Shown here in pieces: positions 1 to 64,000 of a stretch of DNA of 64,000 bases (position 1 is its first letter; each line of letters starts with the position of its first letter). The stretch covers positions 1 through 64,000 of the forward strand of contig NZ_FOFI01000001.1 of NCBI RefSeq assembly GCF_900110605.1. The letters run 5' to 3'. This DNA is from Epilithonimonas lactis (lineage in GTDB: Bacteria; Bacteroidota; Bacteroidia; Flavobacteriales; Weeksellaceae). The notes below the pieces were generated by a model that was given only the letters and a program-made list of their open reading frames with translations, searched no databases and was not told the origin of the DNA. A program made the position numbers and the translations under genes.

Positions 1-183
1 ATTGGCATAGTGCACGATCGCACGACAAGGTTCTCTCTTTGTGAACGTTTTTATCGATAATTATTAGACCATAGGATAATGGACTGATAGATGATAGACC
101 TTAATGGTCCTGAATCTAAATGTCTATTAATCAAAATCTGATAATATAAACATAGCGTACATCCTTTTGTACGAACAGCCTTT
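1..183. other. rRNA operon spacer upstream of 5S
   Basis: This stretch precedes the 5S gene and is presumably the 23S-5S spacer of an rRNA operon. I could not place a 23S 3' end in it with confidence. No open frame or tRNA is visible. It is AT-rich and contains a short self-complementary stretch around TAGACC/GGTCC at 67-113. Confidence 0.5.
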
Positions 184-290
<107 letters not shown>

Positions 291-296
291 TTTTTC

Positions 297-332
297 AAAA
301 CGCTCATCATTCACTTGATGGGCGTTTTTTTT
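297..332 (+). terminator. Terminator of the rRNA operon
   Basis: A hairpin CGCTCATCA (301-309) / TGATGGGCG (316-324) with one G-T pair is followed by a run of eight T. It sits directly after the 5S gene and ends the rRNA operon. Confidence 0.85.
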
Positions 333-603
333 GATATATACCCAAAGGAATACCAACTGAAAGTGGCAAGGCAGACGACATACTTGCGAGGTTCATTCAA
401 ACAACTAGAGGACCTCCTGACATCAACCCCAAATTTAAATGCCATTAGCTTAATCAGAAAGGTGAGAAATCCTTATTCAATACTCATGGATATTCTATTC
501 TCAAAAATTGAATAGGATATGAATTATAATTATGAGTTTAATTGTAAAAATTTAGATGAATTAGATTAAATGAAATGTTTAGTTTAAGTAATTTAGAAAA
601 AAA
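333..603. other. Intergenic stretch without a recognised gene
   Basis: Between the rRNA terminator and the RNase P RNA I see no gene. An 87-codon frame runs through the 5S 3' end into this stretch but resembles no protein and includes rRNA sequence, so I do not call it. The last 80 bases are very AT-rich; the T-run at the 3' end of rnpB lies at 596-603. Confidence 0.5.
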
Positions 604-893
604 GAGAAGCGCTGTAAGCCGGATTCTGTCGAGACTTGTTATTTATCTGCGCTTTGCATTGCTGCAAAACTTTAGCTGCTTACCCCTCATCAATGCCCGA
701 GCCGAACTTAACTGATGATATACTTAGCATTGCACCGCATAGAGTTTACCTGGTTTCACTACAGCCGAACTGTACTTGCTTTCTGTTGCACTTGTCCTAC
801 TCTCGCAAGTGACGGACGTTATCCGCTATGCTGCCCTATGGTGTCCGGACTTTCCTACCCAGAATAAATCTGGATCAACAAGTCACGCTTCTC
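604..893 (-). ncRNA. rnpB: RNase P RNA (bacterial type A)
   Basis: The catalytic RNA of RNase P, which matures tRNA 5' ends. Read on the minus strand, it has the conserved 5' segment AGGAAAGTCCGGAC (plus 842-855) and the diagnostic 3' segment ACAGAATCCGGCTTACAG (plus 612-629). The ends pair as helix P1: GAGAAGCG at the 5' end (plus 886-893) with CGCTTCTC at the 3' end (plus 604-611), followed by a T-run on the minus strand. At about 290 nt it is slightly short for type A. An 88-codon plus-strand frame over it is a shadow. Confidence 0.93.
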
Positions 894-950
894 TGAGGTG
901 CAAAAATACAAAATATTGTTGTAGTTTTCTACAAGGTAAAAATGTTCTTG

Positions 951-1063
951 TTGGCGAAGCGCATCCCGGATGGAACGGCCTGTCTGAGCTCATCCTGAAA
1001 ATAGCTTTGGAATTAGCTTTGGCTTTTCAGGATAGCGAGTAGTGAGAGCCGGATAAGATGCCC
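951..1063. repeat. Intergenic hairpin repeat, copy A (diverged)
   Basis: Begins with GGCGAAGCGCATCCCGG and contains the inverted repeat CATCCTGAAAA (991-1001) / TTTTCAGGATAG (1023-1034), followed by GCGAGTAGTGAGAGCCGG. The layout (GC-rich flank, ATCC...GGAT stem with an AT-rich tip, GATAG-x-AGT-x-GGA-like segment) resembles the better-matched copies at 4820, 18041 and 20968, but sequence identity is low. It may be a diverged member or a distinct element of the same style. Confidence 0.4.
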
Positions 1064-1128
1064 AAATCTTTATCATATCGATATTATCTTCTATTATTTT
1101 TCGTAAAATCCTTATCTTCGTTCGCGGA

Positions 1129-1623
1129 ATGGAGAATAAACAGAAAGCTTTTTCTAAATTAATAAAGGACAACCAAGGACTTATCATCAAAGTCTCGCGC
1201 CTTTATACCCATTCTTTGGAAGATCAGGAAGATCTTTTTCAGGAGATTGTGTTACAACTTTGGAAATCGTACGACTCATTCCAAGGTAATTCTAAAATTT
1301 CGACGTGGATGTACCGTGTAGCTTTGAATACGGCTATCACACTCTTCCGAAAAAAAACCAGACAACCACAGACGGACGAACTTCAGGATTTCCACAGTAA
1401 AGATTTCCTTGAAGATAATGACGAAAAGCAGCAGCAGATCTCATTGTTGTACAAAGTGATCAAACTTCTGCCTGATGTGGAAAGAGCAATCGTGATGATG
1501 TATCTGGATGATGAGCCTTATAAAGAAATTGCTGAAACATTGGGTATCACAGAAGTGAACGCCCGAGTGAAAATGAATAGACTAAAGAAAGTATTAAAAG
1601 AATTAATGATAAAGCATGCCTAA
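1129..1623 (+). CDS. ECF-type RNA polymerase sigma factor
   Basis: A 164-residue sigma-70 family protein of ECF architecture that would direct RNA polymerase to a dedicated promoter set. Region 2 spans about residues 25-70 (LFQEIVLQLWKSYDSF, then ISTWMYRVALN). Region 4 spans about 112-160, with the helix-turn-helix YKEIAETLGITEVNARVKM. The length is normal. The ATG at 1129 is the first in frame, preceded by TATCTTCG (1113-1120), which resembles the Bacteroidota -7 box. The downstream gene overlaps by 8 bases and encodes a membrane protein, suggesting a sigma factor with a membrane-bound partner. Its regulon cannot be told from sequence. Confidence 0.9.
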   Translation: MENKQKAFSKLIKDNQGLIIKVSRLYTHSLEDQEDLFQEIVLQLWKSYDSFQGNSKISTWMYRVALNTAITLFRKKTRQPQTDELQDFHSKDFLEDNDEKQQQISLLYKVIKLLPDVERAIVMMYLDDEPYKEIAETLGITEVNARVKMNRLKKVLKELMIKHA

Positions 1624-2299
1624 CGAAGAAGATTTTGATATCGATTCTCTTAAGAGAACCTGGCAAGATCAGGAGATCGCTGATGGATATGATCAGAATG
1701 AGATCGAATCTATGCTTAATAAAAAATCCAGGAACTACGTCAAGTACATTCTTTGGATCAGTATTGCAGAATTTGTGATCTTTGGATTGATCAATTTCTT
1801 AGCTTTATTTTCCAGCAATTTCCATACGGATTTTACAAGTATTCTGGATAAACTTCAAATCAGAAATCAGGACGAGGTCGAGTTTTCTTTGGATAGGATC
1901 TATTATTGGATGAAGATCTTCAGTTTGCTGATAACAGGTGTTTTCGTGGTCATTTTCTATATTAATTATAAAAAGATCAATGTAGAATCGAACCTCAAAA
2001 AGTTCATCACGCATATCATTCATTTCAAAAGAACGGTCAATCTTTTTATCTTTAGTAATATATTTTTATTGATCCTCTTCATTGGTAGTTTTACGAGTTT
2101 TATAGTGTTTACCATCAATAAGCAAAAGATCCATGTTGATAATCCGACTTTTTGGGGATTGATCACAGGTGTCGTTTTCAGTTTGTTGATCTGTATCATT
2201 CTAATATTGCTCTACTACAAATTGGCGTACGGAATCTTATTGAAAAGACTTTCAAAAAATCTGACGCAGCTCGAACAGATCGATTCTGAGAAAGCTTGA
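1616..2299 (+). CDS. Four-helix membrane protein, possible sigma-factor partner
   Basis: A 227-residue protein that I do not recognise beyond a type often found behind ECF sigma genes in Chryseobacterium relatives. An acidic cytosolic N-terminus of about 42 residues is followed by four hydrophobic segments at about 43-65, 97-117, 137-165 and 180-203, then a charged tail. There is no signal peptide. The start codon lies inside the end of the sigma gene (8-base overlap), so the two are translationally coupled. An anti-sigma role is inferred from position only; no zinc-binding HxxxCxxC motif is visible. The terminal residues EQIDSEKA suggest a soluble C-terminus. Confidence 0.7.
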   Translation: MPNEEDFDIDSLKRTWQDQEIADGYDQNEIESMLNKKSRNYVKYILWISIAEFVIFGLINFLALFSSNFHTDFTSILDKLQIRNQDEVEFSLDRIYYWMKIFSLLITGVFVVIFYINYKKINVESNLKKFITHIIHFKRTVNLFIFSNIFLLILFIGSFTSFIVFTINKQKIHVDNPTFWGLITGVVFSLLICIILILLYYKLAYGILLKRLSKNLTQLEQIDSEKA

Positions 2300-2351
2300 T
2301 GGATGTCATATATCATTGATTCTCATTAGTTATTATTTGTAACATTTTCCT

Positions 2352-2359
2352 TATCTTTG
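2352..2359 (+). promoter_or_regulatory. Bacteroidota -7 box before nusB
   Basis: TATCTTTG matches the TAnnTTTG consensus of the Bacteroidota housekeeping sigma factor and lies 21 bases before the nusB ATG. A TTTG at 2336-2339 is too close to be the usual -33 element, so the upstream half is weak. Confidence 0.5.
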
Positions 2360-2380
2360 CACCCATAAAAGATCTTTGAA

Positions 2381-3286
2381 ATGCTGGGAAGAAGACAAAT
2401 CCGTGAAAAAGTTGTAGAATCGCTCTATGCTTACTATCAAAACCCGATCAGGTTTGAAGTTGTTGAGAAAAATATGTTCTCAGAAATCAACAAAATCTAC
2501 AATCTGTACATCTATACGCTCAACTTTATGGTTGGTCTCAAGAGTTTGACAGAGGATCAGATAGAAATTGGGAAAAACAAGTACATCAAGACCACGGAGA
2601 ACGAAAATCCAAATCAAAAATTAGTTAGAAACCAGATCCTCATTCAGTTAGAAGATAACGAAGAGAGAAGAAGTTTCTCTAGCAAACACAAAGACCTTCT
2701 TTGGGATTCCAATGATCCTATTTTGGTAAAGACATTCCAACGCATCAAAGCGGGAAAACGTTATCAGGATTATATGGAAGATAGCGAGATCTCTTTCGAA
2801 GATGATCAAAAATTCATCGGCAAACTTTTCTTGAGATATGTTGCAGAGAATAGTGATCTGCACGATAGATTCGAAGAGAAAGAAATGTCTTGGGCAGATG
2901 ATCTGCACATTTCAAACTCCATGATCCAAAAGACCATTGGTTTTATGAAGCAGGACGAACCGTCGCACACGCTGATCAAAATGCTGAAGGATGATGAGGA
3001 CGAAGAATTTGCAAGAAAACTCCTAAGATCTTCGCTCAACAACTGGGAAGATTCTGAAAAGAAATTGCAAGAACGTTTGGTGAACTGGGAATTAGACAGG
3101 ATTTCTCTATTGGACAGAATCGTCCTCATCGCAGCCATCACAGAGCTAGACAACTTCCCGTTGACAGCTTCCAGAATTATCATTAATGAATATATTGATA
3201 TTTCTAAAGTCTATGGAACCGAGAAATCCAACGTTTTCATCAACGGTGTTCTGGACAAATACACAAAAGATACAAACCGAGTATAA
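2381..3286 (+). CDS. nusB: Transcription antitermination factor NusB
   Basis: NusB binds boxA RNA with S10 and promotes antitermination, chiefly on rRNA operons. The protein has 301 residues, about twice the E. coli length. The extra N-terminal region is typical of Flavobacteriia, where a first degenerate NusB-like half (MLGRRQIREKVVESLYAYYQ) precedes the canonical domain. The canonical fold lies at about 185-298, ending in the conserved LDRIVLIAAITEL, INEYIDISKVYG and FINGVLDKY. It probably heads an operon with the lipoprotein at 3309 (22-base gap) and yajC at 3821. A -7 box lies just upstream. Confidence 0.93.
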   Translation: MLGRRQIREKVVESLYAYYQNPIRFEVVEKNMFSEINKIYNLYIYTLNFMVGLKSLTEDQIEIGKNKYIKTTENENPNQKLVRNQILIQLEDNEERRSFSSKHKDLLWDSNDPILVKTFQRIKAGKRYQDYMEDSEISFEDDQKFIGKLFLRYVAENSDLHDRFEEKEMSWADDLHISNSMIQKTIGFMKQDEPSHTLIKMLKDDEDEEFARKLLRSSLNNWEDSEKKLQERLVNWELDRISLLDRIVLIAAITELDNFPLTASRIIINEYIDISKVYGTEKSNVFINGVLDKYTKDTNRV

Positions 3287-3308
3287 TTTCAAATAAATAT
3301 TATTAAAA

Positions 3309-3812
3309 ATGAAATCAATCAAAATATTAGCTATCGCAGCACTTTGCACGCTAACTTTTTCTTGCAAAAAAGAAGAGAAGACCTTAGACCATATTCCAGG
3401 AGTAGATTCTGCTCAGGCGAGTACTGTGGTAGAAGCACTTTCCCAAGATTCTGCGAATCCAGATGACGCAGCATTGGTAAAAGAGGCACAAAGCAAACCA
3501 TTGACAACGATTGCCTTCAGCGAAACTGACCACAGCTTCGGTGATATCAAAAAAGGAGAAAAAGTAGAGCACATCTACGAAGTGACCAACACAGGAACGA
3601 ACCCTTTGATCATCTCAAACGTGAAACCAGGTTGTGGATGTACAGTTCCAGATTTTACGAAAGAGCCGATCTTGCCAGGTAAAAAAGGAAAGATCACTTT
3701 ACATTTCGATTCTACAAACTTCGATGGTGCAGTCAGCAAAGCCGCAGACGTTTTTGTAAACGTGGAAAAAGCGCCGGTAAGATTGACTTTCACAGCTAAC
3801 ATTACTCAATAA
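3309..3812 (+). CDS. DUF1573 domain lipoprotein
   Basis: A 167-residue predicted lipoprotein. The N-terminal signal MKSIKILAIAALCTLTFSCK has a lipobox-like TFSC with Cys19, so the mature protein should be membrane-anchored facing the periplasm. After a linker to about residue 65 comes a DUF1573 immunoglobulin-like domain: FGDIKKGEKVEHIYEVTNTG, the conserved cluster NVKPGCGCTVP, and a C-terminal beta region. Function of the family is not established. It lies between nusB and yajC in the same direction with short gaps (22 and 8 bases), so it is probably co-transcribed with them. Confidence 0.85.
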   Translation: MKSIKILAIAALCTLTFSCKKEEKTLDHIPGVDSAQASTVVEALSQDSANPDDAALVKEAQSKPLTTIAFSETDHSFGDIKKGEKVEHIYEVTNTGTNPLIISNVKPGCGCTVPDFTKEPILPGKKGKITLHFDSTNFDGAVSKAADVFVNVEKAPVRLTFTANITQ

Positions 3813-3820
3813 TACAAATT

Positions 3821-4150
3821 ATGCTAACAGTATTTTTACAAGCAGCTGCACCACAACAATCATTCACGCCTACACTGATTATGATTGGTTTGATGGTGGT
3901 TGGATTTTATTTCCTGATGATTCGTCCTCAGATGAAAAAACAAAAGCAGGAAAAGAACTTCCAAGAAGCTTTGAAACCAGGTGCTAGAGTAGTGACGACT
4001 TCTGGAATGCACGGTAAGATTTTCAGTATTGCTGATGACGGTGTCGTGATCGAAACGCTCAGTGGAAAACTGAAGTTCGAAAAAGCAGCCATCTCAAAAG
4101 ATTTCACTGCTGCAAGATTCCCGGAAACTTTCGGAGAAGTTAAAAAATAG
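3821..4150 (+). CDS. yajC: Preprotein translocase subunit YajC
   Basis: A 109-residue accessory subunit of the SecDF-YajC complex, which helps Sec-dependent export at the inner membrane. One transmembrane helix lies at about residues 17-36 (TLIMIGLMVVGFYFLMI), followed at once by the family signature RPQMKKQKQE and a small soluble domain with the conserved GARVVTTSGMHGKI and DDGVVIET. The length is normal. It is the last gene of the nusB cluster, 8 bases after the lipoprotein gene, and is followed by a strong terminator. Confidence 0.95.
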   Translation: MLTVFLQAAAPQQSFTPTLIMIGLMVVGFYFLMIRPQMKKQKQEKNFQEALKPGARVVTTSGMHGKIFSIADDGVVIETLSGKLKFEKAAISKDFTAARFPETFGEVKK

Positions 4151-4166
4151 ATATTTTTCTAAGTAT

Positions 4167-4206
4167 AAAAAGGGCACGAAATTTAATTATTTCATGCCCT
4201 TTTTTT
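4167..4206 (+). terminator. Terminator after yajC
   Basis: Stem AAAAAGGGCACGAAAT / ATTTCATGCCCTTTTTT with one mismatch and a T-run. It ends the nusB-DUF1573-yajC cluster and, being symmetric, may also serve the convergent gene at 4245. Confidence 0.9.
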
Positions 4207-4244
4207 GACTTATATTTTAAAAGCTAACAGCCAAAAGCCAATTG

Positions 4245-4802
4245 CTATTTCGTCACGTTATCAATGAACTCCAAGATAGAATCTTTGCTCCAATCCATCG
4301 AGCTATCTTCCTTTTTCAGAATCCTACCATCTTTTCCGATCAAGTAGGTCGTAGGAAAAGCAACCGGTAAAACTTTCGGGTCCAAAGGACTTTCAGCAAT
4401 GTAAACAGGCGCTGTATAATTATTTTCCTTCAAAAATTTTTTCACATCTTCCTCTTGGTCCTGCATCGCGATCAGGGCAAATTCCAGTTTATCTTTTTTC
4501 AGGTCGTACAGTTTCTGTATCGTCGGCCATTCCGTTCTGCACGGCGGACACCAGGTTCCCCAAAAATTAAGGAACAAAACCTTTCCACGCAGATTTTTCA
4601 GATTGGTACTACTCGTGTTGATGCCTTTCAGATCGATGTCCAAAACCTCGTCTGCAAGCAAAGTTTCATTATCGATCTTCGAAACCGTCGGACTCATTGC
4701 GATTTGTTCCGACACAAAATCCCGAAGTGGCTTGATGGTCATAAAAGCCAGCAAGACAATCAGTAAAATGAAGTAAACAATATTTTTTCTTAGAAAATTC
4801 AT
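4245..4802 (-). CDS. TlpA/ResA-like membrane-anchored thiol-disulfide reductase
   Basis: A 185-residue thioredoxin-fold protein acting on the periplasmic side. An N-terminal membrane anchor at about 8-25 (YFILLIVLLAFMTI) is followed by a TlpA/ResA domain with the redox motif WCPPC in FWGTWCPPCRTEWP, then the cis-proline region VAFPTTYLIGKDG. It likely reduces or isomerises exported protein disulfides, for example in cytochrome maturation; the substrate is unknown. I chose the ATG at 4802 (MNFLRKNIVYF). The frame stays open 24 codons further to 4874, but that extension is encoded by intergenic repeat B, so it is unlikely to be translated. Confidence 0.88.
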   Translation of the reverse strand: MNFLRKNIVYFILLIVLLAFMTIKPLRDFVSEQIAMSPTVSKIDNETLLADEVLDIDLKGINTSSTNLKNLRGKVLFLNFWGTWCPPCRTEWPTIQKLYDLKKDKLEFALIAMQDQEEDVKKFLKENNYTAPVYIAESPLDPKVLPVAFPTTYLIGKDGRILKKEDSSMDWSKDSILEFIDNVTK

Positions 4803-4819
4803 AACAATAATATTAAAAA

Positions 4820-4938
4820 TTGGGGCGTATCCCTCGCCAACACTTGGGCCAGCCGCTCGGGTCGGGCTATCCACTACTATCTTCTACTTGCCTGGCAAGG
4901 CAAGCAGAAGGATATCCGTTACTATCCCTTACGCAGGA
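4820..4938 (-). repeat. Intergenic hairpin repeat, copy B
   Basis: Read on the minus strand: GGGATAGTAACGGATATCC, a variable self-complementary tip (plus CTTCTACTTGCC / GGCAAGCAGAAG), then GATAGTAGTGGATAGCCCG, a CCCGAGCGG block, and a tail GGCGAGGGATACGCCCC. Copy C at 18041-18170 has the same order of conserved blocks around a different tip, and copy D is shorter. The unit is flanked by genes on the same strand. I do not recognise a named family. Confidence 0.75.
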
Positions 4939-4957
4939 TTCGTCTTCCGATTGAAAT

Positions 4958-5524
4958 TTACAACAATTCCAGAAGTTCCTCTATCGTATCGAAACCTCTG
5001 TTTTTCGCATAATACGTTTGCAATTCCACATAGAATTGGTCTCTCGTGAATTCTTCCGGATTCGCTTTATGTTTATTTAGAAGTTCGGTGCCGTGTTTTG
5101 GTCTCGGTCCCCAATGTGCAATTTCATTAAAATCTTCATCAAGAAAGATCACGATCGGAATCGACTTTCCGCCGTTTACTAAATAGTCATCGATCAAACT
5201 TGGTTCCTGGTCACGGTAAGAGATCCTGATCTCAAACTGCTCAAAAAACTTGACCACAACTGGAATTACCTGACTCGCATCGCCACACCAAGCCTCAGAA
5301 ATGATCAATATTTTCCCATTGAAATTCTTATTGGCCAAAGTCGCCACCTGCTCAGAATTTGGAAGATACTTTTCCCACATTCTGTTCATCCTTTGGATTC
5401 CCAATCTATAATATTCAGCGTAATCAGATTCCTGTGTATTCTTTGGATTTCCCAGTCTTTCTCCAGCTTCACGAAGATATTCGGTGTAAGAAACAGCATT
5501 GTCCCAAAATTGTTTTATATCCAT
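4958..5524 (-). CDS. Thioredoxin-family protein with an atypical CxxxS site
   Basis: A 188-residue cytosolic protein without a signal peptide. Residues about 60-150 form a thioredoxin-like domain: KILIISEAWCGDASQVIPVV at the active-site position and the cis-proline segment GKSIPIVIFLDED. The usual second cysteine is missing: after WC the sequence reads GDAS, so a two-cysteine disulfide cannot form here. This resembles the thioredoxin-like family seen in Bacillus and Bacteroidota whose role is unknown. It starts 3 bases after the 91-residue gene on the same strand, so the two are probably co-transcribed with aroC upstream. Confidence 0.8.
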   Translation of the reverse strand: MDIKQFWDNAVSYTEYLREAGERLGNPKNTQESDYAEYYRLGIQRMNRMWEKYLPNSEQVATLANKNFNGKILIISEAWCGDASQVIPVVVKFFEQFEIRISYRDQEPSLIDDYLVNGGKSIPIVIFLDEDFNEIAHWGPRPKHGTELLNKHKANPEEFTRDQFYVELQTYYAKNRGFDTIEELLELL

Positions 5525-5527
5525 TTT

Positions 5528-5803
5528 TTATTTTTTAATAGAATGATGATGATACATTTCCCATAATTCCTTTTCGTTTCTATAGTACTCGCTCAATTTG
5601 TTATTGATAAGATTGGACATGAATTCATTGTAATCTTTTTGCTCATTTTCCCATTCATCAAAGTGCTTTTCATAATGCCAGAACAACGCTTTAGGATTTG
5701 AGAAATCGAGTGGATTTTCACCTCGACCACAATAAGGATTTTCCAATTCGCCATTGTAATATTTGTAGTCCGGAAAATCATCAGAAACAATAAAATCGCC
5801 CAC
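5528..5803 (-). CDS. Small acidic hypothetical protein
   Basis: A 91-residue protein that I do not recognise. It is rich in Asp, Glu, Tyr and Trp, with no membrane segment or signal peptide, and ends in a His/Lys-rich tail (MYHHHSIKK). The centre (FWHYEKHFDEWENEQKDYNE) is probably helical. It lies 6 bases downstream of aroC and 3 bases upstream of the thioredoxin-like gene on the same strand, so this is a compact three-gene unit. The start ATG at 5803 is the first in frame after the aroC stop. The tight packing supports it as a real gene. Confidence 0.65.
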   Translation of the reverse strand: MGDFIVSDDFPDYKYYNGELENPYCGRGENPLDFSNPKALFWHYEKHFDEWENEQKDYNEFMSNLINNKLSEYYRNEKELWEMYHHHSIKK

Positions 5804-5809
5804 TAAAAA

Positions 5810-6871
5810 TTAGAGTTTTCTGGTTTTATTGATCAAATACATATCTGCCAAAACAAAAGCAGCAAGACTTTCCACAATCGGGACAGCTCTTGGGACAACG
5901 CACGGGTCGTGTCTTCCTTTGCCTTCCACCGTCACAGATTCGCCATCTTTGTTGATGCTTTCCTGCGGACGAAGAATCGTTGCCACAGGTTTGAAAGCTG
6001 CTCGGAAATAGATGTCCATTCCATTCGAAATCCCACCCTGAATTCCGCCGGAAAGATTGGATTGTGTTGTTCCATCTTGGTTGAAAAGGTCGTTGTGTTC
6101 CTTTCCTGTCATTTTCGCACCACAAAATCCACTTCCATATTCAAAACCTTTGCAGGCATTGATATTCAGCATTGCTTTGCCTAATTCAGCGTGAAGTTTA
6201 TTGAAAATTGGCTCGCCCAATCCAACCGGAACATTTTTGATGATACAAGTTACCGTTCCGCCAATCGTATTGCCTTCTTTCTTGATTTCCTTGATTCTCT
6301 CAATCATTCTCTCCGCTGTTTTCTCATCGGGACAACGGACGATGTTGTTTTCGGTCTTAGAAAAATCCAAATCCTGATAAGGTTTCTCGCAAAAGATTTC
6401 GCCAACAGAAGAAACGTAAGCATTGATTTCAATCTCGGGAAGAAGTTGTTTGGCTAATGCGCCTGCAACCACCCAATTTAAAGTTTCACGAGCAGAAGAT
6501 TTTCCGCCACCACGATAATCTCGGATGCCGTATTTTTGGTCATAAGTATAATCGGCGTGACTCGGGCGATAAGCTTGAGCAATATGGTCGTAATCTTTTG
6601 AACGTTGGTTTTCATTTTCAACAATGAAACCGATGGGCGTTCCCGTTGATTTTCCATCAAAAATCCCGGATAAAAATCGAACTTTATCGCCTTCTTTTCT
6701 TTGTGTTACAATTGCGGATTGTCCTGGTTTTCTGCGGTCAAGCTCAAGTTGAACTTTCTCGATATCGATTTCCAGTCCAGCCGGAAAATTGGTGATAATT
6801 CCGCCGTAAGCTTCTCCGTGACTTTCGCCGAACGAAGAAAGCGTCAAAAAGTTTCCTAAAACATTAAACAT
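5810..6871 (-). CDS. aroC: Chorismate synthase
   Basis: Catalyses the last step of the shikimate pathway, 5-enolpyruvylshikimate-3-phosphate to chorismate, using reduced FMN. The 353 residues match the family length. Signatures are the N-terminal [19 protein letters not shown], the [16 protein letters not shown] segment, the basic [20 protein letters not shown], and the C-terminal [16 protein letters not shown]. The ATG at 6871 gives the usual N-terminus. It is the first gene of a minus-strand run with the two small genes below it. Confidence 0.97.
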
Positions 6872-7020
6872 AAATAGAAGTTAGATGTGAGAAATTAGAG
6901 GTTAGATTTTTAAACTAAATATATTTTCTAATTGCTCTGATTTCTTTAATAACTACAAATTTACGGATTTTAAAATGTACTGATATCTAAAATATGACTT
7001 CTAATCTCTATTTTTACAAT

Positions 7021-7749
7021 ATGAATTCTAATAAAACTGTTCTGATTCTCGGTGCCAATTCTGATGTGGCGAAACAATGTATTTTGCAATATTTGGTGAA
7101 AGGCTTTTCGATTATTGCATCTTCCAGAAATCTAGGTTCCTTGGAAAATTTCATCAGTGAAAATCAATTAGACAAATCAAAAATTGAAATCAAGTATTTT
7201 GATGCGACAGATTTTTCTTCTCACCAAAAATTTTATGATGAATTATCCATCAAACCAAATATCGTGGTTTATTCAGCAGGTTTTTTAGTGGAGAATCAAA
7301 AAGCTTTAAGGAATTTTTCTGGAACTTTTGAAATGATGAAAACGAATTATATCGGCGCAGTTTCTATTCTGAATATTATTGCAACGGACATTAATAATAA
7401 AAATCTGGAAAGAATCATCGGACTTTCTTCACTTTCTGGTGTTCGTGGACGGAAAAGTAATTTCGTTTACGGAAGTACAAAAGCTGCCTTCACACAATAT
7501 TTAGCTGGCCTTCGACAGGAATTGAATTCAAGGAAAATTACGGTGAATGTTCTGGTGAGCGGTTACATCAATACCAAAATCAATGCTGGTTTGGATTTGA
7601 ATCAATCGTTATTGATGGAACCTGACTATGTAGCGAAACATATCGTGAATGCTGGCAATTCTTTCACCATCGTTCCCAATTGGAAATGGAAAATCATCTA
7701 TTGGATTTTGAAGTTATCTCCCGAGTTTCTCGTAGCAAAGTTGCCTTAG
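7021..7749 (+). CDS. Short-chain dehydrogenase/reductase
   Basis: A 242-residue Rossmann-fold oxidoreductase. The cofactor motif lies at the N-terminus (VLILGANSDVAKQC), a conserved Asn in MMKTNYIGAV, and the catalytic Ser and YxxxK in SSLSGVRGRKSNFVYGSTKA. It lacks the usual TGxxxGxG glycine spacing and has a C-terminal hydrophobic stretch (WKWKIIYWILKL), placing it with the divergent SDRs such as the DprE2-like group. The substrate is unknown. A start at 6994 would add nine residues; I prefer 7021 because MNSNKTVLILGAN is the family-like start. Confidence 0.85.
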   Translation: MNSNKTVLILGANSDVAKQCILQYLVKGFSIIASSRNLGSLENFISENQLDKSKIEIKYFDATDFSSHQKFYDELSIKPNIVVYSAGFLVENQKALRNFSGTFEMMKTNYIGAVSILNIIATDINNKNLERIIGLSSLSGVRGRKSNFVYGSTKAAFTQYLAGLRQELNSRKITVNVLVSGYINTKINAGLDLNQSLLMEPDYVAKHIVNAGNSFTIVPNWKWKIIYWILKLSPEFLVAKLP

Positions 7750-7773
7750 AAATCAAACTTTAACTCATACTTT

Positions 7774-7805
7774 TTTGGTATGAATTGAATTTATTTCTAC
7801 TTTTG
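7774..7805 (+). promoter_or_regulatory. Bacteroidota promoter of the cupin gene
   Basis: TTTG at 7774-7777 and TACTTTTG at 7798-7805 are separated by 20 bases. This fits the TTTG-N19-21-TAnnTTTG pattern of Bacteroidota housekeeping promoters. It lies 18 bases before the ATG at 7824. Confidence 0.75.
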
Positions 7806-7823
7806 TCCCTTTAATCATCGATT

Positions 7824-8735
7824 ATGAAGTTAAAAGAGATAGGCAGAATTCGAAATTATAATTCCGAAGAATTTACTTCGAAGTTTATGAAACCCAATAT
7901 TCCGGTCATTATAGAAGACTTTATCGACGCAGAAAGTCCGGCTCTCAAAAACTGGAATTATGATTATTTCAAAGAAATTGCAGGGAATAATGAAGTGGAT
8001 GTCTATGGTGAGGAGATCCATTCTCTTGACAGAGCGGCGAGTAAACCTTTGGCAAGAATGAAATTTTCTGAATATCTGGATTTGATAAGCCGAGAAAAAA
8101 CGAAGTACAGATTGTTCCTGTTCAATCTTTTGACGATAAAACCGGAACTCAAGAAAGACGTGATTTATAAAGACATTACGAAAGGCAAAGTCTTGTCTTG
8201 GCTGCCTTTTATGTTCTTCGGTGGACAAGGTTCCAATACGCGAAACCACGTCGATATCGATATGTCACACGTTTTTTTGACTCAATATCAAGGCATTAAA
8301 AAAGTTTGGCTGTTCCCACTCAGTCAATCAGATTTGATTTATAAATTACCGTATAATTTTCACAGCATCGCTAATTTGAAAACGTCTTCTCAAGAAGAAT
8401 TTCCTGGACTGAAATATCTTGACGGTTACGAAGCGGTTCTAAAACCTGGGCAAACACTTTATATGCCGTCTGGCTGGTGGCATTTCATTCAATATGAAAC
8501 GGAAGGCTACTCCATCTCGGTGAGAGCTTTGCCTTTTCAATTGATAGAAAAATGGAGGGGCTTCAAAAATCTGGTCATTACTCAACATTTCGATAATCTA
8601 ATGCGAAAAATTTTCAAAGAAAAATGGTTCAACTACAAAGTTTACATCGCCAAAAAACGCGCGCAAACTGCCATTGACAGGATAGAAGGCAAACATATTC
8701 TGGAAGATATTCCTGATATTCCGATTCATTTTTAA
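7824..8735 (+). CDS. Cupin/JmjC-like domain protein
   Basis: A 303-residue protein of the cupin-8 / JmjC-like group, most of which are Fe(II) and 2-oxoglutarate dioxygenases. The metal-site region appears as TRNHVDIDMSHVFLTQYQG, an HxD pair around residues 141-143, and a distal His in MPSGWWHFIQYE at about residue 217. The N-terminal KPNIPVIIEDF is also typical. Whether it hydroxylates protein or a small molecule is unknown. The last four bases overlap the convergent acyltransferase gene. A canonical promoter precedes it. Confidence 0.82.
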   Translation: MKLKEIGRIRNYNSEEFTSKFMKPNIPVIIEDFIDAESPALKNWNYDYFKEIAGNNEVDVYGEEIHSLDRAASKPLARMKFSEYLDLISREKTKYRLFLFNLLTIKPELKKDVIYKDITKGKVLSWLPFMFFGGQGSNTRNHVDIDMSHVFLTQYQGIKKVWLFPLSQSDLIYKLPYNFHSIANLKTSSQEEFPGLKYLDGYEAVLKPGQTLYMPSGWWHFIQYETEGYSISVRALPFQLIEKWRGFKNLVITQHFDNLMRKIFKEKWFNYKVYIAKKRAQTAIDRIEGKHILEDIPDIPIHF

Positions 8736-9790
8736 TAGGAAAACCTTTCTTTTAGTTTGAGGAATTTTCTTTCCAATAGATTAAAACTCAAAATCGAGAC
8801 AATATAAGCTAAGCCGAAAGTTAGTAGAAAACTTAGTGTCAGATTGGTGATTATAAGTTCATTGATGATCAAATGAAAACAGATTGGATGATAAACGTAA
8901 AGTCCAAAACTGACTTTGCCAATGGATTTCAGAATGTTATTGGTCAGCATTTTCTTTATCCAGTTTTCCGGCTCAATGATGATAGCGATTGCCACAAAGC
9001 TGCCGTAAACCATTGCTAAAATCAAATATCTTGCACAGCTTTCCAACAAGGAATAATTACCATTGTTCAGTGAAATATAAATCAATGGAATTAAGAAGAT
9101 GATAAAAACAGCGACAAATTTTTTCAAATTTTCCTTCATCAACTTCTTTTCTAATTCCAAAATGGCTAAAAATGAGCCAATTGCCAACTCATCGAATCTT
9201 GCGAATGTGAACAGTGATTCTTCAATGTGATTTTCAATCAAGATAAGTCTGACAAAAAAAGAAATAACACACAAAGATAGAATCGCCCATTTTATGTTTT
9301 TTACGGAACAATAATAGATGACCAACGGCCAAAACAGGTAGAAATGTTCCTCGACGGACAATGACCAGTAGTGAATTGGCCCCACACTATTCCAGTCAAA
9401 GGTCAAAGCAAAATTCTGCATAAAGGTCCAGTACCAGACTTGTTGCGAAAAACCAGCAACTGGTTGATGCAGAAAAAGCGGAACGACAAAATAATAGATC
9501 AGCAAAAAGAAATAATACAAAGGAAAGATCCTCAGAAATCTTTTGATGTAGAAAGATTTGAAATAAGAGTCGTCTTGCTTTGTGTTCAGTAATATTCTGG
9601 TGATGAGAAATCCAGATAGAACGAAAAACAGCGACACTCCTGTTTTCCCGAACAGGGACAATTTTTGTACTATTAATAAAATGTCGTTCTGAACGGTGAC
9701 ATCCTTGAAAAAGTGATAAAACATGACCATGATGACAGCAATGGCTCTGATACCGTCCAATTCATTGTAATGCTTTAACTTCATACTCAT
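8732..9790 (-). CDS. Acyltransferase family 3 membrane protein
   Basis: A 352-residue integral membrane O-acyltransferase (acyl_transf_3 / OafA type), which transfers acetyl or similar groups to envelope sugars. The diagnostic N-terminus LDGIRAIAVIMVMFYHF contains the catalytic His, followed by FVLSGFLITRIL, a basic RFLRIFPLYYF and WSLSVEEHFYLFWP. About ten hydrophobic segments run to the C-terminus. The acceptor is unknown. A second ATG two codons in is equally possible. Its 3' end overlaps the cupin gene by four bases. Confidence 0.9.
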   Translation of the reverse strand: MSMKLKHYNELDGIRAIAVIMVMFYHFFKDVTVQNDILLIVQKLSLFGKTGVSLFFVLSGFLITRILLNTKQDDSYFKSFYIKRFLRIFPLYYFFLLIYYFVVPLFLHQPVAGFSQQVWYWTFMQNFALTFDWNSVGPIHYWSLSVEEHFYLFWPLVIYYCSVKNIKWAILSLCVISFFVRLILIENHIEESLFTFARFDELAIGSFLAILELEKKLMKENLKKFVAVFIIFLIPLIYISLNNGNYSLLESCARYLILAMVYGSFVAIAIIIEPENWIKKMLTNNILKSIGKVSFGLYVYHPICFHLIINELIITNLTLSFLLTFGLAYIVSILSFNLLERKFLKLKERFSY

Positions 9791-9821
9791 TTAAAGGTGC
9801 GTCTTGTCGAAATTATAATAT

Positions 9822-9868
9822 AAAAAAGCGAGAAAATTTTCTCGCTTCTAATTTATGATTTTAAATCT
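9822..9868 (-). terminator. Terminator with a duplicated aspS 3' tail
   Basis: The hairpin AAGCGAGAAAATTTTCTCGCTT (perfect stem) ends the lipoprotein gene at 9908 reading leftward. The 47 bases here match 16089-16135 with only about three differences. At that second site the first part is the aspS terminator and the last part is the end of the aspS coding region. Here the same tail lies outside any gene, so it is a transposed copy. Confidence 0.8.
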
Positions 9869-9907
9869 GAAATTTCCCTTGTAGAAGGAGAAACAGTTAC
9901 GATACGA

Positions 9908-10390
9908 TCATTTGATCCCTACTTCATCAAGATAAATTTTTTGGATGGCAAGAATACTGTCCGGCTTCGACCTTAATTTTTTGAAATTCTCTTTTACAAG
10001 TTCATAATAACCTTCTCTCATTCGAGGGTCAGATTCGGTGAAAAAGTCTTTGGCAGCCTGACCTTGAGCATTGACAGCATCGATATATTCTAAAGCTCCC
10101 TTATAAAAAGGCATTGCCTCTGGACTTACCGAAGTGCCTGCTATATTCTTCAAACCGGCACTTGCGTCTTCCGATAGCTTGATCGCATCTTTGACCTCGA
10201 CGGCAGTTTCTGCAGAAGGAGCCTTGGCTAATGCACTGGAATCTGAAAAATATTTCGCTTCGAATTCGTCCAGCGCATTCATTTCCTCTAGAAATTCATT
10301 TGCTACTTTTTCATTGAGCGCAAATTCGTCGCCCTTTTTACAACCTACCAAAAGAAGAATTGGTATCAAAAAAATCATTGCTTTTTTCAT
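9908..10390 (-). CDS. Predicted lipoprotein of unknown function
   Basis: A 160-residue protein with a lipoprotein signal (MKKAMIFLIPILLLVGCKKG; lipobox LLVGC, Cys17). The mature part is strongly helical and Ala/Glu/Lys-rich, without cysteines. It weakly suggests DUF3829-like or other helical-bundle lipoproteins of Bacteroidota, but I do not recognise a family. It is probably anchored in the inner or outer membrane facing the periplasm. It is transcribed alone, 75 bases downstream of recQ's end, and followed by the GCGAGAA hairpin terminator. Confidence 0.75.
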   Translation of the reverse strand: MKKAMIFLIPILLLVGCKKGDEFALNEKVANEFLEEMNALDEFEAKYFSDSSALAKAPSAETAVEVKDAIKLSEDASAGLKNIAGTSVSPEAMPFYKGALEYIDAVNAQGQAAKDFFTESDPRMREGYYELVKENFKKLRSKPDSILAIQKIYLDEVGIK

Positions 10391-10465
10391 AGTTTGTCTT
10401 TTTTATAAAATTAGCAAAATTTTATATTCAAAGTATAAAAGGAGATAAAAATATTTCGCTCTTCT

Positions 10466-12640
10466 TTATTGCTGAGATTGGTGATAAGCCATCGCAATAT
10501 GAATTTCAAAATAAGAAAATCCTTCGCCTAATTCATCTTTGATTGCTTTTAAGGATGGGATGCTTTGGGCTTTTGCGATTTCGATAATCGGTTCTATTTT
10601 GCTCATATCCATCAATTCGTCGGCTTCTATTTTTCCAATCGCAACAAAATTTGCTAGATGATTTTGAATGGTGTTGATAGACAGATTTCTGATTTTAGCG
10701 ATTTCTTCAACATTGTTTCCATCTTTGTACATCTCAAACGTTGTCGCAAAAGTTCCAGATGTCTTGGGATTGGTCTTTTTGGGTTCTCTTTTCTTCTTCG
10801 GTTTTTTTTCGATGACTTTACTAGCCAAACTATGAATGTTGCAATAATCTGTAATCGGAGTCAAAAATATTTCTCCATATTTTTCAATTTTAAAAGCGCC
10901 GAAACCACTTATCTGACTCAGTTCTTCTTTGTTATTCGGAAGATAAGTTGATAATTCCATCAAAGTTGCATCAGAGAAAATAACGTAAGGCGGAACATTT
11001 TCTCTTTCGGCAATTTCTCGTCTTAAAGTTCTTAGCTCCGCAAATAAATCTTCATTTGCATCAAAGTCCGGCGTTGAATAATCGTTCTCAACTTCTGCAA
11101 CAATCACGGCTTTGGCTTGTTCTTTTACTTTTCGGAAGGTGACTTTCTTATCTTTAAATAAAACCAATTTGCTCTCCTCATTCAGTTTTAAAACCGAAAA
11201 TTCTTCATTCGATTCACTCAAAAAACCATTAAGCAATAATTGTCTTATCAAGTTTTGCCAATAATTTTTATCCTGATTATTTCCAATGCCGTAAGTCGGC
11301 AAACTGCGCATAAAATCTGTAATTTTCACACTTTTTGAACCTCGCAGAAAATCGATGATTAAGTTTTTTCCGTACCGTTCTTTCAACCTAAAAATCGCAC
11401 TCAATAATTTTTGAGAATCGGTTGTTGCGTCCCAAGTTTCAAATTCACTCAAGCAAAAATCGCAGGAATTGCAGTTTCCATCGTGTTTTTCACCGAAATA
11501 TTCCATCAAATATTGTCGCCGGCATTTTTGCATTTCGGCAAAGTCGGACATTTGTTTCAGCTTTTTCAACATCAGTTCAGATTGCTCTTCGTTGCCTTCT
11601 ATCATTGCAAATCTCCTCAATTTTATTACATCAGCAAATGAATAAAATAAAATCGCTTCACTCTGCAAACCGTCTCGTCCAGCTCTCCCAGTTTCTTGGT
11701 AGTAACTTTCGATATTTTTGGGCAAATCTGCGTGCATTACAAAACGGACATTGCTCTTGTCGATTCCCATTCCAAAGGCAATCGTCGCAACCATTACCCG
11801 AGTTTTATCCTTTAAAAAATCTTCCTGAACTTTCGCTCTTTCCAAGGAAGAAATTCCAGCGTGGTAAAAAGCGGAATTGATACCATTTTCTCTGAGATTA
11901 TTGGACATTTCTTCCGTTCCTTTTCTCGATAAACAATAGATAATTCCCGAATCGTTCGGATGTTCATTGAGGTATTGAATGATGTTTTGGAAGACCGATT
12001 GTTTCGGTTGAACAAAATATTTGATATTCGCTCTGTCGAAAGAAGAAATCAAAACCAGCGGATTTTGAAGGTTCAATTGTTTGATAATATCTTTCCTCGT
12101 AATTTCGTCTGCACTTGCCGTCAATGCGATGATTGGGACTTCTGGAAATTGCTTTTTCAATCCATTTAAAAACAAATAATCCGGACGAAAATCGTGACCC
12201 CAATGCGAAACGCAATGCGCCTCATCTACCGCAAACAGGGAAATATTGACCTCATTCAGCAATTTTAAAAACGCACCATTATCCGAACTCAATTTTTCGG
12301 GCGCAACATATAAAAGTTTGAGCTGACCGTTTTTTAATTGATTTAAAGTTTCATTTTGCTCATAAACACTCATTGAAGAATTGATGTACGAAGCCGAAAT
12401 TCCGTTCACGCGCAACGCATCAACTTGGTCTTTCATCAAAGCAATCAACGGCGAAATCACAATCGCAGTTCCGTCCAAAATCAACGCGGGAACTTGGTAA
12501 CAAAGCGATTTTCCACCGCCAGTTGGCATCAAAACAAAAGTGTCTTTCTTTGCAATTACATTTTCAACGGCGTTGGCTTGTTCGAGACGGAAATTATCGT
12601 AGCCGAAATATTGTTGGAGTATTTCTAGTGGAGATTTCAT
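10466..12640 (-). CDS. recQ: ATP-dependent DNA helicase RecQ
   Basis: A 724-residue 3'-5' superfamily 2 helicase acting in recombination and fork repair. Domain order is a helicase core with Walker A PTGGGKS at 39-45, motif II VDEAHCVSHWGHDFRP, and C-terminal half IAFGMGIDKSNVRFV...QETGRAGRDG. A zinc-binding RQC region follows with cysteines in EMQKCRRQYLM and CNSCDFC, then an HRDC domain (PPYVIFSDATLMEL) and a C-terminal helix-turn-helix (EEIAKIRNLSINTIQNHL). Length and order are those of full Bacteroidota RecQ. The start at 12640 gives the usual N-terminus SPLEILQQYFGYDNFR. Confidence 0.96.
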   Translation of the reverse strand: MKSPLEILQQYFGYDNFRLEQANAVENVIAKKDTFVLMPTGGGKSLCYQVPALILDGTAIVISPLIALMKDQVDALRVNGISASYINSSMSVYEQNETLNQLKNGQLKLLYVAPEKLSSDNGAFLKLLNEVNISLFAVDEAHCVSHWGHDFRPDYLFLNGLKKQFPEVPIIALTASADEITRKDIIKQLNLQNPLVLISSFDRANIKYFVQPKQSVFQNIIQYLNEHPNDSGIIYCLSRKGTEEMSNNLRENGINSAFYHAGISSLERAKVQEDFLKDKTRVMVATIAFGMGIDKSNVRFVMHADLPKNIESYYQETGRAGRDGLQSEAILFYSFADVIKLRRFAMIEGNEEQSELMLKKLKQMSDFAEMQKCRRQYLMEYFGEKHDGNCNSCDFCLSEFETWDATTDSQKLLSAIFRLKERYGKNLIIDFLRGSKSVKITDFMRSLPTYGIGNNQDKNYWQNLIRQLLLNGFLSESNEEFSVLKLNEESKLVLFKDKKVTFRKVKEQAKAVIVAEVENDYSTPDFDANEDLFAELRTLRREIAERENVPPYVIFSDATLMELSTYLPNNKEELSQISGFGAFKIEKYGEIFLTPITDYCNIHSLASKVIEKKPKKKREPKKTNPKTSGTFATTFEMYKDGNNVEEIAKIRNLSINTIQNHLANFVAIGKIEADELMDMSKIEPIIEIAKAQSIPSLKAIKDELGEGFSYFEIHIAMAYHQSQQ

Positions 12641-12790
12641 AGAATTTGTGTTTTAGTAAAAATAATAAATTTGGCTTGGAATCAAAAATGATAATTTCTG
12701 TAATATTTTCGTCGGCAAAAGAAGTGTTTCTATCGGTAAAGTTTTCAAAGCGTGGCAACGTACGATAATTTTGACAAAAAATTAATAGAT

Positions 12791-13528
12791 ATGTCATTAT
12801 TTACACCACTTATTTGGATTCTCATCATCGTTCCATTCATTGCTTTAGCCATTATTAGGTCAGAAAAGGTCAATCTAAAATATTTAGGATTGTTCGTCCT
12901 TTATTTTTTAACGGATTCCTACATTCAGCATTTGTCGAAACTCTATTTTGATTTGGAGTTTATAGGATTGAAATTCGCCTGGATTGGTAAAATTTTGAGT
13001 TTGTGTTTCGCTTTGATTGTTATTTTTTCTGTTTCAAAAAAAGACAGAGAAGAGATTGGATTTACGACGAAAACGAACTCAAAAAGTCAAGTGAAATCCG
13101 GAATTTTAATTTTTATGGGATTTTTAGCTTTTGATTTTATATTCAAAATGATTTTGTTCCCAAAAGGCGGTGATTTCGATTTGGAAACGTTTGCATTCCA
13201 AATGACAATGCCTGGTTTGACGGAGGAATTGGTTTTCAGAGGGATTTTATTCTGGCTATTGGACAAAGCTTTCGAACCGAAATGGAACTTCAAAGGCGTT
13301 AAATTCGGTTGGGGATTTGTGATTGTCACCATACTTTTTGCAGAAGCGCACGGCGTGATGCTTACAGAAAATTATGAATTTAAGTTTGACATCGTCACCA
13401 TTCTTTATTTAACTATTATTTCCTCGCTCAGTGTCGGGATTTTGCGTAAACTTTCAGGGAATCTTATTTTTCCAATTCTGGGACATAACGCCATCAACAC
13501 GATAAACGCCATCATTAGAATTTTGTAA
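12791..13528 (+). CDS. CPBP family intramembrane metalloprotease
   Basis: A 245-residue multi-pass protein of the CPBP/Rce1 (Abi) family. The signature glutamates are in PGLTEELVFRGILFWL (EExxxR), followed by EAHGVML and HNAINTINA, which supply the His and Asn of the active site. About seven hydrophobic segments are visible. Related proteins are CAAX proteases or bacteriocin immunity proteins; the substrate is unknown. The frame extends to an ATG at 12752, but the ATG at 12791 begins just before the first hydrophobic segment (MSLFTPLIWILI) and fits better. Confidence 0.85.
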   Translation: MSLFTPLIWILIIVPFIALAIIRSEKVNLKYLGLFVLYFLTDSYIQHLSKLYFDLEFIGLKFAWIGKILSLCFALIVIFSVSKKDREEIGFTTKTNSKSQVKSGILIFMGFLAFDFIFKMILFPKGGDFDLETFAFQMTMPGLTEELVFRGILFWLLDKAFEPKWNFKGVKFGWGFVIVTILFAEAHGVMLTENYEFKFDIVTILYLTIISSLSVGILRKLSGNLIFPILGHNAINTINAIIRIL

Positions 13529-13540
13529 AAAGCACCAATC

Positions 13541-13578
13541 AAACAGCTTCAAAAAACTATCTTTGGAGCTGTTTTTTT
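13541..13578 (+). terminator. Terminator after the CPBP gene
   Basis: Stem AAACAGCTTC (13541-13550) with GGAGCTGTTT (13565-13574), one mismatch, followed by a T-run. It lies between the CPBP gene and the histidine kinase gene. Confidence 0.75.
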
Positions 13579-13590
13579 CAATTAAAAATT

Positions 13591-14754
13591 ATGCAAAAAA
13601 TATCTTCAAATTATTTTACACAACGCATTGGTGAATTTGATTTTGAACAATTTTACACTCAACAGAAACGATTGATATTCCATTCTTTAATGTGGTTGAG
13701 TTTTGCTTTTTTGTTATTCTTAAGTTATCGTTTAGCTTATCATCTCACGTATTTCAATAGTTTCATTCTGACACTTCGGATGTGCGTTGTGAATATGATT
13801 GTGTTCTATACTTTCTTCTATCTACTTCTGCCGAAAATTTTAAAACAATCATTTGGATTGGCGATTTTTTATTTGATTATCAGTTTTCCTGTGTTTGTAA
13901 TTGTCTGGTTGCTATCAACTTACCTGTTTTCCATTATTTATCACCACTTAAGATTCGAAATTTTAGAAGGAGAATTGAAAGGTGCGATTACGGCGAGTGC
14001 AGACCAGACTTTTTGGGAAGCTATTTCTATTAATAGAATAATTTCTCAGTCAATTATCTTCATTTCACTTTTATCGCCTTTCTTTTTTGTTAAAATCTTA
14101 TTTGAAATTTCCAAGCTTTACAGCCGAACCATTAAGATTCAAAACCAGAAAAATCTGCTGGAAATCCAAAATATCAATATTGAAAAAGATTTTTTGAAAT
14201 CTCAGCTCAATCCACATTTTCTATTTAATACTTTGAATAATTTATACAGTTTGAGCCTTAAGAAAGACAATGCGGTTCCCGAAGTGATTCTCAATCTTTC
14301 CGACACAATGAGTTATACTTTGTACGAATCGAACAGTGAAAAAGTAGAATTGTGGAAAGAAGTAGAATTCGTTAAAAACTATTTCGAGCTCGAAAAAATG
14401 CGCTACTCTGCTGATAAGAAAATTCATTGCGAATTTCCTACTGAGAGAGATTGTAACGGTTTAAAGATTGCTCCGCTTTTGACTTTCACCTTCATAGAAA
14501 ATGCTTTTAAATATGGTTTAAAATCAAAAGAATCAGCTTTTTTGAATCTTAAAATAAGGATTGAAAACGGAAAGTTTATTTTTGTGATAGAAAATGATTT
14601 CGAGGAAAACAAAACCAAAAATATTCACAGCGGAATCGGAATAGAAAATGTGAGAAAACGGCTCCAATTGATATATCCGAATGATTTTCAATTAGAAATT
14701 TTCGATTCACAAAATATTTTCAGAGTGCAGTTAACAATTAATTTAATCAAATAA
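13591..14754 (+). CDS. LytS-type sensor histidine kinase
   Basis: A 387-residue membrane sensor kinase of the LytS/YehU (His_kinase) family. Four hydrophobic segments fill roughly residues 30-175, with no recognisable extracellular sensor domain. The cytosolic part has the family H-box SQLNPHFLFNTLNNLYSL, the N-box LTFTFIENAFKYGL and the G-box SGIGIENVRKRLQLIYP. It should phosphorylate the LytTR regulator encoded next, whose ATG overlaps this stop codon by one base. The signal is unknown. Confidence 0.93.
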   Translation: MQKISSNYFTQRIGEFDFEQFYTQQKRLIFHSLMWLSFAFLLFLSYRLAYHLTYFNSFILTLRMCVVNMIVFYTFFYLLLPKILKQSFGLAIFYLIISFPVFVIVWLLSTYLFSIIYHHLRFEILEGELKGAITASADQTFWEAISINRIISQSIIFISLLSPFFFVKILFEISKLYSRTIKIQNQKNLLEIQNINIEKDFLKSQLNPHFLFNTLNNLYSLSLKKDNAVPEVILNLSDTMSYTLYESNSEKVELWKEVEFVKNYFELEKMRYSADKKIHCEFPTERDCNGLKIAPLLTFTFIENAFKYGLKSKESAFLNLKIRIENGKFIFVIENDFEENKTKNIHSGIGIENVRKRLQLIYPNDFQLEIFDSQNIFRVQLTINLIK

Positions 14755-15458
14755 TGGAAAAAATAAATTGCATCATTATCGATGACGAACCACTTGGAAG
14801 AGACCTCGTAGAATCTTTCGCTAAAGAAGTTTCTTATCTCAACATTCTGAGGATTTTTGAAAACCCTATGACAGCTTTATCTTTTCTGGAAGAAAATCCC
14901 GTCGACCTTGTTTTTAGTGATATTGAAATGCCCAAAATCAATGGTTTGGATTTCCTCCGAACATTAGAAAATCCGCCCATTTTTATTTTTATTACCGCTT
15001 ATCGGGAATTTGCTTTAGATGGTTTTGATACTGGCGCGACAGATTATTTGGTGAAACCGGTTCGTTTTGATAGGTTTTTGAAAGCGGTGCAAAAAGCTAA
15101 AAATCAAATAGATTTAAAGAGGAGTTCTACAAGCTCGCAAGAGCACAACGACAAAATCTTTATTAAATCTGAAGGGAAAATTGTCAAAATTTTGTTGACC
15201 GAAATTTTATATATCGAAGCCCAAGGCGATTATTTGAATGTGATGACGACGTCGGAAATCTATCCGACCCAAATGACTCTTACATCGATGGAAGAGAGTT
15301 TACAAAACAAAAAATTCTTTAGAGTTCAGCGTTCTTTTATCTTGAATCTCGACTTTGTAAGAAGTATCCACGGAAATATGGTGGAATTGCTGAACGGAAA
15401 ATCTATTTCTGTTTCTGTGAATAAAAAGGAGGAACTTTGCAGATTGTTGGGAATGTGA
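14754..15458 (+). CDS. LytTR-family response regulator
   Basis: A 234-residue two-component regulator. The receiver domain spans about 1-120, with acidic residues in CIIIDDEPLGR, the phospho-acceptor Asp in VFSDIEMPKINGLDF, and a conserved Lys in DYLVKPVRF. A LytTR DNA-binding domain at about 135-234 carries ILYIEAQGDYLNV, FFRVQRSFILNLDFV and NGKSISVS. It is translationally coupled to the kinase gene. Regulators of this type usually bind paired direct repeats near their targets; none was assigned here. Confidence 0.95.
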   Translation: MEKINCIIIDDEPLGRDLVESFAKEVSYLNILRIFENPMTALSFLEENPVDLVFSDIEMPKINGLDFLRTLENPPIFIFITAYREFALDGFDTGATDYLVKPVRFDRFLKAVQKAKNQIDLKRSSTSSQEHNDKIFIKSEGKIVKILLTEILYIEAQGDYLNVMTTSEIYPTQMTLTSMEESLQNKKFFRVQRSFILNLDFVRSIHGNMVELLNGKSISVSVNKKEELCRLLGM

Positions 15459-15461
15459 TTT

Positions 15462-15815
15462 TTAAACTCCTAAAACCACAGAAGCATCTATTTTTAGTTT
15501 TTTGCTTATTTCTCGTGCGACTTTAAGTGTTGGTTCAGATTTTCCAGTAAGATATTCACTGACTCTTGATGGGCTAACATTGAGAATTTCAGAAAGTTTA
15601 ACTTGTGAAATTCCCATTTCGTACATTCTTAACTTAATTACTTCCTGCAAACTTGGAGTTTCTACAGGAAAATATTTTTCTTCGTAATCAGCGACAGCAT
15701 CGGATAAAAAATCAAGTTCAATGAAATTTTTATCATTCTCAGAAGTTTCGTTTCCTACTGTTTTCAGAAGCTCTTCTATTCTTTCGCAGGCGACTTTGTA
15801 TTGTTTCTCTGTCAT
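15462..15815 (-). CDS. higA: HigA-type antitoxin (HTH domain)
   Basis: A 117-residue antitoxin-like protein. The N-terminal half (EELLKTVGNETSENDKNFIE) is the toxin-proximal region of HigA proteins. The C-terminal half has an XRE helix-turn-helix at about 62-115 (GISQVKLSEILNVSPSRVSE). It would bind its own promoter and neutralise a HigB RNase. It starts 3 bases after the higB-like gene, the usual toxin-first order. It looks intact, unlike the toxin, so it may survive as a regulator or as a guard against other HigB toxins. Confidence 0.88.
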   Translation of the reverse strand: MTEKQYKVACERIEELLKTVGNETSENDKNFIELDFLSDAVADYEEKYFPVETPSLQEVIKLRMYEMGISQVKLSEILNVSPSRVSEYLTGKSEPTLKVAREISKKLKIDASVVLGV

Positions 15816-15818
15816 TTT

Positions 15819-16061
15819 TTAAATATTTGAAGCGTCTATTTTGTCGTAATCTTTATGAGTGCAGATAAACCGAATGTACACTTTTTGCGAAGCAAAAATA
15901 ATAATGGCAATCAATCTATAATTGTTTCCTTTAATATTAAAAACGAAACGATTATTTCCCACATAATCTGCAGAATTAAAGGTTTCTTTTATATCTGAAA
16001 AGCTTTTCCATTCGCAGTTTTGAGTTTTTTTGTACCAATCTCTTAAAGCGATATATTTCAA
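15819..16061 (-). pseudogene. higB: HigB-type RNase toxin, 5'-truncated or TTG-started
   Basis: The 80 residues match the HigB toxin family, a ribosome-dependent mRNA endonuclease: WYKKTQNCEWKSFSDIKETF, NNRFVFNIKGNNYRLIA and IRFICTHKDYDKIDA. Full-length relatives start about 15-18 residues earlier. Upstream in frame there is no ATG: only a TTG at 16059-16061 and then a stop codon, with the aspS terminator immediately beyond. The family's VKI and GTH segments also read AII and CTH here. Either the 5' end was lost, leaving an inactive toxin, or a short form starts at TTG. Any promoter would have to lie within or past the terminator. Confidence 0.7.
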
Positions 16062-16088
16062 AAAACAAAAGTTACTATTTTTTAAAAT

Positions 16089-16116
16089 AAAAAAGCGAGA
16101 AAAAATTCTCGCTTTT
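16089..16116 (-). terminator. Terminator of aspS
   Basis: AAAGCGAGAA / TTCTCGCTTT stem with a T-run on the minus strand, beginning 4 bases after the aspS stop codon. The same 47-base block recurs at 9822-9868. Confidence 0.88.
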
Positions 16117-16119
16117 AAT

Positions 16120-17874
16120 TTATGATTTTAAATCTAATTTAAGTTCCAGTTCCGTAAGCTGTTCTTGATGAATCGGCGCCGGCGCATCAATCATCACATC
16201 TCGTCCGGAATTATTTTTCGGGAAAGCGATGTAATCTCGAATCACTTCATTTCCATCGAGAATTGCAACCAATCGGTCAAATCCGAACGCCAAACCTCCG
16301 TGAGGCGGAGCGCCGTATTTAAAGGCATTCATCAGGAATCCGAATTGCGCTTCTGCTTCTTCTTTTGAGAATCCTAAAAGGTCAAACATTTTCGACTGCA
16401 AATCTTTATCAAAAATTCGGATAGAACCGCCACCAATTTCGTTTCCGTTCAAGACCAAATCGTATGCGTTGGCTCTGGCTTTTCCCGGGTCAGTTTCCAA
16501 AAGGTGGAAATCTTCGGTTTTTGGAGAGGTGAAAGGGTGGTGCATTGCGTGGTAACGTCCGCTTTCTTCATCAAATTCCAACAACGGGAAGTCGACAACC
16601 CAAAGTGGTGCGAATTCATTTCCTTTTCTCAAACCAAGACGGTTTCCGAGTTCCATTCTCAATGCCGAAAGTTGCGTTCTCACTTTGTCTGCGTTTCCGG
16701 ACATTATGAAAATTAAATCTCCAGCTTTTGCTCCGAATTCTTCTGTGATTTTCTTCAAGTCTTCTTCAGAATAGAATTTGTTGACAGACGAAGTTACAAC
16801 CCCATCGTTTTGGAATTTAATCCAAACCAATCCTGTTGCGCCGATTTGAGGGCGTTTTACCCAATCTACCAATTCGTCGATTTGTTTTCTGGTGTAATCT
16901 GCAATGCCTTCAACATTGATTCCGACCACCAGTTCTGCATCGTCGAATATTTTGAAATCTTTTCCTTTTGTTAAGTCATTCAGTTCGTGGAATTCCATTC
17001 CGAAACGGATGTCCGGTTTGTCGTTCCCATATTTCTGCATCGCATCGGCGAAGGTCATTCTTGGGAAATCTCCGAATTCGTTTCCGGTAATGTCTTTCAA
17101 AAGAACTTTGGTCATTCCTTCAAAAACATTCATAATGTCTTCCTGCTCTACAAATGCCATTTCACAATCGATTTGGGTGAATTCCGGCTGTCTGTCGGCT
17201 CTCAAATCTTCGTCACGGAAACATTTCACGATTTGGAAATATCTGTCCATTCCGCCAACCATCAATAATTGTTTGAAAGTTTGTGGCGACTGTGGCAATG
17301 CGTAAAACTGTCCCGGATTCATTCTGCTTGGAACCACGAAATCTCTCGCTCCTTCCGGAGTAGATTTGATTAAAACCGGCGTTTCAACCTCGATGAAGCC
17401 TTCGTCTGAAAGATAATTTCTAACTTTCTGCGCCATTTTGTGACGGAAAATCAGTTTGTCTTTCACAGGATTTCTTCTGATGTCGAGGTATCTGTATTTC
17501 ATTCTCAATTCTTCGCCACCGTCGGTTTCGTCTTCGATGGTGAAAGGTGGCAATTGAGATTCATTTAATATGATTAGATTTTCAACTAAGATTTCTACGT
17601 CGCCTGTTGCAATCTTTGGGTTTTTGGAAGTACGTTCGATAATGGTTCCTTCAACTTTGATGACGAATTCACGGCCGAGTTTCTTAGCAGTTTCCAAAAG
17701 TTCTTTGGAAGTTCTGTCCTCGTCCAAAACCAATTGTGTGATGCCGTAACGGTCTCGCAAATCTATCCAAATCATAAAACCTTTGTCGCGGATGGTTTGT
17801 ACCCAGCCGGAAAGTGTTACTTTTTCATTCAGATTTTTCAGCGTCAGTTCGCCGTTTGTGTGTGTACGGAACAT
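16120..17874 (-). CDS. aspS: Aspartyl-tRNA synthetase
   Basis: A 584-residue class IIb synthetase that charges tRNA-Asp. An N-terminal OB-fold anticodon-binding domain spans about 1-110 ([23 protein letters not shown]). The catalytic core follows with [31 protein letters not shown] and, at the end, motif 3 in [14 protein letters not shown] bacterial insertion (GAD) domain sits in the middle. I chose the ATG at 17874 ([10 protein letters not shown]); a start at 17904 would add ten residues that relatives lack. The gene ends in a strong hairpin. Confidence 0.96.
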
Positions 17875-18040
17875 AAAAATTTGGTTTAAAGTTAAGAGAT
17901 TCAAGGTTTAAGGTTCAGCGATGTCAACTTTGAATTGTTGAACTTAGAACTTTGAATTTTCGAGTGCAAAGATAATGTTTTGATGGGAATTAATTTGATT
18001 GATATGGAAAGGTTTTTTTGATTGAGAAATCGTCAATCGA

Positions 18041-18170
18041 GGCGAAGCGCGTGAGGGATAGTAGTGGATATCCTTTTTTTGGCGGATGGAATTTGCGGAT
18101 GGGAAAAAAGATAGTAACGGATAGCCCGGCCCGAGCGGTGGGAGAAGCGTTGGCGAGGGACACGCCCTAA
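18041..18170 (+). repeat. Intergenic hairpin repeat, copy C
   Basis: GCGTGAGGGATAGTAGTGG, ATATCC, a T-run, a variable tip, an A-run, GATAGTAACGGATAGCCCGG, a CCCGAGCGG block and a tail GTTGGCGAGGGACACGCCC. The block order matches copy B on its minus strand. The T7/A6 tracts pair as a stem. It lies between aspS and the THX gene, which are divergently oriented. Confidence 0.75.
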
Positions 18171-18227
18171 TTCTTGGTGGTCTCGGAAAATTGTTGTAAT
18201 TTAGTGGAAATCAAATATTTAATTATT

Positions 18228-18413
18228 ATGGGAAGAGGAGACCAAAAATCTACCAAAGGAAAAATCGCGCGAGGAAGTTATGGAAAATCCAGACTTAGAA
18301 AAGCCTCGAAACCTGTAGTAGTGGCGGAAAAGCCGGCAAAAGAAAAAGCAGAAGCAAAGCCGAAAGCGACGAAAGCGAAGGCTGAAAAACCAAAGGAAAC
18401 GGAAGAAAAATAA
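18228..18413 (+). CDS. 30S ribosomal protein THX
   Basis: A 61-residue basic protein. The first 26 residues (GRGDQKSTKGKIARGSYGK) are the THX signature, a small peptide that sits in a cavity at the head of the 30S subunit. The C-terminus is a Lys/Ala/Glu-rich tail, as in other Bacteroidota. The open frame begins at 18174, but the extra 18 residues overlap repeat-adjacent intergenic sequence and lack family resemblance, so the ATG at 18228 is chosen. Confidence 0.88.
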   Translation: MGRGDQKSTKGKIARGSYGKSRLRKASKPVVVAEKPAKEKAEAKPKATKAKAEKPKETEEK

Positions 18414-18414
18414 A

Positions 18415-18447
18415 AAATCGGGCTCGTAAATTTTACGGGCCCGATTT
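18415..18447. terminator. Bidirectional terminator between THX and DUF937 genes
   Basis: AAATCGGGCTCGTAAA / TTTTACGGGCCCGATTT, a long stem with one mismatch and A/T tracts at both ends, lying between two convergent genes. Confidence 0.88.
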
Positions 18448-18466
18448 GTATTTGTGGTGTAATCTT

Positions 18467-19117
18467 TTATTTTCCGAAAAGTCCGCCTAGTAATCCACCA
18501 AGTCCGCCTTGCTGAGATTGTTTTTGCTGACCTCCGCCTAGAACGCTTCCAAGAATGTCGCCTAATCCGCCTCCTGAAGATTGCGTTGCGCCACCAAGTA
18601 CGCTTCCTAAAATGTCACTCAAAGGATTGTTGGATGCCTGCGCTTCCTGAGCTGAACCACCAAGAATTCCGCCAAGCAAATCTCCCAATCCACCGCCAGA
18701 AGTCACGTTGTTGGCTTGCTTTTGCTGACCGATGTAGCCCATAATCACGGGCGCCAACATTGCCAAGATCGGACCAATCTTGTCCATAGAAATTCCGGTG
18801 TTTTGAGAAAGCTGGTTTTCTACGGTTGCTTTTTCGCCTCCGAAGATGTGACTTAAGATAGAATCTCCTTCCTGTTCTCTGTCGAGTGCTTGAGCAGGAT
18901 TGTTTAAGATGCTTCCGTCGTGGTGTTTGTCTAGGGTTGCATTCAGCTTGTCTGCTTCGTCAGCGTTTTCTGATTTTTTCTTCAAATAGCTGATGACCAA
19001 CGGCGCGGCAACTATCAAAAGTGCGATGATTTGATTTTTGCTGATCCCGAATTTGTTCTCAGCTTGTTCTGCAACCTGGTTGCCTGTACTTCCTGTAATA
19101 AGGTCTAATAAACCCAT
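18467..19117 (-). CDS. DUF937 domain protein with glycine-rich tail
   Basis: A 216-residue protein. The N-terminal half (about 1-130) is a DUF937 domain with two similar helical segments (GISKNQIIALLIVAAPLVIS and GISMDKIGPILAMLAPVIMG). The C-terminal half is low-complexity, with repeats of GGGLGDLLGGILGG and SVLGGG type. The family is widespread and of unknown function. A short KKK segment follows the first hydrophobic stretch. It ends at a bidirectional terminator and is likely monocistronic. Confidence 0.85.
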   Translation of the reverse strand: MGLLDLITGSTGNQVAEQAENKFGISKNQIIALLIVAAPLVISYLKKKSENADEADKLNATLDKHHDGSILNNPAQALDREQEGDSILSHIFGGEKATVENQLSQNTGISMDKIGPILAMLAPVIMGYIGQQKQANNVTSGGGLGDLLGGILGGSAQEAQASNNPLSDILGSVLGGATQSSGGGLGDILGSVLGGGQQKQSQQGGLGGLLGGLFGK

Positions 19118-19158
19118 AATTTATGTTTTTTTGTTGAAATCAAAGATAAAAATTTTGA

Positions 19159-20427
19159 TTACATCTTTCTAATTTCTTCCAAAGAATTTTTTCCTTTTCG
19201 GTGTTTGAGGAAGATATGGCAGTTGATATTCATAAAATCCTTGTTGTCAAAAGGCTTTTTGCCATCCAGGTAAAATTCCAAAACACCGACATTATTTCTC
19301 ATCCAAGGAAATAGATAATAGGAGAGACCGCCTTTTTCTGATTTTTCTTTGTCAAAATTTTGACCTTGAGGAATTTTTGAAATAATTAAATAACTTAAGA
19401 TATAAAATATTGGAACGCAGAAAACTGAAATTGATATTGATTTATAAATTTTCGGCTGAGAGATTTTGATGTCAATCAATCCTTCGATAATGAAAAATAC
19501 AAAAAACAAATAAGCATTCAGGAAGAAAACATAACTGTCTGACACATTATAAATTGTAGCAAATCCAAATGGAACTAAAAAACTAACAAGATAAAACAGA
19601 TTTTGAGAATCTCTGAAAGACTTTATTTTCTTGAAAATAATGATAATTGCTGGAATCACGAATATCCAGAAATTATAGATCAAATATCCGATTGCCACGA
19701 CAATATCTTTTGCAAAGCCAGAAAATCCTTTCTCCAAACTGCCCGTCACCCAATCAGAATTGCCAGAACCGAAAACGTGGGAAGTATTATAGCCATTAAT
19801 GTAAGCCATGAAATACAAACCGAATGCAAACGCTATAAAAATAAAAATGCTAGGAAAGGCATTAACTTTATAATTTCTAAAGGAAATAAAACACAAAATC
19901 GCCCAACCTGGAATCAACATGATGTTTTGAACATGAGCGAATAAGGAAATCCCAAGTACCAAACTTGAAAGGAAGAGAAATCTAGAGTTCTTATCTTCTA
20001 AAAATCTAATCGTAAAATAGATGTACAGCGCAATCCAAAAACTATTGAACGTATAAACCTCAATAATCTCTGTCTGCTTCCAAAATGTGAAACTCAACGC
20101 AAAAATCAAAGTGCCGAGATAAGCACAAATCTCTTTTCTGAACTTCAGTTTCAATCCAAAAAATAAAACCACCAAAGTCAATACTGAGAAAATCAGATTG
20201 AAAAACCGCGTGGCAGGAATAGAATCCAATCCAAAAATAGTCTTAAATCCAATCAATAAATTGGTGTAAAGAAACTTACCGAAAACCGTAGTATTATCCG
20301 TGAATTCATTGAGTTCTGCGATATTCACAAAGCCCAAAGCATCACCAAAGGGCACTTTCTCAAAACTAAAAAACCAGTAGAAGACAAACAGAAAACCAAA
20401 AAATAGGACTCGGTAAAGATGCTTCAT
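19159..20427 (-). CDS. Multi-pass membrane protein, DUF2723/GT39-like
   Basis: A 422-residue polytopic protein with about ten hydrophobic segments. The N-terminal loop has an acidic stretch after the first helix (FEKVPFGDALGFV), and later HVQNIMLIPGW. This layout resembles DUF2723 and the protein O-mannosyltransferase-like glycosyltransferase superfamily, in which an acidic residue in the first loop is catalytic. A lipid-linked sugar transferase role is inferred, not shown. A soluble C-terminal tail of about 60 residues follows. It starts 6 bases after the DUF2480 gene and is probably co-transcribed with it. Confidence 0.65.
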   Translation of the reverse strand: MKHLYRVLFFGFLFVFYWFFSFEKVPFGDALGFVNIAELNEFTDNTTVFGKFLYTNLLIGFKTIFGLDSIPATRFFNLIFSVLTLVVLFFGLKLKFRKEICAYLGTLIFALSFTFWKQTEIIEVYTFNSFWIALYIYFTIRFLEDKNSRFLFLSSLVLGISLFAHVQNIMLIPGWAILCFISFRNYKVNAFPSIFIFIAFAFGLYFMAYINGYNTSHVFGSGNSDWVTGSLEKGFSGFAKDIVVAIGYLIYNFWIFVIPAIIIIFKKIKSFRDSQNLFYLVSFLVPFGFATIYNVSDSYVFFLNAYLFFVFFIIEGLIDIKISQPKIYKSISISVFCVPIFYILSYLIISKIPQGQNFDKEKSEKGGLSYYLFPWMRNNVGVLEFYLDGKKPFDNKDFMNINCHIFLKHRKGKNSLEEIRKM

Positions 20428-20433
20428 CCAAAA

Positions 20434-20943
20434 TTAATTTTTGAAAATCGGAACATTGCTACACGCTTCGCCAAACATCAATGATTTCACAAGCGGTTTC
20501 AGTTGTTCCACCAATTCCACGTAAGCATTGTTCGGAATCGATTCGTCGCTACAACCCTTTACCAACACACGTTTGTCTCTCAGTTCAGAAAAATCGTAGG
20601 TTTGAATCGCATTGTGCATTAGCAAAACTTCCAAATCCTCACGGTTTCCAAAAACCACTTTTTTCGCAGGGTCAGTCACTTTGGAAGTAATCAGGAAATA
20701 GGCCCACAACGGAATAATCACATCCTCAGAGCAATAGATGTAAACATAAGCGTCTCTATAAACCTCCGCATCGATGTTCGCAATTTTTTCACGGAAGTCT
20801 TTTTCCTTCAAAATCATCCCTTCCCAAAGGAAATCCTTGATATCGATTCCCAACCTTTTCCCCTTCGGATACAGGTCGGTAATATCAAAATTCACCAATC
20901 CGCTATTTGCAACCTTATTCTTAATTTCAAATTCTTCTGACAT
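20434..20943 (-). CDS. DUF2480 family protein
   Basis: A 169-residue soluble protein of the Bacteroidota-specific DUF2480 family. Recognisable stretches are VNFDITDLYPKGKRLGIDIK near the start, YIYCSEDVIIPLWAYFLI, KVVFGNREDLEVLL, and a C-terminal VLVKGCSDESIPNNAYVEL followed by SLMFGEACSNVPIFK. The conserved Cys residues in KGC and GEACS suggest metal or cluster binding; the function is unknown. It is first in a two-gene minus-strand unit with the membrane protein below, and repeat D lies upstream. Confidence 0.85.
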   Translation of the reverse strand: MSEEFEIKNKVANSGLVNFDITDLYPKGKRLGIDIKDFLWEGMILKEKDFREKIANIDAEVYRDAYVYIYCSEDVIIPLWAYFLITSKVTDPAKKVVFGNREDLEVLLMHNAIQTYDFSELRDKRVLVKGCSDESIPNNAYVELVEQLKPLVKSLMFGEACSNVPIFKN

Positions 20944-20967
20944 TTCTTTTAATTTAATAATGTTTAG

Positions 20968-21077
20968 GAGCTTAATCCCGCTATCCGCTATATCTTTTTT
21001 GTCTTCGGCGATTTGTCATTAATAGAACTTTTTTCCAAAAGACAAAAAAGGATGTCGCTACTATCGGGGCTATGGGT
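20968..21077 (-). repeat. Intergenic hairpin repeat, copy D
   Basis: On the minus strand: GATAGTAGCGACATCC, a T-run and TGTC, a variable tip, GACAAAAAAGATATAGCGG, then ATAGCGGGATTAAGC. The perfect TTTTTTGTC / GACAAAAAA stem is as in copy C, but the distal CCCGAGCGG block is missing. It occupies the gap between the DUF2480 gene and lpxB, which are divergent; the rest of that gap holds nothing recognisable. Confidence 0.65.
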
Positions 21078-21228
21078 TTTGTCATCCAATCAAATTTTGT
21101 CAACAATTCCACTTTCCCGATTCTAATAAACCAAAATGATTTATTTTTGTTCAAAGTTAAGAATTTCACAGAAAAAACTTAATTTTAAAAATCTATCATC
21201 CAATCTCTATTAATCTAAAATCTAACCC

Positions 21229-22335
21229 TTGAAATATTACATTATTGCAGGCGAGGCTTCCGGCGATTTGCACGCTTCCAACCTGATGAAGGCCATCAAA
21301 CAGAAAGACCCAAACGCAGATTTCCGTTTTTGGGGTGGCGATTTGATGCAAAAGCAAGGCGGAACTATGGTCAAACATTACCGCGACCTTGCTTTTATGG
21401 GTTTTCTGGAAGTGGTTCAAAATCTGGGGACCATTCTCAACAATATCAAAATTTGCAAAAAAGACATTCAGGAATATCAACCCGATATGTTGATTTTGGT
21501 AGATTATCCAGGTTTCAATTTGAGGATTGCAAAGTTTGCCAAAGATTTGGGAATCAAAGTGGTTTATTATATTTCGCCACAACTTTGGGCTTGGAAGGAA
21601 GGTCGCGTAGAAACCATCAGGAAGTATGTGGACGAAATGCTTGTCATTCTCCCATTCGAAAAGAATTTTTACAAGAAGCACGACATAGAAACACATTTCG
21701 TAGGTCATCCGTTGCTTGATGCGATTGAAGGCTTGCAACCTGTTGATATTCAAAAATTTAAATTAGAAAATAATTTAAACGAAAAAGAAATCATCGCACT
21801 TTTGCCTGGTTCGAGGAAGCAGGAAGTTACAAAAATGCTGGAATTGATGTTGTCTGTAAGAAGTCATTTCGCTGATTATCAGTTCGTCATAGCTGGTGCG
21901 CCGAGCTTGGAGAAAGATTTCTATGAGCAATTTGTGGATGCTGATGTTCATTTCGTTTCCAACAAAACTTACGATTTGTTGAGATGTTCCAAAGGCGCTT
22001 TGGTAACGTCCGGAACCGCAACTTTGGAAACGGCTTTGCTCAATATCCCAGAAGTCGTTTGCTACCGAGGAAGCCGAATTTCCTACGAAATTGGAAAACG
22101 TCTCATCAAAAATATCAAATATATTTCGCTGGTCAATTTGATTATGGAAAAAGAAGTGGTCACGGAATTGATTCAAAATGAATTGAATACGCATAACTTA
22201 GTCAAAGAACTCAATAAAATCCTGAAGACAGAAAAACGCGAACAAGTGTTGAATGACTATGAGATTTTACGTTCAAAATTAGGCGGAAGTGGCGCGAGCA
22301 ATAATGCATCGGAAATCATCGTAAACTTGAAATAA
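21229..22335 (+). CDS. lpxB: Lipid-A-disaccharide synthase
   Basis: A 368-residue GT19 glycosyltransferase that joins UDP-diacylglucosamine and lipid X to the lipid A disaccharide at the inner membrane. The N-terminus YYIIAGEASGDLHASNLM is diagnostic. Others are YISPQLWAWKEGRVETI, HFVGHPLLDA, LLPGSRKQEV and SGTATLETALL. The start codon is TTG at 21229: a TAA lies in frame two codons upstream, and this start gives the family N-terminus exactly, so no ATG alternative exists. The gene overlaps the next by one base. Confidence 0.95.
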   Translation: MKYYIIAGEASGDLHASNLMKAIKQKDPNADFRFWGGDLMQKQGGTMVKHYRDLAFMGFLEVVQNLGTILNNIKICKKDIQEYQPDMLILVDYPGFNLRIAKFAKDLGIKVVYYISPQLWAWKEGRVETIRKYVDEMLVILPFEKNFYKKHDIETHFVGHPLLDAIEGLQPVDIQKFKLENNLNEKEIIALLPGSRKQEVTKMLELMLSVRSHFADYQFVIAGAPSLEKDFYEQFVDADVHFVSNKTYDLLRCSKGALVTSGTATLETALLNIPEVVCYRGSRISYEIGKRLIKNIKYISLVNLIMEKEVVTELIQNELNTHNLVKELNKILKTEKREQVLNDYEILRSKLGGSGASNNASEIIVNLK

Positions 22336-22790
22336 TGGATAAAATCGAAATACAACTTCAAAAGATAGAATCACTTTTATCCAAAATTGATGTGACAAAT
22401 GAGAAGGTTTCCAAAGCTTCGGTTGGTTGGCACCTCGAACATTTGTTGTTGATTCTGAACAGCAGTTTGAAAGGTTTGACGATGACAAATCCGAAAGATT
22501 ACAATCCGAAATTTAGTTTGAAAAAATTCGTTTTTTTGAATTTTGGAATGATTCCGAGAGGAAAAATACGAGCGCCAAAACAATTCATTCCATTAGACGT
22601 CCCGACTCAGGAAAGTATTTTGAAACTAATGAATTTGGCAAAAGAAAGATTGAAAGCTGTTGAAAATCTTCCAGAAAAATCATTTATCACACATCCTTTT
22701 TTAGGCGATTTTGATAGGAAAACAACCTTGCGTTTTTTGTGGCTTCACAGCAATCACCATTTGAAAATTGTGGATGATATTTTGAAGTAA
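22335..22790 (+). CDS. DUF1569 (DinB-like) protein
   Basis: A 151-residue protein with DUF1569/DinB-like four-helix features: KASVGWHLEHLLLILNSSLK near the N-terminus and a C-terminal RFLWLHSNHHLKIVDDIL. His residues at the W-x-x-H-L-x-H and H-x-x-H-H positions are consistent with a metal site as in DinB proteins. The enzymatic role is unknown; some relatives are thiol-S-transferases. Its ATG overlaps the lpxB stop by one base, so it is translationally coupled. Confidence 0.8.
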   Translation: MDKIEIQLQKIESLLSKIDVTNEKVSKASVGWHLEHLLLILNSSLKGLTMTNPKDYNPKFSLKKFVFLNFGMIPRGKIRAPKQFIPLDVPTQESILKLMNLAKERLKAVENLPEKSFITHPFLGDFDRKTTLRFLWLHSNHHLKIVDDILK

Positions 22791-22882
22791 ATCTTTTTTG
22801 GTTTAAGATTTTCCGCAAATTTTCGGAGACAATCAGATTTTTATAAATTTAATTTGTAGATTTATAAAAACACAAATCAAAG

Positions 22883-24676
22883 ATGAACAAACAACCGTTG
22901 CTCATTTTAGTAATCTGTCTCATACTTGGAATTCTTCTCCAAGAGTATTTGATTTTGAGTGAACTAACTGTTTTTAATTTGTTGGTTTTCTCCGGAATTT
23001 CATTAATTTCAATCCTCATCAAATCTTCATTTTTCCAGAAAGCAAAATATTTCTTTCTAGGGTTTTTCTTTTTCTCAATTGGAATTTTCCTACATTTTCA
23101 AAATTCTCACAAACCAATAATTCCAACTTTAAAAGAAAAAGAAAACATAGTTTTTCAACTCAGCAAAAAACTGAATTCCAATGAAAAGAACAGAAGATAT
23201 TTCGTTGAAATTTTAGCAATTCCTTCAAACGATATAAAAGATTTCTCGCCAATCAAAACAGTTCTCAGCATTCCGAAAGAACAGGAGCAATTGGATTTTG
23301 ACCATTTTTATAATTCCGAAGTTTACATTCATCAGCCGGAAAAAATCAATAATGATTTTCAGTTTGATTACAAGAAATATCTCGCAAGACAAGAGGTTTA
23401 TCTGCAAGCTTATTTGCCAAATGAGATTCTGAAAACTGCAAAAACCGAAGTTTCTTTTTCTGATAATATTCGGCAAAAGCGTCTTGAGATTCTCAACAAA
23501 ATCAATCAAACGCCACTTTCTCCAAAGATTCAGGAATTTTTGAAAGGTATTATTTTGTCGGACAGAACCGAGATGGACAAAGAAACTGTCAACGATTTCA
23601 ATCAAACTGGTTTGGTGCATTTGTTGGCGATTTCCGGTTCGCATATGGTGATTATCTTCTGGATGACTTTGTTTGTTTTGAATCAAATTATTCCAGTCAA
23701 GTTTCGGAAGCTTTCAATTATTCTAAGTCTAGCTTTGATTTGGGCTTTTGCTATTTTTATTGATTACGGAAGCTCTGTGATGCGGAGTTGTCTGATGATT
23801 TCGTGTTATTATGTGATGGTTTTGTTGCAACGGAAGTCGGATTTGTTGCATTCTTTGGCGTTGTCGGCTTTCATTCTTTTAATTGTCGATTCTAATCAGT
23901 TTTTCGATGTCGGCTTTCAATTGAGTTATGTCGCGGTTTTGGGGATTTGGTGGTTGTCTGGACCGATTAAAAAACTATTTCGGAAACCAAGATATTGGCT
24001 GGAAGATTTCATTTACAGCATCACGGCGATGACTTTTTCTGCGCAGATTGCCACTTTGCCATTGGCGATTTATTATTTCCATCAATTTTCATTAGTTTCA
24101 ATTTTTGCAAATTTGCTTATCATTCCACTTTCGGAAATTATCATTATTTCGTCCTTAATAATGGTAATAGCCATCGCTTTTGGAATGAAATATCTCTTGA
24201 TATTCCAGATTTTCGATGCGTTTATTCTTTATGTTTTGAAAACCATTCACTGGTTTTCCAGCTTTGAATCGTTGATGAATAAAAATATTCCGTTAAATAT
24301 TTTGGAAGTCGGAGCTTTACTTTTGGGAATTTATTTCTTGAAATTCTTAGTCAAAGACTTCTTTAATTTGAAACATTTGCTTCGATTCAGCTTTTGTCTT
24401 CTGTTGTTTTTCGGATTGAGAATCGGTTTTAATTATTATAATTTTGAGAAAGAAGAAGTTCTTGTTCATCAGTTTTATAAAGAAAAAATCATTAGTATAA
24501 AGAAGAAAAATCAACTTGTTTTTTGGCTTAAGGAAAATAAGAATGAAGAGAAAATTAAAGATTTTGTCATCAATCCTTATTTGGTTTCCAGACGCATTTC
24601 CAATTACGAGATTAGATATTATCCTGAAGATTCAGAAGGTTTTGTGTATGGAGGAAAGCAATATGATTTAGAATGA
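22883..24676 (+). CDS. ComEC/Rec2 family DNA-uptake protein
   Basis: A 597-residue polytopic protein. It contains an N-terminal hydrophobic pair, a DUF4131-type OB-like segment (about 85-200), then the Competence domain with the conserved LAISGSHMVIIFWMTLF and FDVGFQLSYVAVLGIWW. ComEC forms the inner-membrane channel for single-stranded DNA in natural transformation. This protein lacks the large C-terminal metallo-beta-lactamase domain of Bacillus ComEC, as is common in Bacteroidota, and ends in a short charged tail. A role in transformation is inferred from family only. Confidence 0.9.
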   Translation: MNKQPLLILVICLILGILLQEYLILSELTVFNLLVFSGISLISILIKSSFFQKAKYFFLGFFFFSIGIFLHFQNSHKPIIPTLKEKENIVFQLSKKLNSNEKNRRYFVEILAIPSNDIKDFSPIKTVLSIPKEQEQLDFDHFYNSEVYIHQPEKINNDFQFDYKKYLARQEVYLQAYLPNEILKTAKTEVSFSDNIRQKRLEILNKINQTPLSPKIQEFLKGIILSDRTEMDKETVNDFNQTGLVHLLAISGSHMVIIFWMTLFVLNQIIPVKFRKLSIILSLALIWAFAIFIDYGSSVMRSCLMISCYYVMVLLQRKSDLLHSLALSAFILLIVDSNQFFDVGFQLSYVAVLGIWWLSGPIKKLFRKPRYWLEDFIYSITAMTFSAQIATLPLAIYYFHQFSLVSIFANLLIIPLSEIIIISSLIMVIAIAFGMKYLLIFQIFDAFILYVLKTIHWFSSFESLMNKNIPLNILEVGALLLGIYFLKFLVKDFFNLKHLLRFSFCLLLFFGLRIGFNYYNFEKEEVLVHQFYKEKIISIKKKNQLVFWLKENKNEEKIKDFVINPYLVSRRISNYEIRYYPEDSEGFVYGGKQYDLE

Positions 24677-24748
24677 TTATAGTTTTTATAAATAAAGTTT
24701 TGCGGTTTTCATAAGAAATATGTATTTTTAGAAAAAACAAAATAAACT

Positions 24749-25315
24749 ATGATGGATTTTTTTGATGGGATGAGCACTCTGCAGCAATCCTTCTGGTGGG
24801 TAGCCATTATCGCCAGTCTCATTTTTCTGGTTCAACTTATTTTTACAATCATCGGAACCGACCTCAGCGATGGCTTGGGCGCTGATTTCGATGGGAATTT
24901 GGATGCTGTTCACGGACCTTTCCAATTGTTTTCTTTCCGAAATTTGATCAATTTTCTGATGGGATTTGGCTGGACTGGTGTAGCCTTCTTCCACAGCATT
25001 CAGAATCAGATGTTTTTAGTTATTCTGGCAGCGCTTGTCGGGATTCTTTTTGTGGTGATCTTCTTTGTGGTCATTAAACAAATTTTAAAATTGACCGAAG
25101 ACAACACTTTCAATATCGATAAACTAATTGGCAAGACGGCCGAAGTCTATCTCAGAATTCCCGAAGCAAGATCTGGCAACGGAAAGATACAGGTTTCTCT
25201 GAATGGAACCAATCACGAATTATTGGCCATCACAGAAACAGGAGAGATCGCTTCTGGGTCTTTGGTGAGAATCATCCGTGTGGAAGAAAAAGTACTAATT
25301 GTAGAAAAAATTTAA
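24749..25315 (+). CDS. NfeD-like OB-fold membrane protein
   Basis: A 188-residue protein with a first hydrophobic helix at about 15-37, a second pair at about 70-112 (FLVILAALVGILFVVIFFVV), and a C-terminal OB-fold of NfeD/YqiJ type at about 125-188 (LIGKTAEVYLRI, IASGSLVRIIRVEEKVLIV). Such proteins pair with flotillins; the flotillin gene begins 9 bases downstream. They probably form one membrane assembly that organises microdomains. The start ATG-ATG at 24749 leaves two possible initiators one codon apart. Confidence 0.85.
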   Translation: MMDFFDGMSTLQQSFWWVAIIASLIFLVQLIFTIIGTDLSDGLGADFDGNLDAVHGPFQLFSFRNLINFLMGFGWTGVAFFHSIQNQMFLVILAALVGILFVVIFFVVIKQILKLTEDNTFNIDKLIGKTAEVYLRIPEARSGNGKIQVSLNGTNHELLAITETGEIASGSLVRIIRVEEKVLIVEKI

Positions 25316-25323
25316 TAACATAT

Positions 25324-26877
25324 ATGGAAATGATTAATGGAACATTTATTCTGATTTTGGTCGGAGTATTCGTATTATTTGTAACATTCTTGGCGCTGAT
25401 CTCGCGCTACAAACGTTGCCCGTCTGACAAGATCTTGGTGATCTATGGTAAAACCGGTGGCAGTTCTGCAAAATGTATTCACGGAGGTGGAGCGTTTGTT
25501 TGGCCTGTGATCCAGGATTTTGCTTATCTCGATTTGAAACCGATTTCTATCGAGGCCAATTTGACCAATGCCCTTTCCCGTCAAAACATTCGTGTGGATG
25601 TGCCTTGTAGATTTACAATCGCAATCTCTACCGAACCAGATACGATGGGAAATGCCGCAGAACGTTTGTTGGGTCTTTCGCAAGAGCAAATCCAGGAGCT
25701 TTCAAAAGATATCTTGTTTGGTCAGCTTCGTTTGGTCATCGCAACGATGACGATTGAGGAGATCAATACAGACCGAGATAAATTCTTGGATAATATCTCA
25801 AAAAACGTTGACACAGAATTGAAGAAAATTGGTCTAAAATTGATCAACGTCAATGTGACCGATATCAGAGATGAGTCAGGCTACATCGAGGCTTTGGGTA
25901 AAGAAGCTGCAGCGAAAGCAATCAACGAAGCGATTATTTCCGTAGCTGAGCAAACCAAAATTGGGGAAACCGGGAAGGCGATTGCCGACAGAGAAAAAGA
26001 TACGCAGATCGCAGAAACGCAAAGAGATCGTGATGTGAAGATTGCCATCACTCAAAAAGACAGAGAAGTAAGTATTGCTGCTGCTGGAAAAGATGAAGCC
26101 ATCGGAAAAGCGGAAGCGGCAAAAGAAGCGAGGATTGCCACATCATTGGCCAACTCGATTGCGGTAAAAGGAGAGAATGAAGCGAAAATTACCATCGCCA
26201 ACTCCGATGCCGAAAGAAGAGAAAAAGAAGCGGAAGCTTTAAGAATTGCGACTGCTGCTGAGAAAGTACAATCTGCAAGATCTTTGGAAGAATCCTACGT
26301 TGCCGAGCAAAAAGCAGAAACTGCCAGAGCGGAAAGAGAGCGCTCGACACAACAAGCCAATATCGTGGTTCCGGCAGAGATTGCCAAACAAAAAGCCATC
26401 ATCGATGCACAGGCCGAAGCGGAGAAAATTAGACTTCAGGCCAAAGGTGAAGCTGACGCTATTTTTGCAAAAATGGAAGCGGAAGCAAAAGGTCTTTATG
26501 AGATCTTGACCAAGCAAGCTGAAGGTTACGACAGGATCATCCAAGCGGCTGGCGGCGATACGAACAGCGCATTCCAGTTGTTATTAATTGAAAAATTACC
26601 TGAATTGGTGAAGACCCAAGTTGAGGCTGTGAAGAATATCAAAATCGATAAAGTAACCGTGTGGGATAGTGGCAACAATGCAGATGGTAACAATTCCACC
26701 GCGAATTTTGTTTCCGGAATGATGAAAACCGTACCGCCACTCAACGATCTTTTCAATATGGCTGGCTTGAATCTTCCGAGTTATCTAAAAGGCGACGAAG
26801 AAAAACAAGTGGTGGAAGTCAAAGAAGTGAAAACCGAAACGCCACCCAAAGCGGATGATGGCGCGGGACATTCTTAA
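25324..26877 (+). CDS. Flotillin-like SPFH protein
   Basis: A 517-residue flotillin/YqiK-type protein. A single N-terminal membrane segment at about 5-25 (FILILVGVFVLFVTFLALI) precedes an SPFH/band-7 domain (GGGAFVWPVIQDFAYLDLKP through NVTDIRDESGYIEALG). A long coiled coil follows, rich in Ala/Glu/Lys with EAK and AEA repeats at about 200-380, then the flotillin C-terminus. These proteins oligomerise into membrane scaffolds. The last 40 residues are charged. It forms an operon with the NfeD-like gene upstream and is followed by a terminator. Confidence 0.94.
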   Translation: MEMINGTFILILVGVFVLFVTFLALISRYKRCPSDKILVIYGKTGGSSAKCIHGGGAFVWPVIQDFAYLDLKPISIEANLTNALSRQNIRVDVPCRFTIAISTEPDTMGNAAERLLGLSQEQIQELSKDILFGQLRLVIATMTIEEINTDRDKFLDNISKNVDTELKKIGLKLINVNVTDIRDESGYIEALGKEAAAKAINEAIISVAEQTKIGETGKAIADREKDTQIAETQRDRDVKIAITQKDREVSIAAAGKDEAIGKAEAAKEARIATSLANSIAVKGENEAKITIANSDAERREKEAEALRIATAAEKVQSARSLEESYVAEQKAETARAERERSTQQANIVVPAEIAKQKAIIDAQAEAEKIRLQAKGEADAIFAKMEAEAKGLYEILTKQAEGYDRIIQAAGGDTNSAFQLLLIEKLPELVKTQVEAVKNIKIDKVTVWDSGNNADGNNSTANFVSGMMKTVPPLNDLFNMAGLNLPSYLKGDEEKQVVEVKEVKTETPPKADDGAGHS

Positions 26878-26913
26878 TTCATTGAACTTGCCTGAAATTT
26901 AACTTAAAACAAC

Positions 26914-26946
26914 AAAAATCCTGAACTTCTAATTCAGGATTTTTCT
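26914..26946 (+). terminator. Terminator after the flotillin gene
   Basis: AAAAATCCTGAA / TTCAGGATTTTT, a perfect stem with a 7-base loop and T-run, 37 bases after the stop codon. Confidence 0.9.
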
Positions 26947-27016
26947 TTTTAAATCATTTTTCTTACTGTTTCAAACTTCAACTTTAAAGCTTTATCTAAC
27001 TTCTAAAGTCTAAGGA

Positions 27017-28036
27017 TCATTTCACTACCGGCGCTACTTTCTCGCCGAATAATTCTATCGATTTCATCATCACATCGTGCGCAGGATCACCCACATCCAT
27101 GTGTCCGATGAATCTCGATAATCCAAATAATTCTTTCATTTCGGCTATTTTGTCGGCTACTTCATTTGGACTTCCGATGAAGAGTGCACCGTCTTTGCTT
27201 CGGCCACCCTCGTATTGGTCTTTGGTGTACGGCGCCCATCCGCGTTGTCTGCCAATTCTGTCCATTTGGGATTTGTAATTGAAAAAATATTGATCAATAG
27301 CTTTTTGGTCATCACTCACAAAAGAGTGAGAATGGATGGCGATCTGCATTTGGCTTTCGTCGTGTCCCGCTCTCAAATATTCCTGTTTGTAAAAATCAAT
27401 GAGGTTTTTGAACTGTCTTGGCATTCCGCCGATGATGGCAACAATCAATGGTAAACCAAGTTTCGCGGCTCTCAAAACAGATTCTGGCGTTCCACCAACT
27501 GCAATCCAGATTGGTAATTTGCCTCCATTATAAGCTCTTGGATAAACGGTTTGATTTTCCATCGATGGGCGAAGTTTTCCGGTCCACGTTACATTTTCTT
27601 CATTATTTATTTTTAATAGCAGGTCTAATTTCTCTTCGAAAAGTTGATTGTAATCTGATAGATCATAACCAAACAAAGGAAAAGATTCGATGAAGCTTCC
27701 TCTTCCAACGAAGATCTCGGCGCGTCCTTTGGAGATCAGGTCAATGGTTGAAAAGTTCTGATATACTTTTACAGGTTCGGATGAACTTAGAACTGTTACG
27801 CCACTCGCTAATTTGATATTTTTCGTAATGCTGGCTGCAGCTGCCAACAAGATCTCGGGTGATGACACGGCATAATCTTCACGGTGGTGTTCGCCCATTG
27901 CGAAAACGTCCAAGCCAACCTCATCCATCAGTTTTACCTGCTCCAGGATCTCGTTTAGTTTTACGCTTGCATCTCTATATTTTCCGGTTTTTGTGTCCAA
28001 AGAAACATCTCCGAACATTCCTATTCCTAATTCCAT
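27017..28036 (-). CDS. LLM-class flavin-dependent oxidoreductase
   Basis: A 339-residue TIM-barrel enzyme of the bacterial luciferase-like superfamily, group without a close LuxA partner. Recognisable are MELGIGMFGDVSLD, VFAMGEHHREDYAVSSPEIL, VTVLSSSEPVKVYQNF, IDLISKGRAEIFVGRGSF and, late, GSPNEVADKI. FMN or F420 would be reduced elsewhere and used to oxidise an unknown small molecule. The length is usual and the ATG at 28036 gives the normal beta-1 strand. Transcribed alone. Confidence 0.9.
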   Translation of the reverse strand: MELGIGMFGDVSLDTKTGKYRDASVKLNEILEQVKLMDEVGLDVFAMGEHHREDYAVSSPEILLAAAASITKNIKLASGVTVLSSSEPVKVYQNFSTIDLISKGRAEIFVGRGSFIESFPLFGYDLSDYNQLFEEKLDLLLKINNEENVTWTGKLRPSMENQTVYPRAYNGGKLPIWIAVGGTPESVLRAAKLGLPLIVAIIGGMPRQFKNLIDFYKQEYLRAGHDESQMQIAIHSHSFVSDDQKAIDQYFFNYKSQMDRIGRQRGWAPYTKDQYEGGRSKDGALFIGSPNEVADKIAEMKELFGLSRFIGHMDVGDPAHDVMMKSIELFGEKVAPVVK

Positions 28037-28102
28037 AATAGTCTCATTTTTGTTAGAACAAATTTACAGCTTCAAGATCTGGCTGGCATTGATGTAGGGT
28101 AA

Positions 28103-29191
28103 TTATGAATCGGCGCTGTTGTGTCTCTTTTTTAGTTTTAAGAATTGCTTCTCGAAAAGATGATAGGACAAATACGATAAAACGACTGTTACAGAGAATG
28201 ATAACAGAATCACCACAAACCAATGAAGTTCTAACCTTGCTCCGATCTTATTGAACAATTGAACACAGATGATGTGGATCAAATACAAGCCGTAAGTATA
28301 TTTTCCCAACCAAGCCAAGATGCTCTGGTCAGAAATTTTGAAGACATTCTTTTCGCCCAATGTCATTAAAATTAAAATAGAAAATAAGGCGCCGAAAACA
28401 AATGCACTCACATTTTTGTTGATGATGAAAAAATTCGTCGTTACTACGATAGCTAGCAGAACGAAAAGAGCGAACACGTATTTATAGATTGCCGGAATTT
28501 TTTCGAGTTTCTGGATCATGTCTTTGCGGAAAACAAAGATGTAAGCAGGCAAAGCCCCGAAAGCAAAGTAATGAATGTTGGTAAGAATATCGGTGTAGGA
28601 AATGCCATAGTTTCCATAGATCAATCTAAAGACCACTGAAATCAGAATACTGATGACAATCAATCTAGGAACATTTTTGAATGATATAAAATAGAAAATC
28701 AGTCCCCAGATAATGTAAAAATGCTCTTCGATACAAAGCGACCACATCACACTGATCGGCGAAACATTGGGCAGCATATTTTTGTACATCATGACATAGT
28801 TTTCCAGAAATGTAATCGTGAAAAACCAATTGGGATAATAGCCTTCATTTGAGGATGGAAGTTTTAAAACCGATAAAATAAAAGGCGTACAAAATGCAAA
28901 TATGACCATCAAATAATACAGTGGCCAGATCCGTAATATACGTCTCAGGAAAAATCGTTTCAGAGGAACTTTGTTTTGATGGTTGATCTTCTCAATCAGT
29001 AATATGTAAGTGATCAGAAAACCACTCAAGACAAAAAAGAAAGAGACGCCAATATTGCCAGCCTTGGAAAAGTAATGTAGAAAGTTACTTTCAGGAATCG
29101 AGCAATGGTACAGGAAGACCAATAGAAAAGATAAGAATCTCAGGGAGTCAAATGTGTGAAAGTGTACTCTGTCTATTTTTAAAATGCTCAT
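28103..29191 (-). CDS. Acyltransferase family 3 membrane protein
   Basis: A second OafA-type O-acyltransferase, 362 residues and polytopic. The N-terminus FDSLRFLSFLLVFLYHCSIP holds the catalytic His; FVLSGFLITYILLIEK, FLRRILRIWPLYYLM and the acidic WSLCIEEHFYIIWGL follow. About ten hydrophobic helices. It is a paralogue in kind, though not closely similar, of the protein at 8732. The acceptor is presumably a surface polysaccharide or lipid; no glycan cluster surrounds it. The C-terminus is basic. Confidence 0.9.
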   Translation of the reverse strand: MSILKIDRVHFHTFDSLRFLSFLLVFLYHCSIPESNFLHYFSKAGNIGVSFFFVLSGFLITYILLIEKINHQNKVPLKRFFLRRILRIWPLYYLMVIFAFCTPFILSVLKLPSSNEGYYPNWFFTITFLENYVMMYKNMLPNVSPISVMWSLCIEEHFYIIWGLIFYFISFKNVPRLIVISILISVVFRLIYGNYGISYTDILTNIHYFAFGALPAYIFVFRKDMIQKLEKIPAIYKYVFALFVLLAIVVTTNFFIINKNVSAFVFGALFSILILMTLGEKNVFKISDQSILAWLGKYTYGLYLIHIICVQLFNKIGARLELHWFVVILLSFSVTVVLSYLSYHLFEKQFLKLKKRHNSADS

Positions 29192-29305
29192 CTGTATGTT
29201 TCTACATAAAAATTTTAAATCGCACGAAATTACTACATAATAATTACTTTCATAATAAATTGACCTTCAAAGTAAAATTAATTTTAATTCAATTCTATTC
29301 AAAAC

Positions 29306-29341
29306 AAAAGACCTCAGAAAGTTCCGAGGCCTTAAAAAAGA
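29306..29341 (-). terminator. Terminator of the T9SS-sorted protein gene
   Basis: AAGGCCTCGG / CCTCAGAAAG-side stem (plus GACCTC...GAGGCC) followed on the minus strand by TCTTTTG. It lies 21 bases after the stop codon at 29362. The rest of the 29192-29361 gap is AT-rich without a gene. Confidence 0.75.
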
Positions 29342-29361
29342 AAATTTAAAGATAAAAAGGA

Positions 29362-32300
29362 TTATTTCACAATCACTCGCTTCACGTCGCCCTCTGAAGT
29401 CTTGATCAGATAAACGCCTGTAGAAAGTTTTGAGGTATCAATTGTTAAAGCATTGGTTTCTTTGCCTAATAATTTTCCGGACATGTCATACAATTTATAA
29501 CCTTGAGTTCTGTTGAAGTACAAAGTATTGCCTTTGTTCACTGGATTCGGGAAAATGTTGAAGGTCGATTTCTCGGATTTCACATCACCTGTTGCTAAAC
29601 TTGGCGAAACAAGCACTTCATACATGGACAAAGTTCCGCTGATCTCATTGGCAACAATCACGTAGCCTTTTCCTGTCGTGGAGTTTTCTGGCGCGATGTA
29701 AGTAATGCCTTCTGGACCATTGTCGCCACCGTAGGACGTTGTCATTCTGGAATGCTTGTAGTCTGTGAATGTCACATTGCCAGGATCTGTCACATTATAA
29801 ACCATTACGCCGCCTGTTCTTTCTAAAGTTACGAATGCGAAAGTCTGTCCATTAATTGTTCCAAGTGTTACGCCTTCTGGTTCTGGGCCCTTTGCACGGC
29901 TGCGATTTTTAGCACCATTGGCCTCGTTATCTGCATTGAAGATCAAAGGATGATTGGCTGCAATGTGTCTTTCGAACTGGTCGCCGCTGTCGTAAACAAT
30001 CTCTTTTGAATCGGCATTGAAAATCGAGAATGATCTTGCACCCAAAGCATTGATTTGTTCAAATTCATTATCACCGTCTGTATTTCCGTTCACATTTGTC
30101 ACCCGGAATCTGCCTAGATTGTGCGTTGCCTTTAGAATAGAAGCATTTGGGAAAATAGATGGGTCTAATGTATAGCCGTTTGCACCAACCGTCGTTCTCT
30201 CACTGAAACCGCCAAGGTCCTTCTCATCACCTTCGTTGGCTGTCACGATGTAATTGGTATTTCCAACTTTTAGGTAAGCCATTGCATCAGGATTGTAGTA
30301 AGCTTTCACAGGCCAGTTGGCAATCAGGATCTCACCATTGTTATCTGAAGCATCGAAGCCGTTTCCTGGGAGACTCATATCTTTTTGTCCCAATCCCCAG
30401 ATGTTACCCAAGGTTTTTGTTGCTAAATTGACCTCGATCACGGCATTGTTTTCTTGACAAGAAACCCAGGCTTTTTGGCTATCTGCGCTGATAGCGATAT
30501 ATTCTGGCTCCAAGTCTTGCGCTAGAGTGCTCGTAGATTTTACTTTTCTACCGCCAGTCGCTGCCAACGCTGCTTCCTGACCGTTGAAAATCTGCAAAGA
30601 AAGTGTCGTCACATTCGACTGCAAAAGATTTGGAATTCCTCCCGTGATATCGATAATGCTGATAGAACCTTCCGGATCCACGGTGTACGCATCATTTGGT
30701 TCGCCTTCGTTGGCGGTCATCACTTTCGTTCCGTCTGGCGTGAAGGTCACCATATCTGGCAGAACGCCAACATTGACTTGCTTAATGAAATTACCATCGA
30801 TATCAAAGAAAACGACAGAGCCATTCTCCTGTGCATTGGTTGCATTAGGTGAAGCTACGGCAATGATCCCATTTTTCACAGCCACACTTGTGATGCCGCC
30901 ATAAGGAAGCATATTCACAGTTCTGATGACGCTTGGACTGGTTGGATTACTGAAATCAATAATATCAAAAACATCCGTCAAAGAACTGATTGTAAAAAGT
31001 CTTTGAGTTGTTGGATCGTGCACCACAATTTCCGTAGAACTATTATTGTTGCCAGAAGGATCAAAGAATCCTAAATAATTTAGTTCAATTTGTTTGGATG
31101 CAACTGGCGCTTGTTTGTCATTATCAACGATATAAATTGTAGATGAAGCGTCACCAGAAAGAGTTGCGCCAACTGGATTTTCTAAACTTAAAACAAAATA
31201 TTCAGCCTGTTGTTCCTCCAAAGCGTCATCAATAATTGGAATGTTTATCGTAACACTTGTCGTAGAAGGTGTTATGCTGATGGTTTGATTTGCTAATATG
31301 AAGTCACTGCTGTCTGCTGTACTGAATGGCGCAGGTTTCACCCCCAAATTTACAGTCGCTGCTGAAGGATTGGTGACATTAATTTTGAATGCTAACGTTC
31401 CCGCATTCTCATTGACCTTAATGAAATTCTTATCCAAAGAAATGTTTGTTCCGGCGGTGGTGAAAATAGATGAGGTGCTTGTTGTGATTGCATTGTCACT
31501 TGTGTCCTCAACTACATTTGGCTTTAAAGCTAAATAATAAATTTGATTTGGCATCAAACCACCAGTCGGAATAACTGTAATTTTGTTATCGGCAAATGTT
31601 GTGGTGAAAGGCACTGTATTTCCCGTAGCGTTATTTGATCTCAACTCAACCAAATTCTGAGCATTGGTATCAGTGATTGCAGAATTGTCAATTAGTCTAA
31701 CATTTTCATTAAAGGTAATGCTTGGATTTACAGTTGTGGAAGCATTGTTGACATTATTAGCCGGAGCGTAAGTCGCACTAGGTGGGGTTGTATCGACACC
31801 TCCAATCGGATCCGCATCAACAGTGAAATTATCAAATCTATTGTTTCCAACATTTCCGCCTGCGCCTGTGGTGAATTCAACCTTCAGTTTAAAATTCGGA
31901 TTGTTGGCAACACCTGAGATCGTGGAAAGATCAAAAGTGATCAGTTGCGGATTGGCGTCTTGGGAAATGACGGTCTGGTACTGCGTGAAAGTGGTCCCAT
32001 CCAAAGAATAGGACCAAGTTTGTGTTCCTGCCCCAGATCCTGATCGTCTTGTCGTGAATTTTACAACCACATTATTGTAACCCGTGGTTGGCAAATTGAA
32101 TTGCACATTCCCATTGATCGGGTAATTATATCTTAAATGCGTTCCGGAAGGATCTCCGTTTCTAGCATTCAAATTTTCTACGTTGAAGTTCTGTCCGGTT
32201 CCTCCCGCAAAATCGATGAAAGTATCTGTGTTCCCTGTTCCTGTAGATATGGCAGAGATAGAACCATTTAATAATGAGACAGTAGGAGAAGTGATGCTCG

Positions 32301-32415
32301 CAACGGAAGCATTGTTGTTGAAGTTCCAATAGTGAACCAAAGTTTGTCCCGAAGCAAGGCCGTGAAACAGCGCAGCAATCGGCAAAAGACCTCTGAAAAG
32401 GTATTTGTTTTTCAT
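29362..32415 (-). CDS. Choice-of-anchor I protein with T9SS sorting domain
   Basis: A 1017-residue secreted protein. The N-terminal signal peptide (about 1-23, LLPIAALFHGLASGQ) precedes a domain resembling a lamin-tail/choice-of-anchor fold. A bacterial Ig-like domain follows (TYAPANNVNNASTTVNPSIT), a Calx-beta-like segment (about 330-440), and a beta-propeller with the choice-of-anchor I signature GPEPEGVTLGTINGQTFAFV. The last 75 residues form a type IX secretion sorting domain (FNIFPNPVNKGNTLYF ... LSTGVYLIKTSEG ... RVIVK). It should reach the cell surface through the outer membrane. Related proteins include phytase- and phosphatase-like propellers; no catalytic residues are assigned. Confidence 0.88.
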   Translation of the reverse strand: MKNKYLFRGLLPIAALFHGLASGQTLVHYWNFNNNASVASITSPTVSLLNGSISAISTGTGNTDTFIDFAGGTGQNFNVENLNARNGDPSGTHLRYNYPINGNVQFNLPTTGYNNVVVKFTTRRSGSGAGTQTWSYSLDGTTFTQYQTVISQDANPQLITFDLSTISGVANNPNFKLKVEFTTGAGGNVGNNRFDNFTVDADPIGGVDTTPPSATYAPANNVNNASTTVNPSITFNENVRLIDNSAITDTNAQNLVELRSNNATGNTVPFTTTFADNKITVIPTGGLMPNQIYYLALKPNVVEDTSDNAITTSTSSIFTTAGTNISLDKNFIKVNENAGTLAFKINVTNPSAATVNLGVKPAPFSTADSSDFILANQTISITPSTTSVTINIPIIDDALEEQQAEYFVLSLENPVGATLSGDASSTIYIVDNDKQAPVASKQIELNYLGFFDPSGNNNSSTEIVVHDPTTQRLFTISSLTDVFDIIDFSNPTSPSVIRTVNMLPYGGITSVAVKNGIIAVASPNATNAQENGSVVFFDIDGNFIKQVNVGVLPDMVTFTPDGTKVMTANEGEPNDAYTVDPEGSISIIDITGGIPNLLQSNVTTLSLQIFNGQEAALAATGGRKVKSTSTLAQDLEPEYIAISADSQKAWVSCQENNAVIEVNLATKTLGNIWGLGQKDMSLPGNGFDASDNNGEILIANWPVKAYYNPDAMAYLKVGNTNYIVTANEGDEKDLGGFSERTTVGANGYTLDPSIFPNASILKATHNLGRFRVTNVNGNTDGDNEFEQINALGARSFSIFNADSKEIVYDSGDQFERHIAANHPLIFNADNEANGAKNRSRAKGPEPEGVTLGTINGQTFAFVTLERTGGVMVYNVTDPGNVTFTDYKHSRMTTSYGGDNGPEGITYIAPENSTTGKGYVIVANEISGTLSMYEVLVSPSLATGDVKSEKSTFNIFPNPVNKGNTLYFNRTQGYKLYDMSGKLLGKETNALTIDTSKLSTGVYLIKTSEGDVKRVIVK

Positions 32416-32605
32416 GTTTACTTTTATTTTAGATTGGCGTAAAGATGAAATAAAATCCTGTCCAGATACTTTAAATGAATCTTAATTAATGTTTAAGAAA
32501 ACTTGTGTTGATGGTTGTTTTACCGTTGTTTTTAAGTGAAAGTTAATCAACAGTTATCATTAAGATAATTGATGTCGAGCCAAAAGTTCCGCATCTTGCA
32601 AGTCC

Positions 32606-33490
32606 TTATTTTTGTTCTGTAACTTTGGTGTAAATGCTGTGCACCAATCCATCCGCCACAGAGATCTTCGGAACATAGATATGTTTGATGTCTGCCCAGG
32701 TCATCACATTGTTGAAGATGGTCAAGGCTGGAACGATGACGTCTGCGCGGTCTTCCCGGATCTGATATTGCTGCATTCTTTCTTCGACGGAAAGTTTTTC
32801 CATCTCTTTCAGATATTTCTTGATCATGGCAACTGGCATTGGTTTTCCGTCTTTCGTTTTGCTCATCGAGAAGATTTTGTTGATGTTCCCGCCAGATCCA
32901 ATCGCGACCACTGTTTTTTTGCTTTTGATCTTGTCTTTGATCTCATCTTTCATCTCGTCCCAAATTGTTGGCGTTACCAATCCATTCAGTAAACGAATCG
33001 TTCCAATATTGAAAGAATGCTCGTATTGCATCTCGTTGTTTTCGTAGAAAGTCAGTTCTGTAGATCCGCCGCCAACGTCCACATAGAGATAGGCAAAATC
33101 TTTGTCCAGACCTTCTGCAACGTGATTTTCATAGATGAGCGTTGCTTCTTCGTCGCCCGTGATGATCTCGATGTTAATGTCAGATTGTTCTTTTACAATG
33201 TCGATGATTTCCTGTCCGTTTTTCGCATCTCGCATCGCACTTGTAGCGCAGGCTCTGTAATGCTCGACTTTGTAGATCTCCATCAATTCGCGGAAAATGG
33301 TCATTGTTTTGATCACCATTTGTTTTCTTTCTGCGCCAATTTCGCCTTTGCTGAACACATCAAAACCCAGTCTAAGCGGGATTCTCAGAAGATTCAGTTT
33401 TGTGAATTCTGCTTTGCCGTTGGTTTCCTTTACTTCGTTGATGAGCAGTCGGGCGGCATTACTTCCTATATCTATAGCGGCGATTATCAT
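32606..33490 (-). CDS. ppx: Ppx/GppA-type exopolyphosphatase
   Basis: A 294-residue ASKHA-fold phosphatase that degrades polyphosphate or pppGpp. The N-terminal phosphate-binding loop (AAIDIGSNAARLLINEV) and the second one (LYVDVGGGSTELTFY) are clear, with RACATSAMRDAKNG and GDEEATLIYENHV between. It lacks the C-terminal HD domain of long Ppx proteins, so it is the short form usual in Bacteroidota. It lies 40 bases downstream of ppk1 on the same strand, forming the classic polyphosphate synthesis/degradation pair. Confidence 0.93.
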   Translation of the reverse strand: MIIAAIDIGSNAARLLINEVKETNGKAEFTKLNLLRIPLRLGFDVFSKGEIGAERKQMVIKTMTIFRELMEIYKVEHYRACATSAMRDAKNGQEIIDIVKEQSDINIEIITGDEEATLIYENHVAEGLDKDFAYLYVDVGGGSTELTFYENNEMQYEHSFNIGTIRLLNGLVTPTIWDEMKDEIKDKIKSKKTVVAIGSGGNINKIFSMSKTKDGKPMPVAMIKKYLKEMEKLSVEERMQQYQIREDRADVIVPALTIFNNVMTWADIKHIYVPKISVADGLVHSIYTKVTEQK

Positions 33491-33530
33491 TTCTTGAGCT
33501 TAATTAAAAGATTAAATTTAAACTAAATTT

Positions 33531-35600
33531 TTAGTATTTCTGATTTTTGAGATAATTATAAGTCTCGATCTGTGATCTTTTCTCGACTGGATTGTTCGTT
33601 TCCACATATTCATTTCTCATATTTTTGTCGAGAAGTCTGGCTTTCACATTATCTTCCAGCTGAAGGTCCAAAAGTGTCTTCAATTCTTTCTTCAGATTTT
33701 TTTGCAAGATAGGCGTAGCAGCTTCTATCCTGTAATCCAAGTTTCTCGTCATCCAGTCGGCGGAGGAGATGTACATATTCTCTGCACCTTTGTTGTAGAA
33801 GTACATCACTCTGGCGTGCTCCAGATATTCATCCACAATGCTGATCGCGTAGATTTTTTTCTTAAAATCTTTCTGATTCACAGCGCAATAGATTCCTCGG
33901 ACTATCATTTTTGTTGTTACACCTGCTTCTGCAGCTTCATATAATTTTTTGATAAGCGTCCTGTCACTCAGGGAATTCACTTTGATGATCATTTCGGCCT
34001 TCCTTCCAGCTTTGGCTTCCTCTATTTCTTTGTCGATGTGAGCTATGATCTTTTCTCGCATAAACTCCGGACAAACCATCAGGCTTTTGCAACTTTTCAA
34101 TGTGATGGTTGGATCCACTTTTGGTTTGTTGAGGGCAGAGAAGATTTTATTGATGTCTGCCATTATTGCTCTGTTGGATGTCATCACCAGATGGTCGCCA
34201 TAGATCTTGGCCGTTTTCTCATTGAAGTTTCCTGTGCTGACAAATCCGTATTGAATGGTTTTATTATGAACTCTCTTTTTGATGACACAAAGTTTGGCGT
34301 GCACCTTTCTGTTGGGAATCCCGAGAAGCACTTTTACACCTTCCATTTCCAGTTTGTCTTTCCACATCAGATTGGATTCTTCATCAAATCTAGCTCTCAA
34401 TTCCAGCATCACTGTGACTTCTTTTCCGTTTCTGACAGCATTAATTAAAGCATTTACAATTTTGGAACTTGATGCCAAGCGGTAAGCCGTGATCTGAATG
34501 GATTTTACATCCGGATCCATCGCAGCTTCTCTTAATAGATCGATCACGGAATCATAAGAATGGTATGGAAAGGTCAGCAACACATCTTTTTTGATGATCA
34601 CATCTGTCACCCTTTGTTTGTTGGCAAATTCCGGATGGATGAAAGAAGTTCTCTCAACAGGCTTGTGATAAGCTTTGAAGACATCAGGGAAATCCATGAA
34701 ATGTCGGAAGTTGTGGATTTTCTGTCCGGGAATGATGCTGTCTTTCTTGGTAAGATTCAGTTTTTTGATAAGAAATTCCAACAAAGCTTTATCGATTTCC
34801 TTGTCGAAGACAAAACGCGTCGGTTTCCCTTTTCGTCTGCTTTTGATTCCTTTTTCGATTTTGTCCGCTAGTGTTGTCTTAATGTCATTGTCCAGGTCGA
34901 ATTCTGCATCTTTTGTCACTTTGAAGCAATGCGCCGTAAAATCATCATATCCAAAGTAGGAGAAGATGTGCGGTAGATTATAGATGATGACATCTTCCAA
35001 GAGCATCACATCTTTTTGTTCCGGATTCTCGGTCGGAAGCAGGACAAATCTTCCGTTGGCTGTCACTGGCAATTCGATAATGGCATATTGACTCTCGTAC
35101 TGCCATTCTTTCCTGCGCATCGCAATGCCGATGAAAAGACTCTTCTCACGAAGATAAGGCATTGGTTTGTTGTCGTGAAGCAGAACGGGAATGACATTAC
35201 TTTCCACTTCCTCGTCAAAATATTTGACCACGAATTCTTTCTGAGCAGCGGTCAGATGCTTGTGGTCCTTGATGAAAACCTTTTCCTTCGCCATCTCGCG
35301 CTGAACATCCTTCCAGGTTTTGTCGAAATCCTCCTGTTGGTGGATGACGAGCTTGTTTATCTTTTGCAGAATTTTAGATGGCGCATCATAAAAAGATTCG
35401 CTGATGACCTTTTGTTTGAAGTCCATCGCACGCTTTAGTCCAGCAACTCTCACTCGGAAAAACTCGTCCAGATTGTTGGAAAATATTCCTAAAAATCGGA
35501 TTCTCAAATGGATAGGAACACTTTTGTCCATAGCTTCCTGAAGAACTCTGGCGTTGAAGCCGAGCCAGGTGACGTCGCGTGGATTAAATTCTTGTGGCAT
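33531..35600 (-). CDS. ppk1: Polyphosphate kinase 1
   Basis: A 689-residue enzyme that polymerises the ATP gamma-phosphate into polyphosphate. Domain order is normal: N-terminal helical domain (REFNPRDVTWLGFNARVL-like start; YDAPSKILQKIN), a PHP-like head, and two phospholipase-D-like catalytic domains. The autophosphorylated His is in IPNRKVHAKLCVI at about residue 434; AEAGVTTKMIVRGIYC and SADWMTRNLDYRIEAATPI follow. I chose the ATG at 35600 (MPQEFNPRDVTWL); the frame opens 13 codons earlier, but those residues are not family-like. Confidence 0.96.
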   Translation of the reverse strand: MPQEFNPRDVTWLGFNARVLQEAMDKSVPIHLRIRFLGIFSNNLDEFFRVRVAGLKRAMDFKQKVISESFYDAPSKILQKINKLVIHQQEDFDKTWKDVQREMAKEKVFIKDHKHLTAAQKEFVVKYFDEEVESNVIPVLLHDNKPMPYLREKSLFIGIAMRRKEWQYESQYAIIELPVTANGRFVLLPTENPEQKDVMLLEDVIIYNLPHIFSYFGYDDFTAHCFKVTKDAEFDLDNDIKTTLADKIEKGIKSRRKGKPTRFVFDKEIDKALLEFLIKKLNLTKKDSIIPGQKIHNFRHFMDFPDVFKAYHKPVERTSFIHPEFANKQRVTDVIIKKDVLLTFPYHSYDSVIDLLREAAMDPDVKSIQITAYRLASSSKIVNALINAVRNGKEVTVMLELRARFDEESNLMWKDKLEMEGVKVLLGIPNRKVHAKLCVIKKRVHNKTIQYGFVSTGNFNEKTAKIYGDHLVMTSNRAIMADINKIFSALNKPKVDPTITLKSCKSLMVCPEFMREKIIAHIDKEIEEAKAGRKAEMIIKVNSLSDRTLIKKLYEAAEAGVTTKMIVRGIYCAVNQKDFKKKIYAISIVDEYLEHARVMYFYNKGAENMYISSADWMTRNLDYRIEAATPILQKNLKKELKTLLDLQLEDNVKARLLDKNMRNEYVETNNPVEKRSQIETYNYLKNQKY

Positions 35601-35834
35601 TATTGGGTTTTTGATTATCTCAAAAGTAGTAAAATTCATTGTATTAATTTGGGTTTGAAAACTACAATCTTCTTTCGTGTCGGTATGTTTCGGAACTGTA
35701 AACTAATTTTTAAATCAATCGGGAAGAAGGTTTTATTGAAGATTAGATAATTTATTTTCAAAAAATTAATAATATTTATAAAATATATTAAAAAATAATA
35801 TAGATTTGCAGCCCTTTTAATTGATTATAAAAAA

Positions 35835-37061
35835 ATGAAGAAATTTTTACTATTACTGTCAAGCGCTTTTTTCTTGAGCGCTTATGGACAAAGAACTTGT
35901 GGAACGGAGAAAAAGATGGCGGCTTTTTTTGCTGCAAATCCACAGGCACAAGCGAACAGAGAAGCTTTGAAAGATTACCTGATTCACAATGATTTTACAC
36001 AATCAAAAAAAGCAGGTGTTGTCACAATTCCTATTGTTGTTCACGTTTTGTATTCTACAACAGCGATGAACATTTCGGATGCTCAGATCGCTTCCCAGAT
36101 CAAAGTCTTGAATGACGATTTCAGAAAACTCAATGCGGATTTCAGTACAGTGGTTCCGTCTGTTTTCCAGGGTGTTGCCGCGGATATGGAATTGGCTTTC
36201 TGTTTGGCTACCAAAAAACCAGATGGTTCCACAACAACCGGAGTTGAAAGAAAATCGGTAAGCAGCAATTTTAATTTCGATGATAATTATTATAAATCTT
36301 CAGGATTGCCATCTTGGGACACGACAAAATATCTGAACATCTGGGTCGGCAACATCAGCGCAGACTATCTAGGATGGGCTTATCTTCCGGATAATGCTGG
36401 AGGTACAGATGATGGACTTGCGATTGGTTACAAATATTTTGGAACGACCGGAACGGTAGTGTCTCCATATAATAAAGGTAGAACGGCAACACACGAGATC
36501 GGGCATTATTTTGGACTCAATCACATCTGGGGAGACGAGGAGAACTCTTGTGGTACTGCTGCAGGTAATGATGGATGTGCGGATACGCCGGCAACTAAAG
36601 AACCTTATTACGGAGCACCAACATTCCCAACAAATCTATACGCTTGTACCACAACTACCAATGGCTCAATGTTTATGAATTATATGGATTATGTAAACGA
36701 TAATAAAATGGCGATGTTTACAAACAACCAAAAAACCATCACCCAAAATACAATGGCTGGTCCAAGAGCTAGCTTATTGAATTCTAATGCGTGTTCTTTT
36801 CTAGCAGTTGATGATGTGGAAAAATCTAATTCTATTAATTTATTCCCAAATCCTGCGGTTAATTATATTTCTATCGCTTCACCATTGGTTAAGATTAATG
36901 AAGTTGAGATCTTTGCGGCTGATGGAAAATTGGTCAAAAAAGCAAACGTGAAAAACGAAACTGACAAAATTGATGTAAAACAACTTCCTTTGGGAACTTA
37001 CTATGTGAGAACTTACAATGAAAGTGGTTTTGTGAAATCATTGAAGTTTATCAAGAAATAA
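35835..37061 (+). CDS. Secreted M43 metalloprotease with T9SS sorting domain
   Basis: A 408-residue pappalysin-type (M43) zinc protease. A signal peptide (about 1-18, KFLLLLSSAFFLSAYG) is followed by a propeptide-like region and the catalytic domain with HEIGHYFGLNH (HExxHxxGxxH) at about 219-229 and a Met-turn at MFMNYMDYVNDNK. Cysteines typical of the family flank the site. The C-terminal 75 residues are a T9SS sorting domain (INLFPNPAVNYISIA, LPLGTYYVRTYNESG, KSLKFIKK). A -7 box TAGATTTG lies at 35801-35808. The substrate is unknown. Confidence 0.93.
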   Translation: MKKFLLLLSSAFFLSAYGQRTCGTEKKMAAFFAANPQAQANREALKDYLIHNDFTQSKKAGVVTIPIVVHVLYSTTAMNISDAQIASQIKVLNDDFRKLNADFSTVVPSVFQGVAADMELAFCLATKKPDGSTTTGVERKSVSSNFNFDDNYYKSSGLPSWDTTKYLNIWVGNISADYLGWAYLPDNAGGTDDGLAIGYKYFGTTGTVVSPYNKGRTATHEIGHYFGLNHIWGDEENSCGTAAGNDGCADTPATKEPYYGAPTFPTNLYACTTTTNGSMFMNYMDYVNDNKMAMFTNNQKTITQNTMAGPRASLLNSNACSFLAVDDVEKSNSINLFPNPAVNYISIASPLVKINEVEIFAADGKLVKKANVKNETDKIDVKQLPLGTYYVRTYNESGFVKSLKFIKK

Positions 37062-37083
37062 TTCAATTACAATTATAAATCTA

Positions 37084-37112
37084 AAACTCTGTCGATAGGC
37101 GGAGTTTTTTTT
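37084..37112 (+). terminator. Terminator after the M43 protease gene
   Basis: AAACTC / GAGTTT stem around a 12-base loop, followed by eight T. It lies 22 bases after the stop codon. Confidence 0.75.
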
Positions 37113-37208
37113 GGTTAATGACAATTTGTCACTTTTTTTGACGTGGTACAAATATTGAGAATTGGTCATTGTAAATATTAATAATAACAAAAAATAACAT
37201 ATAAAAAA

Positions 37209-39098
37209 ATGAGTAAAATAATCGGAATTGACTTAGGTACAACCAACTCTTGCGTTGCAGTAATGGAAGGTAAAGATGCTGTAGTTATCCCTAATGCAGA
37301 AGGAAAAAGAACGACGCCTTCTATCGTAGCGTTCATAGAAGATGGCGAAAGAAAAGTAGGAGATCCTGCAAAAAGACAAGCAGTTACAAACCCTACAAAA
37401 ACTGTATATTCTATCAAAAGATTCATCGGAACACATTTCAAAGATGACGCTTCTGAAGTTTCAAGAGTGCCTTACGCAGTGGTAAGCGGACCAAACGATA
37501 CTGTAAAAGTAAAAATCGACGACAGAGAATATACGCCACAAGAAATCTCTGCAATGATCCTTCAGAAAATGAAGAAAACGGCTGAAGATTATCTTGGACA
37601 AGAAGTAACAAGAGCGGTGATCACTGTTCCGGCTTACTTCAACGATGCTCAAAGACAAGCTACTAAAGAAGCAGGAGAGATCGCTGGTCTTAAAGTAGAA
37701 AGAATCATCAACGAGCCTACAGCAGCAGCTTTGGCTTATGGAATGGACAAATCTCACAAAGACCAGAAAATCGCAGTTTACGATTTAGGTGGTGGTACTT
37801 TTGACGTTTCAATCCTAGATCTAGGAGACGGCGTTTTCGAAGTATTGTCTACAAATGGTGACACACACTTAGGTGGTGATGACTTTGATGATGTGATCAT
37901 CAACTGGATGGCAGACGAATTCAAATCTGACGAAGGTGTAGATCTTAAAGGTGATGCGATTGCATTACAAAGATTGAAAGAAGCTGCTGAAAAAGCAAAA
38001 ATCGAATTGTCTTCTTCTCCTCAGACTGAAATCAACCTCCCATATATCACAGCTACAGCTACAGGTCCTAAACACTTGGTGAAGACTTTGACTAAAGCTA
38101 AATTCGAGCAATTATCTGCTGACTTGGTAAGACGTTCTATGGAGCCTTGTAAAAAAGCGCTTTCTGATGCAGGTCTTTCTATCTCAGATATCGACGAAGT
38201 GATCTTGGTTGGTGGTTCTACAAGAATCCCAATTATCCAGGAAGAAGTTGAGAAATTCTTCGGTAAAAAACCTTCAAAAGGTGTAAATCCCGATGAGGTT
38301 GTAGCAATTGGTGCAGCGATTCAAGGTGGCGTTTTGACTGGAGATGTGACAGACGTTCTTTTGTTAGACGTTACGCCACTTTCTTTAGGTATCGAAACTA
38401 TGGGATCTGTTTTCACTAAATTGATTGAAGCGAACACAACCATCCCAACTAAAAAATCTGAAGTATTCTCTACAGCTTCTGACAACCAGCCAGCTGTAAG
38501 CATCAGAGTAGGACAAGGTGAAAGACCAATGTTCAACGATAACAAAGAGATCGGTAGATTTGATTTGACAGATATTCCACCAGCACAAAGAGGTGTTCCT
38601 CAGATCGAAGTGACTTTCGATATCGATGCAAACGGAATCTTGAGCGTTTCTGCTAAAGATAAAGGAACTGGAAAAGAGCAATCTATCAAGATCCAGGCAT
38701 CTTCTGGACTTTCTGACGAGGAAATCGAAAGAATGAAAAAAGAAGCTCAGGAAAACTCTGCAGCAGATGCGAAGAGAAAAGAAGAAGTTGAGGTTTTCAA
38801 CAAAGCTGACGGATTGATCTTCCAAACTGAAAAGCAATTGAAAGAATTCGGTGATAAATTGTCTGCTGACAAAAAAGCAGCCATCGAAACTGCTCACGCA
38901 GAATTGAAAACCGCTTTCGAAGCTAAAAACGGTGACGATGTAAAAGCTAAAACCGAAGCTTTAGACGCAGCTTGGATGGCAGCATCAGAAGAAATGTATG
39001 CACAAGGTCAAGGTGCTGATTCAGGCGCTCAACAAGGTCAAGGAAATGCAAGCGGAGCAGAAGATGTTCAGGATGCAGATTTCGAAGAAGTCAAATAA
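37209..39098 (+). CDS. dnaK: Chaperone DnaK (Hsp70)
   Basis: A 629-residue Hsp70. The ATPase domain opens with [18 protein letters not shown] and holds [18 protein letters not shown]; the substrate-binding domain has the [20 protein letters not shown] segment and [20 protein letters not shown]. The C-terminal lid ends in a Gly/Gln-rich tail with the final DADFEEVK, matching the DnaJ-binding EEVD-like end. No grpE or dnaJ gene is adjacent. A strong terminator follows, and the mobile element begins beyond it. Confidence 0.98.
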
Positions 39099-39140
39099 AT
39101 AGCAATTATCATCGATTAATATCGATTGAAATAAAATAGC

Positions 39141-39178
39141 AAATCGCTGTAAACGTAATGTTTACAGCGATTTTTTTT
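39141..39178 (+). terminator. Terminator of dnaK
   Basis: AAATCGCTGTAAAC / GTTTACAGCGATTT, a perfect 14-base stem with a 5-base loop and a run of T. It marks the last core-genome signal before the integrated element. Confidence 0.93.
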
Positions 39179-39328
39179 GTTTTTGTATTTTTTTTTAATA
39201 GTTGATTTTAATCGATTTTTGTTGTAAGTTTGTATCTCATTTGTACCGCATCTTAATTACGGACAATGTGGTTCTTATTGTGTCTTAAATGTGCTAATGC
39301 ATATTTTTAAATTTAAAAAAGTTGAATT

Positions 39329-39898
39329 ATGGGCTTTAGCAATCTTAAAATACCTAAACTTTGTGAATTTTGTCAGAAGCCATTCGAAGCAAAAACAGTT
39401 GCCACCAGATTCTGTAGTAAGTATTGCTCGGAAAAATTGGGAAAAAGGCAAAAACAACTGGCAAAAGAAATCGAAGCAAAAAAAACACTGTTAGAAAACT
39501 CAGTTTCTAAAATTGCTGAATTGCAAACACGACCTTATATATCTGTGAGTGAAGCGGAAATGCTTTTTGGGATTTCAAAAAACACGATTCATAGATTAAT
39601 TAAAAGTAAAAAAATACCTGCCATCAATTTGGGCGAGCGACTCACTCGTGTAAGCAAAATTGATATAGAACAAATGTTTACAGCAGTTGAAATAACAGCT
39701 AAGTCAGAGGAAATTCCTGAGAAACCCAATTTTGAAGTTGGTAATTGTTATACAATTTCTGAAATTAGTTCAAAATTCTACGCTGATCCAGGAACTGTAA
39801 CAAACCTAATTAAAAGAAACAAAATTCCGACAAAGAAAGTTGGAAGTTTCGTGTATGTTCCTAAAAATTTAATTGATAAAATTTTTGACGGAAAATGA
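39329..39898 (+). CDS. Double-HTH excisionase-like protein with a Cys4 knuckle
   Basis: A 189-residue DNA-binding protein. The N-terminus has CEFC (12-15) and CSKYC (29-33), a likely zinc knuckle. Two MerR/excisionase-type helix-turn-helix segments follow: SVSEAEMLFGISKNTIHRLI at about 70-125 and YTISEISSKFYADPGTVTNL at about 143-187. Each ends in the wing typical of the family (KKIPAINLGERLTRVSK; NKIPTKKVGSFVYVPK). It overlaps the integrase gene by four bases. It probably controls excision and integrase expression. Confidence 0.85.
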   Translation: MGFSNLKIPKLCEFCQKPFEAKTVATRFCSKYCSEKLGKRQKQLAKEIEAKKTLLENSVSKIAELQTRPYISVSEAEMLFGISKNTIHRLIKSKKIPAINLGERLTRVSKIDIEQMFTAVEITAKSEEIPEKPNFEVGNCYTISEISSKFYADPGTVTNLIKRNKIPTKKVGSFVYVPKNLIDKIFDGK

Positions 39899-41136
39899 AA
39901 GAGTTATTAAAAACCAAAGTTACCGTACGATTGCGAAAATCCGAATTCCGAAAAGAATGGTTTATCTATTTGGAAAGTTATCCTGTGATGATTCCCGGTA
40001 AAGATAAAGTTCAAAGAATCCGGGAATATTTGAACCGAAGTGTCACAACCGTAGATTTTGATAAGAAAAGACCTGCAAGAACAACCCAAGAATCCGTTTC
40101 ATTTAAACCTAAAAGAGATGACAATGGTATTATCGTTTGCAAAAGCGAAAACGACCGCGAGACAATGTTCTATGCGGATTCTATGCGTAAATTACGTCAG
40201 AGAGAATATGATAATATAGAACTTTACAGCGAACTCGACAAAATTCAAGTAGAACAAAAGGAAAAATCGAAGGAGAATTTTGTGAGATATTTTGATTTGC
40301 TGGTTAATAAAAGACATAAAAACAATTCCGAATCTATTCAAATAAATTGGTATCGTTCGATAGAATTTTTAAAAGATTTTGGAGGCGAAAAAATTATGTT
40401 TTCGCAGATCAATACAAAATTCTGTGAACACTTTAAATCATATTTGTTGACTGCAAAAAGTGGTAGCAATAAGGAAGATATTATTTCTCAAAATACAGCT
40501 TCAACTTATTTTTCTGTTTTCAAAGCTGCATTAAAGCAAGCTTTTATTGATGGATATTTTACGACTGACATTTCTGCTAAAATTAAAGCCATTCCGCACG
40601 AGGAATCAAGACGAGAATATTTAACACTTGATGAACTTAATACTTTAGTTGAAACGCCTTGCGAACTTGAAGTTCTTAAACGAGCAGCACTTTTTTCAGC
40701 ATTAACAGGTCTGCGACATTCCGATATTCAGAAACTAACGTGGAACGAAGTAAGTGTTGAAAACGATCAGGCAAAAATAAATTTTACTCAAAAAAAGACA
40801 AAAGGTGTAGAATATATGCCGATGTCTAAACAAGCATTACAACTTTGTGGTGAAGTAGGTCTTCCAACTGATTTGATTTTTAAAAATTTGACTAATCCGG
40901 CTTGGATTTCCCGACCACTTAAGAAGTGGATTGAAAGAGCTGGAATTACCAAAAAAATAACTTTCCATAATTTTAGACACACTTTTGCAACGCTTCAACT
41001 TTCGAGTGGAACTGATATTTACACAGTGAGTAAAATGCTTGGTCATACGAACGTAAAAACTACGCAGGTTTACGCAAAGGTTGTTGATGAAAAGAAAAAT
41101 AAAGCTTCGACCGCTATTCATTTAAAAAACTTATAA
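39895..41136 (+). CDS. Tyrosine-type site-specific integrase
   Basis: A 413-residue phage-type integrase. An Arm-DNA-binding domain at the N-terminus and a SAM-like core-binding domain (about 120-230, VRYFDLLVNKRHKNNSES) precede the catalytic domain. Catalytic residues are visible: Arg in TGLRHSDIQKL, HxxR in TFHNFRHTFATL, His in LGHTNVKTT and the nucleophile Tyr in TQVYAKV. This is the element's integrase. It follows the excisionase-like gene with a four-base ATGA overlap and is followed at 2 bases by an unknown membrane gene. Confidence 0.95.
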   Translation: MKELLKTKVTVRLRKSEFRKEWFIYLESYPVMIPGKDKVQRIREYLNRSVTTVDFDKKRPARTTQESVSFKPKRDDNGIIVCKSENDRETMFYADSMRKLRQREYDNIELYSELDKIQVEQKEKSKENFVRYFDLLVNKRHKNNSESIQINWYRSIEFLKDFGGEKIMFSQINTKFCEHFKSYLLTAKSGSNKEDIISQNTASTYFSVFKAALKQAFIDGYFTTDISAKIKAIPHEESRREYLTLDELNTLVETPCELEVLKRAALFSALTGLRHSDIQKLTWNEVSVENDQAKINFTQKKTKGVEYMPMSKQALQLCGEVGLPTDLIFKNLTNPAWISRPLKKWIERAGITKKITFHNFRHTFATLQLSSGTDIYTVSKMLGHTNVKTTQVYAKVVDEKKNKASTAIHLKNL

Positions 41137-41137
41137 A

Positions 41138-41929
41138 ATGCACTTGAAATATTTCGAATATATTGTCATCTACCTTTCCGTTTTATTAGTATGTGTAATA
41201 GGGGGAGCGATAGCAAGAATTTCTTTTCTTGGAAAAGGTGGTGACGAATATACCGCAAATATTGTATTTTGGTCAATCACAGCATTAAGTATATTATTTT
41301 ATGCACTTATTATTTTATTTCTCGATGGTATAATAGTCTTATACAGAAAGATTTTCCCTAAAAAAGGCAGTTCCGAAAATTCTACTGAAGATTTGATCCC
41401 ATCTGAAAATCTTGAGAATGTAGGGGAAAAGCAAAAGCATATAATTGATGAAAATACACCAATCTATTTAGTTGAAAATTCGGAGGAAAACAGTGTGAAT
41501 CAAACTACTGAATCCGTAAATCTAGAATCTATAAGAAATGCTCAACTCCAGCAAAAGCAACACAATGAAAGTGTAAAACTACAAATCGCTCTGGATTATA
41601 CTCGGAATCAACTTGCATTATATGTAACAGATGAAGATCTTGATACACTTTGTAATGCTGTAAGTTTATACTCAAAAAAAGAAGGCATTCCTAAAGGTAT
41701 TTCTGTCCAAACCAAAGGACTAACTAATCTAGATCTTTATCATTTCGGTTGGAATATTTGGAATTATTTTAGACCAATAAAACAGGAAGAAATTTCAAAA
41801 TTATTAAAAACTATATTTGTTTCGCTTGATGATATAGATTTAGATAGTATCAAGTCACATTTGAAAGATGAACCTCAAAAAGGTAATATTAAAATTCAAG
41901 AAGACTTGACAGGCTACCAAAGAACATAA
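41138..41929 (+). CDS. Membrane protein of unknown function in the element
   Basis: A 263-residue protein that I do not recognise. Two hydrophobic helices lie at about 8-27 (YIVIYLSVLLVCVIGGAIA) and 46-72 (TALSILFYALIILFLDGIIVL). A long polar, Glu/Asn-rich cytosolic domain follows, possibly coiled coil (LQQKQHNESVKLQIALDYTR), and ends in a folded-looking C-terminal region with WNIWNYF. It begins 2 bases after the integrase stop, so it is probably in the same transcript. Position alone suggests an element-specific accessory role. Confidence 0.7.
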   Translation: MHLKYFEYIVIYLSVLLVCVIGGAIARISFLGKGGDEYTANIVFWSITALSILFYALIILFLDGIIVLYRKIFPKKGSSENSTEDLIPSENLENVGEKQKHIIDENTPIYLVENSEENSVNQTTESVNLESIRNAQLQQKQHNESVKLQIALDYTRNQLALYVTDEDLDTLCNAVSLYSKKEGIPKGISVQTKGLTNLDLYHFGWNIWNYFRPIKQEEISKLLKTIFVSLDDIDLDSIKSHLKDEPQKGNIKIQEDLTGYQRT

Positions 41930-41956
41930 AAAATCACAAAGTGAAGTGTATGTTTA

Positions 41957-42010
41957 GTGATTCCTCTGTGATTGCGTGTTTATAACGATCACAGAGGAAT
42001 CACTTTTTTT
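41957..42010. terminator. Long perfect inverted repeat with T-run
   Basis: GTGATTCCTCTGTGAT (41957-41972) and ATCACAGAGGAATCAC (41988-42003) form a perfect 16-base stem with a 15-base loop, followed by seven T. It ends the integrase transcript. TTCTTTG just after it could be a -7 box for the next gene. Confidence 0.8.
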
Positions 42011-42041
42011 CTTTGCACCATAACAATCAAAAACAATAGTT

Positions 42042-42419
42042 ATGGATAGCAATGACATTTCATTTGAAAATCTGCCACGAGCAGTAGCGCATCTGGTTAG
42101 CGAAATAGCTGAAATTAAATTTCTGGTAGAAAGGAAAGAACCTCCGATAATTCCCGTAAAAAGAATTCCGATTGATATTGCAGAAGCTTGCCAAATTATA
42201 GGTAAGGCAAAACCTACTGTTTATACTCTAGTGAGGAAAAGATTGATTCCTTGTTACAAAAATGGCAAGAAACTTTACTTCTTTGAAGACGAATTATTGG
42301 ATTGGATTTCGAAAGGAAAGAAAAAAACCTTAGAAGAAATCCAATCTGAAGCGGAAGTCAATTTCAGAAAACATTCAAGAAAGGCAAATGTAGATTCTAA
42401 CCAAAATCTACAAAGATGA
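42042..42419 (+). CDS. Excisionase-family HTH protein
   Basis: A 125-residue protein with an N-terminal coiled segment (AVAHLVSEIAEIKFLVE) and a MerR-type helix-turn-helix (IDIAEACQIIGKAKPTVYTLVRKRLIPCYKNGKKLYFFEDEL, residues about 49-95). Such proteins precede replication genes in Bacteroidota integrative elements and act as regulators or excision helpers. It overlaps the helicase gene by four bases. A putative -7 box, TTCTTTG, lies upstream after the inverted repeat. Confidence 0.8.
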   Translation: MDSNDISFENLPRAVAHLVSEIAEIKFLVERKEPPIIPVKRIPIDIAEACQIIGKAKPTVYTLVRKRLIPCYKNGKKLYFFEDELLDWISKGKKKTLEEIQSEAEVNFRKHSRKANVDSNQNLQR

Positions 42420-43645
42420 GCCAAAAAATTCCCTACATCAGAGTTGGAACCACCTATTATAAAGTGATAGAAAAGCCATTGATTTCTGGCGATAAAACTT
42501 CAGTTTTGGTTCGCTGGAATCGAGAAACAATTGTGAGCGATCACGGAAAAAGTTATGTTTCAACTGTGCCAAAATTTGATGGTTTCTGTTGCATTCCGGA
42601 GCATTTAAATTATCAACAAATCGTTCAAGGTTTCTATAATATTTACAATGAAATCCCATTTGCTCCTTCATCCGAAAAGGAAAATTTAAAAAATAATATT
42701 CCATTTTCTTTGAATTTTGTAGCGCACATTTTCGGTGAACAACTGGAAATGGGTTTGGATTATTTGAAAATTCTCTTACAATTTCCTACGCAAATTCTAC
42801 CTATTTTATGTTTGGTGTCCAAAGAACGAGCTACCGGAAAATCAACATTTATCAAATGGCTGAGAGAGATTTTCGGGTTGAATATGACTTACATCAAAGG
42901 AGATTCATTCGGAAGTCAATTCAACAGCGATTGGGCAGCAATGTTGTTGGTGGCAATCGATGAAGTTTTTTTCGACAAAAAAGAAATCACGGAAAGATTG
43001 AAATATCTATCGACAACTAATAAAGATAAACTAGAAGCTAAAGGAAAAGACAGAGAAGAAATCGATTTTTTCGCCAAGTTTATTCTTTGTTCCAATAATG
43101 AGGAGAATTTTATTCAAATTGATGAAAACGAAATTCGATTTTGGATTCTGAAAATCAATCCGATCAAAACCGAAAACACTGAATTTTTGAATAACCTCAT
43201 TTCCGAAATCCCCTACTTTCTTCGGTTTTTAATCGAAAGACCATTTTCAACGGAGAAGAAAACAAGAATGTGGTTTTCAGCCGATGAGATCAGAACGAAA
43301 GCACTTCAAAAATTAGTTTTCAAAAACAACAATAAACTCGAATCTAAAATAATAGAATTGCTTTATGAGTTTTTTGAAACCAATGACGATGAAGAAATTA
43401 ATGTCGTTCCGCAAGACTTGCTGAATATGATCATCAGAATGTTTAGACTTACTTATTGGACGAGAAATGATATTCGAACTCTATTAAAGGAAACTTGGAA
43501 ATTAAATCCACAAAATAATGGTTTGACTTACATCAGATACGACCTTGATTTTGCAGGAATATTTTACCAAAACAATTCAGTTGGTCGCTATTTCACCATA
43601 AAAAAGGATTTTATTCTTAATAAACGTGTTGAAATGTTGAATTGA
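42416..43645 (+). CDS. SF3/VirE-like replicative helicase
   Basis: A 409-residue primase-helicase type protein. The Walker A motif is ERATGKSTF at about 138-146 and the Walker B is VAIDEVFF at about 179-186, followed by a sensor region (FILCSNNEENFIQID). This is the DUF5906/virulence-associated E-type helicase module. The N-terminus (YIRVGTTYYKVIEKPLIS) is family-typical. It probably acts with the Toprim primase encoded downstream across the iteron cluster to copy the excised element. It is coupled to the upstream HTH gene by ATGA overlap. Confidence 0.83.
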   Translation: MSQKIPYIRVGTTYYKVIEKPLISGDKTSVLVRWNRETIVSDHGKSYVSTVPKFDGFCCIPEHLNYQQIVQGFYNIYNEIPFAPSSEKENLKNNIPFSLNFVAHIFGEQLEMGLDYLKILLQFPTQILPILCLVSKERATGKSTFIKWLREIFGLNMTYIKGDSFGSQFNSDWAAMLLVAIDEVFFDKKEITERLKYLSTTNKDKLEAKGKDREEIDFFAKFILCSNNEENFIQIDENEIRFWILKINPIKTENTEFLNNLISEIPYFLRFLIERPFSTEKKTRMWFSADEIRTKALQKLVFKNNNKLESKIIELLYEFFETNDDEEINVVPQDLLNMIIRMFRLTYWTRNDIRTLLKETWKLNPQNNGLTYIRYDLDFAGIFYQNNSVGRYFTIKKDFILNKRVEMLN

Positions 43646-43678
43646 TTGATAATGAATAGAAAATCAAACACTTTAAAC

Positions 43679-43830
43679 TCAACAAAATCCTCAACAAACT
43701 TTTAAACTTCACTTTTTGTTGAATGTTTGTTGAGCGGAAAAACTCTAGTTTGTTGAATTGTTGAGCATTTGTTGAGTAGCTAAATATTATTAAATCAATA
43801 AGTTACAAGGTTTTCTCAACAATTCAACAA
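43679..43830. repeat. Iteron-like TTGTTGA cluster (candidate replication origin)
   Basis: Nine copies of TTGTTGA or its complement TCAACAA in 152 bases: 43679, 43691, 43716, 43727, 43750, 43758, 43769, 43816 and 43824. Neighbouring copies are 8-12 bases apart, often half or one helical turn, and the whole is AT-rich. It occupies the only gap between the helicase and primase genes. I infer a binding array for the element's initiator or a primase loading site. Confidence 0.6.
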
Positions 43831-43866
43831 AAAATTTCTCACTCAAAACACGGAAAATTTACAGCT

Positions 43867-44745
43867 ATGAATTGCAAACAATTTAATACAATCCCGCTGG
43901 AAGAAGTCCTCCTTTCTCTCGGACACCTTCCAACGAAACAATCGGAAAAAGAAGCTTGGTATCTCAACCCCTTTGCCAACGAATCCCAAGCCTCTTTTAA
44001 AATCAATAAAAGCCTAAACTATTGGTACTTATTTTCAGAAGGAATCGGTGGAACGAATACCGACTTTATGAAGAAATATCTTAACGCTTCAGTCAATGAA
44101 GTTTTAGTATGGGCAGAAGGTCAGAATTTCTCTTCTTTTCTAAATCAAAATATTCCTGAACAGAAGTTCGAAAACCCGAGTAAAAATTATGACATAATTG
44201 ACGTAAATGAAATCCAGCATCCTGCACTTTTGGAATATTTAAGAGAAAGAAAAGTTGGAAATCAAACTCAGTTCTTACACGAAATTCATTACCGAATGAA
44301 AGATAAAAACTATTTCGGAATTGGTTTTAAGAACGATTCTGGCGGTTATGAAATCCGCAATAAATACTCCAAAATTTGTTTGGGTAAAAAAGATGTTTCC
44401 ACTATAAAAAGCGGATCAGAATCGCTTCGGATTTTCGAGGGCTTTTTCGATTTTCTTTCCTTTAAAAATGTAGAAATCTTTTTAGAAAAAAGACCTTCCG
44501 ATTACATCATTTTGAATTCAGTTTCGATGATTTCTAATATTAAGAATTCACTCAAAGATTACGAGAATATTGAACTTTATTTTGACAATGATGAAGCTGG
44601 AAATCGTGCAGTTGAAATGATTAAAAGTGAAAATAAAAACGCAGAAGATTGTCGGGTTTTGTATTCAGATTTTAAAGACCTGAATGATTGGTTGATTCAT
44701 AAAAATCCATCAAATGAAAGACAGGTAAAGCTTAGAAAAAGGTGA
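43867..44745 (+). CDS. CHC2-like/Toprim primase
   Basis: A 292-residue primase of mobile elements. The N-terminus resembles a CHC2 primase domain (YLNPFANESQASFKINKSLN, FSEGIGGTNTDFMKKYL) but lacks the zinc cysteines. The Toprim domain follows with its Glu in LRIFEGFFDFLSF at about 180-192 and the DxD in LYFDNDEAGNRAVEM at about 235-249. It would make primers for element replication. The start ATG at 43867 follows the iteron cluster by 36 bases. The downstream region carries the oriT candidate. Confidence 0.82.
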   Translation: MNCKQFNTIPLEEVLLSLGHLPTKQSEKEAWYLNPFANESQASFKINKSLNYWYLFSEGIGGTNTDFMKKYLNASVNEVLVWAEGQNFSSFLNQNIPEQKFENPSKNYDIIDVNEIQHPALLEYLRERKVGNQTQFLHEIHYRMKDKNYFGIGFKNDSGGYEIRNKYSKICLGKKDVSTIKSGSESLRIFEGFFDFLSFKNVEIFLEKRPSDYIILNSVSMISNIKNSLKDYENIELYFDNDEAGNRAVEMIKSENKNAEDCRVLYSDFKDLNDWLIHKNPSNERQVKLRKR

Positions 44746-44757
44746 GTGAAATAACAC

Positions 44758-44963
44758 AAGGTTGTCTTTTAAATACCTGAGTAAAATAGATAAAGGTATT
44801 AAGAGAATAACCTTGGTAAAATAAGCAAAGGTACAAGACGGTGGGTAGTTAGTGCAAAAAGTACCCAAAGTTTACAATAAGCGTATCCGCTGATTGCAAA
44901 ATTGGGATTTTTGATTTCTTCCTATCGTCAGAAATGTATTGAAATACACTTAAATAAAACACA
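44758..44963. other. Candidate oriT region
   Basis: A 218-base gap between the primase and the mobilization genes. It contains an imperfect inverted repeat (44758-44778 with 44794-44814; AAGGTT...ATACCT arms), and a direct repeat GTAAAATAgataAAGGTA / GTAAAATAagcaAAGGTA at 44781-44798 and 44816-44833. A GC-richer stretch GCGTATCCGC lies at 44881. Placement just before a relaxase operon is where oriT sits in mobilizable elements. The nick site is not identified. Confidence 0.5.
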
Positions 44964-45413
44964 ATGGGAAAAGACTTTTTACAGGAATTCGTAGAGCAAG
45001 CTGCCAAAGAAAATGCGGAAAATATTGCTCAGGAAAAGAGAAAAAAACACTTTCAGGAATTAGGTCGGAAAGGAGGTGTGAAGACCAAACAAAATGAAAA
45101 ATTGGATAAGGTTATTTCGATCAGAATGACCAATTCCGAATATGAAATTCTGGTTCAAAAACAAGAAAAATATCCGCTAAAACTATCCACTTATATACGG
45201 AATGTTTTGTTCGAAAAAGAACTCAAGATTAATGAATTTCAAACCGATGAAGTCTTACTTCAATATGGATCTCATTTCAAAAAAATAAGCAATCTTTTAC
45301 GAAATCGAGAATGGAATGTTTTTGAAAATAAGAAAGAAATTTTATTGAGAATTGAAAATCTGATCGAATTGATTCATCAATATTTATATTCAAAAATTCA
45401 AAAAAATGAATAA
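44964..45413 (+). CDS. MobC-like mobilization accessory protein
   Basis: A 149-residue protein. A basic N-terminal segment (KKHFQELGRKGGVKTKQN) precedes a ribbon-helix-helix-like domain (VISIRMTNSEYEILVQK ... LSTYIRNVLFEKEL) at about 52-90. The C-terminal part (HFKKISNLLRNREWNVFE, IENLIELIHQYLYS) is typical of MobC/MbpA-type relaxosome proteins, which help the relaxase load at oriT. It overlaps the relaxase gene by 8 bases. Confidence 0.82.
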   Translation: MGKDFLQEFVEQAAKENAENIAQEKRKKHFQELGRKGGVKTKQNEKLDKVISIRMTNSEYEILVQKQEKYPLKLSTYIRNVLFEKELKINEFQTDEVLLQYGSHFKKISNLLRNREWNVFENKKEILLRIENLIELIHQYLYSKIQKNE

Positions 45414-46554
45414 TTCTGCGACCACAAGAACCATTACAAAAATCGCTTTGGAATATAATGGAAATGACAAAGGAACAGCGGAAATGATTTCGTTAAATTG
45501 TCTTTTAAGTTCAAATCCGGACGGTCAGTATTTAGAAATGAAAACTGTAGCTGAACGAAATTCCAAAGTGAAGAAATGGGCATTGACAGGTTATATTTCT
45601 CAACCGGACGAAATTGGTAGAAAATTGAAGGATGAAGAATTTGCAGAAATCGCGACCAGAGCTTTAGGAAAAATTGGAGTGACAAACAAAAATCAGTACC
45701 GATTGGATATTCACAACATTACGAAACATAAGCATATTCATTTTATCGTAAACAGAATTGATATTTCGGGGAAGTGCACTGTGAAAGCACACGATATCGG
45801 AAAGAGATTTGGTGAAGCTGTCAGAGAAGTTTGCAAAGAGAAAGGATTATTGACCGATGTTGAAATTGGAATTCAGAAAAAAGAAGAAATGCTGAAAACC
45901 TTAACCGAAGTTATTAGGTCTGAAAATAATTTTGATGATTTGATTGCAGCAATGAAGAAAAGAGGTTTTGAGATTCAATTGTCTTCAAATGTAAAAGACG
46001 GGATTTCGGGAATGCGGATTGTTATGGAAAAAGACAAAAATTTTCAAACCGAAAGGATCTATAAAGCTGGTTACAAATTGTCTGAAATCTCAAATCAACT
46101 GAAAATTTCTGAAATAAAATCTCTTTTTGAAATAAAACAAGCAATTAGAGAAGCACAAAAACACGCTGACAATTTAAAGGAATTTCGGGAAAATCTACAA
46201 CAAAAAGGAATTTCTGTAAAGATTCAATATAAAGGAGAATTTAAAGTCGGTCAAAAAAATGAAATTCAAGATTTCTGGTTAAATAAAAATGGTGATAGCC
46301 AAGAGAAAAACGGATTCTTTTTTCGGAAAAATGTTGGGTTCTCCCTGTCGGCAATAGATCCGGGTCTTGGTGATGCAGTAAAATCATTGAATCAAAATAG
46401 TGTTGTAAATGATGCAAGTAATCATCTGAGATCAGAAACAAATGAAAGCCTAATAGAAATTGCAGGTGGATTACTAAGTGACTTTCTTAATCCGACCTAT
46501 GTTTCTCAGGACGAAGATGAACTCTGGAAAAAGAAGCGAAAATTTAGAAGATAA
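45406..46554 (+). CDS. Relaxase (mobilization nuclease)
   Basis: A 382-residue relaxase of the MobA/VirD2-like class common in Bacteroidota. It nicks oriT and stays bound to the 5' end. The metal-binding His triad is in NITKHKHIHFIVNRID (HxxxHKHIH region), and the N-terminus NNSATTRTITKIALEYN carries the catalytic Tyr candidates. The C-terminal half is a basic/helical region (IREAQKHADNLKEFREN). Translationally coupled to the MobC-like gene and followed 18 bases later by the membrane/coiled-coil gene. Confidence 0.87.
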   Translation: MNNSATTRTITKIALEYNGNDKGTAEMISLNCLLSSNPDGQYLEMKTVAERNSKVKKWALTGYISQPDEIGRKLKDEEFAEIATRALGKIGVTNKNQYRLDIHNITKHKHIHFIVNRIDISGKCTVKAHDIGKRFGEAVREVCKEKGLLTDVEIGIQKKEEMLKTLTEVIRSENNFDDLIAAMKKRGFEIQLSSNVKDGISGMRIVMEKDKNFQTERIYKAGYKLSEISNQLKISEIKSLFEIKQAIREAQKHADNLKEFRENLQQKGISVKIQYKGEFKVGQKNEIQDFWLNKNGDSQEKNGFFFRKNVGFSLSAIDPGLGDAVKSLNQNSVVNDASNHLRSETNESLIEIAGGLLSDFLNPTYVSQDEDELWKKKRKFRR

Positions 46555-46572
46555 TTAAAAAAAAAAATAATT

Positions 46573-47184
46573 ATGGAAAATGAAAATAAAGAATCTAAAA
46601 GTAATGGAATGGAACTTTTAGAAAATGTCATCAAATCAAATATGGAGAATATCGAACAAAATATCAAACTTCAGTCTGATATCGAACACCATACTAATCT
46701 GCTGAACGATGTACAAATGAGTTTGCAAGAGATGCATTCGATCTATGATGATGCAGTTCGATTTTCAAAATTAGAGGAAGCCAAGAGAACTGAATTTCTT
46801 GCCAGTATTCCTACTCAGGTAGAGACAGTTCTTTCAAAAGAAACTAAAGATGATTTGGAAGGTTTTGCAAAGGGTCTAAAATGGAAGAAGATATTTATTT
46901 GGAGCGGAATTGGAGTTTTTGTCTTTTCAGTTTTAGTATTTATCGCCTCAATCAACTTCTCTACCAATTGGTACAGAGAAAGCATCAAAGCGAAAAGTGA
47001 ACTACGCCAGGATATTTTAAATGAAATTGCTAATGAAGGAAAAAATATCTACGATGAAAATGAGATTAAAATCTTGAGCGAAAATACTCAAATAATGCAG
47101 TCATGGATTAAGAGTAATCCAAAGAAAGCAGAAGATTTTTTGAGGTTTAGAGATGGATATGAAGCGAGTATGAAATCAAAATAA
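46573..47184 (+). CDS. Coiled-coil membrane protein of the mobilization module
   Basis: A 203-residue protein. Residues about 1-100 are charged and likely coiled coil (DIEHHTNLLNDVQMSLQEMH). A single transmembrane helix lies at about 115-135 (IFIWSGIGVFVFSVLVFIASI), followed by a charged helical tail. It resembles the third gene often found after the relaxase in Bacteroidota mobilizable elements. The function is unknown; a link of the relaxosome to the membrane is an inference. The 12-base A-rich spacing supports an operon with the relaxase. Confidence 0.7.
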   Translation: MENENKESKSNGMELLENVIKSNMENIEQNIKLQSDIEHHTNLLNDVQMSLQEMHSIYDDAVRFSKLEEAKRTEFLASIPTQVETVLSKETKDDLEGFAKGLKWKKIFIWSGIGVFVFSVLVFIASINFSTNWYRESIKAKSELRQDILNEIANEGKNIYDENEIKILSENTQIMQSWIKSNPKKAEDFLRFRDGYEASMKSK

Positions 47185-47267
47185 GTTAATAAAACGTGGA
47201 TAATTAATCCAAATAAATCTCAAGAAATATATTTTTAAAAATGCTGATTCTTTCAAAAAACAAAATA

Positions 47268-47343
47268 ATGAGCCGATTAAAAACATTAATCGGCTCATAT
47301 ATTTTAGTATATTTGAGCCAAATAAATTATTTAATCAGCTCAT
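47268..47343. promoter_or_regulatory. Operator half-sites before fic
   Basis: ATGAGCCGATTAA at 47268-47280 and TTAATCGGCTCAT at 47286-47298 form a perfect inverted repeat. A third half-site TTAATCAGCTCAT at 47331-47343 overlaps the fic start codon, and a weaker fourth, TTGAGCCAAATAA, lies at 47313-47325. The two pairs have the same arrangement, as for a dimeric repressor covering the promoter and start. Confidence 0.7.
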
Positions 47344-48445
47344 GGAATATATTTGGCAATCAGAAGATTTCCCGAAATTCATATTTAATAAGCGAGAAAT
47401 CATTCCGCTGATTCAACAGTTTGCGCACGATTTGGGCGAAATATCTGGAATTGTGATGGGCTTTTCTGAAGCAAATAAACAAGATTTATTTGCTGAAATT
47501 ATGCTTTCTGAAGCACTAAAAACATCAGAAATTGAAGGCGAATATTTTAGTCGGGAAGATGTAATGTCCTCACTGAAAGCCAATTTAGGTATCAAAGATT
47601 ACCATCAAAACAACCGGAACAAAAAGGCAAATGCCATTGCACATTTGATGATAGAAGTTCAAAGCAGCTATCACAAGCCAATTTCCGAAAAAATACTTTT
47701 GGACTGGCACCATATCTTGATGGAAAATGAAAGAGGAATTAATGCCGGACAATTTCGAACAGGAATAGAGCCAATGCAAGTGGTGTCAGGTAAATTTGGT
47801 GATTTCATCATCCATTATGAAGCGCCACCTTCTGAGGATCTGCCACTGATGATACCGCAATTTTTGAAATGGTATAATGACTTTGAAATGAACGACATTG
47901 GGAAAATCGGAGAAGGTGTCGTGCTTTCGGCATTAGCGCATCTATATTTTGAGACTCTGCATCCTTTTGAAGATGGAAATGGGAGAATAGGACGTGCTTT
48001 AGCGGAAAAAGCTTTGTCCGAGAAACTTGAAACACCTGTTTTTATTAGCATTTCAAAATCTATTGAAAAGGACAAAAACCGTTACTACGAAGAATTAAAG
48101 CGAGCTCAGCGAAATCTTGACGTAAACAGCTGGATGCTTTATTTTTGCTCAATATTGCAGGATGCTTTACTCGATTCTAAAAATCAAGCACTTTTTACTT
48201 TGAAGAAAACTTTGTTTTTCGATCAATTTAAAAACCAACTTAATGAAAGAGAATTGAAGGCTATTCAGAAAATGACAGAAATGGGAGAAAATTCTTTTGT
48301 TGGCGGAATGAATGCAAAAAAGTATATGTCTATCAACAAAATTTCTAAAGCCACTGCAACCAGAGATTTACAACATCTTTCCGAAATTGGAGTTTTTCTA
48401 AAATCGGGTGGTGGACGTTCCATTTCCTATCAATTGAATTTGTAA
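47342..48445 (+). CDS. Fic-domain protein with C-terminal winged helix
   Basis: A 367-residue Fic enzyme that transfers AMP (or another nucleotide) to a protein hydroxyl. A DUF4172-type N-terminus (EDFPKFIFNKREIIPLI) includes the inhibitory motif TSEIEG at 61-66, which blocks ATP until relieved. The catalytic motif HPFEDGNGRIGR lies at 207-218. The C-terminal 90 residues (LNERELKAIQKMTEMGEN ... ISKATATRDLQHLSEIGV) form a winged helix, and palindromic half-sites lie over the start codon. This fits self-repression, and perhaps a stress or phage-response role. Confidence 0.9.
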   Translation: MEYIWQSEDFPKFIFNKREIIPLIQQFAHDLGEISGIVMGFSEANKQDLFAEIMLSEALKTSEIEGEYFSREDVMSSLKANLGIKDYHQNNRNKKANAIAHLMIEVQSSYHKPISEKILLDWHHILMENERGINAGQFRTGIEPMQVVSGKFGDFIIHYEAPPSEDLPLMIPQFLKWYNDFEMNDIGKIGEGVVLSALAHLYFETLHPFEDGNGRIGRALAEKALSEKLETPVFISISKSIEKDKNRYYEELKRAQRNLDVNSWMLYFCSILQDALLDSKNQALFTLKKTLFFDQFKNQLNERELKAIQKMTEMGENSFVGGMNAKKYMSINKISKATATRDLQHLSEIGVFLKSGGGRSISYQLNL

Positions 48446-48724
48446 ATAATCAAGTGTTATTTCCGGATGTTCGTTATTTCAATCAAAATAGATGTTTTTG
48501 TATGAAATAGCAATCATTCGTATTATTAACTACAGATAAACCTTCTGAAGTTCAAACAACTGTTACAGCAAATGGGAATAAAATATAAGCTCGCAAGAAA
48601 GCGAGTGAGATTCACAGACTTACAGGTTTTTGAAAGAACAGACATTAGATGTTCAAGATTTCAGTGCTGAAGTTTTGATGAAAAAAGAAACCCACGCCGT
48701 TGTATACACCAGAAAAAATATTCA
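48446..48724. other. Region with coding remnants between fic and the Cas12f-like gene
   Basis: No intact gene. Plus-strand frames hold short plausible peptides: LLTTDKPSEVQTTVTANGNK before a stop, and DVQDFSAEVLMKKETHAVV in the open frame 48609-48791. They look like decayed coding sequence I cannot assign. A hairpin CTCGC-AAGAAA-GCGAG lies at 48590-48605, and a GATTCAC segment follows; these loosely resemble the guide RNA candidate at 50755. A rightward promoter is not obvious. Confidence 0.4.
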
Positions 48725-48791
48725 GTTTCCAGTATTTAGTGAGTGTTCAAAACCTCACCCTACGGGTTTACAAGCACCCTCAATTTTTTAG
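48725..48791 (-). ncRNA. Candidate guide RNA downstream of the Cas12f-like gene
   Basis: Reading on from the Cas12f-like stop codon on the same strand there is a small hairpin (ACCC-GTA-GGGT, plus 48757-48767), a GTGAGGTTTTGAAC tract ending at 48745, then a non-repeated ACTCACTAAATACTGG. TnpB relatives place their guide RNA here: a structured scaffold ending in a conserved tract, then the guide. Only a single copy exists, and no second repeat. The other candidate, at 50755, is the stronger one. Confidence 0.35.
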
Positions 48792-49886
48792 CTATCCGAT
48801 GATCAATTCGATACCGGCCTTTTCTGCTTTGTATTTTATTTTGGTCTGCAATTCATAATAGCTCCAGTTGCGAAGCACAAACTCCTGTTCTTTTGCAATC
48901 CCTATTTTGTCTTCCTGATCTTTAAGAATCAAGGTGCCCGCCTGTTGCCTGATGCAGAAATCAATGAGCATCCGGCTGTACAGATGAAGATGATGACTGA
49001 CAAAACGATTTTCCAGATTCTCGGTCTTGTGCATTGCCTTCTGTTTCCGTTTGGTTCCATTTCCGGAACGGGAATAGGCGACTCCGGCTCGAATCCTTTT
49101 ATTACTGGCCTGTATCGCCAGCCTGCGGTAGAGAAATTCTTCTTTCGAGCCAATATTCATTCTCACATTATTGGCTTTTACAACAATTGGATGTTCTAAT
49201 GATAGGTACGCTTCTGCAATTATTTCGGGTTTTAAACCGTGGTTTTCTTTCTCAAATTCAAAAACAGCCAGCCAAAATATTTTACCATCTTTCAGCTGTA
49301 CCTGTGAATTGCACAGCTTGATCTCTTCTCTTAAAAGGCGTTCCAGTACCAAATGTTTATCCGAGAAATCTCTCCCTAAATAAGTTTTAACAGGAATAGC
49401 AAACATATTGAAGCAAAACGCTTTCTTTTCGGGATTATACTTCATTTTGCTGATGCACTTGACCGGAAGCGGAATGGGAATGTCTTTTTTAAAATTCATT
49501 AAAGATTTTGATCCCTGCCAATAGTCGGCTTTGTTTTTAGAAAAGGTTGATTGAATTGTATTGTTCAGGCATCCCAGAATATCGGTGGGAATTTCTCCCT
49601 TGAATTTGTCAAAGACTAGGCGTGCCGTCGTGTTTGTTTTCGAACGATCGAAGATTCCCATTTCATCTTTTTTTTCATCAGCTAATTTATATTGGATTTT
49701 TTCTGTCAGGTAAAAAAAATCCTTGATCATTTCCTGTAGATACAGATGGGAAACAATTAAATTAGCCGCACGGAAGCAGCGGTTCTGATACCGGTAAAGC
49801 TTTTCCCACATCTGGCTTTTATCATCAGATGGAACATCAATCACCAGCTGAATTTTTCGGGTCAGGGTTATCGTAGACTTTTCCAT
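48792..49886 (-). CDS. Nuclease-dead Cas12f/TnpB-like RNA-guided protein
   Basis: A 364-residue Cas12f/TnpB-like protein. An N-terminal helical/wedge region (about 1-140) precedes a RuvC-like half. The motif-I strand reads AEAYLSLEHPIVV at 224-236, so the catalytic Asp is Tyr227. Motif II reads GTLILKDQEDK at 317-327, so the Glu is Lys322. The bridge segment NWSYYELQTKIKYKAEKAG at 340-358 is well conserved, but the protein stops at 364, before the zinc finger and the third RuvC Asp. It should bind guide RNA and DNA but not cut. The ATG at 49886 lies one base after the sigma stop; the frame opens 34 codons earlier, inside the sigma gene. No transposase is adjacent. RNA-guided recruitment of the sigma factor is the inference. 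Confidence 0.85.
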   Translation of the reverse strand: MEKSTITLTRKIQLVIDVPSDDKSQMWEKLYRYQNRCFRAANLIVSHLYLQEMIKDFFYLTEKIQYKLADEKKDEMGIFDRSKTNTTARLVFDKFKGEIPTDILGCLNNTIQSTFSKNKADYWQGSKSLMNFKKDIPIPLPVKCISKMKYNPEKKAFCFNMFAIPVKTYLGRDFSDKHLVLERLLREEIKLCNSQVQLKDGKIFWLAVFEFEKENHGLKPEIIAEAYLSLEHPIVVKANNVRMNIGSKEEFLYRRLAIQASNKRIRAGVAYSRSGNGTKRKQKAMHKTENLENRFVSHHLHLYSRMLIDFCIRQQAGTLILKDQEDKIGIAKEQEFVLRNWSYYELQTKIKYKAEKAGIELIIG

Positions 49887-49887
49887 A

Positions 49888-50703
49888 TTAAAGCGGTATT
49901 TTAGAGCAGTTTTGATTTTGCAGTTGCTGATAGGCGTACAGAAATTCCCGATGGACTTCTTTTTCCGGTAGTTTGAGTTCTTTTGCAATCACTGCAAAAG
50001 AAGATTTCTGTTCAAACCGTCTTTTGATAATATCGAGTTGCTGATTGCTGAGTTTTTCTGTCTGCTTTTCTTTATCAAAAACTTTTTCCTGTGACTGCTC
50101 AAAAGAAGTTACTTTAAGAATTTTACGAAGATCATTTATGGCTTTGCTCACCTCCGTGCTTATGCTGGTCACACTGCTCCCCATAGCTTCTGCGATAGAT
50201 TTGTACTGAAAACCATATTCCAGACAGAGTTCTATCAGATGTTTTCTTTTGGGGTTTAGAACGGGTAGGACCTTTGTTATTTCATCAAATTTTTTTTGAT
50301 CGGATTCATGGCTATGTAAAAACTCTTTATCTTTTAAAGGATCATAACCTGCAAGATACTCCTGATAATTCTCAAAACTGTCAAGAGAAGCCATCAGGCG
50401 GGTGAATTTATTTCTTGGCGCAGTCACATATGCGATACAATCCCTTTTCATCACAAAGCGTAGAAAGCCGATGATATGATCAGGCGATTCAATGGTGTCG
50501 CGGTGTAGCCACAATTTTAGGAAGGTATCCTGAACAATCGTGTCTACTACAAAATCATCTTTCAATACCTGCAATCCAAGCCAGAAAAGAAGTCTTTTGT
50601 GGCGTAGATGAATGTGTTCCAGAGCGGTCGGATTGCCTTTTTTCAGCAATTCGTACAACTGAAGATTGCTCAGCTTTCGGGGCAAAGAGTCTGTTCTTTT
50701 CAT
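49888..50703 (-). CDS. ECF-like sigma factor paired with the Cas12f-like protein
   Basis: A 271-residue sigma-70 family protein, about 90 residues longer than ECF factors. Region 2 is at 24-93 (VVDTIVQDTFLKLWLHRDT, IIGFLRFVMKRDCIAYV). Region 4 is at 146-196 (KHLIELCLEYGFQYKSIAEA, MGSSVTSISTEVSKAIN). A C-terminal extension holds a second helix-turn-helix-like block at 216-262 (LSNQQLDIIKRRFEQKSSF, VIAKELKLPEKEV). The stop lies one base before the Cas12f-like ATG, so the two form an operon. The extension is a candidate contact with the Cas12f-like protein or RNA polymerase. No anti-sigma gene is present. Confidence 0.87.
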   Translation of the reverse strand: MKRTDSLPRKLSNLQLYELLKKGNPTALEHIHLRHKRLLFWLGLQVLKDDFVVDTIVQDTFLKLWLHRDTIESPDHIIGFLRFVMKRDCIAYVTAPRNKFTRLMASLDSFENYQEYLAGYDPLKDKEFLHSHESDQKKFDEITKVLPVLNPKRKHLIELCLEYGFQYKSIAEAMGSSVTSISTEVSKAINDLRKILKVTSFEQSQEKVFDKEKQTEKLSNQQLDIIKRRFEQKSSFAVIAKELKLPEKEVHREFLYAYQQLQNQNCSKIPL

Positions 50704-50754
50704 AAGCAGCGGTTTTAGCTAATTATTGCTAGAAGGAACTGTTGAAATCTATAA

Positions 50755-50849
50755 GGTTGAATTCTTTGTACCATTCAAAACATTATCTAACTAAATCTCG
50801 CCCAAAAGAAAGAGGGCGTGGAATTCAACTCACATCATTAGAGGCACTG
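50755..50849 (+). ncRNA. Candidate single guide RNA upstream of the sigma gene
   Basis: GGTTGAATTC (50755-50764) and GAATTCAAC (50821-50829) are perfectly complementary and enclose a small hairpin CGCCC (50799-50803) / GGGCG (50814-50818). The 3' arm GTGGAATTCAAC resembles the 3' end of Cas12f CRISPR repeats (GGAATGCAAC type), after which the spacer begins. The following 20 bases (TCACATCATTAGAGGCACTG) would be the guide. Only one copy exists, so this is a fused single-guide form, not an array. It is divergent from the sigma gene; a promoter for it is not clear. The reverse strand is symmetric enough that orientation is not certain. Confidence 0.5.
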
Positions 50850-51016
50850 GTGTTCCCGTGTACAGTGAGCGTAAGCCGCGGGCAAATTTATTTATCTTAT
50901 CGTACACATAAAAATTACCAGTTTTCTAATGCGAGATTCTAATCAATTGCTTCAATGTTTTAATTCTATTGGAATAATTGAATTTTATTATTAGCAAATG
51001 TAGAAAAAAACATCAT

Positions 51017-51036
51017 TGTAATCCAAATGGATTACA
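51017..51036. promoter_or_regulatory. Palindromic operator of the XRE regulator
   Basis: TGTAATCC-AAAT-GGATTACA is a perfect inverted repeat with a 4-base centre, 31 bases before the ATG of the XRE gene. The size and place suit autoregulation by the XRE protein. Confidence 0.65.
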
Positions 51037-51067
51037 TTTAAATTATGGTTTTTTGCAAAATTGCACT

Positions 51068-51304
51068 ATGGCTGGACTCAACGAGGAAGATATATTGCTA
51101 AAAAATAAAATTGCTGATCGAATTAAGTTTCTTAGGGCCAGAACTGGTTTGTCACAATCTGAATTTGCTAAAAAATTCGAAATCGATAGGCAGATATTAA
51201 ATCGATGGGAAAGTAAAAACAATAAAAGAGGATTGACTATTTATACAATATCGAAATTTTGTGATTTCGTTGGAATTTCTTTAAAAGATTTTTTTGATTT
51301 TTAA
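51068..51304 (+). CDS. XRE-family transcriptional regulator
   Basis: A 78-residue regulator that is almost entirely one HTH-XRE domain: IADRIKFLRARTGLSQSEFA, KKFEIDRQILNRWES, then SKFCDFVGISLKDFFDF. It resembles controller (C) proteins of restriction systems and phage-type repressors. I chose the ATG at 51068, after the palindrome, over the upstream ATG at 50978, whose extra 30 residues cover the operator. It is the first gene before the defence cargo, separated from the WYL gene by a terminator. Confidence 0.8.
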   Translation: MAGLNEEDILLKNKIADRIKFLRARTGLSQSEFAKKFEIDRQILNRWESKNNKRGLTIYTISKFCDFVGISLKDFFDF

Positions 51305-51351
51305 GTTGCAAATGTTGTTCTCACATATTTACTTAAAAGTATAATAAAAAA

Positions 51352-51371
51352 ATTAGGGAGGATACGCCCCA
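51352..51371. repeat. Fragment of the intergenic repeat tail
   Basis: AGGGAGGATACGCCCC here matches the tail of copy B (GGCGAGGGATACGCCCC) and, less well, copy C (GGACACGCCC). Only this end of the unit is present, followed by AAAAAT. It is the only trace of the family inside the element. Confidence 0.45.
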
Positions 51372-51387
51372 AAAATAGAACGAATAA

Positions 51388-51425
51388 AATGTCCAGTTTA
51401 TTAATTAATAAACTGGACATTTTTA
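51388..51425. terminator. Perfect 34-base palindrome with T-run
   Basis: AATGTCCAGTTTATTAA and its exact complement are joined without a spacer (51388-51421), followed by TTTT. It likely ends the XRE transcript. The following 170 bases to the WYL gene hold no gene; TTAGATTTAC just upstream of 51592 is a weak -7-like sequence. Confidence 0.75.
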
Positions 51426-51591
51426 TATAGTATCTTTTTAATTATTCAATGAAAATACCGAAATTTTAGTTTAGTCCTTTTAATTTCGCTATCTCGTACT
51501 TTCTTTTATTTTTTTTGTCAATTTATGGTTTCCCGTATTTTAGTGGAGTCTGTTTTTCTTAGATTTACAATAAACTCATAAATTCTACCCC

Positions 51592-52581
51592 ATGGCAACC
51601 AACAAAAACGCACAACTCCGTTACAAAGCGCTAGATTATTGCTTTTCTAATCCATATAAGAAGTTTTTTATTGATGATCTAATTGGATATTGTTCTCAAA
51701 TTTTGTCAGAACATTATGCAGATGAAACTACAGTTTCCCGTCGCCAGATTTTGATGGATTTAGATTTTATGAAAAGCTTAGCAGGCTATGAGGCTCCTAT
51801 TGAATCATACAAAGAAGGGAGAAAAACATATTATCGATATTCAGAAAAAGATTTTTCTATTCTGAAAAAACCACTAAACCCTTCGGAACTAAACACACTG
51901 AATGAAGCTCTTGAAACACTTGGTAGGATGAATTCTCTTCCCGGTTTTGATTGGATAAATTCTTTACAGACCAAATTGAGATCTGGATTGAATTTAGACA
52001 AAGAAAATCATCAAATTATCAATTTTGAAGAGAATGAATTTTTAAAAGGTTTAGAATTTTTGAACGTTTTGTATCAATATATTTCTCAAAATCAATCATT
52101 AGAAATTAGCTACAAAAGTTTCAAATCTGACAAAGAATCCCAATTTACGATTTCGCCCTATTATTTAAAGCAATACAATAATCGCTGGTTTTTGTTCGGG
52201 TGGAATCATAAGTATTTAAACATTCAAAATTTAGCTTTAGACAGAATCATTGCTGTTGAAAATTCAGAAAAAACTTTCATTGATAATGAAATAAACTTTG
52301 ATGAATATTTTGAAGACATCATTGGCGTAAGTAATAATCTTGCAGAAGAAACAGTCAAAATCACAATAGAACTTTCTGATAATATTATCCCATACATTGC
52401 CTCAAAACCAGTTCACGGTTCTCAATTGATTAAAGAAAATATTCTTTTCTTAAATGTAAAAATCAATTATGAATTGGAGTCACTTATCCTTTCCTACGGC
52501 GAATATATGAAAGTTTTGGAGCCAGAGATTCTCAGGGGAAAAATCAAAAACCGCATTCATCAAATGAACTTGAAATATTAG
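51592..52581 (+). CDS. WYL-domain transcriptional regulator
   Basis: A 329-residue regulator. The N-terminal region holds a winged helix-like segment (YCSQILSEHYADETTVSRRQ, about 20-60). The WYL domain spans about 160-260 (LEISYKSFKSDKESQFTISP, YYLKQYNNRWFLFGWNHKY) with the ligand-binding surface of the family, and a WCX-like C-terminus follows. WYL proteins sense nucleic acids or nucleotides and often control phage-defence genes. It lies 46 bases before the DruH-like gene in the same direction. Confidence 0.9.
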   Translation: MATNKNAQLRYKALDYCFSNPYKKFFIDDLIGYCSQILSEHYADETTVSRRQILMDLDFMKSLAGYEAPIESYKEGRKTYYRYSEKDFSILKKPLNPSELNTLNEALETLGRMNSLPGFDWINSLQTKLRSGLNLDKENHQIINFEENEFLKGLEFLNVLYQYISQNQSLEISYKSFKSDKESQFTISPYYLKQYNNRWFLFGWNHKYLNIQNLALDRIIAVENSEKTFIDNEINFDEYFEDIIGVSNNLAEETVKITIELSDNIIPYIASKPVHGSQLIKENILFLNVKINYELESLILSYGEYMKVLEPEILRGKIKNRIHQMNLKY

Positions 52582-52627
52582 TGCACATCTGCTGCATAGA
52601 TAGAATATAATATTGTAAAAAATAAAG

Positions 52628-55600
52628 ATGAGCGAATTCGATAAGATCTTAACGTCCAGAAATATTCAAAAGTATTCTGGAGATCCATTATGGAAATTTC
52701 AGTTGTCAAATAATGAGTTTAGTCAATTGAAAACATCTTTTTCACTCAGTGAAAATAAAAATAAGATAAATCCGGTAGATTGCGCATTGTATTTTGCCGA
52801 ATGGTGGAAGCGTTGCTACAACGGCGGAAAACCAAGCAAGGAAATCATCTTTCAATCATTAGGAATCAACCTCGAATCTGTAATCGACTGCGATGAATTC
52901 TACAAAAAAGCCAAAATAGGCGCAGAAATACTCGGTGTAAAATGGTTGAAGAAGCAAAATATTTTATTTTTCAGAACATTACTTCTGCAGGGTGGACTTC
53001 CAATTTTGCATATTTCCGAAAATCAAGGAAGTTACAAAAATTTCCTTTTGGCAGTGCTAGAAGAGCAACCAGAATCGATTGAAGATTTTATGTTTCAACC
53101 ACAAATTATTAATCTTTTACCCCCTTCCAGCAGAAATGATATTGTTTATGAAAACTGTTTGGAAATTGTAAAATCAATTCTGAATGACGAAACAACTTAC
53201 GATGATCTTCTAAATTCTAATGTTGCAATTAAAAAAATAAACAAGGAGCTAAGGGAAAGAAAAACGCATTTACAAAAAAAGCAACGAGCTTCTAAAATTC
53301 AGAATTACTGGATTCTAAACATTGATCCCAAAAAACTAAAACTAAGTCTACGTCTGGGTCTAGCAGATAGTTACACAAAAGAGGTATTGGAACATATTTT
53401 AGGTTTGGAAATTGTTGAGAAAAGCAATCATTTTTTCATCAATGATCAATTGGTTTGCGTTTTTCAAAAGATGCTAAGCGGAAATTACAAAACAGAGTGG
53501 AACAACCGCCTTGCTCAGGAATGGACAAGGGATACTCTTTTACCAAATTGCTACATAATAGTCAATAATAACAGATTTGAGGTAAAAGATTTTATAACCA
53601 CAGCTCCAGATTTTTCTGAACCTAGTTTGTGGGTGCCATTTTCTGATAATGAATGGCGGCTTATAAAAGGTAACTCTACAAGTAGTGAAATTGCAGCAAT
53701 TTTATCCCCCGAAAGTTGGAAATCAAAACAGGAGCCTGAATTGTTTAATCTATTCGACACAAACTTCAATTGGATAAAATTTGAAGGTCAGACAGAAATA
53801 AGCAATGAGTTTTATACAAGACATTTTATCAGCAATGTATCTTCTTTTGATTGGACAATTGTAAGTCAAATGCCAAAATGGATGTTTAAGGCCAAGATGG
53901 TTGTTGTACAAAATGTACCCAAAATAATTGTTTATAATGATCAAAATGAAGCTTTAAAAAGTAGCGATTATGAAGTTTTTATCAAGCATAAATCATTCGA
54001 AATTTGGAAAACTATCAACGAATTGAATCATCTTCCGCTTGGCTGCATTGATGTGAAAATTGTAAATGACCAAACTACAGCTTATGATTGTTTCTATAAT
54101 ATTGGAAATCTCAGAATAGATTACTCCAATCAGAATATTTCTTCAGCAGAATTATCTTGTTCAAATAACAATTTTGATTTCAAAATTAAAGAAACACCGA
54201 TCTTGAAAGTCTTTGAACAAAGTAAAAATCGTGCGTATAAGCTTTCTGTAGAAACGAAATTTAACAAAATTCCAAACAGCATACTTGCGAGTTTAAGAAT
54301 AGGAAATTCCAAAAGTCTGCATTTTGAGATTGTTTGTCCGTTTACTGGAATTACTTTAATAGATCAAGAAGGGAAAATAATTCTTGAGGAATCACAACTT
54401 ACATTTAATCATTTGCACGGCATCAGGATTTTGAGCGAGAGTGAGGAATCTGTTATTATAAAATTTAAAAATATTCTAAGACCAGAGGTTATAATATCCA
54501 AAGAATTACGGCTAAAAATACAACCTTTGATTTATTTTAAAGATGAACTTCTGCGTCTGTATTTCTTGGCAGATGCTATGAACCACGAAAATATGTTGAG
54601 CATCGAGCTTGAAAAAAATGGCGTCTCTAAACAATATTTTCTGAAAGGCTTTACACACACTTTGAATGTAGAAAATCAATTTCAGGGAAAACTGAACTTG
54701 TGGAATTCCGAAGATGATTTGTCCTTATATGCAGTTCCGCTCAATTGTTCGGCAGAAAATATTAGCCTAATTCCTTTGTTAAAAGAATCGGAAGATTACA
54801 AAATACCGAAAACTAACTTTACAAATCAATACATCATTATTTCTTCTTACGAAAAAAACAGACATCTGATGCCTAGATTTGTGAGCACAGATAATCAATT
54901 CAAAAGTCTCCAAAAGAATGAAAGAATTGAGTTGTACCATCATAAGCTTGAAACTTCTGACTTCAAATCTGAAATTTGGAAAGAGATATTGGCTTATTTC
55001 AATATCTGTATCAATCAAAATATTCCATTTTCAACTTTCGATCAGTTGAGAGCTGTTTCTCGGAGTTCAGCTGTCGCATCGAGAGCGTTTTTCTTTTTAG
55101 GAATTAATCAAATTAACACAGATGAATTTATACAGAAAATGATTCCAGAATTAGAAACAGATTTGGGATTTTGCTTCCACTGGATTAGAAAAGATGATTG
55201 GCACGATGCAATTAATGAAGTTGCTCAATTTATCGGAGAAGAATATTTCAGAAATGTGATTGCATTATTTTCGAATTATATGAATGAAAATGACTTGGGC
55301 GAGATGATTCAATTTTTGAATGGTCAAAGAATTTTTACAGATAAAGTTTATAATCCTTTCATTAATCAAATAAGATCTGATTTAGGAGAGCGTGTTTTGA
55401 AAGAATTACCAGATATGAAACCTAATGTAAATGATTATTATAATATTCCAAACAATGAGTATGGTAAGTTTTTTCTGCTGATCAAAGCACCAATTGCCGT
55501 GGCAGAATCTATAAAAAATGTCCAGAAAGAATTTCCTATTTGGGGCGGAAATGATTTTCGGGAGCAGATTAGGAGGAATATTCAGTACGCGCAGTATCTA

Positions 55601-55651
55601 TCTCCAGAATTTTACAACAGAATAATTTTACAAGTATTATCGCAAAACTAA
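52628..55651 (+). CDS. Large DruH-like defence protein
   Basis: A 1007-residue protein without a domain I recognise from motifs. It has no transmembrane helices or signal peptide and is rich in Asn, Ile, Lys and Glu. It sits directly before a DruE-type helicase (4-base gap), the arrangement of type III Druantia, where DruH is a large unknown protein. The assignment rests on position and size. The ORF reads cleanly from ATG at 52628 with the WYL regulator upstream. Confidence 0.6.
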
Positions 55652-55655
55652 AACT

Positions 55656-58600
55656 ATGAACTTCAAAAATTTTTACACAAAAGCAGAAAACCGTTTGACG
55701 GATGCAATCCTTTCTCTTTGGGCAACTGGGGACAAAGAAATGCAGGATTATTTTAAATCCATTTTATCCCAAGAACCAATAATGGCAGATGCGGTTTTCC
55801 AAGCAATGTTTCCTTGGGAGCAGTCTCATATAGATTTTCAAAATACCAATTTCTTATATGGTACCAATTTTATAAAATCTTTGGATTCAATTAGAAATCC
55901 CGAATTTCAGTTCCCTAAAGACAGATTCCCGTACAAGCACCAGATAGAAAGCTGGCAATCTTTGTTGCTAGACAAAAAGTCTATAGCTGTGACTACAGGA
56001 ACAGGATCTGGAAAAACAGAATGCTTTATGTTGCCCGTTTTGCAGGATATATATGAAAATAACCGAGATCAGGAAGGCGTCAATGCTATTTTCCTTTATC
56101 CTTTGAATGCGCTTATTGCAAGCCAGCAAAAGAGAATGCACGCTTGGTGTAACGCTTTGGGCGGAATCAATTATGCCTTGCTTACAGGAAGTACAGCCAA
56201 TCGAGAGTCAAGTATTGAAAAGAAAGACAGCGCAATGCCTCAGCTTATTTCCAGAGAACAAATTAGAAATTCGCCACCACAGATTTTATTCACAAATCCT
56301 ACAATGCTGGAATATATGCTGGTACGTAATGCCGATGTGCCAATTATCGAGAAATCTGAAGGTAAATTAAGATGGATTCTTTTGGATGAAGCGCATACCT
56401 TGACGGGATCCAAAGCGGCTGAAATGGCTTTGTTGATCAGAAGAGTTATTTCAGCTTTCAAAGTTAATATTAAGGATGTTCGTTTTGCCATTACTTCTGC
56501 AACAGTCGGAAATGGAAATTCTGACATTTTAAAGAAATTTATGTCCAATTTATGCGGTATCTCAGAAGATCAGATTCAAGTGATCACTGGCTCTAGAGTA
56601 AATGACTTTCCGGATACAGATATTCCAAATATTTCTGAAATATTGAACAAAACTCAAATTAAAAATTTGAGAAACCTTTTATTGAATACTTCAGGATTGA
56701 CCAATTCAGAAATTGGAAATCGTTTAGGTCTTCAAAGTAGAGCAGATCAGATTGAAGCGATGGACATTCTTGCGGATCAAAAAATAAATGGTAAAAACCT
56801 TCTGCCATTGCGAGGTCATTTTTTTACAAGAGGAATTGGTGGTGTTTATGTTTGCACCAATAACAATTGTACAGAACCGGATATTCCCATAAAAGCTTTG
56901 GGCAGAATGACAACCGTAGCAGAAACACATTGCAATTGTGGCTTTCCAATGCTGGAATTAATTGCCTGCAACAGCTGTGGTAATATGATGCTGGAAGGAG
57001 AACTGAAAAACAGTGTTGTCTCTCAAAAAGCAAGCAGCGGATACGAAGCTTTTCAGATTGATGGGGAGAATGAAGATGAAACTTCAAATAACAATTCTTC
57101 TAAAACTGTAAGGTTTATAAAAAATAATAGCAGAGAAAGATTGGTTAATAGAAACTTGATACAATGTTCAATTAATCAGGAAGGAAAGATAATCTATGAA
57201 AATGAAAATCTCTTAAAAATTGATGACTTCAAATGCCCACATTGCGGTAATCAAACTGAAAATTCAATTCATTTCAGGATTTCTTCTGCATTTACCAATC
57301 GGATTCTTTCGGATATTGTTTTAGATCAAACGCAGCCTGCTTCAAGTTTAACAAATAAAACTCTTTACAACGGCAGAAAATACATTTCGTTTACAGACAG
57401 CCGACAAGGGACTGCAAAAATTTCTGCCTTGATTAATATCGATGCGGAAACAGATTGGATCAGGTATCAAGTTTATCATTTGATGATTAGAAAACTTGCG
57501 CAGCAGACAAATAGATTTTCTAATGATCAGCTCCTGCAAGAAAGGGCGTACATAACAGGACAATTGGAAACTGATATTCCTCCTTTTTTAATAGCCGGAT
57601 TGGGAGCCAGATTATCTGAAATAGAGAATTTATTATCGAATGAAAATAACGTGAATCATTCATTGACCCGAACGAAATGGCAGGATATCATCGATAAAAT
57701 GATGACAGAAAACGGATTCAAAACATTGTTTATAAAGGCTGCAAAAGGAAAAGATTTTGAATTGGATGGTAAAATATATGCCAAAGGTTTGTTGTACAGT
57801 CAGTTTGCAAGAAGAATCGGTAGGGAAAGATCATTAGAGAATCTTGGATTGGTCAATATTGTTTATCCGGAATTGGATTCTGTCATTTTACCAGAGGAAG
57901 CATCGTTGCTGAACATCAATCTGCAAGAATGGAAAACTTTACTCAAAATTGCGGCGGATTATGTTATTCGTGATGGTTTCAACTTTACTTTTGATGACAG
58001 GATGCGTCTATTTAATTCAAAATTATACCATCCTAAATTAATCTACCCAAGCGCATCCGCGCAGAAGAATAGCTGGAAATTATATAAAGCAGATTCAAAA
58101 ACGCAACCAAGATTTGTCCTATTGATTTGCGCTGGTTTAGGATGGTACAACCCTGAAGATATTGATGCGGTAAGAGAAAGTCAGCTAAATCATTTACTAG
58201 AAAAAATCTGGAAAACCTTGCAGGAAAAGATTCTTACCAAAGATGGAGACGGTTATAAGCTGGATTTTTTTACCCATACGCAACTTGAGATTGCTGGCAA
58301 AGAAGTTCTTTGCCCTGTCACAAACAGGCTTTTAGATAATACTTTTAGAGATTATACACCTTGGATAAAAGGTTCGCTGAGCGAAGAAAATATTCAGAAT
58401 TACAAAATCCAAAGTCAGACAGATATTCAGATGCCTATTTATCCGTATCCATTTCATTTGTCAGATCAGAATGAAGATTTACACGATGATATTATTAATA
58501 GTTGGATTGAAGAAAATAGGCTAGAAGCCAGAAACAAAGGTTTGTGGAATGATTTGCACGAGAGGATATTTGATAAGGAAAAACTATATCTAGCAGGAGA

Positions 58601-61508
58601 ACATTCTGCACAGCAGAAAAAATCCCGATTGGTAGAGTTGGAAGACCAGTTTGAAAAGGGAGAGATCAATGTTCTGAGCTGTTCCACAACTATGGAAATG
58701 GGAGTTGATATTGGCGGAATCTCGGCGGTTGTGATGAGCAATGTTCCTCCAATGCCGGCCAACTATTTGCAAAGAGCCGGACGAGCCGGGCGGCGCGCAG
58801 AAAACAAATCATTGGCGCTCACTTTTTGCGCACCCAATCCAATTGGTCTGAGAACGATGGCTCAGCCAAAATGGGCTTTGGAGCATCCCATCGCTCCACC
58901 TATTTTGAAATTTGACAGCAAGAATATTGTTTTGAGACACACCAATTCATTGTTATTTGGGCTCTTCATCCGAAACAATGCGAACAGAGGATTGAACATC
59001 AAAGAAAATATAGAAAAATTCTTTCTGGGAGAGCAACCCAATCTTGGACAGAACTTTTTGAATTGGCTGTCTGATCTTTCTGTTGATAATTACAAAGATG
59101 ACCTCGTATATCTGATAAAAGGAACATCACTTGAAAATACAGATCCCATCCAGTTGAAGTTCTCTGTTTACGATAATTTTATGAAAACCGCAAGAGGGGT
59201 TACAGGACAGTTTACAAGCTTTGAAGAAAAGCTTAGAATCTTGTTGGAAACTGATGGAGAAAATAGTGCAGCCTATAAAGCCATAAAGTACCGCAAAAGC
59301 CAGTTTCTGAAAAAACATATTCTTACCTACCTAGCAGAAAATGGGTTTTTACCAAATGCTGGTTTACCAACTGGCATCGTAGATTTTGAAAAAACAGTTT
59401 ATGATGACATTAAAAATGATAACTCGAAAGTAACAGAAAATCCAAGTTATCCGCTTACTAGTGCATTGACGGAGTTTGCGCCCGGCAACAGCGTGTTGAT
59501 AGACGGACTCAGCTATATGTCTGCCGGAATCATAATGAAGAATAATTGGGGACAAGAGGGAGAACGAAATGCAGTACAGGCTTGCAAAAATTGTGGCTAC
59601 CAAAGAATCATTTCCTTAAGTAATCAATTAAATGATAATTGCGATCATTGCTACGCTACAGATTCATTAATTGGTATCGACCTTGGAGAATATCGTGGAA
59701 AGCTGACAGAATTGGTGGAGCCTGTGGGATTTGCAGTCGATCTTTTCAAAAAACCTACGCGCGTGATCTCGGAAAAATCTAAACCACAATATTTAGAGCC
59801 ACTGCTGTTGAATATCAAGCCTTGGAATCAGGATCAAAGCAGTATTGTAGATGTACGTTCTACAGATGATGACAGATCAGAAATCTTGTTTTACAATATG
59901 GGAGATGGAGAAGGTTACAGCCTTTGTACCAGTTGCGGTAGGGTAGAAACTGCTAGTGATAAGTTAGTTGGTCACAGCAGACTGCGTGGTGGTAAAAATA
60001 ACGATGGCGAAAGTTTTTGCGATGGGAAGTCAAAAGACCACATCATTTTAGGAGCCAGATTCAAAACAGATTTTACAGAAATTCGCCTTTTGAATAGAGA
60101 AGGACAAAGAGTAAATGACAAGACGTTGATGTACACTTTGGGAGTCGTCTTCACAAAATCTTTGGCAGAATTTCTTGCCATAGAAGAAAGTGAATTAGGA
60201 TTCGGAATCAAAACTTACAGCGGCTATCAAACCATTTTTATCTACGACACAGCAAAAGGTGGAGCAGGCTATTCTTCTCAGTTTTCTATGTACACCAAAG
60301 AAGTACTCACGAAAGCTTACCAGGCTTTGGGTTGTGATTGTAACAAAGCCTGCACAAAATGTTTGATAGACAGATCTTCCCAATGGCATTTGGAAGATTT
60401 GGATAGAAATGTTGCCCGTGACTGGCTTCGGTTTGCTAATGAAAATCAGGTGCCGAAAAATTTACAAAATACAGGACTTTCTATTTCCAATATTTTTGGA
60501 ACATTGACTAATGAAGTCATCAGCCTGCAATACCATCAGGGCGTGAAAGAGATCAACATCCATATCAACAACCAAGTTTCTAGTTGGGATATTGATAAAT
60601 TATACGATCTGGAAGAATTCAAGAGAAACAGAATCAAAATAAATCTGATTATAGAAGGCAGTTTAGACTGCAATAACCATCAGGAAAAACTCTCTATCCA
60701 CAAGCTGGAAGTAGGATATCAATTAAAAAAAGGAATCGAAGACAAAATAGCAGATTATCCTGTTCACTTTTCTGTAATATTGAATGACAATCAGTCGATT
60801 TCTTATATTGCTGAAGCTGATTATCCTTTCTTGGTAGGCGATATTTTGAAAAGTAGAAGCATTACATATTATAAAGTGGGAGGTCAGCAGTTAGCGAATT
60901 ATGCAGACTGTATATTGCCTACTTTCACTGCCAATATCTTTGAAGCAAGAGTGGGATCATTGCCTTTTAATTCCGATAGCAATGATCTTGTATTAGCAAT
61001 GTTTAATAATCTTGAAAACAAAGAGGATTTGATGGACAAAATAAAGAACAGAAACTTTTCTGTAGATTATTTTGATAAGTACAATCAGTCTGAATTTTCT
61101 ATGCGGTTAGTCTTGCAGTTCATAGATCAGATTAAAACGATTTGTGAGATCAAAATTGATGATTTCAAAATTCATTTATCCGAGAACGATTTTAGAAGTA
61201 ACAGAGAACCATATTACATTATAGATAATTACAAAACTATTGTCGATTATGAAAATCATTTACAGCACATCTCGCAAGACTTTGACTTTAATATAGATCT
61301 GGTAAATGAAAATCGTTTGCCTCATTACAGATTTTTCCAATTTAAGAATGATGAGGTGTCTTTTAGCATAAGGATAGACGGTGGAATTTCCCACGGTCTG
61401 AAACCTATAAGTTTTCTGAAATCTGAAGATATGGAATTGGAAAACCTTGTTTTTAAGATCAAAAAAGACATTACTCACGATATCATTTACACCATAAATA
61501 TTGGATAA
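55656..61508 (+). CDS. DruE-type DEAD/DEAH helicase with DUF1998
   Basis: A 1950-residue SF2 helicase. Walker [12 protein letters not shown] lies at about 113-123 and DEAH in [10 protein letters not shown] at about 241-250. The C-terminal helicase half has [15 protein letters not shown] (about 1008) and [15 protein letters not shown] (about 1037). Several zinc-ribbon-like cysteine groups lie in the middle (CNSCG, CPHCGNQ). DUF1998 follows with [15 protein letters not shown] at about 1560. Size, order and the partner upstream match DruE of Druantia, an anti-phage system with DNA-targeting helicase. A dyad and promoter-like box follow the stop. Confidence 0.85.
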
Positions 61509-61523
61509 TTTTTTAATAATAGT

Positions 61524-61563
61524 CAACTATGCAGTTTTATTGCATAGTTGGATTTTACTTTTG
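61524..61563 (+). promoter_or_regulatory. Dyad and promoter of the DUF2130 gene
   Basis: CAACTATGCA (61524-61533) and TGCATAGTTG (61541-61550) are perfect complements. A TACTTTTG at 61556-61563 fits the TAnnTTTG -7 box, 27 bases before the ATG, so the dyad lies over the -33 region and is placed like an operator. It could also form a terminator hairpin for the helicase gene. Confidence 0.5.
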
Positions 61564-61589
61564 CTTCATTAATGTAAAAAGTAAATATA

Positions 61590-62836
61590 ATGAAAAATTC
61601 AACTACAATCCCTTGCCCGCATTGCGGAGAATCTATTGATGTAAATGATGTACTTAAACACCAAATTGAAGACAGCATCAGACACGAATTTCAGGAGAAA
61701 GCTAAGCGGAAGGAAGAAAAAGATGCAATTGAGAAAGAGAAATTTGAGAAAGAGAAACTTGAGTTCGAAAAAAAGAAAAAGGAAGAAAATGAACTCTTCA
61801 CAGAACGATTAGAAAAAGCTAAAAAGCAGTCTGAGAAAGAGATTTCGGAAAAACTGAAAAAGTCTATTGAAGAAGAAAACAGAGAAAGCATTGATCTGCT
61901 TCAAAAAGAACTTGCTGAAAAATCAGAAAAAGTGAAGGCTCTTAATAAATTGGAAGCTCAAATTTCAACACTCGTAAGAGAAAAATCTGAAATGAGAGAT
62001 GCCATCAAAGCAGAAACTGAAAAAGAACTGAACGTCAAAATTTGTGAAGAAAAAGAAAGAATAAGAAAGCAACTGGAAGACGATAATGAACTAAAACTGG
62101 CGACACTCAGAAAACAGTTGGAAGATCAAAAGAAACTCACCGAAGAAATGAAACGCAAACAGGAACAAGGCTCTATGCAGTTGCAGGGAGAAGTTTTGGA
62201 GTTGGCTTTGGAAGATTTTCTTCAGGAAAACTTCAGATGGGACAAGATTGATGAAGTGCAGAAAGGAACTTTAGGAGCAGATGTTTTGCAGACGGTAAAT
62301 AACGATATGCTTCAAAATTGCGGTAAGATTATTTACGAAACCAAGCGGACCAAGAATTTTGACCAAAAATGGCTTGATAAATTAAAACAGGATCAGCTGA
62401 ATGCCAAAGCCGAAATCGCAGTTCTTGTTACGGAGACATTACCCAAAAACATTGAAAAATTTGATGTAGTTAATGGAATTTGGGTTTGTTCTTATCAGGA
62501 AGTAAAATCTTTGGTAGTTGTTCTTCGCCAGATTTTAATAGAAACACAAAAAATAAAAATAGCCAACGAAAACCGAGGCGACAAAATGGAAATCTTGTAC
62601 AGCTATTTCACAAGTGGAGAGTTTTCTCAAAAAACAAAACGAATTCTAGAAATATACGATGGTATGCTTACACAACTCGATGCAGAAAAAAAGTAACCCA
62701 AAAACTTTGGGCAAAACGCGAAAAAGACATTAGTATTATGAAAGAAAATCTATCCATCGTTTCTGGCGATATTGCGGGAATCACCGGCAAAGAAGTTAAT
62801 CTTTTAGAAGAGTATGATTCCTTACTGCTGAAATAA
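61590..62836 (+). CDS. DUF2130 protein, interrupted by a possible -1 frameshift
   Basis: A DUF2130 protein. The N-terminus has CPHCGESIDV and is followed by a long charged coiled coil (about 30-200), then the conserved nuclease-like domain (ALEDFLQENFRWDKIDEVQ, GADVLQTVN, IIYETKRTKNFDQKW). The in-frame stop falls at residue 368, TAA at 62694-62696. The tail VTQKLWAKREKDISIMKENL, typical of the family end, continues in the -1 frame from 62693 to a stop at 62834-62836 (47 codons). The junction is A-AAA-AAG immediately before the stop, a known slippery heptamer. Either programmed frameshifting gives a 415-residue form, or this is a mutation or homopolymer error. Confidence 0.8.
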
Positions 62837-62878
62837 AAATCTGAAAAAATTTCGTCAGCTTAAAGACAAATTATAAGA

Positions 62879-62917
62879 ACAGCTTTTCATTACAACTTTT
62901 GTTGGAAGGCTGTTTCT
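62879..62917 (+). terminator. Probable terminator after the DUF2130 gene
   Basis: AACAGCTT (62879-) pairs with AAGGCTGTT around a 20-base loop, followed by TTTCTT. The stem is imperfect. The rest of the 62837-62951 gap has no gene; TTATTTTTAC near 62921 may be a promoter remnant for hsdM. Confidence 0.5.
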
Positions 62918-62951
62918 TAATCCTTATTTTTACCCATTACAACTATAATAA

Positions 62952-64000
62952 ATGATTACAGGAGAATTAAAATCCCAAATAGACCAAATATGGAACATCT
63001 TCTGGACAGGAGGTGAACCGAACACAATAACCATTGTAGAGCAGCTTACCTATCTTATCTTCATCAAAGATCTTGATGAAAAGGAAATCAGAAATGAGCT
63101 TAAAGCAAAACGTGGTTTTACTTATACACCCATTTTCACAGAAGACCAGCAGAATTTCCGTTGGAAAAACCTTAAGGAAATGGATGTCAACGCAAGACAT
63201 CAGATTTTCTCTAATACTGTTGACGGAATTTTCCCGTTCATCCGTTCATTAGGAAAAGAAACCAGCCTTTTTGCAACACACATGAAAGGCGCAACATTCG
63301 GAATCTCAAAACCTTCCGTTTTGGATCAAGTGATAGAAAAGCTTGATAATATTGACATGACCCATCAAGATACTAAGGGAGATATTTATGAATATATGTT
63401 ATCTAAGCTTGAAGGTGGCGGTACTGCGGGTCAATTCCGTACTCCAAGACACATTATAAAAATGATGGTAGAGCTGATGCAGCCTACTTTGGAGGATACC
63501 ATTTCCGATCCTTCCGTGGGAACTGCTGGTTTTTTGGTTGGCGCAAAAGAATATATTGACAAGCACAACGATGTTACTTTGCTAGACAAATATGCTGATC
63601 ACATCAACCGAAAAATGTTTAATGGGACAGAGTTTTCATCTACTATGTTGCGTATCGCCTCTATGAATCTTTATTTGCACGGTGTGGAAGAACCCAACAT
63701 CATTGATGTAGATGCCGTTTCAAAAGACAATACCATTGCCAACGAACATACTTTGATTTTAGCCAATCCACCTTTTAAAGGAACGATTGACAAAGAAAGT
63801 ATTGCTCCTGGACTGAAAAACGTAACCGATACTTCTAAAACCGAATTGTTATTTTTAGCACTAATGCTTCGTCAGCTGAAAACTGGTGGCCGTGCTGCGG
63901 TAATTGTTCCCGACGGCGTACTCTTCGGAAGCGGGAAAGCCTACAAAAGCATTCGTGAAGAAATTATTGCCAACAACAAATTAGAAGCCGTGATTTCCAT
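62952..64000 (+). CDS. hsdM: Type I restriction-modification methyltransferase HsdM (partial)
   Basis: The first 349 codons of a type I methylase M subunit; the gene runs off the window end. The N-terminal HsdM_N domain includes LTYLIFIKDLDEKE. The methylase core has motif I as DPSVGTAGFLV at about 186-196 (the usual form is DPxCGTGGFL) and motif IV as LANPPFKGT at about 270-278, which methylates adenine. The S and R subunits should follow beyond the window. The ATG at 62952 is chosen as the first in frame with MITGELKSQIDQIW. Confidence 0.92.
   Translation, partial: MITGELKSQIDQIWNIFWTGGEPNTITIVEQLTYLIFIKDLDEKEIRNELKAKRGFTYTPIFTEDQQNFRWKNLKEMDVNARHQIFSNTVDGIFPFIRSLGKETSLFATHMKGATFGISKPSVLDQVIEKLDNIDMTHQDTKGDIYEYMLSKLEGGGTAGQFRTPRHIIKMMVELMQPTLEDTISDPSVGTAGFLVGAKEYIDKHNDVTLLDKYADHINRKMFNGTEFSSTMLRIASMNLYLHGVEEPNIIDVDAVSKDNTIANEHTLILANPPFKGTIDKESIAPGLKNVTDTSKTELLFLALMLRQLKTGGRAAVIVPDGVLFGSGKAYKSIREEIIANNKLEAVIS

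What the first reader, a model, noticed from the sequence alone, without database searches (positions are those of the whole stretch)
48725..50860. Sigma factor plus nuclease-dead Cas12f-like operon: likely RNA-guided transcription system
A sigma-70 family factor and a Cas12f/TnpB-like protein lie one base apart, with guide RNA candidates on both sides. The Cas12f-like protein keeps its RNA/DNA-binding architecture but has no catalytic RuvC residues. A sigma factor is the very subunit that selects promoters, so pairing it with an RNA-guided DNA binder suggests that a guide RNA, not a promoter motif, chooses the transcription start. I recall a recent report of dCas12f-sigma-E pairs in Bacteroidota driving such transcription (from memory, unverified), so the principle may be known; this locus, its guide and its target may not be.
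Basis: partly seen in the sequence, partly recalled or inferred. Interest (0 to 1): 0.95.

Follow-up and report, generated by a model that had tools for sequence, protein, structure and literature searches.

The report
RNA-guided sigma factor and its targets
A bacterial sigma factor paired with a cutting-dead Cas12f and a guide RNA, related to a recently solved RNA-guided transcription complex, whose guide matches a conserved RNA leader found in front of nutrient-uptake genes and, in many relatives, in front of the system's own genes.

Summary
Window 49888-50703(-) is an ECF-type sigma factor; one base downstream, 48792-49886(-) is a Cas12f homologue lacking the RuvC-I aspartate and the C-terminal part. 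Both match a solved dCas12f/RpoE assembly (9n9c E 2e-158; 9n9q_C E 2.4e-77), so this is a member of a known kind. The guide RNA lies downstream only (scaffold 48699-48781, guide from 48698). Upstream is not a second guide RNA but a structured leader (50809-50938) with two mutually exclusive covarying folds, one terminator-like. In 35 of 51 related loci with this leader the guide matches its right arm by 7 or more bases, behind a G in 50 of 51. The same leader precedes SusC/TonB-type genes at 26 of 48 standalone places in 23 same-genus genomes, including one SusCD operon of this genome (13 of 14 guide bases). Best reading: an RNA-guided sigma factor that activates SusCD operons and, in many relatives, itself; the window copy has lost its own self-target. 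Main caveat: the leader is just as conserved in genomes without dCas12f. Nothing was tested at the bench.

The parts
49888..50703 (-). ECF-type sigma factor, 271 aa, first gene of the pair
   Evidence: PDB 9n9q_C RpoE E 2.4e-77
48792..49886 (-). nuclease-dead Cas12f, 364 aa
   Evidence: PDB 9n9c E 2e-158; RuvC-I Asp replaced by Tyr
48699..48781 (-). guide RNA scaffold, GAGGGTG...TATACAAC
   Evidence: alignments; model R1 79.5 bits, E 3.2e-16
48679..48698 (-). guide, GGCGTGGGTTTCTTTTTTCA (3' end not known)
   Evidence: position after the scaffold end; variable guides and small arrays in relatives
50809..50938 (-). structured leader upstream of sigma, partly decayed in this copy
   Evidence: model R2 81.6 bits, E 1.6e-14; covariation in relatives
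50864..50877 (-). former target (right arm), here GGCTTACGCTCACT instead of GGCGTGGGCTCACT; 3 leading matches to the guide
   Evidence: coordinates
50995..51002 (-). TACATTTG, fits the TAnnTTTG -7 box, 64 nt upstream of the leader start
   Evidence: consensus from PMC9723704
51068..51304 (+). divergent Cro/C1-type HTH gene (ORF open from a TTG at 50978)

Best explanation
The locus encodes an RNA-guided sigma factor. dCas12f binds the guide RNA encoded just downstream and brings its partner sigma factor and RNA polymerase to DNA matched by the guide behind a 5'-G. The guide recognises the right arm (GGCGTGGG...) of a conserved structured leader that stands in front of SusC-SusD outer-membrane uptake operons and, in many relatives, in front of the sigma-dCas12f operon itself. 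Transcription from the leader's ordinary promoter is probably cut short by the leader's terminator; a guided start downstream of the right arm would give a transcript that cannot form it. The result would be guide-dependent activation of SusCD and positive autoregulation. In this genome the predicted targets are one SusCD operon on contig C5 and the leader of the second system copy on C9; the window copy's own self-target has decayed. Shown here: protein and guide RNA homology, the leader and its covariation, guide-leader matches and their positions. Inferred: binding, recruitment, start site, bypass of termination, autoregulation.
For: Homology to the solved assembly over nearly full length; the solved dCas12f is 100% identical to the Allomuricauda taeanensis protein. 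Sigma directly upstream in 79 of 80 loci. Guide RNA scaffold conserved across families and present at 15 of 15 dCas12f places in the genus, none elsewhere above chance. Guide matches the leader's right arm by 7 or more contiguous bases in 35 of 51 loci (30, five more), against 2 of 10200 random 20-mers; the preceding base is G in 50 of 51. 15 of 21 standalone leaders in carrier genomes match the carrier's guide by 7 or more bases, at least one in each of 11 carriers. 26 of 48 standalone leaders precede a SusC/TonB-like gene. Own genome: leader at C5:38374-38522(-), 13 of 14 guide bases, about 440 nt before SusC-SusD. Sinomicrobium: 16 of 16 bases, 512 nt before SusC. A. taeanensis: 10 contiguous bases behind G, 262 nt before SusC. 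Alternative folds covary; TAnnTTTG upstream in 90 of 101 leaders against 9.5 in shuffles.
Against: The leader is as common and as conserved without dCas12f: present in 11 of 12 non-carriers, with GCGTGGG in 23 of 27 standalone leaders of non-carriers against 15 of 21 in carriers. In the window's clade the guide has a T-rich tail and matches by only 7-13 bases. A genome search with the guide alone does not stand out (23 places at up to one mismatch, two of them the guide RNAs, against 16 for the reversed pattern). 16 of 51 leader-bearing loci fail the 7-base test. Guide and self-target do not covary consistently (L124 yes; L118, L122, L137 no). The window's own leader has lost the target. No binding or expression data.
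Confidence: 0.7

Rival explanations
1. RNA-level control: the guide is a copy of the leader's right arm and pairs with the leader transcript (the 3' strand of the terminator), acting as an antiterminator rather than by addressing DNA.
For: The right arm pairs with that 3' strand in 93.1% of cells, so an RNA with the same sequence can too; the leader is an attenuator-like RNA.
Against: dCas12f relatives are solved with DNA in a partial R-loop; the A. taeanensis and Sinomicrobium guides are followed by matches behind G, one of them outside the leader; G precedes the match in 50 of 51.
Confidence: 0.12
2. Repression: dCas12f bound at the leader blocks transcription from the ordinary promoter, as TldR proteins do.
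For: The target lies inside the transcribed leader, downstream of a TAnnTTTG box in 90 of 101 leaders; nuclease-dead TnpB relatives (TldR) are described as RNA-guided repressors in passages of PMC13418256.
Against: The conserved sigma partner (79 of 80) has no role in a pure roadblock.
Confidence: 0.08
3. The guide-leader similarity is a relic (the guide region was once copied from the leader) and the present target is another sequence not found here.
For: Leader conserved without dCas12f; short matches and drifted guides in the window's clade; the window's own leader target is lost.
Against: The first 8 guide bases are unchanged in 15 of 15 guide RNAs of the genus; 11 of 11 carriers keep a matching standalone leader; 16 of 16 matches in Sinomicrobium.
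Confidence: 0.08
4. A decaying insertion-sequence remnant without function.
For: The nuclease site is lost and the locus lies on a segment with a relaxase.
Against: dN/dS 0.077 and 0.11; co-occurrence in 79 of 80; conserved guide RNA.
Confidence: 0.02

Closest known systems
dCas12f-gRNA-RpoE (sigma-E) system of Allomuricauda (Flagellimonas) taeanensis, PDB 9n9c, 9n9m, 9n9o, 9n9q
   Same: dCas12f 64% identical over the whole length, sigma partner directly upstream, same guide RNA scaffold, the same leader upstream of sigma, predicted target upstream of SusC behind a G.
   Different: The A. taeanensis guide (TTGTGGGATA...) does not match its own leader and its best-placed match lies outside the SusC leader, 262 nt before SusC; the window's guide matches the leader right arm itself. 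The window genome has two copies.
TldR (TnpB-like nuclease-dead repressors; passages of PMC13418256)
   Same: Nuclease-dead member of the TnpB/Cas12 group used, by the authors' account, as an RNA-guided transcription factor.
   Different: TldR is described as a repressor; here a sigma factor is the conserved partner.
Active Cas12f nucleases (for example 9nzo, 8hr5, 7wju)
   Same: Sequence match along the C-terminal two thirds and fold ranking (weak model).
   Different: RuvC-I Asp and the C-terminal zinc/RuvC-III part are missing.

Membership tests
dCas12f-sigma-E RNA-guided transcription system | dCas12f homologous to the solved protein over its length | tested here: met
   9n9c E 2e-158, residues 1-364 to 1-365
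dCas12f-sigma-E RNA-guided transcription system | linked sigma factor homologous to the RpoE chain of 9n9q | tested here: met
   9n9q_C E 2.4e-77 over residues 17-262; one base apart
dCas12f-sigma-E RNA-guided transcription system | inactive RuvC site | tested here: met
   RuvC-I Asp replaced in 82 of 82 and truncated before RuvC-III; RuvC-II Glu ambiguous
dCas12f-sigma-E RNA-guided transcription system | guide RNA with the family scaffold next to dCas12f | tested here: met
dCas12f-sigma-E RNA-guided transcription system | genomic target behind a 5'-G (motif recalled from the preprint abstract) upstream of an operon | tested here: met
   C5 leader G|GCGTGGGTCTCTT before SusCD, 13 of 14 bases counted from the first G
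dCas12f-sigma-E RNA-guided transcription system | guide-dependent recruitment of polymerase and transcription | not testable with these tools
   needs an experiment
Type V-F CRISPR-Cas (active Cas12f) | catalytic RuvC residues | tested here: not met
IS200/IS605 element with TnpB | adjacent Y1 transposase tnpA | not tested
   flanking ORFs in the window are a Fic protein and a HTH gene; no search for tnpA was made
Rfam families (for the leader RNA) | match above a family's gathering score | tested here: not met
   none at the leader in the window; only weak, sub-threshold names around it in L121 and L196

The most novel reading that the evidence does not exclude
A conserved, covarying attenuator-like leader, shared by SusCD operons and by the RNA-guided sigma system itself, forms an RNA-guided regulon in Flavobacteriia: one near-universal guide addresses its copies, and guided initiation inside the leader skips its terminator, giving coupled SusCD activation and positive feedback. 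As the leader also exists without the system, the sigma-dCas12f module would have captured an existing RNA control element as its address.
Probability: 0.4. Interest if true: 0.82.

Novelty: new member of a known kind. Interest (0 to 1): 0.66.

Why it matters
RNA-guided transcription initiation is a very recent discovery, and what natural systems control is an open question as far as I can tell. Here the likely natural addresses can be read from sequence: a defined leader family upstream of SusCD, a self-address in many relatives, small guide arrays in a few, and single-guide systems in the window's genus. That makes the regulon, the autoregulation and the terminator-bypass idea directly testable, and gives guide, target, 5'-G and spacing data from many natural pairs.

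Tried and rejected
A search of the genome for the 18-base guide gave only the two guide RNAs at 0 mismatches; the 12-base version at up to one mismatch gave 23 places (two of them the guide RNAs) against 16 for the reversed pattern. The target emerged only when the leader family was modelled. Guide RNAs elsewhere in this genome: none found with R1, but only 150 of 814 first-look candidates were scored. The structure model is weak (mean pLDDT 56.3), so its ranking is used for entry titles only. My first terminator pairing was one column off (35.8% paired); one search has the right register. My scripts missed things: the leader pattern caught 51 of 80 loci and may miss others; the right-arm pattern failed on 21 of 51 loci; the guide pattern found no guide in five loci with a longer scaffold loop (L065, L066, L068, L069, L076), which one search had scored 7, nor in L096 and L144. 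Paper searches that listed no report of this system; of this leader. Two preprint identifiers tried from memory are not held. So I cannot say what the primary papers already report about guides, targets or autoregulation.
Full report
What is there. On the minus strand the window carries a 271-aa sigma-70/ECF-type factor (49888-50703) and, one base further, a 364-aa Cas12f-like protein (48792-49886). Against the PDB the latter matches 9n9c 'Nuclease-deactivated Cas12f' at E 2e-158 over its whole length and the former 9n9q_C 'RpoE' at E 2.4e-77 over residues 17-262. Entry titles seen: 9n9c 'dCas12f-gRNA complex' and 9n9m 'dCas12f-gRNA-DNA complex (partial R-Loop)', released 2025-12-24. The solved dCas12f is 100% identical to the protein of Allomuricauda taeanensis JCM 17757 (locus L121), so the locus of that system could be read as a reference. 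The window dCas12f is 64% identical to it.

Dead nuclease. In 82 homologues (80 named loci plus both copies of this genome) the RuvC-I aspartate is replaced in 82 of 82 (Ser 79, Tyr in the window, Thr 1, Cys 1), and all are 362-365 codons long, so they end before RuvC-III and the zinc domain. The RuvC-II position depends on the alignment. Three of the 82 spans showed stop codons when read straight through. Between the two copies in this genome dN/dS is 0.077 for dCas12f and 0.11 for sigma.

Spread. Eleven of 23 same-genus genomes carry dCas12f, at 15 places, one of them a 75-residue match. A scan of named genomes found 118 relatives and kept the best 80: 53 in Chryseobacterium and relatives (81-95% identity) and 27, mainly Flavobacteriaceae, at 60-65%. 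Sigma was found directly upstream in 79 of 80; in the 80th the contig starts 30 bases upstream. This genome has a second copy on contig C9, dCas12f 88% identical, in a homologous segment with a relaxase and a Fic gene (domains called in the window copy).

Guide RNA. Downstream of dCas12f lies a conserved RNA, GAGGGTGCTTGTA.ACCC..AGGGTGAGGT..., ending in TATACAAC, then the guide. In the window the scaffold is 48699-48781 and the guide starts at 48698: GGCGTGGGTTTCTTTTTTCA. That this is scaffold plus guide follows from relatives: in several the sequence after TATACAAC is quite different, and some have small arrays in which the scaffold or its end repeats with new guides (Kaistella soli L095, MAG L104 and Galbibacter L139 three guides each; Robertkochia L124 two; Echinicola L132 and L136 two; Joostella L133 at least two). 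In L095, L104, L139 and L124 the last guide is the common type or a near variant (GGCGTGGGCTCA, GGCGTGGGCTCA, GGCATGGGCTC, GTGTGGGATTAC); in L132 and L136 neither is. A covariance model of the scaffold (R1) found two guide RNAs in this genome, both beside dCas12f, and 15 strong hits in 11 of 23 genus genomes, one per dCas12f place; six weak hits (E 0.1-0.6) were taken as chance (150 first-look candidates per genome were scored).

Leader. Upstream of sigma, in 51 of 80 named loci (as caught by one pattern) and in the C9 copy, there is a structured element of about 130-150 nt. One fold pairs a left arm (GATAAGT...GCTCACG) with a right arm (GCGTGGGCTCACTTATC); 12 of 30 predicted pairs show compensatory changes among 47 sequences. 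The other pairs the right arm with a 3' strand (TAAGTTGAGTTCCACGCC) that runs into a T-rich stretch: 93.1% of cells paired against 35.8-57.5% for slid registers; nine cells with double changes, 0 of 500 shuffles as high (related sequences can exceed such shuffles without structure). The two folds exclude each other, as in transcription attenuators. A TAnnTTTG box, the sigma-A -7 consensus in flavobacteria (passages of PMC9723704), lies within 120 nt upstream in 90 of 101 elements against a mean of 9.5 in base shuffles. No Rfam family matched it.

Guide meets leader. The common guide equals the start of the leader's right arm. At the aligned position, with one base of slack, at least 7 contiguous guide bases match in 35 of 51 loci: 30, and five more (L065, L066, L068, L069, L076) whose guides that script did not extract but one search scored 7. 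Random 20-mers of the same loci reach this in 2 of 10200 draws. An earlier, cruder scan of whole loci (16 bases, up to 3 mismatches) gave 36 matches against 16 for reversed guides. The base before the match is G in 50 of 51; a 5'-G target-adjacent motif is what I recall for the published system. The 16 that fail are the A. taeanensis group (L121, L130, L134, L135), Echinicola (L132, L136), L120, L101 (target changed), L096 and L144 (no guide extracted), and L118, L122, L131, L137, L139, L142, which match 11-13 of 14 bases but with an early mismatch.

The leader is more than a self-target. A model of it (R2) finds it in 22 of 23 same-genus genomes. At E of 1.1e-5 or better there are 60 places, 12 beside sigma-dCas12f and 48 standalone; I fetched all 48 and dropped five weaker rows. 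In 26 of 48 a SusC/TonB-receptor-like gene starts within 3 kb downstream; in 19 of these it starts 491-605 nt from the leader start, and in five the similarity is low (28-33% over under 300 residues). In this genome the one standalone leader is C5:38374-38522(-), with about 440 nt from target to the start of a 1001-aa SusC (Plug E 2.4e-22) followed by SusD (SusD-like_3 E 9.1e-21). Its right arm, G|GCGTGGGTCTCTT, matches 13 of 14 guide bases counted from the first G; among the other 47 standalone leaders one, in another genome, does equally well. The C9 copy's leader matches the first 8. In the 11 carrier genomes 15 of 21 standalone leaders match the carrier's guide by 7 or more bases, at least one in each. 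Outside the genus I searched 12 genomes with R2 (13 asked) and fetched 18 places: SusC-like genes follow in 7, sigma-dCas12f in 2, another sigma factor in 2. In Sinomicrobium two standalone leaders match all 16 guide bases behind CGG, one of them 512 nt upstream of SusC (L290, L291). In A. taeanensis the leader before SusC does not match the guide, but 262 nt upstream of SusC, outside the leader, stands G|TTGTGGGATACCCG with 10 contiguous guide bases; that pattern search returned 38 places against 38 for the reversed pattern, so it is the position, not the count, that stands out.

How it most likely works. By homology, dCas12f carries the guide RNA to DNA and brings sigma and polymerase. The address is the leader's right arm. 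Polymerase from the ordinary promoter would meet the leader's terminator; a guided start downstream of the right arm would give a transcript that cannot form it. This would switch on SusCD operons and, where the operon's own leader is intact, the system itself. In the window copy the right arm reads GGCTTACGCTCACT (50864-50877), so self-activation is probably lost there. I do not recall the published distance from target to start well enough to use it. None of these steps was tested here.

What weighs against. The leader and its core are as conserved where no dCas12f was found: leaders in 11 of 12 non-carriers, GCGTGGG in 23 of 27 of their standalone leaders against 15 of 21 in carriers. So the leader has a job of its own, and its conservation is not evidence of guiding. 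In the window's clade the guide keeps only 7-13 bases of match and then runs into T's. Guide and self-target do not covary consistently (L124 yes; L118, L122, L137 no). Antitermination by the guide at the RNA level remains possible.

Surroundings. A short HTH gene reads away from the leader: a divergent ORF of 60-200 aa starts 20-175 nt upstream in 51 of 51 sigma-linked leaders (random positions 100 of 400), and a small divergent ORF sits there in 26 of 26 SusC-type leaders. Of 74 distinct such proteins 54 match Pfam HTH_26 and 51 HTH_3 at E up to 0.01. Behind it lies variable cargo. In the window this is a WYL protein, a protein whose first 230 residues match DruH (E 6.2e-42) and a 1950-aa DEAD helicase, Druantia-like by composition (my reading). 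Of ten cargo proteins at standalone leaders four matched PADLOC models at E up to 1e-5 (SIR2/ThsA-like, PtuA, two methyltransferases). The homology between the two copies in this genome stops at window 50961, on the promoter side of the leader.

Known or new. The kind is known: solved structures exist, and I recall a 2025 preprint on exapted Cas12f homologues driving RNA-guided transcription, which the library does not hold. By homology, gene order, guide RNA and target context this locus is a member. The self-addressing guide and the attenuator-like leader family may be new; I could not check that, because paper searches listed nothing on them and the primary papers are not held.

Noticed in passing
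window 50809-51304; 51 sigma-linked and 26 SusC-type leaders elsewhere: A short, very diverse Cro/C1-type HTH gene stands divergent to the leader in every leader locus examined (51 of 51; 26 of 26), as if leader and HTH gene were a shared docking module with variable cargo.
   Followed up: partly
window 51592-61508: Druantia-like defence cargo (WYL protein, DruH-like protein, 1950-aa DEAD helicase) next to the system; the C9 copy lies next to what looks by eye like a type I restriction-modification locus.
   Followed up: partly
window 44816-50961 and L004 (contig C9): The two system copies share a homologous segment (relaxase, Fic, guide RNA, dCas12f, sigma, leader) that ends at the promoter side of the leader, beyond which the cargo differs.
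   Followed up: partly
L201, L221, L224, L230, L293, L305: A variant leader (GGCGTGGGCGCTCGCTTATT or similar) precedes a small ORF of about 127-149 aa starting 185 nt from the leader, in a different gene context without SusC.
   Followed up: no
L292 and L301: The same leader also precedes sigma factors only 25-27% identical to the window's, with no dCas12f noted.
   Followed up: no
L095, L104, L124, L132, L133, L136, L139, downstream of dCas12f: Small arrays of guide RNAs with different guides; the targets of the non-common guides were not found.
   Followed up: partly
L096 downstream of dCas12f: In Chryseobacterium cucumeris GSE06 one copy has a guide RNA whose end and guide are replaced by unrelated sequence near the contig end.
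   Followed up: no
window 4856-4943, 18036-18135, 20970-21075: Three Flavo-1 RNAs (RF01705), besides 5S rRNA and RNase P RNA near the window start.
   Followed up: no
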